A stretch of DNA of 34,688 nt from a virus: positions 1-34,688 of the IMG/VR virus record IMGVR_UViG_3300021197_000315. One strand, given 5' to 3'. Positions 1-34,688 of this stretch are shown in pieces. Within the stretch, counting starts at the first letter, position 1. Every line of letters starts with the position of its first letter. The notes beneath the pieces were generated by a model. That model made no database searches. It was given only the letters and a program-made list of their open reading frames with translations, and was not told where the DNA came from. The translations under genes and the position numbers were made by a program.

Positions 1-40
1 CGTGTTTGGATCGGTGTTCCGTCCAGTAACTTTGAAATAA
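1..40 (+). CDS. 3' part of a 27-residue protein that spans the window join
   Basis: Reading from the window end, the split Thr codon (AC + C) is completed by base 1. Twelve further codons run to TAA at 38-40, and the encoded tail ends RPVTLK. The 5' part lies at 34645-34688. The peptide has a triplicated TVFG/TVFG/SVFR stretch exactly across the join. The stop is followed by a strong AAGGAGG ribosome site for the next gene. Function is unknown. That the two parts are one gene is an inference from frame continuity and depends on the sequence being circular. Confidence 0.55.
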   Translation, partial: VFGSVFRPVTLK

Positions 41-50
41 GGAGGCGATC

Positions 51-344
51 ATGCCCAAAACTTCAGTTTCAGCAGGCGCAGCAGATACTTGGTCAGACGC
101 GATCCAAGTTGTTGGCAGCTTCAACCTCTCCATCAGCGGCACATTCTCGGCCACTGTTACCGTTCAGCGTTCCGAAGATGGCGCGACTTGGCACGATGTG
201 GACACGTTCACAGCACCGTCCGAAGAGGTGGGCTATGACCCGATCCTGAATTATTACCGCGTTGGCATTGATACAGGCAACTACACGTCAGGCACGGCTG
301 TCGCATACATCAATGGCTACAATGTCTGGCCACCACGCGTTTAA
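51..344 (+). CDS. Small beta-rich phage structural protein (putative)
   Basis: This is a 97-residue protein starting at ATG 51, five bases after an AAGGAGG Shine-Dalgarno, so the start is secure. It has no signal peptide or membrane segment. The sequence is rich in alternating Ser/Thr/Val, with the pattern TVTVQRSEDGATWHDV, which looks like a beta-sandwich (Ig-like) fold common in phage decoration or tail-associated proteins. It follows the tail-fibre module (through the circular join) and precedes the lysis genes, which fits a minor virion component. I do not recognise a named family; the structural role is inference. Confidence 0.7.
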   Translation: MPKTSVSAGAADTWSDAIQVVGSFNLSISGTFSATVTVQRSEDGATWHDVDTFTAPSEEVGYDPILNYYRVGIDTGNYTSGTAVAYINGYNVWPPRV

Positions 345-360
345 TTTTACAGGGATTGCA

Positions 361-600
361 ATGGAAATGACAATCCTCTGGAATGTTGGACTGACAGCCG
401 CGCTGGGCCTTATTGGTTGGCTTGCGCGGCTTGTCTGGTCTGAGCAGCAACGCTTGCAAATTTTGATTAACAAAACGCGCGAAGAGATGGCCAAAGAGTA
501 TGTGACCAAGGTTGAGGTTCATGCTGACATAAATCGCGTGCTTGACCGTCTTGAGCGGCTAGATGCGAAGATAGATAAATTATTTGAGAATAAGAAGTGA
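361..600 (+). CDS. Membrane-anchored coiled-coil protein of the lysis region
   Basis: A 79-residue protein. I take ATG 361 rather than an upstream in-frame start at 262, because the upstream start would overlap the previous gene by 83 bases. Residues about 4-24 form one hydrophobic helix (WNVGLTAALGLIGWLARLVW). The rest is a charged heptad-like coiled coil ending VLDRLERLDAKIDKLF. The stop TGA overlaps the next start (TGATG at 598-602). Its position upstream of a holin and endolysin suggests a lysis accessory (spanin-like or holin-modulating) protein, but the topology alone cannot decide. Confidence 0.7.
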   Translation: MEMTILWNVGLTAALGLIGWLARLVWSEQQRLQILINKTREEMAKEYVTKVEVHADINRVLDRLERLDAKIDKLFENKK

Positions 601-740
601 TGGATCAAAAGGCGATCATATCTGTGCTGTTTGCAGCGGTCATGGGTTTGATTGGCTGGAACATCAAGACCACCAATGAACTTCAGTTGGCTGTTCAGAG
701 GTTGGAAATCATCTTGCTCAATGATGCGATGACAAAATGA
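600..740 (+). CDS. Tiny single-pass membrane protein, lysis region
   Basis: A 46-residue gene whose ATG (600) overlaps the preceding TGA and whose TGA (738-740) overlaps the next ATG (737). This tight coupling argues that it is real. Residues about 5-21 are hydrophobic (AIISVLFAAVMGLIGW), followed by a short amphipathic segment (ELQLAVQRLEIILL). It repeats the design of its upstream neighbour (N-terminal membrane helix plus short coiled coil). It may be a small holin, an antiholin or a spanin subunit; no family is recognised. Confidence 0.6.
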   Translation: MDQKAIISVLFAAVMGLIGWNIKTTNELQLAVQRLEIILLNDAMTK

Positions 741-1204
741 TTGATCCGCTCACAGCGCTTTCAGTTGCTGCTAGTGCTGTAAGCAATGCAAAGTCTCTTC
801 TGGCTGCTGGAAGGGACGCAACAGGCGCTCTGAGCAAGTTTGCTGGTGCAGTCAGTGATGTGAACTACGCTGCTGAGAAAGCAAAGAACCCAAGCATCTG
901 GAAGAGCATGACGGGATCAGCGGAAGCTGAAGCCATTGAGATATTCGCGGCCCAGAAAAAAATGCAGGCCATGAAGAAAGAGATCGAGCAGATCATCGGA
1001 TTTACCTATGGTCAGAAGGGTCTTGAGGAATACAAAGACACGCTTCGTCGCGTTCGCGCCCAGCGCAAAAAGAACGAGTATCGCAAGGCTGAAATCAAAG
1101 AGGCGATCATCGTTTGGACGCTTGGCACGCTGATCGTTTTGGCGGGTGTAGCGGGATTGGGCTTTTTGTTGTATGTTATCGGCAGAAATGAAGGGAAATG
1201 GTAA
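737..1204 (+). CDS. Phage protein with C-terminal membrane helix
   Basis: A 155-residue protein starting at ATG 737 with an ATGA overlap. The N-terminal half is Ala-rich and helical (residues 1-45), the middle is charged and probably coiled coil (about 65-123), and residues about 124-148 form a strong transmembrane helix (IIVWTLGTLIVLAGVAGLGFLLYVIG) before a short tail. No enzymatic motif is visible. It sits between small membrane proteins and the holin, so it is probably part of the lysis or membrane-remodelling cassette. Function is unknown. Confidence 0.75.
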   Translation: MIDPLTALSVAASAVSNAKSLLAAGRDATGALSKFAGAVSDVNYAAEKAKNPSIWKSMTGSAEAEAIEIFAAQKKMQAMKKEIEQIIGFTYGQKGLEEYKDTLRRVRAQRKKNEYRKAEIKEAIIVWTLGTLIVLAGVAGLGFLLYVIGRNEGKW

Positions 1205-1572
1205 TGTCAGGATTACTTGGAAAACTATTTGGTTCTGGAGATGTGATTAAGTCTGGCATCGATCTGATCGACAGCTTCCACACTTCAACAGAAGAAGAGA
1301 TTGCGGCCAAGACTAAGGCCAAGGTTGAAATCATGAACGCCTATGCGCCGTTCAAGCTGGCGCAGCGTGTCATCGCGTTTTCGTTCACTGGTGTTTATCT
1401 TAGCTGCTTTGCAATGGTTCTTGGCTTTACGCTTATGGACCGCGTGGCTGATGCGGCTAAGGTTCAGCAGGTGCTTGAAGACTTCCAGATCGGCTGGGCC
1501 ATGATCGTTATCTTGGGCTTCTACTTTGGCGCAGGCGCTGCTGAAGGCTTCATTGAGAGGAAGAAGAAATGA
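1204..1572 (+). CDS. Holin, GTA 3TM-type
   Basis: A 122-residue protein. ATG 1204 is preferred over ATG 1198 because AAGGG at 1191-1195 is correctly spaced from 1204, and the start forms a TAATG overlap with the preceding stop. It begins with an amphipathic MSGLLGKLFGSG helix. Clear membrane helices are at about 56-77 and 96-113, and the tail is Lys/Arg-rich (ERKKK). This arrangement matches, from memory, the holin family of alphaproteobacterial gene transfer agents. It would form inner-membrane holes that let the adjacent M15 endolysin reach the wall. Confidence 0.8.
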   Translation: MSGLLGKLFGSGDVIKSGIDLIDSFHTSTEEEIAAKTKAKVEIMNAYAPFKLAQRVIAFSFTGVYLSCFAMVLGFTLMDRVADAAKVQQVLEDFQIGWAMIVILGFYFGAGAAEGFIERKKK

Positions 1573-2027
1573 GTGGCTTCAAGTTAAGTCGCCGCAGCTT
1601 AGACCGCTTGGTCGGGGTCAATGATGATCTGGTTGCTGTTGTTAAGTTTGCGATCAATGCGACCAAGACAGACTTCGGGGTGATCCAAGGTCTGCGCACG
1701 ATCGAACAACAGAAAGAGTTGGTTGCCAAAGGCGCGTCACAGACAATGAAGTCTAAGCACCTTGATGGAAACGCGGTTGACCTGATGGCTTACATCAATG
1801 GCCGTGGCTCATGGGAACTTAATCTTTACGACGATCTGGCTGACGCGATGAAAGAGGGCGCTCAGATGGCTGGCGTTGCTGTTCGCTGGGGTGCAGCTTG
1901 GCACATCGATGACATCCGCAAGTGGGATGGCACAATGGAAGAGGCCATGAACGACTACATTGACCTTCGTAGATCACAAGGTCGCCGCCCATTTATCGAT
2001 GGGCCGCATTTCGAAGTTATGGGGTGA
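1569..2027 (+). CDS. Endolysin: M15 family zinc peptidase
   Basis: A 152-residue protein, coupled to the holin by an ATGA overlap at 1569. It carries the M15 signature SKHLDGNAVDL at 62-72, giving zinc ligands His64 and Asp71, and the C-terminal PHFE motif supplies His147. Length and motif spacing resemble the T5-type L-alanyl-D-glutamate peptidase and VanY-like M15C enzymes. It is expected to cleave peptidoglycan cross-peptides at the end of infection. No signal peptide is seen, consistent with release through the neighbouring holin. Substrate specificity cannot be read from sequence. Confidence 0.92.
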   Translation: MSGFKLSRRSLDRLVGVNDDLVAVVKFAINATKTDFGVIQGLRTIEQQKELVAKGASQTMKSKHLDGNAVDLMAYINGRGSWELNLYDDLADAMKEGAQMAGVAVRWGAAWHIDDIRKWDGTMEEAMNDYIDLRRSQGRRPFIDGPHFEVMG

Positions 2028-2030
2028 AAG

Positions 2031-2201
2031 ATGGCGAAGAAACCTGGATTATATGCTAACATCCAAGCCAAGCGGAAACGCATTGCGTCTGGATCAGGCG
2101 AAAAGATGCGCAAGCCTGGAACAAAGGGTGCGCCCACTGCAAAGGCTTTCAAAGCCGCTGCGAAGACTGCGAAGAAACCAACAAAGAAGGGAAAGAAGTA
2201 A
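2031..2201 (+). CDS. Small Lys/Arg-rich conserved phage protein
   Basis: A 56-residue, very basic protein (start ATG 2031 after GGGGTGAAAG). It contains the segment GEKMRKPGTKGAP followed by an Ala/Lys-rich tail ending KKPTKKGKK. Similar short basic proteins with a KPGLYANI start are common in podoviruses, but their role is not known to me. It is the first of three consecutive basic proteins, so nucleic-acid or capsid-interior binding is plausible inference. Confidence 0.8.
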   Translation: MAKKPGLYANIQAKRKRIASGSGEKMRKPGTKGAPTAKAFKAAAKTAKKPTKKGKK

Positions 2202-2263
2202 TGCCATATGGTAAGAAAATGGGAACTAAGAAAACCACTAAAAAAGGTGGCAAGAAGAAATAA
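2201..2263 (+). CDS. Very short Lys-rich peptide
   Basis: A 20-codon frame whose ATG overlaps the preceding TAA and whose TAA overlaps the next ATG (TAATG on both sides). About half of the residues are Lys (MPYGKKMG...KKGGKKK). The reciprocal overlaps and its basic character, matching both neighbours, make it a likely translated gene, although nothing else supports it. Function is unknown. Confidence 0.5.
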   Translation: MPYGKKMGTKKTTKKGGKKK

Positions 2264-2562
2264 TGGCACGTTCGACCGCAGATAAAGCCAAGTCAGCGGT
2301 CAAACGCGCTGGCGTGAAGGGTGTGAACAAGCCCAAACGCACACCTGGTCATCCAACTAAGTCGCACATTGTTGTGGCCAAAGAGGGCGACAAGGTGAAG
2401 ACGATCCGATTTGGACAGCAAGGCGTGTCTGGATCACCGCATAAGAAGGGTGAAAGTGAGGCTGCTAAAAAGCGCCGTGCATCCTTCAAGGCTCGCCATG
2501 CAAAGAATATCGCCAAGGGCAAAATGTCTGCGGCTTACTGGGCGTCAAAAGAAAAGTGGTAA
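2263..2562 (+). CDS. Conserved basic phage protein (DUF6321-like)
   Basis: A 99-residue basic protein starting in a TAATG overlap. It has the conserved-looking block HPTKSHIVVAKEGDKVKTIR, then FGQQGVSGSP, then KARHAKNIAKGKMSAAYW near the C-terminus. From memory this matches a family widespread in marine phages that I believe is called DUF6321; the family number should be confirmed. No catalytic motif is evident. It is the last gene before a strong terminator. Together with two other basic proteins it could bind DNA or RNA, which is inference only. Confidence 0.8.
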   Translation: MARSTADKAKSAVKRAGVKGVNKPKRTPGHPTKSHIVVAKEGDKVKTIRFGQQGVSGSPHKKGESEAAKKRRASFKARHAKNIAKGKMSAAYWASKEKW

Positions 2563-2586
2563 CGCCCAAGATTTACCTCCCCAACT

Positions 2587-2611
2587 GGACCGCTTCGGCG
2601 GTTCTTTTTTT
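2587..2611 (+). terminator. Rho-independent terminator, UUCG loop
   Basis: A GACCGC / GCGGTT stem closes a TTCG tetraloop (2594-2597) and is followed by seven T residues (2605-2611). It lies 25 bases after the last gene of the rightward lysis operon and faces the convergent leftward operon, so it prevents read-through into it. Confidence 0.9.
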
Positions 2612-2668
2612 GCGCTGGAGCGGGATCAGGTGGGAGGAAAACACCCCGCCCCAGCTTTGTGGCCACGC

Positions 2669-3040
2669 TTATCGCTTATCACGATTTCTTTTGTAGCGCA
2701 GCGCATAAATCAACAGTTGGTTCTGTTGCCATTTTGATGCTTTGGGCGAGGTCCATTTTGTAAGCTGGCTTCGGCTTATCCCAAGCAGTTCCGCAGCCTT
2801 TGTCCGTGATGGGAACGTCATGTCCCAGATCTTTATTTCTTTGGCGCGGTTTTTGTTGCCGATCGCAGCGCCCGACAAGCCAAGCCCCACGGTGTCTGCT
2901 GATCCCTTAACGCGCAGTCTTTGGCTGATGGCGCTTGTTGATACGCCCAGCGCTTCTGCGGCTTCTTTGTGCGACTGATACAGGACGCCCCGTATCATCA
3001 CTGGCATGGCGTTAAAGTGTTTTGAGCTGATTTCTGACAT
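2669..3040 (-). CDS. DNA-binding protein with two NUMOD1-like HTH repeats
   Basis: I take the start at 3040 (123 residues). The frame is open to 3115, but that extension lies mostly inside the Ref-like HNH gene. Two similar segments are visible: residues 21-43 (YQSHKEAAEALGVSTSAISQ) and residues 76-96 (FPSRTKAAELLGISRSQLTK). Each has the pattern S-x-x-x-A-A-x-x-L-G-[VI]-S-x-S-x-[IL], as in the NUMOD1 helix-turn-helix modules of homing endonucleases. There is no nuclease domain in this chain. It overlaps the end of the HNH gene by 29 bases and is the last gene of the leftward operon. It may be a targeting partner of the HNH protein or a remnant. Confidence 0.7.
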   Translation of the reverse strand: MSEISSKHFNAMPVMIRGVLYQSHKEAAEALGVSTSAISQRLRVKGSADTVGLGLSGAAIGNKNRAKEIKIWDMTFPSRTKAAELLGISRSQLTKWTSPKASKWQQNQLLIYALRYKRNRDKR

Positions 3041-3380
3041 TTTCCAAAAGTTCTTCTGATGTGCCGTGCTTTGCGTAAAACGCCCTCGGGCTATAATGAT
3101 ATGAGCCTGGTCCAAACTCTGTGCGGTGATGTTTTGGGCACAGTGGCAGGCAGTTCATATCTGACCTTGGTTTGCCTTCATGATGAACCTCGACCGGCCA
3201 GGTTCCGCACACAAGGCAGCGAAGCTGTGCAACGCGCCCCATGTGCAATTTCCCAACTTCACGTTCTGGGCTTGCAAGATAGGCCGCACGCTTTTTGCTG
3301 ATGCGTGGCAGTCCCTTTTTATTCTGTTTTTTTTCTTTTTGTTTTTTAAAACCCAATGGCCCCTTGCCGGTAAGGTTCAT
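3012..3380 (-). CDS. HNH nuclease, Ref/DUF968-like
   Basis: A 122-residue protein from ATG 3380, which overlaps the upstream stop (ATGA) and has GGGAG about 11 bases ahead; a GTG at 3398 is the alternative. A basic N-terminus (GFKKQKEKKQNKKGLPRISK) precedes CLVCGTWPVEVHH and CPKHHRTEFGPG, followed by the FYAKHG motif. This Cys/His pattern is typical of DUF968 and the P1 Ref recombination nuclease: zinc-binding Cys pairs and an HNH ββα-metal core. A role in recombination or DNA processing fits its place downstream of erf, exonuclease and ninB. Confidence 0.8.
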   Translation of the reverse strand: MNLTGKGPLGFKKQKEKKQNKKGLPRISKKRAAYLASPEREVGKLHMGRVAQLRCLVCGTWPVEVHHEGKPRSDMNCLPLCPKHHRTEFGPGSYHYSPRAFYAKHGTSEELLENVRNQLKTL

Positions 3381-3559
3381 TGCAGGTATTTCTCCCACCG
3401 ATGCGCCGCGACTGTCAGTTTTTTGGCATGGTCGTATAAGTCAGTGACCCGCTGCTTATTTCGTCTGGCGCGCTTGATGGCTTCCTCCGTCCGCGCGCGC
3501 TCTTCATTGATCTTTGCTAATTCTTTTCTGGCCTTGGGGCGCATCACGAATTTCCACAT
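3377..3559 (-). CDS. Small basic coiled-coil protein
   Basis: A 60-residue protein with an excellent ribosome site (AGGAGG followed by AAGAACA and ATG). It is almost entirely helical and charged (ARKELAKINEERARTEEAIKRARR), so probably coiled coil, with no enzyme motif. It lies between the GapR-like gene and the HNH gene and overlaps the latter by four bases. No family is recognised. It may be a nucleic-acid-binding or partner protein, but that is a guess. Confidence 0.7.
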   Translation of the reverse strand: MWKFVMRPKARKELAKINEERARTEEAIKRARRNKQRVTDLYDHAKKLTVAAHRWEKYLQ

Positions 3560-3570
3560 TGTTCTTCCTC

Positions 3571-3846
3571 CTAAATTCCAAGTGCTGATTTATACAGTTC
3601 GACAATAGCCTGTTCTTCGGCCAGATCGTCCGCATCGCGCTTCCGATCCGCAATAATCTTGCGCAGTGCTTTTACGTTGAAGCCATTGCCTTTGGCTTCG
3701 GCCATAATTTCTTTCTGGTCTTGCATCAAATCTTGCTTTTCAGCTTCGAGCCGCTCAAAGCGTTCGATGTATGCGCGTATCTGCTCCGCTGTTGCTTTGT
3801 GGGCATTGTCACCCATCGCATCAAATTCTTCGTCGTGTTTAAACAT
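3571..3846 (-). CDS. GapR-like (DUF2312) nucleoid-associated protein
   Basis: A 91-residue protein; ATG 3846 has a GGAG site seven bases upstream, making it better than an upstream in-frame codon at 3861. Residues from about 17 to the end match the GapR/DUF2312 pattern: RAYIERFERLEAEK, then EIMAEAKGNGFNVKALRKII, then EEQAIVELYKSALG. In Caulobacter GapR is a small DNA-binding protein that recognises overtwisted, AT-rich DNA ahead of replication and transcription. The family is essentially alphaproteobacterial, which helps assign the host. In a recombination operon it may organise or relieve torsion in phage DNA, or compete with host GapR. Confidence 0.88.
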   Translation of the reverse strand: MFKHDEEFDAMGDNAHKATAEQIRAYIERFERLEAEKQDLMQDQKEIMAEAKGNGFNVKALRKIIADRKRDADDLAEEQAIVELYKSALGI

Positions 3847-3850
3847 GGTT

Positions 3851-4318
3851 TTACTCCACATGCGCCCATCTTAGGCGACTTCTGATTTTTGATATTCCGT
3901 GTTTTGACATGTTATATTTTCGCATCAGTGGCGCTAAGTCTGGCGGCGCTGATCTGATATATCTAACGTCATCTTCTGTTAGGTTTGTCTTTCCGTTTCG
4001 TTCTCCGATGTTGTTTGTCCCGTGACGCTTTTTGTCGTGCATGTTTTCTTTGTGAGTTTTCCACTTGAGGTGATTTGGATTTACACATGCTGGATTTCCG
4101 CATTTGTGTGCAGCATGTTTCTTCTGTCCCACTGGTTCACCATGAGCCAAAATGCACATCCATCTAGATGCTGTTTTTTGCTTTCCATTTATTACTGCCA
4201 GCCCATAACCTGTGTTGTTTGTTCTGTATGGCCAAATCAAACATTCATCAGATTGCAGACCGACATTACAACGCAAGAATTTTTCACTTGAACCTTTTGG
4301 TGCTATTTTCTTACCCAT
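3851..4318 (-). CDS. HNH homing-type endonuclease
   Basis: A 155-residue protein. ATG 4318 is preferred because AGGAG lies seven bases upstream, within the frame that would otherwise start at 4336. The middle has the HNH_3 core: ASRWMCILAHGEPVG, then AAHKCGNPACVNPNHLKW, then KENMHDKKRHGT. The C-terminal part (LTEDDVRYIRS ... YNMSKHGISKIRSRLRW) is a helix-turn-helix that would choose the target site. It is more A+T-rich than its operon neighbours. It is probably a selfish homing gene inserted between ninB and the GapR-like gene, keeping the overlapping-gene organisation. Confidence 0.88.
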   Translation of the reverse strand: MGKKIAPKGSSEKFLRCNVGLQSDECLIWPYRTNNTGYGLAVINGKQKTASRWMCILAHGEPVGQKKHAAHKCGNPACVNPNHLKWKTHKENMHDKKRHGTNNIGERNGKTNLTEDDVRYIRSAPPDLAPLMRKYNMSKHGISKIRSRLRWAHVE

Positions 4319-4769
4319 CGCAGAACTCCTGTTCATATTTAAGAGCCTCTGGGTCAGTCAATCTAACGCCTTGAACTGACCAATAAAGCTGCATCTGTTC
4401 CATAAATTCCGTCATTTGCATGACGTTCATCAGTCGAGTTACTGGAAGATCAAATGCCTTTATCGCTTCAAGTTTTTGTTCGTAAGGCAAATGCTTCAGA
4501 ACCCGATCGTAGGACAGCTTAAACGCTTCATTCTGCGCGCGCAAGATTGGAACTCCAAAACGCAATTTGCATTCTGCGCGCACATCTTCATGTGTTTGAT
4601 CTCCAAGCTGAACTGCAATGTCTGTGAACCACCTTTGTGCCAGCCTATTTTGCGCCTTAGATCGCGGTGCGCCTTGCGTCCATGTCACAGTAATTGGCAA
4701 CTTTCGATCACGCAGCATGTTAGCAAGTGCATCAACATGCTGCGGTTCTCTGATTATCTTGGTCGGCAT
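4311..4769 (-). CDS. ninB: NinB-like recombination protein
   Basis: A 152-residue protein from ATG 4769 (TGATG overlap with the upstream stop). It contains RSKAQNRLAQRWFTDIAVQL near residue 36, the THEDVRAECKLRFG block and MTEFMEQMQLYW near the C-terminus, the order seen in lambda NinB (Orf family). NinB-type proteins bind single-stranded DNA and help load recombinases in place of RecFOR. It acts with the ERF and exonuclease encoded just upstream in the same operon. Assignment is by remembered family pattern. Confidence 0.85.
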   Translation of the reverse strand: MPTKIIREPQHVDALANMLRDRKLPITVTWTQGAPRSKAQNRLAQRWFTDIAVQLGDQTHEDVRAECKLRFGVPILRAQNEAFKLSYDRVLKHLPYEQKLEAIKAFDLPVTRLMNVMQMTEFMEQMQLYWSVQGVRLTDPEALKYEQEFCDG

Positions 4770-4948
4770 CAGCCTGCACCCTGCTGCGTCCAGTGCGAGG
4801 TCATGACTGAACGAACCAGATCGCGTGGCAGGTCCAGTTCGATCGCAGTCTTGTCCAGCGTCATTGAAGGCATGGCGTTCCATAGACCGCCTGCTTCCTC
4901 TTCGATGCGCTCAAAGGTTTCGATGATTTTGTTCTGATCGACTTGCAT
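4769..4948 (-). CDS. Conserved small protein, leftward operon
   Basis: A 59-residue protein. ATG 4948 lies just after the exonuclease stop and behind a GGGGGATAAG site; the longer frame to 5047 has a Cys-rich extension that is merely the exonuclease gene in another frame. The sequence holds FERIEEEAGGLWNAMPS and a helical LPRDLVRSVMTSHW segment. It may be a small DNA-binding or adaptor protein of the recombination set. No family name is recognised. Confidence 0.65.
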   Translation of the reverse strand: MQVDQNKIIETFERIEEEAGGLWNAMPSMTLDKTAIELDLPRDLVRSVMTSHWTQQGAG

Positions 4949-4949
4949 C

Positions 4950-5564
4950 TTATCCCCCAAACTTGTCGCGCAGCTTTTGCAGCTTGTCTTCGAGTTCAAG
5001 CAAAAACAGGCGCACTTCGGTTTCGATTTCTTTCTGGCGTTCTTCATCAGCCCATACGCGCTGCATCCAGAAGTTCATGTCACCAGGTAGGCGCGGATCG
5101 AAGCTGACGAAATCGCACCATTCGCGCTGACAGCACATCATCTGCACCTGCATCTGCGTGACGTATTTCGCCGGCACCTTTTCGGATAGCAGCGTGTCGA
5201 TGTGCGTGGCGCTATTCGGACACTTGATCTCAACCAGCCCGTCAGCGCCCACAAGCCCGTCAGGAGACGCACCAAAGCCTGTTATGGTAGGGTGGGTTAC
5301 AAAACCGTCTTCAAGCACGTCTTCGCCCGTCATAAGCTCGTATGCGGCCCGTGCCTGCGGCTCTGTCTCTGTTCCCCACTGCATTGCTGCTGATGAAAAC
5401 CCGTCAGCCTTTTCTTGCGTCAGGCGCTCAGTGATAAGCTGGGCCATGTAGTTCGCACGGCTGGCGCTGTATCCGCTCTTGGTCTTGGCCATAACATCGG
5501 CGGTGCGGGATGCTGTTACACATCCCAACCGTGCCGAAAACCATTCGTCACTGCGCTGTTCCAT
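4950..5564 (-). CDS. YqaJ/lambda-type 5'-3' exonuclease
   Basis: A 204-residue protein with a strong GGAGG site six bases upstream of ATG 5564. It has the RecB-like PD-(D/E)XK fold signatures: QRSDEWFSARLGCVTAS at 3-19, the GTETEP motif at 64-69, Asp102 in GASPDG and Glu112-x-Lys114 in VEIKCP. The ten-residue Asp-to-Glu spacing equals that of lambda exonuclease (D119/E129/K131). It should resect double-stranded ends to give 3' single strands for the annealing protein, whose gene overlaps its start by 17 bases. Confidence 0.93.
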   Translation of the reverse strand: MEQRSDEWFSARLGCVTASRTADVMAKTKSGYSASRANYMAQLITERLTQEKADGFSSAAMQWGTETEPQARAAYELMTGEDVLEDGFVTHPTITGFGASPDGLVGADGLVEIKCPNSATHIDTLLSEKVPAKYVTQMQVQMMCCQREWCDFVSFDPRLPGDMNFWMQRVWADEERQKEIETEVRLFLLELEDKLQKLRDKFGG

Positions 5565-6144
5565 TGTCTTCCTCCTTCGGTGCCTGTGCTTTCTTCTTCT
5601 TCAGCATGGCGATTGCGTCTGCTGCTTGCTTGGCGTTCATCTGGTTGAGTTCATCAACCTTCCAATATGCGCAGAACTTCACTTCGTCTGTTTCGGTGTC
5701 AAAGATCAGATCGTTCATCTCTTGGAACTGTTCAGCGCTGATCGGCTTGGGTGGCTCTTGCTTTGGCGCAGCCTTTGCAGCGGCGTTTCCATCGTCATCT
5801 TCAGGTGCAATGCCGGCCATTGCCATGAGACCATAGCGGCGCGCATATGTAACCGCAGAGCCATAGCCTTGCATGTCGTTCTTGCTGACGATCAGTGGCA
5901 CGCGGCAAGAAAGCTGTTCGCCGCTTTCACCGTGGATCAGGATCGTTTCCACAAAGCGGCCCTGTTCGTCTTCGCCAGTGGGCTGGATGACTGCAATGCC
6001 GTGTTCGTTAAGTGCAGGCAGGCACGCATCCATGACGCTACCCAGATCCGCATATTTGCTGCGGAAGTGTGGGTTGTTGGATTGCTTGAGCGCTTTGCCC
6101 ATGTTGATCTGCGCTGCTGCGAGTGATGTTGCGATGCTTTTCAT
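5548..6144 (-). CDS. erf: ERF family single-strand annealing protein
   Basis: A 198-residue protein, close to P22 Erf (about 204). It has the ERF hallmarks NNPHFRSKYADLGSVMDAC at 23-41, EHGIAV, and YGSAVTYARRYGLMAMAGI followed by EDDDGNAA. A Pro/Ala-rich linker then leads to a second C-terminal helical part, as in other Erf proteins. It anneals complementary single strands and works with the exonuclease downstream. The site AGGA lies eight bases before ATG 6144. Recombination of this type can circularise terminally redundant phage genomes. Confidence 0.93.
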   Translation of the reverse strand: MKSIATSLAAAQINMGKALKQSNNPHFRSKYADLGSVMDACLPALNEHGIAVIQPTGEDEQGRFVETILIHGESGEQLSCRVPLIVSKNDMQGYGSAVTYARRYGLMAMAGIAPEDDDGNAAAKAAPKQEPPKPISAEQFQEMNDLIFDTETDEVKFCAYWKVDELNQMNAKQAADAIAMLKKKKAQAPKEEDNGTAQ

Positions 6145-6145
6145 T

Positions 6146-6244
6146 TTAGTATCCTAGTCCATGTCCGATGATTAGGAAGATATAGGCTCCCCCGAAAATT
6201 GAGATGGCCCCGATGAGGTCTGTGATTATGTCTCTGATACGCAT
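6146..6244 (-). CDS. 32-residue membrane peptide
   Basis: A short gene with a perfect AAGGAGG site five bases before ATG 6244 and a stop just before the ERF start. The peptide is one hydrophobic span (LIGAISIFGGAYIFLIIGHG) after a short charged N-terminus (MRIRDIITD). The ribosome site is the main evidence that it is translated. It may be a small membrane toxin, superinfection factor or regulator; nothing in the sequence decides. Confidence 0.6.
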   Translation of the reverse strand: MRIRDIITDLIGAISIFGGAYIFLIIGHGLGY

Positions 6245-6254
6245 GATTTCCTCC

Positions 6255-6581
6255 TTACGCGTAGTGAATTGCTTGGCGAATGTCTGACAAACGCTTGGTG
6301 TCCGCGCTGCTGTGACGATCGATGTTTTCAATGTCGTTTGCCATTGAGCGAAGACGATCTGCGCCCAGTTTGGAAAGCTCTTTGATTTGATCCATCTGTC
6401 CGCGAACACTGATCTGAACGCTGACTTCCATCTTGGCGTGGAACCAAGCAGATTTCATTGCGTCTCCAATCGGCTTACTTTGGCCCATTTTCTTGAAGCG
6501 ATTTACGATCGCCCAGGCTTCGGTCATGATCCATGCGCGGTTTGCGACGATCTTCCCGTTTTGCTCTTTCCATTTAAACAT
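6255..6581 (-). CDS. Unknown protein, first gene of the leftward operon
   Basis: A 108-residue protein with GGAGG seven bases upstream of ATG 6581. The N-terminus has WKEQNGKIVANRAWIMTEAW and ends in helical, charged sequence (MDQIKELSKLGADRLRSMAN). No catalytic motif is seen. As the promoter-proximal gene of the leftward early operon it may be an early host-takeover or DNA-associated protein. I do not recognise a named family. Confidence 0.75.
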   Translation of the reverse strand: MFKWKEQNGKIVANRAWIMTEAWAIVNRFKKMGQSKPIGDAMKSAWFHAKMEVSVQISVRGQMDQIKELSKLGADRLRSMANDIENIDRHSSADTKRLSDIRQAIHYA

Positions 6582-6698
6582 CTGTTTTCCTCCGTCAGTA
6601 ATTAACTTTTAAACGCGCCGATCAGCATATGCAAGAAAAAGTTTGCATTGTGTAAAAGTTTTTTCTAGTTATGCTGTCAGTATAAAATGGAGGAAGAC
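6582..6698. promoter_or_regulatory. Divergent early control region with repeated boxes
   Basis: This A+T-rich gap separates the leftward recombination operon from the rightward operon headed by a Cro-like gene. AAAAGTTT occurs at 6637-6644 and 6654-6661 (17 bases apart), and the inverted form AACTTTTA at 6604-6611 mirrors TAAAAGTT at 6653-6660. A TTGCAT hexamer lies at 6643-6648 and a TATAAA at 6681-6686. These are likely operator and promoter elements bound by the adjacent HTH protein. The exact transcription starts cannot be fixed. Confidence 0.6.
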
Positions 6699-6902
6699 AT
6701 GGATAAGACTAAAGCAGTGATGCTGTTTGATGATTGGTTCAAGTCGCAGGGCATCAGGAAGAACTGGTTTGCGCAGCAGCTTGGCGTTGATAGCGCATCG
6801 ATCTCGCGCTGGCTGTCTGGCAAGGTGAAGCCACACAATGCTGTTCGCAAGCGCATTGAAGAACTGACTGACGGTGCTGTGCCTATGGAGGCTTGGAAAT
6901 GA
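6699..6902 (+). CDS. Cro/C1-type helix-turn-helix regulator
   Basis: A 67-residue protein. ATG 6699 follows GGAGG by five bases, so it is preferred to ATG 6687. The helix-turn-helix is NWFAQQLGVDSASISRWLSG at about residues 21-40, the usual Cro/C1 arrangement. Size and position (first gene right of a divergent operator region) are those of lambda-like Cro proteins. It probably represses one or both divergent promoters. No larger CI-like repressor gene is visible in the window. Confidence 0.85.
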   Translation: MDKTKAVMLFDDWFKSQGIRKNWFAQQLGVDSASISRWLSGKVKPHNAVRKRIEELTDGAVPMEAWK

Positions 6903-7465
6903 AGGTTCTTGTTGCTTGTGAATATAGTGGTCGAGTTAGGGACGCTTTTATTGCGCGCGGCCATGACGCCGTGTCATGCGATCTTTTGCCTACAGAGGTT
7001 GATGGACCGCACATTCAGGGTGATGTTGTCGAGGTTCTTAAGCAGCCTTGGGACTTGGTAATTGCTCATCCTCCATGCACGCGCCTTTGTAACTCTGGTG
7101 TTAGATGGCTTGCGGAACGCAATCTTTGGGATGAAATGAAAGATGGCGCTGAATTTTTCTTAGCGTGTTTGAATTCAAATTCTTCTATGGTTGCTGTCGA
7201 AAACCCTGTGATGCACAAATATGCAAGAGAAATTGTTGGCCGTAGACCTGATTTTACCGTGCAGCCTTGGCAGTTTGGTGATCCAGCTAAAAAACGAACA
7301 TGCTTTTGGACGCGAGGTTTGTCGCCTTTGACACCTACCAGTTCAATGACAGCAGCGGACGCGCGTGCTGATTGTCATCTTGCAAGCCCTGGTCCAGATC
7401 GATGGAAAGAGCGTTCTAGAACTTATCAGGGCATTGCTGATGCAATGGCAGAGCAATGGGGATGA
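6899..7465 (+). CDS. Cytosine-5 DNA methyltransferase-like protein
   Basis: A 188-residue protein; ATG 6899 overlaps the previous stop and has GGAGG seven bases upstream. It begins MKVLVACEYSG (a SAM-binding motif I-like strand). The catalytic-loop motif is AHPPCTRLC (Pro59-Cys60), VENP at 100-103 is where ENV is usual, and DPAKKRTCFWTRG resembles motif VIII. This short phage family lacks a full target-recognition region. It may modify cytosine to evade host restriction, or be a minimal enzyme of another kind; activity is not certain. Confidence 0.75.
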   Translation: MKVLVACEYSGRVRDAFIARGHDAVSCDLLPTEVDGPHIQGDVVEVLKQPWDLVIAHPPCTRLCNSGVRWLAERNLWDEMKDGAEFFLACLNSNSSMVAVENPVMHKYAREIVGRRPDFTVQPWQFGDPAKKRTCFWTRGLSPLTPTSSMTAADARADCHLASPGPDRWKERSRTYQGIADAMAEQWG

Positions 7466-7821
7466 AAATGCAGCCTAAGTTCTTCCGCAAGCCTTCGCGC
7501 AACAAATACGGTGCGAAGAAAACGGTTGTGGGCGACATCAAGTTTGACAGCAAGAAAGAGGCTGCGCGCTGGATGGATTTGCAGCTTCTTGAGCGTGCAG
7601 GCGAGATCAGCGATCTGAAGCGCCAGGTTAAGGTCGAACTGATGGGCCAGTATCGTCCGCTTTACACGCGCACGGGGCGCAAGATGAAGCTGACATTTGA
7701 TTTCACATACATCGAAGATGAAGTTTTAATCCATGAAGACGTGAAGGGTATGCCCACACGGGATTATGAAGTGCGGGTTGCAGTGGCTCGTGCAATGGGC
7801 TTGGAGGTCAGGGAAACATGA
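7462..7821 (+). CDS. DUF1064 family nuclease (putative resolvase)
   Basis: A 119-residue protein. ATG 7462 gives an ATGA overlap; ATG 7468, with GGGGA five bases upstream, is equally possible. The pattern NKYGAKKTVVGDIKFDSKKE, then ARWMDLQLLERAGEI, then FDFTYIEDEVLIHEDVKG is the DUF1064 arrangement, with acidic and Lys residues of a PD-(D/E)XK-like core (Glu/Asp-x-Lys at IHEDVKG). Such proteins are thought to resolve branched phage DNA before packaging, in place of RusA. The role is by analogy. Confidence 0.82.
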   Translation: MKMQPKFFRKPSRNKYGAKKTVVGDIKFDSKKEAARWMDLQLLERAGEISDLKRQVKVELMGQYRPLYTRTGRKMKLTFDFTYIEDEVLIHEDVKGMPTRDYEVRVAVARAMGLEVRET

Positions 7822-8030
7822 AGCGGGACATTTTGATTTATTTGTTTGGAGTTGAGGCCGCTTCTGCCGGCGAGGTGTCGCAAGTGACGGGTCATCACCC
7901 GCGCGAGGTGCAGGATATGCTGATCCAGATGGATGACGATGGCGATGTTCTGATGAAAAACGGCATGTATCGGCTCAGTGCTGTTTCACGGCAACGCGCG
8001 GTAAAACGCTTGGACGATCGAACGATCTGA
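7818..8030 (+). CDS. Small winged-helix-like protein
   Basis: A 70-residue protein with an ATGA overlap at 7818 and AGGG five bases upstream. The order helix, AASAGEVSQVTGHHPREVQDML helix-turn-helix, then DGDVLMKNGMYRLS as a beta wing suggests a winged helix that senses or binds DNA. It directly precedes the structured element and the replication gene, so it may be a regulator of replication or of middle genes. No family is recognised. Confidence 0.7.
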   Translation: MKRDILIYLFGVEAASAGEVSQVTGHHPREVQDMLIQMDDDGDVLMKNGMYRLSAVSRQRAVKRLDDRTI

Positions 8031-8042
8031 TGTAAAATAAAT

Positions 8043-8074
8043 GGACGGGGAGCGTTGGAGCGCTCAACCCGTCC
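8043..8074 (+). other. Strong bulged stem-loop upstream of replication gene
   Basis: GGACGGG (8043-8049) pairs with CCCGTCC (8068-8074), and inside it GAGCG (8050-8054) pairs with CGCTC (8061-8065). The two pairs of arms leave a two-base AA bulge and a six-base TTGGAG loop. There is no T-run after it, so it is not an ordinary terminator. It may be a regulatory RNA fold or part of the replication origin. The rest of 8031-8191 carries no gene I can support. Confidence 0.65.
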
Positions 8075-8191
8075 TAGTAAGGCCCAGTCGCGCATATAGG
8101 CGGACGCGAGGAAGGCAGAACGCATAAGCAGGATGCGTTGGCTCAAATATACTTTGAGTTCGACGTTTCCACAACAGAAAAGGAAATGTCG

Positions 8192-8881
8192 ATGCACAGC
8201 TTCGATCCAAAGATTGCAACGAAAGTTGGCGTCAATGCCGCTGTTCTTTATCAGAACATTGTGTGGTGGACGCAGAAGAACGCCGCGAATGGCAAACACC
8301 TGCACGATGGTCGCCATTGGACATACAACAGCATCAAAGCCTTCGATGCTCTTTTCCCATACCTGACTTCAAAGCAGATCAGAACAGCCTTAGACAAGTT
8401 GGAAGATGCTGGCCTGATATTGTCTGGGACGTTCAACAAGGCGGGTTATGATCGAACAAAATGGTATTGCCCTGTAGAGCCAATCGATTTGCCCAAAAAG
8501 GCAAATGGAACTGCCCAGAAGGGCGAACCTATACCAGTTAGTAAACCAGATATTAAACCAGATACTTTATTTGGGTCAGAAGACCCAAAACCAAAAGCAA
8601 AGCGCTCTTGTTCATTGCCTGATGGTTGGGTGCCATCAGATCGAAACATCGAAGACGCAATGAAGCGGGGCTTTTCAACGGAGGAAACAAACCATGAAGC
8701 AGAACAGTTCAGAAATTATCACCACGCCAAAGGATCAACATTCAAAGATTGGGACGCTGCTTGGCGGACATGGCTTGGAAACGCTAAGAAGTTTGCCAGA
8801 TCACGTCCCACCAGAGCAAATGGAGGACATAACGCGCTCATGGCGGGATTTGCTTCATACGCCGCTGGCTTCGAAGATTGA
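8192..8881 (+). CDS. Replication initiator, O/DnaT-like
   Basis: A 229-residue protein if ATG 8192 is used (AGGA seven bases upstream); a TTG at 8138 with AGGA five bases upstream would add 18 residues. The N-terminal half is a winged helix typical of phage replication initiators: VGVNAAVLYQNIVWW, then YLTSKQIRTALDKLEDAGLI. After a Pro/Lys linker comes the C-terminal domain FRNYHHAKGSTFKDWDAAWR with TWLGNAKKF, which resembles the DnaT/primosome-like C-terminal domain of replication proteins. It should bind the origin and recruit host helicase. Its end overlaps the next frame by 188 bases. Confidence 0.8.
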   Translation: MHSFDPKIATKVGVNAAVLYQNIVWWTQKNAANGKHLHDGRHWTYNSIKAFDALFPYLTSKQIRTALDKLEDAGLILSGTFNKAGYDRTKWYCPVEPIDLPKKANGTAQKGEPIPVSKPDIKPDTLFGSEDPKPKAKRSCSLPDGWVPSDRNIEDAMKRGFSTEETNHEAEQFRNYHHAKGSTFKDWDAAWRTWLGNAKKFARSRPTRANGGHNALMAGFASYAAGFED

Positions 8882-9314
8882 GCGTGACGCGCTCGAAGAG
8901 GCGATGAATAAACTCTATACGCCTGCGCCGGCGAAGTGGATCACTGGTCGCATTGCTTCATTGCTTGCCCAGTATTTCCAAGGAGACATTTCCGAAGGCA
9001 TGATGAAGTCGATTGCAGATGATTGGTATCACGAACTGAAAGACTTCCCCGCTTGGTCGATCGCCAAGGCTGTTCGCTGGTGGATCGGGAAAGACAATCC
9101 TGATCGGCGCAAGAAGCCAATGACAGGCGACATCGCAGAGCGCGCCCAGAAAGAACTTGGCCCACTGATGGTGGCACGCGCAGCGATCAACAGCTTCGAC
9201 AGAGGCCACGTTCCTCTGATTGCACCGCAGCCCAGAGAGCGGATCAGCAAAGAACGCGCTGATGAAATCTTGTCCCAAGCTGGCTTCGCTGTAAAAAAGT
9301 TTGGTCATGAATGA
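8694..9314 (+). CDS. Replication-associated protein of unknown function
   Basis: The frame of 206 residues starts at ATG 8694, which has a strong GGAGG site nine bases upstream although it overlaps the initiator by 188 bases; an internal ATG at 8820 without a ribosome site is the alternative. The conserved-looking core starts near residue 50 (IERDALEEAMNKLY), with a helical block DWYHELKDFPAWSIAKAVRW and KKPMTGDIAERAQKELGPL. No P-loop is visible, so it is not a lambda P-like or DnaC ATPase. Its place after an initiator fits a helicase-loading or accessory role, but this is inference. Confidence 0.7.
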   Translation: MKQNSSEIITTPKDQHSKIGTLLGGHGLETLRSLPDHVPPEQMEDITRSWRDLLHTPLASKIERDALEEAMNKLYTPAPAKWITGRIASLLAQYFQGDISEGMMKSIADDWYHELKDFPAWSIAKAVRWWIGKDNPDRRKKPMTGDIAERAQKELGPLMVARAAINSFDRGHVPLIAPQPRERISKERADEILSQAGFAVKKFGHE

Positions 9315-9377
9315 AAAAATAATTTGCACTTTGCCTGATCTGGGTTTAATCTGGTCGGGCAATGAACGGAGGAAAAA

Positions 9378-9539
9378 ATGGGTTACGTTATTGGAATACC
9401 GCTATTCTTGGCATGGCTGACGCATGTCATCACCTGCTTGGCTGCTGGTGCTTGGGGATATTTGATTGCAGGGGCGTTGTTGTTCCCGATCGCAGTTATT
9501 CACGGCATCATGCTCTGGTTTGGTGCTGGAATGGTATGA
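9378..9539 (+). CDS. 53-residue two-helix membrane protein
   Basis: A short gene with GGAGG five to seven bases upstream of ATG 9378. The peptide is largely hydrophobic: VIGIPLFLAWLTHVITCLAA then WGYLIAGALLFPIAVIHGIM, consistent with two membrane helices. The pattern resembles small integral membrane proteins found in roseophage-like genomes (from memory). Its stop overlaps the next start. Role is unknown. Confidence 0.7.
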   Translation: MGYVIGIPLFLAWLTHVITCLAAGAWGYLIAGALLFPIAVIHGIMLWFGAGMV

Positions 9540-9745
9540 AGTGCGCTGGGCTTAATGATGAAATTGTTCGCTGCATCATCAAAGACCTTTCGGAAGGCTA
9601 TGGCGTGCAAGACATTGGACATCGCGGCCCAGCAACAGAAGAACAAGCTCGATACGTTGTCGATTTTATGCGGAAGCACGGGATGATCGACAAGTTCTAT
9701 CGAAAAGCAAAACGGAAGTGGAAAAGGCAATGCAAGTTACAATAA
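9536..9745 (+). CDS. Small HTH-like protein
   Basis: A 69-residue protein; ATG 9536 overlaps the preceding stop (ATGA). The sequence NDEIVRCIIKDLSEGYGVQD, HRGPATEEQARYVVDFMRKHG suggests a helix-turn-helix that ends in a very basic tail (KFYRKAKRKWKRQCKLQ). A longer frame from 9362 is only the previous gene read in another frame. It overlaps SSB by 16 bases. It may be a transcription factor of the middle operon; unnamed. Confidence 0.7.
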   Translation: MKCAGLNDEIVRCIIKDLSEGYGVQDIGHRGPATEEQARYVVDFMRKHGMIDKFYRKAKRKWKRQCKLQ

Positions 9746-10101
9746 TTGCGGGGAACGTAGGCAAAGACGCTGTTCTGCGCCGCACACAAGGTGGTGACGC
9801 TGTTCTGGGTTTCTCAGTGGCTGTGGACAACGGCAAAGACAAGAACGGCAACAAGCGCGACAGCACATGGTATTCGTGTTCGATCTGGGGCAAGCGCGCC
9901 GAAAGCCTTGAGAACTACATCAAGAAAGGCACAAAGCTGGCTCTGACAGGCCGCGTTGGTGTCGATGTTTACGAAGGGCGCGGATCACTGACGCTGAACG
10001 TAAATGAACTGACGTTCCAAGGTGGTGGCCAGCAGGGTGAACAGCGTGGCTATGACGCTCCGCCTGAAAATGATGATTTCGATGACGACATTCCGTTTTG
10101 A
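9730..10101 (+). CDS. ssb: Single-stranded DNA-binding protein
   Basis: A 123-residue protein from ATG 9730 (AAAAGG just upstream). It shows the OB-fold signature AGNVGKDAVLRRTQGGDAVL, then WYSCSIWGKRAE and GTKLALTGRVGVDVYEGRGS, and a short Gly/Gln linker to the acidic tip DDDIPF that recruits partner proteins. It coats single strands in replication and in ERF recombination. It is encoded on the rightward operon rather than with the ERF genes. Confidence 0.96.
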   Translation: MQVTIIAGNVGKDAVLRRTQGGDAVLGFSVAVDNGKDKNGNKRDSTWYSCSIWGKRAESLENYIKKGTKLALTGRVGVDVYEGRGSLTLNVNELTFQGGGQQGEQRGYDAPPENDDFDDDIPF

Positions 10102-10328
10102 GGCCATGGCGCGAGGGTGATCCAGTCGGTGCAGGTGAAGTCTATCTGCCCGACACCAAGACCAAGCAGGCATACACGAAAGCCTGCAAAGGTCAGATGA
10201 TCGAAAGCGCTGCACGGCACGTTCTGAGCCTGCCAAGTCTCGAACAGCGCCGCGCCTTCATAGCAAAGCACCCCGCACAAGAAGAACTAAAGCACAGAGT
10301 TCAAAAACTCTGGGAGGAAAAGAAATGA
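10098..10328 (+). CDS. Conserved small phage protein, TTG start
   Basis: A 76-residue protein. The only usable start near the 5' end is TTG 10098, overlapping the SSB stop (TTGA), with no clear ribosome site, so it is probably translated by coupling to SSB. The segments WREGDPVGAGEVYLP and SAARHVLSLPSLEQRRAFIA, then HRVQKLWEEKK, match a small phage family I think is DUF7696 (from memory). No catalytic residues are seen. Function is unknown. Confidence 0.72.
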   Translation: MRPWREGDPVGAGEVYLPDTKTKQAYTKACKGQMIESAARHVLSLPSLEQRRAFIAKHPAQEELKHRVQKLWEEKK

Positions 10329-10555
10329 TTGAGACACTAGCATACGTCACAATAATTGTGACGCAGGGAACCGCTGACATTCCAGAGGGAACACAATTCA
10401 TATCGATCGAGCCTATCCGCTGCATAGCCGGAACTGACGAAGGCATTGCCATGATCGAAGAAATGGGCGGCAAGGCAGACGCATTCTGTGATTACACATA
10501 CGCCCCAGCAAAATCCATCAGACCCAAAGCGCGCCCAGAGGGATTAGGATCATGA
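10325..10555 (+). CDS. Unknown protein of the middle operon
   Basis: A 76-residue protein with an excellent GGGAGGAAAAGAA site before ATG 10325 (ATGA overlap). It has an N-terminal hydrophobic strand (LAYVTIIVTQGTADIPEGTQ) and a central CIAGTDEGIAMIEEMGG. There are no known motifs. Ends with a Pro/Lys-rich tail. Confidence 0.7.
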   Translation: MIETLAYVTIIVTQGTADIPEGTQFISIEPIRCIAGTDEGIAMIEEMGGKADAFCDYTYAPAKSIRPKARPEGLGS

Positions 10556-10881
10556 GCCAGCAACAGATCAATGAATACCAAGACGCCTATCGAAAGGCAT
10601 GGGATGCGCAGAACAAGATCGATGCGAAGATCAACAAGATGGTGCTTGCGCCAGGTCAGCAACCCAGTTCTCAATATGACCCAGAGACTGGCAGAAAGCA
10701 TGGCAAGATGGGTGGCCGCAAAAAAGAGCAAACCGTTGAGAAGCTCACAGATAGGGCCAAGGTCATCAACAACATGCTCAAGCATGGCCTCACAACAGCA
10801 TCGATCGCTGGCATGTTGGAAGTTACAACGGAAACCGTCAGCAACATCGAAAAGCGCTATGGCCTACCACGCGATGAGTGA
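10552..10881 (+). CDS. HTH-containing phage protein
   Basis: A 109-residue protein (ATGA overlap at 10552). The N-terminal half is helical (YQDAYRKAWDAQNKIDAKIN), followed by a conserved-looking HGKMGGRKKEQTVEK. The C-terminal half is a helix-turn-helix, residues about 82-104 (LTTASIAGMLEVTTETVSNIE). It probably binds DNA and could act as a late or middle regulator. No specific family name is recognised. Confidence 0.75.
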   Translation: MSQQQINEYQDAYRKAWDAQNKIDAKINKMVLAPGQQPSSQYDPETGRKHGKMGGRKKEQTVEKLTDRAKVINNMLKHGLTTASIAGMLEVTTETVSNIEKRYGLPRDE

Positions 10882-11026
10882 AGACTTCGACATCACGCTT
10901 GAATTTGAACGAATAACTCAAACGCTCGAAGAAATGGCGCATTTCTCAGAACTGGCCGAAGACACACTGCGCCTTCTGATCGTCATAGCGCAAGAGAACA
11001 ACAGATTAAGGGGAGAAACAGAATGA
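10874..11026 (+). CDS. 50-residue helical protein
   Basis: A short gene in a different frame from its predecessor, overlapping it by eight bases; its stop is coupled to the next ATG (ATGA). The peptide is acidic and helical (EFERITQTLEEMAHFSELAE followed by TLRLLIVIAQENNRL), probably a coiled coil. Coupling to both neighbours is the main evidence. Role is unknown. Confidence 0.6.
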   Translation: MSEDFDITLEFERITQTLEEMAHFSELAEDTLRLLIVIAQENNRLRGETE

Positions 11027-11289
11027 GATACCGCAAGAAGCCTGTTGTGATTGAGGCAATGCAATACACGGCACACGAACCCGATGCTGTAACTGCATTT
11101 TTGGGTGGTGCGTGTTGGTGCAATGAAATCGGCCCAATTATATCAACACTGGAGGGCGACATGCAGATTTCTGATGGAGACTGGATTATCAAAGGCGTTA
11201 ACGGCGAGTTCTACCCGTGCAAGCCAGACATCTTTGAAAAGACATATGAGCTAGTGGAGGAAGTAGAAGGACAAGGCGATGATCTGTAA
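11023..11289 (+). CDS. Widespread conserved phage protein, unknown function
   Basis: An 88-residue protein with GGGGAG seven bases before ATG 11023. It shows the common phage pattern YRKKPVVIEAMQY ... STLEGDMQISDGDWIIKGVN, then GEFYPCKPDIFEKTYE. This family occurs in many unrelated tailed phages, but I know of no established activity. It is compact and beta-rich with a Cys pair (CWCN). Confidence 0.82.
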   Translation: MRYRKKPVVIEAMQYTAHEPDAVTAFLGGACWCNEIGPIISTLEGDMQISDGDWIIKGVNGEFYPCKPDIFEKTYELVEEVEGQGDDL

Positions 11290-11725
11290 CGGACGTAAGC
11301 TATACGACACCCGCCCACTGTCACCCATGTCAGCAATGAAGCTGCGCGAACACGGCGTCTCTTGGGGTATGTCAGAAGCAGGATATGATCTGCGCATCAA
11401 GCAATCGGTTCTGCTGCATCCGTTCAAGCGCTTTGCAATAGCCAGCACAGTCGAGCGCTTCGACATGCCGCGCGATCTGGTGGCTATCGTCCATGACAAA
11501 TCCACATGGGCGCGCAAAGGTCTATCTGTCTTCAACACAGTGATTGAACCTGGCTGGCGTGGCTGGCTGACGCTTGAATTGGTCTATCACGGGTGGAAAC
11601 CGCTTCGCATCCCAGCAGGCGCAGGCATCGCACAGGCTATCTTTCACCGCATAGAAGAACCCGCATCATACGGGAACGGAAAGTATCAAGATCAAGAAGA
11701 TCGACCGATTGAAGCGCGTAATTGA
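11279..11725 (+). CDS. dcd: dCTP deaminase-like nucleotide enzyme
   Basis: A 148-residue protein overlapping the previous gene by 11 bases. It shows the Dcd/dUTPase fold signatures: SEAGYDLRI at 32-40, KSTWARKGL at 74-82 (the S-x-x-A-R-x-G-L motif), EPGWRGWLTLEL at 90-101 with Glu100 at the catalytic position of Dcd, and GNGKYQDQ near the C-terminus. It would convert dCTP to dUTP (or hydrolyse both), feeding thymidylate synthesis. Shorter than E. coli Dcd (193). Confidence 0.85.
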   Translation: MICNGRKLYDTRPLSPMSAMKLREHGVSWGMSEAGYDLRIKQSVLLHPFKRFAIASTVERFDMPRDLVAIVHDKSTWARKGLSVFNTVIEPGWRGWLTLELVYHGWKPLRIPAGAGIAQAIFHRIEEPASYGNGKYQDQEDRPIEARN

Positions 11726-11731
11726 TATAAT
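11723..11731 (+). promoter_or_regulatory. Extended -10 promoter upstream of terminase
   Basis: TGATATAAT is a perfect extended -10 element, placed 64 bases before the small terminase ATG (11795), between the early/middle and morphogenesis genes. No good -35 is seen. A related TATAATGC sequence occurs before the portal gene. Confidence 0.55.
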
Positions 11732-11794
11732 GCCAACATTGCTTTATATTGCAGCCATGCGACCAGTCCGCTTGGCTGAGATATGAGGTGTAAA

Positions 11795-12193
11795 ATGGCA
11801 GCGAAGAAGAAAGTTGGAAGGCCCAGCAGTTATGACCCAAAGATGGTCAAACAAGCACGGGAATACATTAAGAAGCACTTAGAGCATGATGATCCAATCC
11901 CCACAGTGGCAGGATTGGCGTCAGTCATAGGGACCACCAGAAAGACGATTTATGATTGGGTGAAGCACCCTGAAAACGCAGAATTTAGTGACATCTTAGA
12001 GGAATTGCTGCAAAAACAAGAGCGAGTTCTAATTCGGAATGGCTTGCTGAACGCCTTCAATGCGCCAATCACCAAGATGATGCTGACCAAGCACGGATAT
12101 TCTGATAAGATTGAAAACGAAGTATCTGGACCTGGTGGTGGGCCGATTGTTCAGAAGATTGAGCGCACGATTGTAGATCCAAAGGAAGCATAA
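11795..12193 (+). CDS. Terminase small subunit
   Basis: A 132-residue protein from ATG 11795 (GAGGTG five to seven bases upstream), not the upstream codon at 11783. It begins AAKKKVGRPSSYDPKMVKQA and has a helix-turn-helix VAGLASVIGTTRKTIYDWVK at 39-58, then an oligomerisation helix and MMLTKHGYSDKIENEVSGPG. This is the usual plan of phage small terminases that bind the packaging initiation site. Its stop overlaps the next start (TAATG). The expected pac site may lie in or near this gene. Confidence 0.85.
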   Translation: MAAKKKVGRPSSYDPKMVKQAREYIKKHLEHDDPIPTVAGLASVIGTTRKTIYDWVKHPENAEFSDILEELLQKQERVLIRNGLLNAFNAPITKMMLTKHGYSDKIENEVSGPGGGPIVQKIERTIVDPKEA

Positions 12194-14283
12194 TGGACAG
12201 ACTGGCTGAATTAGCAGAATACGATCGATCAATACCAGGTCTGATCGATGATGATTTTCTCGCTGCTGGTTTCACGCCAGACGAAATTGCCAAATATCGC
12301 GGCACGTTCCAGCCATCCAGCCGCATTCCAAGAACAGCTTCAAGGCTGACGCCTGAAGACATCGCGCAGGCAGAGCAAACATACGGCACACTTCAGGCGC
12401 CAGATTACACCATGCGCGAAACGTCCACGCAGCGCGTTCAAGATGCACTGATTAACCAGCTTGGCCTAGATCCATATCTCGCTGGACGATACGCGCGCGA
12501 CATCATGGGCGACACAAGCCCGACATCTCAGAACATCCTTGATGGTCTTGGCTTGGCAGATCTCACGCCTCTGGGCGCAGTGTTTGGCGTCGAGGAAGGC
12601 GGAGGAACCGCTGTCGAGGGCTATCAAGAGGGTGATTATCTCAAGATGGGCTTGGGTGCGGCAGAGGCCGGTCTTGGCGTTGCAGAGGCTTTCCCACTGA
12701 CGCGACCGATTGCTGAAGGCGCAGGCGTTCTCGCCCGTGAGGTTTACAGCAGCCCCTATATGGCTGACGCTATCGGCACGCTGCGTGGCATCCGTGACTT
12801 TGATGCTGACTTCCTGCTTGGCCGTGGTGATCCAGCAATGGCACAAGGCGTTGGTGCTGATGTTGTTGGCGATCGATCGTTTGATGTAACGCGCAAAGAT
12901 GCTTCAGGCATTTTCGGTCAAGGGACTGAGCGTGTGCGCTATACTGATCCAGCAAGCGGCGGCACAATGGAAGTTGTTGTGCGACCCGATGGCAGTGCAT
13001 CTGTTCTGGAACTTGAGGTGCCAGAAGAGTTCCGTGGTCAGGGCATTGGTCAAAGCCTACAGGATAAAGTTATGCAGGACTTCCCAATGATGGGTGGTCA
13101 GGTGTCATCGAAGGCTGCTGCAACAACTGCTTATCGTCTTGGTCGCAGGCCACCAAATAATCCAGATGCTACACTCGAAGATGTTTTTGCTGAGATTGAC
13201 GAAATGTCTTCCGTGAACATGATCTCGCCAGAGATGCAGGCGCGAATGGAACCAAAGCAGGTTGAGGCTCCGACAGATGAAAGACGTGGCATCATCGCGT
13301 TTCATGGGTCTGGTGCAGACTTTGACAGGTTTGAACTGAGTAAGATCGGCACTGGAGAGCAAGCGCAGGTATTCGGTCGCGGTCTTTACTTTACAGACAG
13401 TGAAGACATTGCTGAGTTTTATCGCCAATCAGTTCGCGGTCGCCAAGACTTATCGCGTGGTTATGAAGTCTCATACAAAGGCAACAAGGTTTCTGATCTT
13501 GGAGATACGCCTTCAGCAGAAGTGCAGCCGTATGAAAGCGCTGCTATCAATAAGATTGCGGACAACATAAGCAAAGTCACCACAATGGCCACAAAGGACT
13601 TGCCGCAAGGCGAACTGGTCCAACTGGCTAAAGACAAGGCAATCAAGACGCTTGAAGGTGAGATCAAGAGAACCGCAGAAAGAACATCAGGCAGCATGTT
13701 TGATGAACTTACTGACCTGATTGGAAACAGCTTGGATGATGAACTGAAGGCGCTTCAGGCAATTGATCCAAACGATGTTAGCTTTGCAGAAGGCAAGAAG
13801 TATCAGGTTCGCCTAGATGTTTCCCCAGAGGAACTGCTGAATTGGGACATGCCTTTTGATAAGCAGACGCCAGCAGCCCAGCGCGCCATTCTGAAGACTG
13901 CTGATGAAATCACTTTGGACGATGCAGTGAACTTGGGTGTCGATGTTTTCGATGCGCCATACAACGGAGATGAAGCAGCGGCGCTTGATGCGGCCAAGAA
14001 GATACTTCTTGATGACTTTTCCGTGAACCGCTTCTTGAACACTTGGTCTGACATCCGTGGATCTGATGGCGCTGGTGAAGAGTTGCTTGCTAAGAACGGA
14101 TTGAAGGGCATCACATACAAAGCGGATCAAGGTCCGACAGCAAGAGACCCGTCTGCTGGCGGTCCAAGCAATTACGTCATTTTCGACGATAAGCTGATTA
14201 ACATCATGAAGAAGTATGGCATTGTTGGTCCTGTTGCTGTCACAGGGATTGCCGCACAAGAAGAAACGTCTAACGAAATATGA
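12193..14283 (+). CDS. Polyvalent protein with GNAT-like and ART-like domains
   Basis: A 696-residue protein between the two terminase genes, overlapping both (TAATG at the start, ATGA at the end). Residues 100-190 are Gly/Ala-rich and amphipathic, as in ejected proteins. Residues about 245-320 look like a GNAT acetyltransferase, with strand LELEVPEEF and acetyl-CoA loop RGQGIG (281-286). Residues about 366-670 look like an ADP-ribosyltransferase of the polyvalent-protein type: AFHGS (His371), GRGLYFTDS (Tyr399) and a C-terminal NYVIFDD (660-666). Such proteins are thought to be packaged and injected with DNA to modify host targets. The domain names are from motif recognition; activity is not shown. 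Confidence 0.72.
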   Translation: MDRLAELAEYDRSIPGLIDDDFLAAGFTPDEIAKYRGTFQPSSRIPRTASRLTPEDIAQAEQTYGTLQAPDYTMRETSTQRVQDALINQLGLDPYLAGRYARDIMGDTSPTSQNILDGLGLADLTPLGAVFGVEEGGGTAVEGYQEGDYLKMGLGAAEAGLGVAEAFPLTRPIAEGAGVLAREVYSSPYMADAIGTLRGIRDFDADFLLGRGDPAMAQGVGADVVGDRSFDVTRKDASGIFGQGTERVRYTDPASGGTMEVVVRPDGSASVLELEVPEEFRGQGIGQSLQDKVMQDFPMMGGQVSSKAAATTAYRLGRRPPNNPDATLEDVFAEIDEMSSVNMISPEMQARMEPKQVEAPTDERRGIIAFHGSGADFDRFELSKIGTGEQAQVFGRGLYFTDSEDIAEFYRQSVRGRQDLSRGYEVSYKGNKVSDLGDTPSAEVQPYESAAINKIADNISKVTTMATKDLPQGELVQLAKDKAIKTLEGEIKRTAERTSGSMFDELTDLIGNSLDDELKALQAIDPNDVSFAEGKKYQVRLDVSPEELLNWDMPFDKQTPAAQRAILKTADEITLDDAVNLGVDVFDAPYNGDEAAALDAAKKILLDDFSVNRFLNTWSDIRGSDGAGEELLAKNGLKGITYKADQGPTARDPSAGGPSNYVIFDDKLINIMKKYGIVGPVAVTGIAAQEETSNEI

Positions 14284-15506
14284 ACCTCCAGATCAAAACA
14301 CCGCGCTGGGCGCTCCCGATACTGAGTGACCCAGATGCACGCTACCTTGGCGCGCATGGCGGTCGTGGCTCTGGCAAGTCTCACATGTTTGCGGAGATGC
14401 TGATCGAGCGCAGCATCATGGAGCGTGTGGACGCTGTGTGCGTTCGTGAGGTGCAGAAGTCTCTGGATCAGTCGGTCAAGAAGCTGCTGGAAAACAAGAT
14501 CGAAGAACTTGGCGTTGCGCACATGTTCGCGATCAAAGAATTCCAGATTAGATCCGTTCATGGCGGCATCATAATCTTCCAAGGCTTGCAGAACCACACA
14601 GCAGACAGCATCAAGTCGCTTGAAGGTTATGACATTGCCTGGGTTGAGGAAGCGCAGAGCCTGAGCCAGTTCTCGCTGGACATCTTGCGCCCGACCATTC
14701 GTAAACCAGGTTCGCAGCTATGGTTCACATGGAACCCGCGTTACGACACCGATCCGATCGAGGGATTGCTGCGTGGTCCAGACATTCCAGAGAAAAGCAA
14801 GGTTGTTGAGGTAAACTTCGAAGACAACCCGTGGTTCCCTGACGTTCTGCGCGAAGAAATGGAATACGACAAGCGCCGAGATCCAGACAAATACATGCAC
14901 GTCTGGAAGGGCGAGTATGTTCGCAACAGCGAAACGCGGGTGTTTAAAAACTGGACGGTTGAAGACTTTGAGACACCACCGGACGCGATCCACCGGCTTG
15001 GCGCTGACTGGGGCTTTGCGACAGACCCGACAGTTGCTATTCGTAGCCACATCGTTGGCCGCAAGCTGTATATTGATTATGAGGCTTATCAGGTGGGCTG
15101 TGAGATTGTTGACACCCCATCGCTGATTATGTCCATCCCAGAGGCTGAGAAATGGCCTATGGTGGCTGACAGCGCGCGCCCTGAGACCATCAGCCATATG
15201 CGCAAGAACGGTTTCCCGAAGATCCAACCGGCAATCAAGGGGCCGAAGTCTGTCGAGGAAGGCGTCGAATGGCTCAAGTCGTTTGACATCATCGTTCACC
15301 CGCGCTGCAAACACACGATTGATGAACTGACGCTTTACAGCTACAAGACAGACAGGGACACTGGTGCTGTTCTTCCCGTCTTGGAAGACAAAGACAATCA
15401 CGTTATTGACGCTCTGCGATACGCCTGCGAAGGTTCTCGAAGGGCCAATGGTCAGAAGAAGGCAAAGGCCAAGCCAATAGCGAATGTTATGCCTATTGCA
15501 CGGTGA
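14280..15506 (+). CDS. Terminase large subunit
   Basis: A 408-residue protein. ATPase motifs: Walker A GGRGSGKS at 27-34, Walker B with catalytic Glu at DIAWVEEA (118-125), and coupling motif FTWNPR. The RNase H-like nuclease acids are Asp243 (GADWG), Asp297 (VADSA) and Asp377 (HVIDALRY). It belongs with the PBSX/Terminase_3 type, not the P22 gp2 type, although the head genes are P22-like. It translocates and cuts DNA at the portal. Confidence 0.96.
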   Translation: MNLQIKTPRWALPILSDPDARYLGAHGGRGSGKSHMFAEMLIERSIMERVDAVCVREVQKSLDQSVKKLLENKIEELGVAHMFAIKEFQIRSVHGGIIIFQGLQNHTADSIKSLEGYDIAWVEEAQSLSQFSLDILRPTIRKPGSQLWFTWNPRYDTDPIEGLLRGPDIPEKSKVVEVNFEDNPWFPDVLREEMEYDKRRDPDKYMHVWKGEYVRNSETRVFKNWTVEDFETPPDAIHRLGADWGFATDPTVAIRSHIVGRKLYIDYEAYQVGCEIVDTPSLIMSIPEAEKWPMVADSARPETISHMRKNGFPKIQPAIKGPKSVEEGVEWLKSFDIIVHPRCKHTIDELTLYSYKTDRDTGAVLPVLEDKDNHVIDALRYACEGSRRANGQKKAKAKPIANVMPIAR

Positions 15507-15535
15507 TTGTTTTTTCTGTCAATCTATCTTATAAT
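15507..15535 (+). promoter_or_regulatory. Sigma70-like promoter before the portal gene
   Basis: TTGTTT at 15507-15512 and TATAAT at 15530-15535 are separated by 17 bases, a near-consensus pair. It begins one base after the large terminase stop and reads toward the portal start at 15565, so the head genes can be transcribed separately. Confidence 0.72.
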
Positions 15536-15564
15536 GCAGGCAAATTTTATTGCGAGGCTATGTC

Positions 15565-17637
15565 GTGGCAAGAATGACCAAAAAAGAACGTCTGGCAAAT
15601 GTCCACGAAGAAGCGCTTCTGGAGTTTGACAGCATCCAAGGATCAATGCGCGAAGAGCGTTTGCAGTGCCTTGAGGATCGTCGCTTTTACTCCATTGCTG
15701 GTGCGCAGTGGGAAGGCAACCTTGCAGAACAGTTCAACAACAAGCCGCGCTTTGAGGTCAACAAGATCCATCTGAGCGTCATGCGGATCATCAACGAATA
15801 CCGCAACAACCGCATCACTGTTGATTTTGTCAGCAAGGATGGCGACGAAGACGATAAGCTGGCCGATACTTGCGATGCTTTGTTCCGTGCAGACGAAGAA
15901 GACAGCGCCGCAGATGAAGCGTATGACAACGCGTTTGAGGAAGCTGTTGGTGGTGGCTTTGGTGCGTTCCGCCTGCGCTCTGTTTACGAAGACGAATACG
16001 ACGAAGACAACGACAATCAGCGCATCCGCATAGAGCCGATCTATGACGCTGACAGCACCGTGTTCTTCGATATGGACGCCAAGCGCCAAGACAAGTCGGA
16101 TGCACGCCTGTGCTACGTTCTGACAGCCATGACGCGCGATGCTTACATTTCTGAGTATGACGATGACCCAGCTTCGTGGCCGAAAGAGATCCACCAATAT
16201 GAATTTGATTGGGCAACGCCTGACATGGTTTATGTTGCGGAGGTCTACCGCGTCGAAGAAGCCTCTGAACTGATCCGCATCTTCCAGACCATCGATGGTG
16301 AAGAAGAGCGCTACAGCGAGACCGACTTCGATCAGGATGAAAACCTTGAGGAAACACTTGAGGCCATTGGCACGATCGAGGTTCGCCAGAAGCGCGTTAA
16401 GCGCCGCAAGGTTCGCAAATACATCATGTCTGGATCTGGCATCTTGGATGATGCTGGCTACATCGCAGGCACGGAAATCCCGATCGTTCCTGTCTATGGC
16501 AAGCGCTGGTTCATTGATAACGTAGAGCGCTGCATGGGCCACGTTCGCATGGCCAAGGATGCACAGCGCCTGAAGAACATGCAGCTTTCCAAGCTGGGCG
16601 AAATCTCTGCGCTTTCCACAGTAGAAAAGCCAATGTTCACACCAGAGCAAGTTGCTGGCTTTGAAATGATGTGGGCAGAAGACAACCTGAAGAACTATCC
16701 ATATCTTCTGCTGAACACAGTGACTGACGCCAATGGGCAAGAAGTCATGGCTGGTCCGATTGGTTACACCAAGCCGCCACAAGTTCCGCCTGCGCTGGCT
16801 GGTCTGTTGCAAATTACAGAGCAAGACATCTCTGATCTTCTGGGCAACCAAGAGGCCGGCGAAGAGATCACCAGCAACATTTCCGGCAAAGCTGTTGAGT
16901 TGATCCAAAACCGCTTGGACATGCAGTCGTTCATCTACATGAGCAACATGGCCAAGGCGATCAAGCGCGCTGGTGAAATCTGGCTGTCTATGTCCCGCGA
17001 AATCATGGTTGAGCCTGGTCGAAAGATGAAGGGCATGGGCTCACAGGGCGAACTGCACCGCATTGAACTTGGCAAGCCTGTTCTGAACCAAGAGACAGGC
17101 GAAGTCGAATATGAGAACGATTTAAGCCAAGCCAAGTTTGACGTTTCTGTTGAGGTTGGCCCGTCATCGTCTTCTAAGCGTGCCGCAACTGTTCGCTCGC
17201 TGATGGGCATGATGCAGTTGGCAACTGACCCAGAGACGCAGCAGGTTCTTGGCTCTATGGCCATGATGAACATGGAGGGCGAGGGCATTGGTGAGGTGCG
17301 TGGATACTTCCGCAAGAAGCTGATCCGCATGGGCGTTGTTGAGCCAACAGATCAAGAGAACGAAGAACTGATGGCGGAACTTCAGCAGCTTCAAAGCCAG
17401 CCAGATCCGCAGTCTATGTATCTTGAAGCGGAGGCTGCGAAGTCTCAGGCTCAGGCACAGAAGGCAATGGCCGATACAGAATACACGGCGGCGCGAACAG
17501 AAGAGACGCGCGCCAAGACGATCGAGACGCTCGCAGGCATTGAGCAAAAAGAGCGCTCGAACGTAGTAGACACAGCCCAGAAGCTACAGAACGTAGTTAC
17601 TGGGCCAGGAATGCGTCAGCCACCCAGACGCACATAA
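15565..17637 (+). CDS. P22-type portal protein
   Basis: A 690-residue protein. GTG 15565 has GAGG seven bases upstream; an internal ATG at 15574 lacks a ribosome site. The N-terminus contains FYSIAGAQWEGNLAEQF and NKPRFEVNKIHLSVMRIINE, typical of P22 gp1-like portals, and the C-terminal part is a long Gln/Ala-rich helical barrel (QSQAQAQKAMADTEYTAAR). Size is close to P22 gp1 (725). It forms the dodecameric ring for DNA entry and tail attachment. Confidence 0.94.
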   Translation: MARMTKKERLANVHEEALLEFDSIQGSMREERLQCLEDRRFYSIAGAQWEGNLAEQFNNKPRFEVNKIHLSVMRIINEYRNNRITVDFVSKDGDEDDKLADTCDALFRADEEDSAADEAYDNAFEEAVGGGFGAFRLRSVYEDEYDEDNDNQRIRIEPIYDADSTVFFDMDAKRQDKSDARLCYVLTAMTRDAYISEYDDDPASWPKEIHQYEFDWATPDMVYVAEVYRVEEASELIRIFQTIDGEEERYSETDFDQDENLEETLEAIGTIEVRQKRVKRRKVRKYIMSGSGILDDAGYIAGTEIPIVPVYGKRWFIDNVERCMGHVRMAKDAQRLKNMQLSKLGEISALSTVEKPMFTPEQVAGFEMMWAEDNLKNYPYLLLNTVTDANGQEVMAGPIGYTKPPQVPPALAGLLQITEQDISDLLGNQEAGEEITSNISGKAVELIQNRLDMQSFIYMSNMAKAIKRAGEIWLSMSREIMVEPGRKMKGMGSQGELHRIELGKPVLNQETGEVEYENDLSQAKFDVSVEVGPSSSSKRAATVRSLMGMMQLATDPETQQVLGSMAMMNMEGEGIGEVRGYFRKKLIRMGVVEPTDQENEELMAELQQLQSQPDPQSMYLEAEAAKSQAQAQKAMADTEYTAARTEETRAKTIETLAGIEQKERSNVVDTAQKLQNVVTGPGMRQPPRRT

Positions 17638-17665
17638 TGATGGGTGAGAATTGAACGAGGATCTA

Positions 17666-18577
17666 ATGGAACTTAATAAGGCAGAAATAGACGAACACAT
17701 CGAACTTGATGAAACTGAAGTTGAGGAGCCAGAGGCTGAACTTGACGAAGACATTGATGAAGGTGAGGCTGAAGAAGCTGAACTGGATGATGACTTTGAA
17801 GAGGGCGAACCTACTGAGGCCGAAGCTGAAGATGAAGCCGATGTTATGGTCGTTATTGATGGGGAAGCGCCTGACCCAGAAGACGAAGAAGAAGCACGCG
17901 CTCCTGAATGGGTTCGTGACCTTCGCAAGCAGTATCGTGAGGAAAAGCGCCGCGCTAAAGAGTTGGAACAGAAGCTGGAGAGAATGGAGCAAGGGCAAGC
18001 GCCTGCGCGTCAACCTCTTGGCCAAAAGCCCACACTCGAAGGCACGGATTACGACACCGAGCGATATGAGACGGAACTTGCTGCGTGGTATGAAAAGAAG
18101 CGCCAGCATGACGAACAACAAGCCTCAGTCCAAGCAGAGCAAAAAGCTGTGCAGAAGGAATGGGAAAGCAAGTTGGAGAGTTATCACTCTTCTAAGGCAG
18201 GCTTAAAAGTCAGAGACTATGAGCATGCCGAAGATGTGGTGCAAGATACTCTTAGCGTTATGCAGCAAGGCATGATTGTTCAAGGTGCGGAAAACCCTGC
18301 CTTGGTCGTTTATGCTCTTGGCAAGAACCCGAAGAAAGCGAAGGAAATTTCGTCAATTACAGATCCCGTAAAGTTCGCCTTTGCGGTGGCAAAATTGGAG
18401 ACCAATTTGAAAGTCACAAAACGTAAGGCACAATCTAAGCCAGAAAAGAAGATCAGCGGCACAGGTCGCCCTTCTGGATCGGTTGACAACACCCTTGAAC
18501 GTCTGAGAGCGGAAGCGGAAAGAACTGGAGACTATTCTAAGGTTTTCAGCTATAAGAAGCAGAAGCGATCAGCTTAA
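17666..18577 (+). CDS. Scaffolding protein, P22 gp8-like
   Basis: A 303-residue protein, matching P22 gp8 in length. ATG 17666 has GAGG five bases upstream. Residues 1-75 are almost wholly acidic (EVEEPEAELDEDIDEGEAEE), followed by a coiled coil (REEKRRAKELEQKLERMEQ) and a basic C-terminus (VTKRKAQSKPEKK) that would bind coat protein. The position between portal and coat genes is diagnostic. It assembles procapsids and leaves before or during packaging. Confidence 0.88.
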   Translation: MELNKAEIDEHIELDETEVEEPEAELDEDIDEGEAEEAELDDDFEEGEPTEAEAEDEADVMVVIDGEAPDPEDEEEARAPEWVRDLRKQYREEKRRAKELEQKLERMEQGQAPARQPLGQKPTLEGTDYDTERYETELAAWYEKKRQHDEQQASVQAEQKAVQKEWESKLESYHSSKAGLKVRDYEHAEDVVQDTLSVMQQGMIVQGAENPALVVYALGKNPKKAKEISSITDPVKFAFAVAKLETNLKVTKRKAQSKPEKKISGTGRPSGSVDNTLERLRAEAERTGDYSKVFSYKKQKRSA

Positions 18578-18594
18578 ACTTTATGGAGTAGAAA

Positions 18595-19866
18595 ATGGCA
18601 AACGCATTTTCCAAAGAAGAACGCGTAGCGTTCGAAGACATCCTGGCAGGCTTCAACGATGCACTTGTGCTTTCGTCGCTTGTCAACAAATACAGCACCA
18701 ATGGTCAGCAAATGGAGCGTTCAAGCGACACCATTTGGCGTCCAATGCCTTACATCGCTCAGTCTTATGACGGTTCCGATGCAACTTCTAACTTCGCTGA
18801 CAACACACAGTTGGCTGTTCCTGCAACTATTGGCTACCAGAAGCACAGCACGGCGCTCCTGACAGCCAAAGAGATGCGCGACCAGTTGCAAGAGAACCGT
18901 CTTGGTTCTTCTGCGGCACAGAAGCTGGCATCTGACATCAACGTGGCTGTTTTGTCTGTTGCATCAAACCAAGGCACAATCGTTGCTGCACGCAGCACTG
19001 CTGCTGGCGGTTACGCTGACGTTGCTGAAGCTGATGCGCTGATGAACGAGCAAGGCGTCATGATGGACGGTCGCAACTTCGCGCTTTCCAGCCGTGACTA
19101 TAACGGCATGGCGTCTGATCTGGCGGCACGCGAAACCATGAACAACATCCCGACCGAAGCCTATCGTCGTTCGTATGTTGGTGAAGTTGCTGGCTTCCAG
19201 ACCTTCAAAATGGACTACGCAAACCGTCTCACAGCGGCTGCTGGCGTAACAGTCACAGTCAACGGTGCAAACCAGCGTCACGTTCCTGCGGCAACTTCGA
19301 CAGCATCAACTGGCGAGACTGCAAACGTGGACAACCGCACACAGAGCCTCACCATCGGTGTTTCCTCTGGCACAGTCAAAGTTGGAGATGCGTTCACTAT
19401 CGCAGGCGTAAACGCTGTTCACCACATCACCAAGCAAGACACTGGCCAACTAAAAACGTTCCGCATTGTCGGCATCGTTTCTGGTGCAGGTGGTGCTGGC
19501 GTTGTGACGATCAGCCCAGCAATCGTTGCCGCTGACAGCTCGCCTACCGATGCTGAACTGCAATACAAGAACGTGACTGCAACGCCTGCGAATGGCGCGG
19601 CGATCACATTCCTGAACATTGCTGACGCACCAGTGAACTGCTTCTGGCACCGTGACGCGATTGAACTGCTTCCTGCTTCGTTGGCTGTTCCAACAGACGC
19701 AGGTGCGGACATCATGCGCGCCACAACAGATCAGGGCGTTGAGCTTGTCATGCAGAAACAGTTCGACATCAACACACAGAAAACAAAGTATCGTTGGGAT
19801 ACACTGTTTGGTGTGGCGATGGTTCAGCCTGAAATGGCTGGCATCATGCTGTTCTCGCAGACTTAA
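18595..19866 (+). CDS. Major capsid (coat) protein, P22 gp5-like
   Basis: A 423-residue protein (P22 gp5 is 430). It starts MANAFSKEERVAFEDILAG and contains RSSDTIWRPMPYIAQS, then AKEMRDQLQENRLGSSA, a beta-rich insertion near residues 215-330 in the position of the P22 I-domain (TVTVNGANQRHVPAATS and following), and a C-terminal WDTLFGVAMVQPEMAGIMLF. GGAG lies six to eight bases before ATG. It forms the HK97-fold icosahedral shell. Confidence 0.95.
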   Translation: MANAFSKEERVAFEDILAGFNDALVLSSLVNKYSTNGQQMERSSDTIWRPMPYIAQSYDGSDATSNFADNTQLAVPATIGYQKHSTALLTAKEMRDQLQENRLGSSAAQKLASDINVAVLSVASNQGTIVAARSTAAGGYADVAEADALMNEQGVMMDGRNFALSSRDYNGMASDLAARETMNNIPTEAYRRSYVGEVAGFQTFKMDYANRLTAAAGVTVTVNGANQRHVPAATSTASTGETANVDNRTQSLTIGVSSGTVKVGDAFTIAGVNAVHHITKQDTGQLKTFRIVGIVSGAGGAGVVTISPAIVAADSSPTDAELQYKNVTATPANGAAITFLNIADAPVNCFWHRDAIELLPASLAVPTDAGADIMRATTDQGVELVMQKQFDINTQKTKYRWDTLFGVAMVQPEMAGIMLFSQT

Positions 19867-19873
19867 TGATCTT

Positions 19874-19897
19874 GGGGTGGGGCTTCGGTCCCACCCT
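19874..19897 (+). terminator. GC-rich hairpin after the coat gene
   Basis: GGGTGGG (19875-19881) pairs with CCCACCC (19890-19896). Inside, GC/GT closes a TTCG tetraloop (19884-19887). A weak TTCCTTAAT tract follows. It would reduce, rather than stop, transcription beyond the coat gene, which is needed in the highest amount. Confidence 0.65.
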
Positions 19898-19917
19898 TCC
19901 TTAATAGGGACAGTGCT

Positions 19918-20088
19918 ATGCCGTTGAAAAAAGGATACAGCCGAAAGTCGATCGGCGAGAATATCAAGACAGAGATGCGTTCAGGTAAGACCCGCGCGCA
20001 GTCAACGGCCATTGCACTCAGCACGGCGCGAAAAGCGGCTGAACGTGCTGGAAAACCATCCAAAGCACCAAAAAGGAGACGGAAATGA
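19918..20088 (+). CDS. DUF6496-like basic protein
   Basis: A 56-residue basic protein from ATG 19918 (AGGG about nine bases upstream). It contains KSIGENIKTEMRSGKTRAQ, then STAIALSTARKAA, and a Lys/Arg tail (KAPKRRRK). This resembles the small DUF6496 family (from memory) common in phages. Its role is unknown, perhaps DNA- or RNA-binding. Confidence 0.78.
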   Translation: MPLKKGYSRKSIGENIKTEMRSGKTRAQSTAIALSTARKAAERAGKPSKAPKRRRK

Positions 20089-20273
20089 GCGTGATGCTTT
20101 ATAAACACCCAGGTAAGCACAAGATGCACGGCGACATGTTTGATTACATTGTTGTTGATGAAGGTGACGTTGCAGCCAAGGTGAAAGAGGGCTGGGCTAA
20201 ATCTACAGACGAAGCCAAGAAGCCTGCGAAAAAGCCTGCAAAGAAACGTGTGGCGAAAGCCAAAGAGGAATAA
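20085..20273 (+). CDS. Small conserved protein with Lys-rich tail
   Basis: A 62-residue protein with AGGAG six bases before ATG 20085 (ATGA overlap with the previous gene). The N-terminal half (LYKHPGKHKMHGDMFDYIVV) is of the type found after coat genes in many phages; the C-terminus has AKKPAKKPAKKRVAKAK repeats. It may be a minor capsid or DNA-associated protein; no demonstrated function is known to me. Confidence 0.78.
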   Translation: MSVMLYKHPGKHKMHGDMFDYIVVDEGDVAAKVKEGWAKSTDEAKKPAKKPAKKRVAKAKEE

Positions 20274-20276
20274 GCG

Positions 20277-20762
20277 ATGGCATATACGAAGCGTGATATT
20301 GTCGAACAGGCATTCGAAGAAATCGGTCTTGCTTCGTATGTCTTTGACTTGCAGCCGCAGCAGCTTGAGAGCGCATTGCGGCGCTTAGATAGCATGATGG
20401 CAACGTGGAACGCCAAAGGTATTCGCCTTGGGTATCCGTTGCCTTCTTCGCCTGCTGACAGCGACTTGGATCAAGAGATTGGCGTGCCTGACAGTGCGAT
20501 CGAAGCCATGTATCTCAACCTAGCCATTCGCATCTCTGCTGGCTTTGGCAAAACTGTCAGCCCTGATACAAGATCCTCTGCAAAGCGCGCATATAACGAG
20601 GTGGTTGCAAACTCTGCACTGCCTGTTGAGATGCAGCTTGGCAACGAGACAATCCCTGCTGGTGCTGGCAACAAAGGCTGGCGTTATTACAACAACCCGT
20701 TCCTGCGTGAACCGCAAGACCCTCTTACCGTTGGTTCTGACGGTATCCTTGATCTGGAGTAA
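20277..20762 (+). CDS. Tail accessory factor, P22 gp4-like
   Basis: A 161-residue protein, close to P22 gp4 (166). It contains RDIVEQAFEEIGLASYVFDL, then ALRRLDSMMATWNAKGIRLG and ISAGFGKTVSPDTRSSAKRA, the helical pattern of gp4. Gp4 binds under the portal and seals packaged DNA, serving as the platform for gp10. The gene lies in the same place as P22 gene 4. Confidence 0.92.
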   Translation: MAYTKRDIVEQAFEEIGLASYVFDLQPQQLESALRRLDSMMATWNAKGIRLGYPLPSSPADSDLDQEIGVPDSAIEAMYLNLAIRISAGFGKTVSPDTRSSAKRAYNEVVANSALPVEMQLGNETIPAGAGNKGWRYYNNPFLREPQDPLTVGSDGILDLE

Positions 20763-20765
20763 GAC

Positions 20766-21203
20766 ATGGCAAACATTAACCAACTTTCATCTGTGAGTTC
20801 AGTGCAGGGCGGCGATCAGCTTGCTGTCTGGGCCACAAACAACGGTGACAGCCGCAAGGCATCGATCACAACCCTGATGGACTATGTGAACGCCAACGTC
20901 ACAACAGTCACGCAGAACACGCAGTATGCGGCACCTGCTGCGACTGGTTTCAGCATCACGGTAAACACCGGCAACGTCTGGCTGATCGTCACACCTGTCA
21001 GCACATACGCCGCAGGAGCCATTGTGCTTCCCACTGGTGCGTCTGACAAAGACACCGTGACGGTGAACTGCACACAGATCGTTACATCGCTCACAGTGTC
21101 TTCTGGCGCGACTGTAGTTGGCGCACCGACCACGCTGGCGGCAAACGATTTCTTCACAATGCGCTATGATGGTGCAACATCGTCTTGGTATCGTGTAGGA
21201 TAA
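20766..21203 (+). CDS. Beta-rich virion protein between gp4 and gp10
   Basis: A 145-residue protein with an N-terminal SSVSSVQGGDQLAVWATNNG and a Thr/Val-rich beta body (TVTVNCTQIVTSLTVSSGAT) ending DFFTMRYDGATSSWYRV. Similar small proteins occur between gp4- and gp10-like genes in marine P22-like genomes (from memory). It is probably a head or tail decoration protein. No enzymatic motif is seen. Confidence 0.7.
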   Translation: MANINQLSSVSSVQGGDQLAVWATNNGDSRKASITTLMDYVNANVTTVTQNTQYAAPAATGFSITVNTGNVWLIVTPVSTYAAGAIVLPTGASDKDTVTVNCTQIVTSLTVSSGATVVGAPTTLAANDFFTMRYDGATSSWYRVG

Positions 21204-21207
21204 ATAC

Positions 21208-22608
21208 ATGCAGATCCCCATTCTCAGCGGCATATTCGCAGATGGATCACCGAATTTTCGGACATCCTACCCAAAGAACATGATCCCCGTTCCAAAAGGC
21301 ACGGGGATTTCTGAGGGTTATTTGCGCCCTGGTGAGGGGATTGTTGAGACCGGCACTGGCCCAGGCATCAATCGTGGGGGCATCAACTGGAACGGATCAA
21401 TCTATCGCGTGATGGGAACCAAGCTGGTTGAGATTGCTCAGGATAACACTGTTACAGAGATTGGCGATGTTGGCTCTGGCGATCGGGTCACGTTTGACTA
21501 TGGCTTTACCTATCTGGCGGTTGCTTCTGGCGGTCGCCTGTATCTGTATGACGGGACAACGCTAACGCAGGTCACAGACCCTGATCTTGGCACTGCCTTG
21601 GATGTGGTGTGGGTTGATGGGTATTACATGACCACAGATGGCGAGTTCTTGGTTGTCACCGATCTTGATGACCCGTTTGCTGTGAACCCTTTGAAGTATG
21701 GTTCATCTGAGGCCGATCCAGATCCCGTCAATTCTCTGCTAAAGCTGCGGAACGAAATCTATGCGCTGAACAGATACACCATCGAAGTCTTTGACAACGT
21801 GGGGACCACTGGCTTTCCATTCCAGCGCATTGCTGGCGCGCAGATCCAGAAGGGAACAGTTGGCACGCACGCAAACTGCGTCTTCATGGACAACATTGCG
21901 TTCTTGGGTGGTGGCTTTAACGAGGCACCATCGATCTACATGGGTGCAAACGGTTCAGCGCAGAAGATTGCCACACGCGAGATCGAAGAGATCTTGCAGG
22001 AATACACGGAAGCAGAACTTGCGACAGCGTTCTTGGAAGAGCGGGTTGATAAGGCTCACACGTTCCTGATCGTTCACCTGCCACGCCACACGCTTGTATT
22101 TGACGGTGCTGGGTCTCAGGCAACAAGTCAGGCTGTTTGGTTCACGCTATCTTCGACGCTTGTTGGTGATGGCATCTGGAACGCCTGCACTTGCATATGG
22201 GCTTACGACCGCTGGAACGTATGCCACCCGACAACAAACCAGTTCGGCTATTTGGATAACAGTATTTCAACGCACTGGGGCGAGACGATCGGCTGGGAGT
22301 TTGGCACGCTGATTGTCTACAACAATGGTCAGGGCGCTATCTTCCATGACATCGAACTGGTCAGCCTGACGGGATCAACAGCGTTTGGCGTAGATCCAAC
22401 AATCTGGACGCAGTATTCCAACGATGGCGTCACATGGAGCGCTGAGAAGCCAATCCGTGCCGGCAAGACAGGAGAGCGCAACAAGCGCCTGATGTGGTTG
22501 CAGCAGGGCCATATGCGGAACATGCGGATGCAGCGCTTCCGTGGCACCTCAGACGCTCATGTGGCTGTCGCAGCACTGGAGGCGCGGGTTGAGCCGCTGG
22601 CGTTCTAA
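21208..22608 (+). CDS. Packaged DNA stabilisation protein, P22 gp10-like
   Basis: A 466-residue protein, matching P22 gp10 in length (472). It starts MQIPILSGIF and has PNFRTSYPKNMIPVPKGTGI, then repeated Gly/Tyr-rich beta strands (GGRLYLYDGTTLTQVTDPDL), an RFRGTSDAHVAV near the end, and no membrane or enzyme motif. Gp10 plugs the tail tube with gp4. Its ATGG start and stop overlap neighbours. Confidence 0.93.
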   Translation: MQIPILSGIFADGSPNFRTSYPKNMIPVPKGTGISEGYLRPGEGIVETGTGPGINRGGINWNGSIYRVMGTKLVEIAQDNTVTEIGDVGSGDRVTFDYGFTYLAVASGGRLYLYDGTTLTQVTDPDLGTALDVVWVDGYYMTTDGEFLVVTDLDDPFAVNPLKYGSSEADPDPVNSLLKLRNEIYALNRYTIEVFDNVGTTGFPFQRIAGAQIQKGTVGTHANCVFMDNIAFLGGGFNEAPSIYMGANGSAQKIATREIEEILQEYTEAELATAFLEERVDKAHTFLIVHLPRHTLVFDGAGSQATSQAVWFTLSSTLVGDGIWNACTCIWAYDRWNVCHPTTNQFGYLDNSISTHWGETIGWEFGTLIVYNNGQGAIFHDIELVSLTGSTAFGVDPTIWTQYSNDGVTWSAEKPIRAGKTGERNKRLMWLQQGHMRNMRMQRFRGTSDAHVAVAALEARVEPLAF

Positions 22609-23786
22609 TGGCAGATCCATTAACCCCAACACGAAATCAAATCGCGCGGATGGCGCAGAGCGATCCAGAACTGACAAAGGCGATGGAGCGCTTGTTCCAA
22701 GTTGCAGGCACTAACACACCTGCTGACATTGCTGCGCTGACCGTGTTGATTGAGAACGCTGCATTTGATGCTGGCGTTGCTGCGAACAAAGCGGAAAGCT
22801 ATGAGCGCAATAACGCAACAATTGACTATCTGGATTTCAGACGGCTGCCACCACATGCAGAAACGGAGCGCCGTTTGTGTTGGAATGACGATGACGCAAC
22901 GCTCAATATCGGCATGGAGTATGGTGTTTCTCAGCAGGTGGGATTGGAAACATACGCACGGGTTGAAAACAACACTGGCGTGACAATCCCCAATGGGACA
23001 GTCGTTGGCTTTGTTGGTGCTGGTGCTGGCGGTGCGCTTTCGGTCGCCCCGTATCTTGCAGACGGTTCGCAGCCTTCGTTGTATATCTTGGGCGTGATGA
23101 CGCATGATCTGCCTGACACTGGCACGCAAGGATATTGCACCAACTGGGGTTATGTGCGTGACTTGGACACAAGCAGCTTTAGCGTGGGTGATCTGCTTTA
23201 CCCATCCCCGACAGTTGCTGGCGCATTTACCAACGTGAAACCTACTGCGCCAGACAATGTAATCCCGATTGCAGCGTGTTTGGTTTCTGATGCTTCTGAT
23301 GGTGTTGTTTTTGTTCGCCCTACAATCGAGCAAATGCAGTATTATGGGGTGTTCAGCAAAACGACAGACGCAACACCCGCTGCAATCAACACGGCATACA
23401 CGCTGACATTCGACAACACTGACATTTCCAATGGTGTGACGATTGGAACGCCCACATCACGGATCGTTGTTCCTGCCTCTGGTCTTTACCAGTTGGAGGC
23501 ACGCGTTCAGATCAGCAGCGGCAATTCATCCAAAAAAGATGTTTACGTCTGGTTCAAGAAAAACGGCACGGATGTTCCCAACACAACACGGATCGTGACC
23601 AGCGATGTTAGCAACGGTTATGTCACTGTTGCGTTGACAGAAATCATTTCTCTGGAAGCGTCTGACTACATTGAAATGGCATATGCGGCAAATGATACAA
23701 ACGTCACGGTTGACAGCGTTGCTTCCACGGCATTCGCCCCAGCAGCGCCAGCCATAATCCTTACAGTAACGCAGGTGCAGCAATGA
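22608..23786 (+). CDS. Virion protein with C1q-like C-terminal domain
   Basis: A 392-residue protein. The N-terminal 80 residues are helical. A conserved-looking region then includes YLDFRRLPPHAETERRLCWN and DATLNIGMEYGVSQQVGLE, and RVENNTGVTIPNGTVVGFVG. The C-terminal part (FDNTDISNGVTIGTPTSRIV then ASGLYQLEARVQISSG) looks like a C1q/jelly-roll trimeric domain. It may be a fibre, head-fibre or decoration protein attached near the neck. It starts at the stop of gp10 (TAATG). Confidence 0.78.
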   Translation: MADPLTPTRNQIARMAQSDPELTKAMERLFQVAGTNTPADIAALTVLIENAAFDAGVAANKAESYERNNATIDYLDFRRLPPHAETERRLCWNDDDATLNIGMEYGVSQQVGLETYARVENNTGVTIPNGTVVGFVGAGAGGALSVAPYLADGSQPSLYILGVMTHDLPDTGTQGYCTNWGYVRDLDTSSFSVGDLLYPSPTVAGAFTNVKPTAPDNVIPIAACLVSDASDGVVFVRPTIEQMQYYGVFSKTTDATPAAINTAYTLTFDNTDISNGVTIGTPTSRIVVPASGLYQLEARVQISSGNSSKKDVYVWFKKNGTDVPNTTRIVTSDVSNGYVTVALTEIISLEASDYIEMAYAANDTNVTVDSVASTAFAPAAPAIILTVTQVQQ

Positions 23787-24121
23787 CAATTACACCAACA
23801 GTTCTGATCGAACCCAAGCTGGCTGAAGCCACAAACACCGTGCAATATACCGCTGACGGTGTGAATGCGATTGTGGACAAGTTCACAGTCACCAACAACG
23901 GCGCATCTGACGCAACCATTACAGTCAACGTGGTGACGAACCTTGGCACGGCTGATGCTTCGAACCGCATCGTGAATGCTCGCAACATCGCTTCTGGGGA
24001 GACATACACCTGCCCAGAGTTGATCGGCCACGTTCTGCTTGAGGCTGATTATATTTCCACGACTGCGAGCGCAGCGACAACATTGACCATTCGTGCTTCA
24101 GGGCGCGAGATTACGCTTTAA
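23783..24121 (+). CDS. Small beta-sandwich virion protein
   Basis: A 112-residue protein with an ATGA overlap at 23783. The sequence is dominated by strand-forming Thr/Val/Ile (DKFTVTNNGASDATITVNVV) and ends TLTIRASGREITL. It resembles Ig-like decoration or neck proteins of phages. No catalytic motif. It is transcribed with the tail accessory genes. Confidence 0.72.
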   Translation: MTITPTVLIEPKLAEATNTVQYTADGVNAIVDKFTVTNNGASDATITVNVVTNLGTADASNRIVNARNIASGETYTCPELIGHVLLEADYISTTASAATTLTIRASGREITL

Positions 24122-24131
24122 GGAGATCGAC

Positions 24132-24503
24132 ATGGATGAAATGATGATTGAGTTCGGACTTCCAAAGATGAAGATTGTTTCGACATCTGAGAACAAGAAG
24201 AACCGCAAGATGGTCATTGAAGAGTGGCGTCTTGGGCCAGAGAACCCGTCGATCGATCCTAAGGCGAACAAGGAATACTGGAAGGATCTTGGCAAGGCGC
24301 TGGGCTGCGATGAAAAAGAAGCACGCCGCCGCCTCTGCTCAAACTGCGAGTATTTCTGCAATGGCCCAATGAAACAGGCTATGATGGAAGCCATTCCTCT
24401 GGATGATTACGACACAGATGCTGGTGGCCGTGGCTACTGCAAGAAGTTCGAATTCGTCTGCCACAACCTGCGCTCCTGTCAGGCTTGGGAAGAGGATGAC
24501 TGA
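24132..24503 (+). CDS. Cys-rich protein, possible metal- or Fe-S-binding
   Basis: A 123-residue protein. ATG 24132 has AAGGAG six to seven bases upstream, so the longer frame from 24093 is rejected. It has seven Cys: LGCDEKEARRRLCSNCEYFC (four of them), YCKKFEFVC and SCQAW. The spacing C-x2-C-x3-C ... C-x6-C-x5-C suggests a Zn or Fe-S site. I recall similar small proteins in marine podovirus genomes but not an established function. It is surrounded by virion genes, so may be a virion or injected protein; inference. Confidence 0.75.
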   Translation: MDEMMIEFGLPKMKIVSTSENKKNRKMVIEEWRLGPENPSIDPKANKEYWKDLGKALGCDEKEARRRLCSNCEYFCNGPMKQAMMEAIPLDDYDTDAGGRGYCKKFEFVCHNLRSCQAWEEDD

Positions 24504-25042
24504 TGGATTATCGTGATACAGCATATCGCATCGCCTTAGAGGAAGGTGTCGATCCAGATCTTTTCATGCGCTTAATTTCTGCCGAAAGCTCCTTTAATCC
24601 CAATGCCGTTTCTTCCGCTGGTGCTTATGGCTTGGCGCAACTTATGCCAGGGACTGCGGCTGACTTGGGCGTTGATCCGACAGATCCTGTCCAAAACCTT
24701 CGTGGCGGCGCAAGATACTTGCGTCAACAGATTGATAAGTTCGGAGATACGTCTTTAGCACTGGCTGCTTACAACGCTGGCCCAGGCAATGTCAGTAAGT
24801 ATGGCGGCATTCCTCCATTTGAGGAAACGCAGAACTATGTGAACAAAATCATGGGCGGATATTCTGACACAAGAGTTCTTGAAGGTCGGCCCCAAGCAGG
24901 CCCACAAGAGGAAGAGGAGTTTGCGCGAGGCTATGAGCCAAGAGATGCTCTGGCCGATCTCTATGCGATGCAGAGGGAGCAAGTTCAGCCAACAGATTTG
25001 TATAATCCATACGAAATTGCGCAAAGGTTTCAGTTAAAATGA
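24503..25042 (+). CDS. Virion lytic transglycosylase (SLT family)
   Basis: A 179-residue protein. The SLT core has catalytic Glu28 in SAESSFNPNAVSSAGAYGLA, then QLMPGTA, the LAAYNAGPGNV motif and YVNKIM. The C-terminal 60 residues are acidic and probably link to the virion. It cleaves peptidoglycan glycosidic bonds to open a path during DNA entry, distinct from the M15 endolysin used for exit. Its position just before ejection proteins fits. Confidence 0.93.
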   Translation: MDYRDTAYRIALEEGVDPDLFMRLISAESSFNPNAVSSAGAYGLAQLMPGTAADLGVDPTDPVQNLRGGARYLRQQIDKFGDTSLALAAYNAGPGNVSKYGGIPPFEETQNYVNKIMGGYSDTRVLEGRPQAGPQEEEEFARGYEPRDALADLYAMQREQVQPTDLYNPYEIAQRFQLK

Positions 25043-25608
25043 ATGATCTTGCCCTAAACACTGATTTCTGCGATAATTCAGGTGCTGAGATGATGGCCAA
25101 CCAGCAGGCGGTTTCCCAAGAGGATGGCCCATTGCACATAATCGAGAGAAATGAAGATTTTGCTCCAATCGACTTGGATCTTGTCGAGCAATATCTTTTG
25201 TCTCAAGATCAGGCTGAATGCCCTGTCCAGCATTACTTTGGCCCTGGCGTGTGCATTCGTGAGCTTTTTGTCCCTGCTGGTTCCTTGGTTCTGAGCCACA
25301 AGCACAAAGAGCAGACGATGAACATTCTGCTTAAAGGCAAAGCCGCAGTTGTCATCAACGATGAAGTTCGCGTCATCGAAGGTCCATATATTTTTGTCAG
25401 TGACCCTGGCAGGAAGCTTGGATATGCAATCGAAGATGTTGTATGGCAGAATGTTTTTGCAACTGACGAAACAGATCCAGAAAAAATTGAGGATATGTTC
25501 GTTGACAAGACAGATGCTTGGAAGCGCAAGCAAGAAGAGAAAAAGAATGAAGCTGCGATAAGCGATGCTGTTCGCAAACACCTTGGAGGGCTTGTCTCAT
25601 GTCAATGA
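25039..25608 (+). CDS. Cupin-fold phage protein
   Basis: A 189-residue protein with an ATGA overlap at 25039. The central part has a double-stranded beta-helix pattern: GVCIRELFVPAGSLVLSHKH, then KEQTMNILLKGKAAVVINDE and EGPYIFVSDPGRKLGYAIED. Metal-binding His candidates are His in SHKHKE. The C-terminus is charged (WKRKQEEKKNEAAISD). Cupin proteins at this position recur in phages but their substrate is not known to me. It may be enzymatic or structural. Confidence 0.75.
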   Translation: MNDLALNTDFCDNSGAEMMANQQAVSQEDGPLHIIERNEDFAPIDLDLVEQYLLSQDQAECPVQHYFGPGVCIRELFVPAGSLVLSHKHKEQTMNILLKGKAAVVINDEVRVIEGPYIFVSDPGRKLGYAIEDVVWQNVFATDETDPEKIEDMFVDKTDAWKRKQEEKKNEAAISDAVRKHLGGLVSCQ

Positions 25609-26291
25609 TGGCCACAGCAGTAATCGGATCTGCCGTTGTAGGCGGTGTTGTCCAGAACAAAGCATCTAAAAGGGCTGCGGCGGCACAGACGCAAGCTGCG
25701 GATATGGGTATTGCGGAGCAGCGCCGCCAGTTTGATCGGGTTCAAGAACTTCTTTCTCCATACGTTGAAGCTGGTGATGCAAGTCTTATTCAGCAGTTGG
25801 CTTTGGGCGGTATGTCTGGTGTCGAGGCGCAGCGCGAAGCTATTTCTGGCATCGAGCAGGGCGCTGAATACCAGTCTCTTGTTGGTGCCGGTGAAGAGGC
25901 GATGCTGCAAAGCGCAGCAGCCACAGGTGGTTTGCGAGGTGGAAACACACAGGCGGCACTGGCTCAGTTCCGTCCACAGGTTCTGTCCAGCCTAATTAAC
26001 CAACAATATTCACGGCTTGGCGGCATTACGAGCCTTGGTCAGCAATCTGCCGCTGGTGTTGGAACCGCTGGAATGCAAACAGGTCAAAACATTGCAAACC
26101 TTTATGGGCAACAAGGTGCTGCTGCGGCTGGATCTGCACTGGCTTCAGGTCAGGCGTTTGGAAATGTCATCGGCAGCATTGGTCAATACGCTGGTGGCGT
26201 TGCTTCTGGCGCATTCCCTAATCCGTTTGGTGGCGGAGGTTCATCCTTGGCACCAACGACATCTCTTAGACCGCAAATGAGGCCGTTCTAA
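25599..26291 (+). CDS. Ejection protein, P22 gp7-like
   Basis: A 230-residue protein, the size of P22 gp7 (229). It contains FDRVQELLSPYVEAGDASL, then AAATGGLRGGNTQAALAQFR and a Gly/Ala-rich tail (AGGVASGAFPNPFGGGGSSL). It begins with a short hydrophobic segment (AVIGSAVVGGVV). These proteins leave the virion and build the channel for DNA across the envelope. It is followed in order by gp20- and gp16-like genes. Confidence 0.87.
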   Translation: MSMMATAVIGSAVVGGVVQNKASKRAAAAQTQAADMGIAEQRRQFDRVQELLSPYVEAGDASLIQQLALGGMSGVEAQREAISGIEQGAEYQSLVGAGEEAMLQSAAATGGLRGGNTQAALAQFRPQVLSSLINQQYSRLGGITSLGQQSAAGVGTAGMQTGQNIANLYGQQGAAAAGSALASGQAFGNVIGSIGQYAGGVASGAFPNPFGGGGSSLAPTTSLRPQMRPF

Positions 26292-27691
26292 TGGTTAGTC
26301 CTATCAATTACTCAATGAACGTCTTGAACCCGATTGAGGGTTATATGCAGGGCTTGAAGTTTGGCGAGGGTCTTCTGACTGCGCGTCAGGGACGTGAACT
26401 GGCTCAGAGCCAAGAGGGTCGTGCGCAAGAAACTTTTGCAATGGCGAAAGAAGATCGTGCCAGAGCCATTCAACAGCAGCAGGCGGCAGCAGCACAGGCT
26501 CAAGCGCAACGTGAGCAAGCGGCTCGCGGCCAACAAGCACTGCTTGAATATTTGGAAAGTCTAGAAGCTGGCACAGCAACAGCTTCGGACTTGCGCCGTG
26601 CAATAGTTGAGTTTCCTGGAGTTGCAGAGCGCTTCCAATCCGTTGCCAATAGTTTCACTGAAGAGCGCCGTAACAATGAACAGCGTTATTTTCAGCAGCT
26701 TTCTTTTGCGCTTGGTCGTGGCAATAAAGATGTTGCTCAGGGTCTCATTCAGGAGAGATTAGACGCTGCAAATGCTTCCGGCGATGAGGCTGGGGCAGCA
26801 GCATATCAATCACAGCTTCAGATGCTTGAAACAAGCCCAGAGGGTTTGTTGACAGAGGCTCTTATGCCTTTGGTCTCAACAATGCCGGTTGATGACTTTG
26901 ACAAGTTTCATGACTTAGCTGTTGGTGGCAAAGCGCCAGATCAACCCGCTGAAGTTCGAGAGTTGCAATTCCGCGCAGAGCAAGGCGGTCTTGTTCCTGG
27001 GACGCCAGAATACCAAGAGTTCATGCGCACTGGTGGTGCATCGCTTGGCTCTGGATTTCGCCCTGCAACTTCTGAAGAGGCTGCGCAGTATGGTGCAACG
27101 GCAGGTCAGATAGACACAAGTTCTGGGCGCTTTTATCCAATCCAGCCTCCAAGCGGTATGACGATTGAAACTGCACCAGACGGAACAACTAGAATTGTTC
27201 AGGGTCCAGGTGTTACCTCGAAGCCGTTTACAGAGGGTCAAAGCAAAGACGTTGTTTATGCTACAAGAGCGCAGGGTGCTTTGGACGAATTTGATCCCGT
27301 TGCAAATAAGCTAACAAGCAGAGGTGAGCGCCTTTTGGAAATTGTTCCTCTTGGTTTTGGGCGTGATTATCAAGATCCTGATTACCAAGTTGCACAGCGC
27401 GCTGGGACAGAGTTCTTGCAGGCGATCCTGCGTAAAGATACAGGCGCAGCTATCACTGAGGCAGAACAGGTGGAATACGGCAGAGTTTACCTTCCGCAGC
27501 CTGGCGACAGCCAAGAAGTTCTGAAATCACGCGCAGCAGCCCGTAAGCGCGCAGTAGCAGCTTTGCAGGCCGGCATGTCACCTGAGCAAATGCTGGCAGT
27601 GGAACGCGCCACTGGTCTTGCTCCTGAAACAACAGCCACAAGTTCGGCACCACGGTTGCGCTTTGATGCAGACGGGAACCTTATTCCATGA
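26291..27691 (+). CDS. Ejection protein, P22 gp20-like by position
   Basis: A 466-residue protein (P22 gp20 is 471). The N-terminus is MVSPINYSMNVLNPIEGYMQ, then a Gln/Ala-rich coiled coil (QQQQAAAAQAQAQREQAARG). The C-terminal part has LLEIVPLGFGRDYQDPDYQV and REL-type segments, plus KDTGAAITEAEQVEYGRVYLP. No enzyme motif. Assignment rests on order and size more than on sequence similarity. It probably enters the periplasm with the DNA. Confidence 0.72.
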   Translation: MVSPINYSMNVLNPIEGYMQGLKFGEGLLTARQGRELAQSQEGRAQETFAMAKEDRARAIQQQQAAAAQAQAQREQAARGQQALLEYLESLEAGTATASDLRRAIVEFPGVAERFQSVANSFTEERRNNEQRYFQQLSFALGRGNKDVAQGLIQERLDAANASGDEAGAAAYQSQLQMLETSPEGLLTEALMPLVSTMPVDDFDKFHDLAVGGKAPDQPAEVRELQFRAEQGGLVPGTPEYQEFMRTGGASLGSGFRPATSEEAAQYGATAGQIDTSSGRFYPIQPPSGMTIETAPDGTTRIVQGPGVTSKPFTEGQSKDVVYATRAQGALDEFDPVANKLTSRGERLLEIVPLGFGRDYQDPDYQVAQRAGTEFLQAILRKDTGAAITEAEQVEYGRVYLPQPGDSQEVLKSRAAARKRAVAALQAGMSPEQMLAVERATGLAPETTATSSAPRLRFDADGNLIP

Positions 27692-29925
27692 TTGAGATTG
27701 AACTTTTCGACGGAACAATTCTTGAGTTTCCAGAGGGAACCAGCCAAGACGTTATTGAACGCGTTGCCAAGCAAGAAACTATGGCACGCCGCGAACAAGC
27801 GCCTGAAGGCAGACCCAGCGCTATGGAGCAACTTCGGAGTTCTGGCTTCACTGATTTCGTCGCGGATTACAATGATGGTCAAATCATACAGAACCCACAG
27901 ACGGGTGAGAGCGCCTTTGTTTCACCTGGCTATGTAACGCAAGATCAAGAAATTGTTTCTGGCATGATGGAAGGCATCACACCTGCTGAAACGCAGCGTG
28001 GCCGTATGCAGGAACAGATTATTGAACAACGTCCTGTTGCTTCACGCGCAGCTACAGCGCTTCAAGGCGTTCCGTTTGTTGGCTCTTACAGCGACGAAGC
28101 TGTTGGCATGTTTGATCCGCAGGCGGCTGAAGCTATGCGCCAATCTGTTGAGGCGGTTCGAGAGCGCCGCCCAGGTCAGGCTGCGGCTCTTGAGGTTGCT
28201 GGTGCATTGGCTGCAACGCCTGCGCTTGTCGCTGCAACCCCTGCGGCTGTAGGCGGTTTCGTTGGTGGTGCAACATCACTTGGCGGTCAGATGCTTCGTG
28301 GTGGCGCTGTTGGCGTTGGCGCTGGTGCTATTGAGGGCGCTGTGTCTGGCTTTGGTCGTGGCGAAGAGGGAACGCGTGGGGCTGAGACTGCTCGAGGCGC
28401 TGCACTTGGAGCGGCATTAGGTGGTGGCACTGGTGTTGCCATTCCTGCGGTATCTGCTGGCATTCGATCAGCGTTCGAAAACATCAAGGGCCGATCAGTT
28501 GGCCAGATTTCAAAGACACTGGGCATTTCTACGGACGCTGCAAAGGTCGTTCGCACAGCGCTTGAGAATGATGACTTGGCTGCTGCTTCAGTCGCATTGG
28601 AGCGCGCAGGTTCATCTTCGATGCTTGCGGACGCTGGACCAGCCACACAGCGCCTTCTTGACGTTTCGGTCACATCGGGTGGCGCAGCACCAAGAACCGC
28701 AGGAGAGGCCATTACAGGCCGCGCAGAGGAAGCTGGCGCTCGCATGAATGTTGTCATGGATGACATCCTTGGCGCACCAGAAGGTGTAGGGACAACGCAG
28801 CGTGGCATTCGTCAGGGAACGCAAGAGGCTCGCAACCGTGCGTATCGTGTGGCCTATGCCCAGCCGATCAACTACGCATCTGGCCGTGGCCGTTTCTTGG
28901 AAAACATCCTTGGCCGCGTTCCTCAGTCAGCGGTCAACCGTGCAAACGAACTGATGCGCCTTGAGGGTGTGCAGAGCGCACAGGTTATGGCGCGCGTTGG
29001 TGAAGACGGAAACGTGGTATTTCAAACCATGCCTGATGTTCGCCAGCTTGATTACATCACTCGCGCATTGGGTGACGTTGCAGAACAGCAAAACGCTGCT
29101 GGCAAACTTGGCGGAACAACTCAGCTTGGTCGTGCTACGCAAAACTTGCAGCGCCAAATTCGTGATGTGTTGAAGCGTGAGGTGCCAGAATACGGCGAAG
29201 CGCTTGATGTGGCGTCAGATGCTATTAGCAGATCCCGCGCTGTTGAAGTTGGTGCGGACATTCTGAAGCCTGGGACAACGCGTGAGGCTGTGAGTGATGC
29301 GCTGAAAGGTGCAAGCAAAGCGGAGCGCGATGCTGCAAAAGCTGGCTTGCGCAGCGCGATCGATGACACCTTGGCTCGCGTCAACGCTGTTGCGTCCGAT
29401 CCAAATGTTGAGATCCGCGAGTTTCAAAAGCTGGCCAATAATCTTCGCAGCAGATCCATGCGCGATAAGATGACACTGCTTCTTGGCAAGGACGATGCGG
29501 CGCGCCTCTATGATGAACTTGATGAAGCGGTTGTGTCTCTGGAACTGCGCGCTGCTGTTGCTCGCAACAGCGCCACACAGCAGCGTCAGGCAATCTCTGG
29601 TGCCGTTGAAGACATCACAGCCCCAGGCGCACTAAGCACCCTCATGGCGGGTGAGCCTTTGAACGCAACCAAGCGTGTATCTCAAGTCGTGACTGGAACA
29701 ACGCCAGAAGCACGCACGCTGCGCCAGATGGGTATCTATGATGAAATTGCAGAGGCTCTTGTTGGGCTTCGTGGGCAGCAGGCAAAAGACGCGCTGAAGC
29801 TGGTCGAGCGCGCTATGGCGGGTGACGCACTGAACCAAACACAGGCGCGGATCATTGCAAAGGCTCTTACATCTCCAGCGGCTGCGGCTGCATACGGATG
29901 GGGAACTGCGGAGGCGCAACAATGA
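27688..29925 (+). CDS. Ejection protein, P22 gp16-like by position
   Basis: A 745-residue protein (P22 gp16 is 609). Residues about 165-265 are Gly/Ala-rich with glycine-zipper character (GGAVGVGAGAIEGAVSGFG; ARGAALGAALGGGTGVAIP), likely to insert in membrane. The rest is long alpha-helical and charged (QNAAGKLGGTTQLGRATQNL). An N-terminal segment (FDGTILEFPEGTSQDVIERV) resembles other ejection proteins. It should enter the cell during infection. No enzymatic domain is recognised. Confidence 0.75.
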   Translation: MIEIELFDGTILEFPEGTSQDVIERVAKQETMARREQAPEGRPSAMEQLRSSGFTDFVADYNDGQIIQNPQTGESAFVSPGYVTQDQEIVSGMMEGITPAETQRGRMQEQIIEQRPVASRAATALQGVPFVGSYSDEAVGMFDPQAAEAMRQSVEAVRERRPGQAAALEVAGALAATPALVAATPAAVGGFVGGATSLGGQMLRGGAVGVGAGAIEGAVSGFGRGEEGTRGAETARGAALGAALGGGTGVAIPAVSAGIRSAFENIKGRSVGQISKTLGISTDAAKVVRTALENDDLAAASVALERAGSSSMLADAGPATQRLLDVSVTSGGAAPRTAGEAITGRAEEAGARMNVVMDDILGAPEGVGTTQRGIRQGTQEARNRAYRVAYAQPINYASGRGRFLENILGRVPQSAVNRANELMRLEGVQSAQVMARVGEDGNVVFQTMPDVRQLDYITRALGDVAEQQNAAGKLGGTTQLGRATQNLQRQIRDVLKREVPEYGEALDVASDAISRSRAVEVGADILKPGTTREAVSDALKGASKAERDAAKAGLRSAIDDTLARVNAVASDPNVEIREFQKLANNLRSRSMRDKMTLLLGKDDAARLYDELDEAVVSLELRAAVARNSATQQRQAISGAVEDITAPGALSTLMAGEPLNATKRVSQVVTGTTPEARTLRQMGIYDEIAEALVGLRGQQAKDALKLVERAMAGDALNQTQARIIAKALTSPAAAAAYGWGTAEAQQ

Positions 29926-29984
29926 ACCTATCCAAAGCACCCGTTTTTATGATAAAAGACTTGCATAGCAAGGGGAAACAATAA
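29922..29984 (+). CDS. 20-residue peptide before the tailspike
   Basis: A short frame with ATG overlapping the gp16-like stop and TAA overlapping the tailspike ATG. The peptide (MNLSKAPVFMIKDL, then a Lys-rich end) has no known family. There is no strong ribosome site, so translation would rely on coupling. The perfect fit between both neighbours is the main support. Confidence 0.4.
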   Translation: MNLSKAPVFMIKDLHSKGKQ

Positions 29985-31840
29985 TGGCACTTACGCAACT
30001 TGCACCACCGTATCCTATCTTCACCGACAAAAGCGGTGATCCCCTTGATAATGGGTATCTGTATTTCGGCGAGGTCAACAAAAACCCCGAAACAAACCCG
30101 ATCCAGGTTTATTACGACAGCGCGTTTACGCAGCCTGCGGCACAGCCTCTGCGCACGTCAAACGGCTATGTCATGCGAAACGGCTCCCCTGCGCTGATCT
30201 ATGCTGATGTGAACTTCTCAGTGACTATCCGCGATAAGAACAACGCCTTGGTGATCTACAGTCCTGTTGGGTATGGTGTTGATCCTGCGGCTGCTGTGAC
30301 TGGCGCTGTGACGGTGCAAGACCAAACTGGTGATGGCGTGACCACACTCTTTGGCATGGGCGCATCGCCAAACACAATCAATGCAACAAACGTTTATATC
30401 GATGGCGTCTATCAGGAAAAAGACACCTACACGATCAGCGGAAGCAACATTACTTTCTCTGAAGCGCCTCCCCTGAACGCAGGGATCGAGATTGTTTCTC
30501 AGGAAAGCCCACTGATCGGTGGCGCATCAGCAAGCCAGATTTCATACAACGAGGGTTCTGTTGGCGCAGTAAACACGACTGTCAAAGCCAAGCTGCAAGA
30601 GTTTGTGTCGGTCAAAGACTTCGGTGCTGTCGGTGATGGCGTGACGGATGACACTGGGGCTATTCAGGCTGCTTTAAATCAAAGTGGTTTTGTATTCTTA
30701 CCCCAAGGTAATTATAAGATAACAAGTCAATTAGTTTTTGGGTCTAATTGTACTGGTCTGATTGGTAGTGGTTCATACAACTCTGTAATCTCAAAACAGT
30801 TTAATGGTAATGCAATGCTGTGTGACAGTAATGGTGCAATTCTCGAATCTTTTGGGATTGAGGGGAATGGGGCAACCTACACAGGAGCAGGTATTGTTCC
30901 ACGAGGATACAATGTTACGATCAGAAATTGCAGAGTAAACGACACAGCTGGAAGCTGCATTTATATTCCTGCTGCGGTTGGAAGCAACGATTTATCAGCA
31001 ACATATTTATCTGTTGTAGACTGCTTTCTTCTAACTTCAAACCCTGCCACAGTTTATGCTATCTCTAGTTTAGGGACGGACGATTCAACTCGACCAACAG
31101 TAAGAACATTTGAACGTATTTCAGGAGGAGGTTCTCTTGTTGATTTTAGTGGTATGAACCGTGCAGTACTCTCTAATTCTTTTGGGACTATTTGTGAGTT
31201 TGATGCAAATTGCTCAAAGATAACCTTGTCAAATAACAGGTTTAGCAACAATGCGTCTAGTATAACTGTACTGGGTTCAGATCATATTATTACAGGGAAT
31301 ACATTCGGCTGGGCTACTGGGTATAATCTAATAATTGATTCTACTGTTTCAGGTTCTCAGTATGATTCCAGTAATATAAATATTGTGAATGGAGCTATTG
31401 CAGATATTCAAGACAATATAACTTTAGGTTCTGTTGGAACAACTAATGAACTGTTTACTGAATTAGGCTCCTATACGACAACGTGGAAGGGTTCCACAAC
31501 TGATGGCACATTTGGAAACTCTACTGTAAATTCTAACTTTCAAAGAAATGGCCGAAGCTGTACGTTTAGCTTTTCTTTTATTCGTGGTTCTACTGCCACT
31601 ATTCCAACTGGTACTTGGTCGATAACCCTACCATTTAAGTCCCGTATAACAGCAACAGGGTCAATGCTTGTTAAATCCTCAACTGGAACATGGTACACAG
31701 GCTCTTGGCGTGTGTATGGGGGAAGTAACGAAGCCTATATTTATCTCAATACAACTGGCCCTATGAACGACACAACTCTTTCTTTTGGAACTAATGCCCA
31801 AATGGATGGAACCATTAACTTCCCCATCTCACAGACATAA
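29984..31840 (+). CDS. Tailspike: P22 head-binding domain plus pectate-lyase fold
   Basis: A 618-residue protein with AGGGG about nine bases before ATG 29984. Residues 1-105 are the P22 tailspike head-binding type: PPYPIFTDKSGDPLDNGYLY then FGEVNKNPETNPIQVYYDSA. Near residue 210 the pectate-lyase 3 (right-handed beta-helix) signature SVKDFGAVGDGVTDDTGAIQ begins, and parallel-beta repeats follow (RNCRVNDTAGSCIYIP). The C-terminal 120 residues form a beta domain. It probably binds and cleaves a surface polysaccharide. DNA composition becomes clearly more A+T-rich from about 30,660 on. Confidence 0.92.
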   Translation: MALTQLAPPYPIFTDKSGDPLDNGYLYFGEVNKNPETNPIQVYYDSAFTQPAAQPLRTSNGYVMRNGSPALIYADVNFSVTIRDKNNALVIYSPVGYGVDPAAAVTGAVTVQDQTGDGVTTLFGMGASPNTINATNVYIDGVYQEKDTYTISGSNITFSEAPPLNAGIEIVSQESPLIGGASASQISYNEGSVGAVNTTVKAKLQEFVSVKDFGAVGDGVTDDTGAIQAALNQSGFVFLPQGNYKITSQLVFGSNCTGLIGSGSYNSVISKQFNGNAMLCDSNGAILESFGIEGNGATYTGAGIVPRGYNVTIRNCRVNDTAGSCIYIPAAVGSNDLSATYLSVVDCFLLTSNPATVYAISSLGTDDSTRPTVRTFERISGGGSLVDFSGMNRAVLSNSFGTICEFDANCSKITLSNNRFSNNASSITVLGSDHIITGNTFGWATGYNLIIDSTVSGSQYDSSNINIVNGAIADIQDNITLGSVGTTNELFTELGSYTTTWKGSTTDGTFGNSTVNSNFQRNGRSCTFSFSFIRGSTATIPTGTWSITLPFKSRITATGSMLVKSSTGTWYTGSWRVYGGSNEAYIYLNTTGPMNDTTLSFGTNAQMDGTINFPISQT

Positions 31841-31849
31841 GAGGTCAAA

Positions 31850-32740
31850 ATGACTATTAAACAGCAGGGTGGTATCTTCGGAAGAAACCCAACATTTAAC
31901 GATGTAACCATTGAAGGTGCATTAACTTTTGATGGTGATATAGACGTTAATTCCGATCTAAAATTAGATGGAGACCTAGACGTTACTGGCCTGTCTAATC
32001 TGAATGGCGGACTTGAGGTTTCTCGTTCAGGTAACGGTGACATTGTTACCTTACAAAAAAATGAAGTTGAGGTTGGGTCAATTGCAACTTCAGCTAGTGC
32101 CTTAATAGTTCAGTCTACTGCTTGCGGGTTGTGGTTTAATAACACTTCATTGGTAATTCCGACAAACGGAAGCAGTGGAGGCACAAATGGGGAAATGAGC
32201 CTAGGGCAATCTGGAAATAGGTTCAAAGAATTATATTTAACTGAAAATGTTTATGTTGGCAGTGGCTCTGGCATCGACTTCTCTGCCACCTCTGGCACTG
32301 GCACAAGTGAACTGTTCGATGACTATGAAGAGGGGACGTGGACGCCAACGCTGACCACTGATGGAACTGATTTTACCAGTGTAACATATGATGGCATAAC
32401 ATCTGGATCGTATACAAAAGTGGGTAATTTAGTTCATGTTCAATTTACCTTTAGAACAGATGCTGTAACTGTTGGTTCTGCTTCTGGCTCGGTAAGGCTT
32501 GGCGGCTTGCCTTTTACAGCAAAGACAGGAAACGGTGGTTTGGCCACACTGTCAATTTCTTCTTCTGCAAGCTGGTCTGGTGAGCAACCCTCTGCAATCT
32601 TGATAATTTCTGGAACAAACGCAGGTAATTTTGTTTACAGGACAGCCGCAGATGGCGCTTTGTCCAACACTGCTGTTGCAGATGTAAATACTGGTTCAGA
32701 TGCAAACTTAATTCGTGCTTCTGGCACATACTTGGTATGA
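31850..32740 (+). CDS. Fibre-like receptor-binding protein
   Basis: A 296-residue protein from ATG 31850 (GAGG about eight bases upstream). The N-terminus has TIKQQGGIFGRNPTFNDVTI, then Asp-rich repeats (DGDIDVNSDLKLDGDLDV) resembling a triple-stranded fibre. A linker SGTGTSELFDDYEEGTWTPT precedes a C-terminal beta domain. The linker DNA is less A+T-rich than either side, as expected at a recombination junction. It probably binds receptor or accessory tailspike. Confidence 0.8.
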   Translation: MTIKQQGGIFGRNPTFNDVTIEGALTFDGDIDVNSDLKLDGDLDVTGLSNLNGGLEVSRSGNGDIVTLQKNEVEVGSIATSASALIVQSTACGLWFNNTSLVIPTNGSSGGTNGEMSLGQSGNRFKELYLTENVYVGSGSGIDFSATSGTGTSELFDDYEEGTWTPTLTTDGTDFTSVTYDGITSGSYTKVGNLVHVQFTFRTDAVTVGSASGSVRLGGLPFTAKTGNGGLATLSISSSASWSGEQPSAILIISGTNAGNFVYRTAADGALSNTAVADVNTGSDANLIRASGTYLV

Positions 32741-32750
32741 GGAACAGGCT

Positions 32751-34079
32751 ATGGCTTTGACTAAAACACACAATCGGATGCTCGAAGGAGCCTTTGTCAA
32801 TGTCAAAGACTTTGGCGCTGTTGGAAATGGAACAGTAGATGATACAACGTCTATTCAAAGTGCGATAACATTTCTTGCAAACAAAGGCGGAGGAACTTTG
32901 TATTTTCCAAGAGGTGCTTACGGCATTTCAAGCACAATCCAAATTGATGCTGACAGCATTGGCATTAAAATGGAACGTGGTTGTGCAAAGCTATTTGCTC
33001 TGTCTGGATTTACAACTGGTTCTATGCTTTTGCTTGGTCGCAGTGCCATGCGTTTTGACCGTGCTATGTATGATGTTTTTGTAGATGGAAATAACCAGTC
33101 CACTGTTTCAAATGGCATTGAATTAGATGGCGCAAGTGGCTGTGTTTTTTATGGCGCAAGGGGCAATAATATTCCTAATGGGACATTTATTAGGTGTCAT
33201 GCCGTAAACAATGCAGTGTTTGATAATTCATTTTTTGCCCCTCAAGCATTAAATGTTCTTCATGGCTTTAAGTTTTATGGCCCCACCTTTGATGAATTTT
33301 GCACAAGAAATTACATTGTTGGTGGTCGTCTAAAAGGAGCAGGCACATCATCTGGCGGGATCGGTATTGAAGTTGGAAATGGCTTGAATGTTTATTCTGC
33401 TACCAATGTTATTGGCCACATGGATATAGAAACATTCCAAACTGGTATTTTTATTGGAGCAGATAAAACAACAGTTTTTGCTTACACTGAGCAAAACGGA
33501 AATGGCATGGAGATTAGGTCTGGCGTTTCTGATACAGTATTTAATTTTGCAGAAGCAAATGATGGATTGATTGATAATGGAATCAACACAAGGGGTGCTT
33601 TTGTTACGTCAGGCCTTTATGGATTACCCGAAAATATAACTGCTGCGGCTGGTGCTGGCTCTGCTGTTACTGGAAGTCCTGTTTTGACAAATGCAAGTGA
33701 AGCAACATGCTGGGCTTTAGACAGTGCATCATCTGAAGATGTTGGTTTTTCTTTTACTATACCTAAAGGATGGAAAAAAGCAGATATTCAAATCAGGTGG
33801 ACAAATTTAGGTGCTGGATCAGGTGACGTTGTTTTTGATTTGTTTGCAAACAATAGAAATGACGGTGAGACTATTGGCTCTGGTGTTGTGTCCCAGACAA
33901 AAACTATTACAGCACCAGCTCAAAATGTTCTTTCTATAGATACGGTTTCAACGTCAAGTATCAGTGTTTCAGAAAACAGGCTTTTCACTGTAAGGGTAAG
34001 ACGTGATGGAGGTAATGCTTCTGACACTCTTGGTAATGACTGTGGTCTTATCGCAGTAAACTTAATCAAAGCTGAATGA
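32751..34079 (+). CDS. Second tailspike-like protein, no head-binding domain
   Basis: A 442-residue protein. ATG 32751 has AGGA eight bases upstream; the frame to 32715 would overlap the previous gene. It begins MALTKTHNRMLEGAFVNVKD, so the pectate-lyase 3 motif VKDFGAVGNGTVDDTTSIQS starts within 30 residues of the N-terminus. The beta-helix runs to about residue 300 and a C-terminal beta domain (ADIQIRWTNLGAGSGDVVFD) may be carbohydrate-binding. The DNA is A+T-rich, suggesting exchange. It may attach through the first spike or fibre. Confidence 0.85.
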   Translation: MALTKTHNRMLEGAFVNVKDFGAVGNGTVDDTTSIQSAITFLANKGGGTLYFPRGAYGISSTIQIDADSIGIKMERGCAKLFALSGFTTGSMLLLGRSAMRFDRAMYDVFVDGNNQSTVSNGIELDGASGCVFYGARGNNIPNGTFIRCHAVNNAVFDNSFFAPQALNVLHGFKFYGPTFDEFCTRNYIVGGRLKGAGTSSGGIGIEVGNGLNVYSATNVIGHMDIETFQTGIFIGADKTTVFAYTEQNGNGMEIRSGVSDTVFNFAEANDGLIDNGINTRGAFVTSGLYGLPENITAAAGAGSAVTGSPVLTNASEATCWALDSASSEDVGFSFTIPKGWKKADIQIRWTNLGAGSGDVVFDLFANNRNDGETIGSGVVSQTKTITAPAQNVLSIDTVSTSSISVSENRLFTVRVRRDGGNASDTLGNDCGLIAVNLIKAE

Positions 34080-34087
34080 GGTAAATC

Positions 34088-34348
34088 ATGGCTCTCTTAA
34101 AGAATGTAACAAGAACAGCACTTGGGTCAGATGTAATCCTCCCAAATTGCTATATCAAAGTAGATGAAGTTTATGGAAACAAGCATAAAGTTCAAATTCT
34201 CGTAGCTTTTACAATCAACGATGAAATTGTTGATACTACAAGAATTTCGTTTGTTCCATCTGTTTCAGATAGTTCTGATAACTTCATCAAACAGGCATAC
34301 GAACACCTCAAAACCCTTCCTGATTTCGCAGGTGCAACAGACGTTTAA
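34088..34348 (+). CDS. Conserved small protein of the fibre module
   Basis: An 86-residue protein starting at ATG 34088 after GAGG. Sequence: LLKNVTRTALGSDVILPNCY, then a beta-rich middle and YEHLKTLPDFAGATDV. The last segment is a pattern I have seen in proteins next to phage tail fibres. Function is unknown; perhaps a fibre chaperone or fibre-associated protein. Confidence 0.75.
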   Translation: MALLKNVTRTALGSDVILPNCYIKVDEVYGNKHKVQILVAFTINDEIVDTTRISFVPSVSDSSDNFIKQAYEHLKTLPDFAGATDV

Positions 34349-34387
34349 TGCGGTTCGTCCGTGGACAGTCCAGCCAAGGAGATAAAA

Positions 34388-34645
34388 ATGGCTATTACTA
34401 AAACAACAAAGAACGACAAGATCGAGGTCTTGCAACTGGCTGCGGGTTATCCCGTCATTCAGGTTCGCACAGCCACCATCATTGCAGAGGATGGCGTTGA
34501 GTTATCACGCAACTTCCATCGCCGTGTGGTCACGCCTGGTGATGACTTCCTTGCAGAGCAGGACGCAGACGTGATGGCAATCATTCAGGCTGTTTTCGAT
34601 GCTGATGCACAGGCTGCTTACGCTGCTGCACAGGTAGAAGAATAA
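34388..34645 (+). CDS. Conserved protein near tail fibres
   Basis: An 85-residue protein. ATG 34388 follows AAGGAG by six bases; the frame to 34361 is not used. It contains TKTTKNDKIEVLQL, then VIQVRTATIIAEDGVELSRN, HRRVVTPGDDFLAEQDADVM, and an Ala-rich C-terminus. It resembles small proteins downstream of phage tail genes. Its stop overlaps the start of the join-spanning peptide (TAATG). Confidence 0.78.
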   Translation: MAITKTTKNDKIEVLQLAAGYPVIQVRTATIIAEDGVELSRNFHRRVVTPGDDFLAEQDADVMAIIQAVFDADAQAAYAAAQVEE

Positions 34646-34688
34646 TGGAGCGCGAGCCGATCCAGCCATTTAGCACCGTATTCGGCAC
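34645..34688 (+). CDS. 5' part of a 27-residue protein crossing the join
   Basis: ATG 34645 overlaps the preceding TAA. The frame reads MEREPIQPFSTVFG then a split Thr codon at the last two bases, which continues at base 1 to a stop at 38-40. Because the frame runs across the join without a gap, the genome is probably circular. Function is unknown. Confidence 0.55.
   Translation, partial: MEREPIQPFSTVFG

What the first reader, a model, noticed from the sequence alone, without database searches (positions are those of the whole stretch)
12193..14283. GNAT plus ADP-ribosyltransferase polyvalent protein between the two terminase genes
A 696-residue protein carries an acetyl-CoA loop RGQGIG at 281-286 and an ART-like set (FHGS His371, GLYFTDS Tyr399, NYVIFDD 660-666). 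A Gly/Ala-rich amphipathic region precedes them. It is coupled to both terminase genes, an odd place for such a protein. Polyvalent ART proteins are known in phages; the combination with GNAT in this position is, to my knowledge, not described. It could be packaged and injected to modify host RNA polymerase, translation or DNA-binding proteins, or inactivate a defence system. All activity is inference.
Basis: partly seen in the sequence, partly recalled or inferred. Interest (0 to 1): 0.78.

Follow-up and report, generated by a model that had tools for sequence, protein, structure and literature searches.

The report
Swappable effector gene between phage terminases
A P22-like aquatic virus of bacteria carries, wedged between its two DNA-packaging genes, a large protein with an acetyltransferase module and an ADP-ribosyltransferase-like module; this slot turns out to be a place where related viruses keep the front of the protein and swap the rest, which looks like an exchangeable arsenal probably shipped into the host with the viral DNA.

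Summary
The 696-aa ORF is real, sits at the stated coordinates, and overlaps both terminase genes. The GNAT module (aa 228-355) is confirmed by a high-confidence model whose best PDB matches are GNATs. The ART module (aa 356-691) is a homologue of Pfam ART-PolyVal by profile-profile comparison; its fold could not be modelled. His371, Tyr399 and Asn660 are invariant in a 15-member ART set, but a sister lineage has His replaced by Gln.

The claim that GNAT+ART is undescribed is wrong: Iyer et al. 2017 report ART next to GNAT in phage polyvalent proteins, and ARTs near terminase genes are also published.

What is new is the slot. Among 38 distinct complete proteins between TerS and TerL in related viral contigs, pairs with TerL at least 97% identical keep the N-terminal 120 aa (mean 69% matched) but not the C-terminal 200 aa (22%); 85 ordered pairs show N kept/C replaced against 1 the other way. 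On the TerL tree N-terminal families change 5 times, C-terminal families 21 times. The slot is empty in 16 contigs.

Best reading: a polyvalent effector with a lineage-specific N-terminal module and exchangeable cargo, probably packaged and ejected. Virion location and enzyme activity are inferred. New variant of a known kind.

The parts
11783..12193 (+). TerS, small terminase subunit (P22 gp3-like)
   Evidence: PF16677 GP3_package E=5.9e-20
12193..14283 (+). X: 696-aa modular polyvalent-type protein in the TerS-TerL slot
   Evidence: ORF and translation; relatives in IMG/VR
12193..12870 (+). N module, aa 1-226: lineage-specific constant region; found downstream of TerS / upstream of TerL wherever its full-length form has enough flank to tell
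   Evidence: 84-97% identical in L005, L008, L010, L011 whose remaining modules differ
12493..12747 (+). Gly/Ala-rich helical stretch, aa ~101-185; this part alone also recurs in other phages' GNAT/ART proteins (L015, L026, L116, L174)
   Evidence: low-confidence helices in the full-length model
12850..12871 (+). Linker (VGADVVGD) at a module junction; this 22-bp stretch matches twice in L008/L009, where a 211-aa segment is inserted here
12874..13257 (+). GNAT module, aa 228-355; RGQGIG acetyl-CoA loop at 13033-13050
   Evidence: AF2 pLDDT 94.4; Foldseek top PDB hits all GNATs; Acetyltransf_CG E=0.0026; 43-member family
13258..14265 (+). ART-like module, aa 356-691
   Evidence: PF18760 E=1.5e-5, below cut-off; hhalign to PF18760 members E=3.6e-7
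13303..13305 (+). His371, putative ART strand-1 residue
   Evidence: invariant in A9; Gln in the L005/L008/L014/L094/L097/L098 lineage
13387..13389 (+). Tyr399, putative ART strand-2 residue
   Evidence: invariant in A9
14170..14172 (+). Asn660, position of the third ART catalytic residue by alignment (E/Q/D/T in PF18760 members); Asp665 close by is not invariant
14280..15506 (+). TerL, large terminase subunit; 4-nt overlap with X
   Evidence: PF04466 E=1.9e-33; junction
15550..17637 (+). P22-like portal protein
   Evidence: PF16510 E=1.5e-157
25599..26291 (+). P22-like DNA ejection protein: the phage has an ejection apparatus
   Evidence: phrog_598 E=6e-40
4950..6144 (-). ERF-family recombinase and YqaJ exonuclease: a phage recombination system that could drive module exchange (inference)
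   Evidence: Pfam ERF E=1.8e-25, YqaJ E=1.7e-28

Best explanation
X is a polyvalent-type phage effector occupying an exchange slot between TerS and TerL. Shown: it has a lineage-bound N-terminal module, a GNAT module and an ART-family module; relatives keep the N module and replace the rest with other modules (other ARTs, tandem GNATs, a PBECR5 nuclease, LPD23, several families of unknown function); the slot can be empty. Inferred: X is made late with the packaging proteins, the N module docks it to a lineage-specific virion or packaging partner, it leaves the head with the DNA through the P22-type ejection conduit, and inside the new host the GNAT and ART modules acetylate and ADP-ribosylate host targets (candidates: RNA polymerase, translation factors, defence proteins) to help early take-over or blunt defence.
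For: GNAT fold and ART homology. Constant N / variable C: TerL>=97% pairs keep 0.69 of the N-terminal 120 aa but 0.22 of the C-terminal 200 aa; 85 versus 1 ordered pairs; N-family changes 5, C-family changes 21 on the TerL tree. The same C-terminal families occur with different N-terminal families. DNA breakpoints fall at module edges (w 12871, ~13239, 14280), with 91-97% nt identity resuming at the TerL start. Other slot occupants carry PBECR5 and LPD23, two domains from the polyvalent-protein set. Purifying selection on every module. Neighbours of the GNAT or ART proteins in other phages: TerL (L135, L160, L127), a portal-like head-tail adaptor (L178), an internal virion protein (L116). The phage has a P22-type ejection protein. 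Precedent for injected ARTs: T4 Alt, quoted in PMC5512222.
Against: No proteomics: virion location is inferred. The ART region could not be folded confidently (full-length pLDDT 52.7) and matches no PDB sequence. The third catalytic position is Asn, and a sister lineage has lost His, so some members may be inactive. The N module is specific to this slot, which also fits a role in the packaging complex rather than in delivery.
Confidence: 0.6

Rival explanations
1. X acts late inside the producing cell (for example it modifies host proteins or protects the packaging machinery from host immunity) and is not packaged. The N module tethers it to TerS, TerL or the portal.
For: Translational coupling to both terminase genes; the N module is tied to the slot and to TerL lineage. 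PMC9503650 raises immune protection of the packaging apparatus as an alternative for ARTs near terminase genes.
Against: Homologous modules also sit in other places near head and internal-virion genes of other phages, and 16 relatives do without X.
Confidence: 0.25
2. The variability is a by-product of small-terminase exchange: recombination selected on TerS drags the adjacent X along, without selection on X.
For: TerS itself is mosaic: 37-38% identical in relatives whose TerL is 94-98% identical; Hardies et al. 2023 propose TerS diversity selection as a driver of terminase mosaicism (PMC10386132).
Against: The X part next to TerS is the conserved part (84-97%) and the part next to TerL is the replaced one, the opposite of hitch-hiking with TerS; breakpoints lie inside X at module edges. 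dN/dS 0-0.2 in all modules.
Confidence: 0.08
3. The ART module is a catalytically dead binding domain and X works by binding or as a scaffold.
For: Asn at the third catalytic position throughout the family; His to Gln in a sister lineage.
Against: His371 and Tyr399 are invariant in the 15-member H-type ART set; some eukaryotic mono-ARTs work without the Glu (own knowledge).
Confidence: 0.15
4. The mosaic is an assembly artefact of metagenomic contigs.
For: All slot variants come from uncultivated contigs.
Against: The same architecture recurs in independent samples (L008/L009/L012; L010/L013; window/L004), reading frames and the 4-nt overlap with TerL are kept, and junctions sit at module edges.
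Confidence: 0.02

Closest known systems
Polyvalent proteins of phages with ART and GNAT domains (Iyer et al. 2017, PMC5512222; Pfam ART-PolyVal PF18760)
   Same: GNAT and ART in one polypeptide, phage head/packaging gene context, mosaic architectures, associated PBECR and LPD domains.
   Different: ART here scores just below the PF18760 cut-off and has Asn at the third catalytic position; fixed location between TerS and TerL; constant N module with exchange of the rest inside one phage lineage.
MuF polymorphic toxins of temperate phages (PMC5576092)
   Same: Conserved N-terminal part with variable C-terminal effectors, encoded in the DNA-packaging module.
   Different: No MuF domain found; located upstream of TerL rather than just downstream of portal; X usually overlaps TerL by 4 nt, leaving no downstream immunity ORF.
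T4 Alt
   Same: Head-packaged, injected ART acting on the host is the model for function.
   Different: Alt is of the R-S-E clade (PMC5512222); X has an H-Y type ART and a GNAT module; injection not shown for X.
phiGT1 gp5 (Sulfitobacter phage, QLB38217.1)
   Same: ART module about 28% identical, in the head gene cluster.
   Different: Lies downstream of portal, 387 aa, no GNAT module detected.

Membership tests
ART-PolyVal / Tox-ART-HYD2 clade | Score above the curated PF18760 cut-off (31.2 bits) | tested here: not met
   Window 26.2 bits; best relative L146 30.9 bits
ART-PolyVal / Tox-ART-HYD2 clade | Homology to PF18760 members | tested here: met
   hhalign prob 92.9, E=3.6e-7; shuffled, reversed and unrelated controls E>=0.17
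ART-PolyVal / Tox-ART-HYD2 clade | His in strand 1, Tyr in strand 2, Asp in strand 5 (PMC5512222) | tested here: inconclusive
   His371 and Tyr399 present; aligned third position is Asn660; nearby Asp665 is not invariant
ART-PolyVal / Tox-ART-HYD2 clade | ART fold | tested here: inconclusive
   Full-length model pLDDT 52.7, no ART hit
GNAT superfamily | GNAT fold with acetyl-CoA loop | tested here: met
   pLDDT 94.4; 25 PDB hits E<=0.001, all described as acyl/acetyltransferases; RGQGIG loop
GNAT superfamily | Acetyl-CoA dependent transfer | not testable with these tools
   needs biochemistry
Polyvalent proteins | At least two functionally different domains in one polypeptide of a mobile element | tested here: met
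   GNAT and ART modules
Polyvalent proteins | Encoded with virion/packaging genes of a portal-terminase phage | tested here: met
Polyvalent proteins | Packaged and injected | not testable with these tools
   needs virion proteomics
MuF polymorphic toxins | MuF domain at the N-terminus | tested here: not met
   no MuF match in Pfam at E up to 5
MuF polymorphic toxins | Small immunity ORF downstream of the toxin gene | tested here: not met
   X overlaps TerL by 4 nt in the window and most relatives

The most novel reading that the evidence does not exclude
The TerS-TerL slot is a dedicated effector-exchange locus of a large clade of uncultivated P22-like phages: a lineage-specific N module acts as a general loading and ejection signal, so any C-terminal cargo becomes an injected early effector, and the cargo families without confident known domains (c2 in L013/L059/L096, c3 in L050/L061/L078, c4 in L037/L055/L101) are new host-take-over or anti-defence activities.
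Probability: 0.45. Interest if true: 0.78.

Novelty: new variant of a known kind. Interest (0 to 1): 0.58.

Why it matters
If right, comparing one fixed position in this clade yields a catalogue of phage effectors under diversifying exchange, most without known domains, and a candidate N-terminal loading tag for P22-type virions. It makes testable how phages swap early weapons while keeping the delivery part, as polymorphic toxins do between bacteria.

Tried and rejected
Search of the phage collection with whole X: 3 records only, ART part only. GNAT module in named phages: nothing convincing (best E=5e-3), and no GNAT-module match in eight named phage records or prophage-bearing genomes (no positive control in that set). 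Full-length AlphaFold2: too poor to show the ART fold; its Foldseek result only returns weak GNAT hits. PDB sequence search with ART profiles: none useful. NCBIfam: no matches for ten slot or ART proteins. TerS hitch-hiking was considered and rejected because the variable part is the TerL-proximal one. An early hhalign with only three PF18760 members was inconclusive (prob 14) and was replaced by a six-member set; I chose the second set after seeing the first result, with shuffled controls added. Virion proteomics of phiGT1 exist (PMC10386132), but the table is in a supplement I could not open, so whether gp5 is in the virion stays unknown to me.

Full report
OBSERVATION. It starts on the last base of the TerS stop codon (TAATG) and its stop overlaps the TerL start by four bases (ATGA). 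Neighbours are GP3_package TerS, Terminase_3 TerL and a P22-type portal; scaffold, coat and a P22-type DNA ejection protein follow. The window is an IMG/VR virus record of 34,688 bases. No promoter or terminator excess is seen across the junctions.

GNAT MODULE (aa 228-355). Pfam sees Acetyltransf_CG below cut-off; a 43-sequence profile weakly matches PDB YjdJ (E=0.048). AlphaFold2 on that alignment gives pLDDT 94.4 and Foldseek against the PDB returns GNATs, including RimI (E 1.8e-5 to 1e-3, TM about 0.5). It is thus a compact GNAT. The module is remarkably conserved (59-93% to the window over 43 sequences), also where the rest of the protein is unrelated. In BFVD the nearest are two uncharacterised uncultured-phage proteins, 81% and 70% identical; in named phages there is no convincing match.

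ART MODULE (aa 356-691). ART-PolyVal is found at E=1.5e-5, below the cut-off, and at 5.6e-7 to 7e-3 in many relatives, always below the cut-off. Profile-profile comparison with six PF18760 domains, taken from genomes where the family rings over its cut-off, gives probability 92.9, E=3.6e-7, aligning His371 and the Tyr399 region; 30 column-shuffled controls, a reversed one and three unrelated alignments reach E=0.17 at best. In a 15-member alignment His371, Tyr399 and Asn660 are invariant. Asn660 takes the place of E/Q/D/T in PF18760 members (my alignment by eye around the last strand), so a H-Y-N active site is likely but unproven. A sister lineage (L005, L008, L009, L012, L014, L094, L097, L098) has Gln instead of His. 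The full-length model is poor (pLDDT 52.7), so the ART fold is not shown.

THE SLOT. A scan with the window's TerL gave 80 related loci. With redundant loci removed, 79 contigs had a scorable ORF next to TerL: 45 with a complete ORF of at least 300 aa between TerS and TerL, 13 cut by the contig end, 18 with only a short ORF, 3 other. Of the 18 short ones, L016 and L040 carry N-module remnants, leaving 16 empty; the short ORF matches GP3_package above the cut-off in three of the ten tested and below it in a fourth, and the rest are TerS-sized, some HTH-like, so their identity as TerS is partly inferred. Prophage and cultured relatives (Xanthomonas phage PBR31, Cupriavidus, Paraburkholderia and others) show no large ORF there.

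MODULE EXCHANGE. Against L008/L009 the window is 91% identical in DNA from TerL onward, 93-94% in the N module and 93.6% in GNAT, with almost no DNA match in the ART part and a 211-aa insertion at the linker; against L013 it is 96.5% from TerL onward and 89% in the N module, with nothing else of X in common; with L006, from another gene context, only the ART module matches, at 93%. For pairs of phages with TerL at least 97% identical, 110 of 133 pairs share less than half of X at 60% identity or more. Among 38 distinct complete X proteins the N-terminal 120 aa are matched to 0.69, the middle to 0.23 and the C-terminal 200 aa to 0.22; 85 ordered pairs keep N and change C, one does the reverse (pairs are not independent of each other). 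N-terminal families fall into three large groups that follow the TerL tree (5 changes), C-terminal families change 21 times, presence/absence 7 (quick tree, SH-aLRT support only). ART, c2, c3 and c4 C-terminal families each occur with at least two N-terminal families. Other occupants carry PBECR5 (E=6e-14), LPD23 (E=3.7e-23), tandem GNAT-like stretches and DUF7178-like stretches; many match nothing. All compared modules are under purifying selection.

INTERPRETATION. The pattern (fixed front, exchangeable rear, packaging-gene context) is that of polymorphic effectors such as MuF toxins (PMC5576092), but without a MuF domain and, in most cases, without room for an immunity gene. The domain set is that of polyvalent proteins (PMC5512222). 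Injection is inferred from context: an ejection apparatus in the window, ART homologues in giant proteins beside internal virion proteins, and an internal virion protein next to a GNAT protein (L116). ERF and YqaJ recombination genes in the window could promote exchange (inference).

NOVELTY. GNAT next to ART in one polyvalent protein is published, as are ARTs near terminase genes and strong mosaicism of a polyvalent protein in Helicobacter phages (PMC5512222). I found no description of an inter-terminase exchange slot with a constant N module; the paper library is incomplete, so this is absence of evidence. Filed as a new variant of a known kind.

Noticed in passing
window 11783-12193; L005, L008, L010, L013: TerS is only 37-38% identical in relatives whose TerL is 94-98% identical; conserved DNA resumes at about window 12114, inside the 3' end of TerS.
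   Followed up: partly
L016:1210-1778 and L040:5483-5686: Two relatives carry remnants of X: L016 has an internal deletion with a frame change, L040 a 67-aa ORF holding the first ~51 aa that still overlaps TerL.
   Followed up: partly
L116:4116-6242; L162:1455-5573: Beside the GNAT module another conserved stretch (YRMxH...VTIYRAVP...GDxVxxSxxYAxxHG) that looks like a second enzyme-like module.
   Followed up: no
L013, L059, L096, L091, L043, L041 (c2); L050, L061, L078 (c3): Large C-terminal cargo families without a confident Pfam or PHROG match, recurring with different N-terminal modules.
   Followed up: partly
L166:1752-9992; L176:3183-10121: Giant phage proteins (2746 and 2312 aa) carry the same GNAT module in their interior.
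   Followed up: no
L219:2599-3207: A contig binned to a Pirellulaceae MAG holds an N-module-like ORF (202 aa) and no intact X before TerL; probably a mis-binned phage fragment.
   Followed up: no
window 3851-4336 (-), 4950-6144 (-): HNH endonuclease, YqaJ exonuclease and ERF recombinase on the minus strand.
   Followed up: no
window 11279-11725 (+): dCTP deaminase/dUTPase-like gene just upstream of the terminase region.
   Followed up: no
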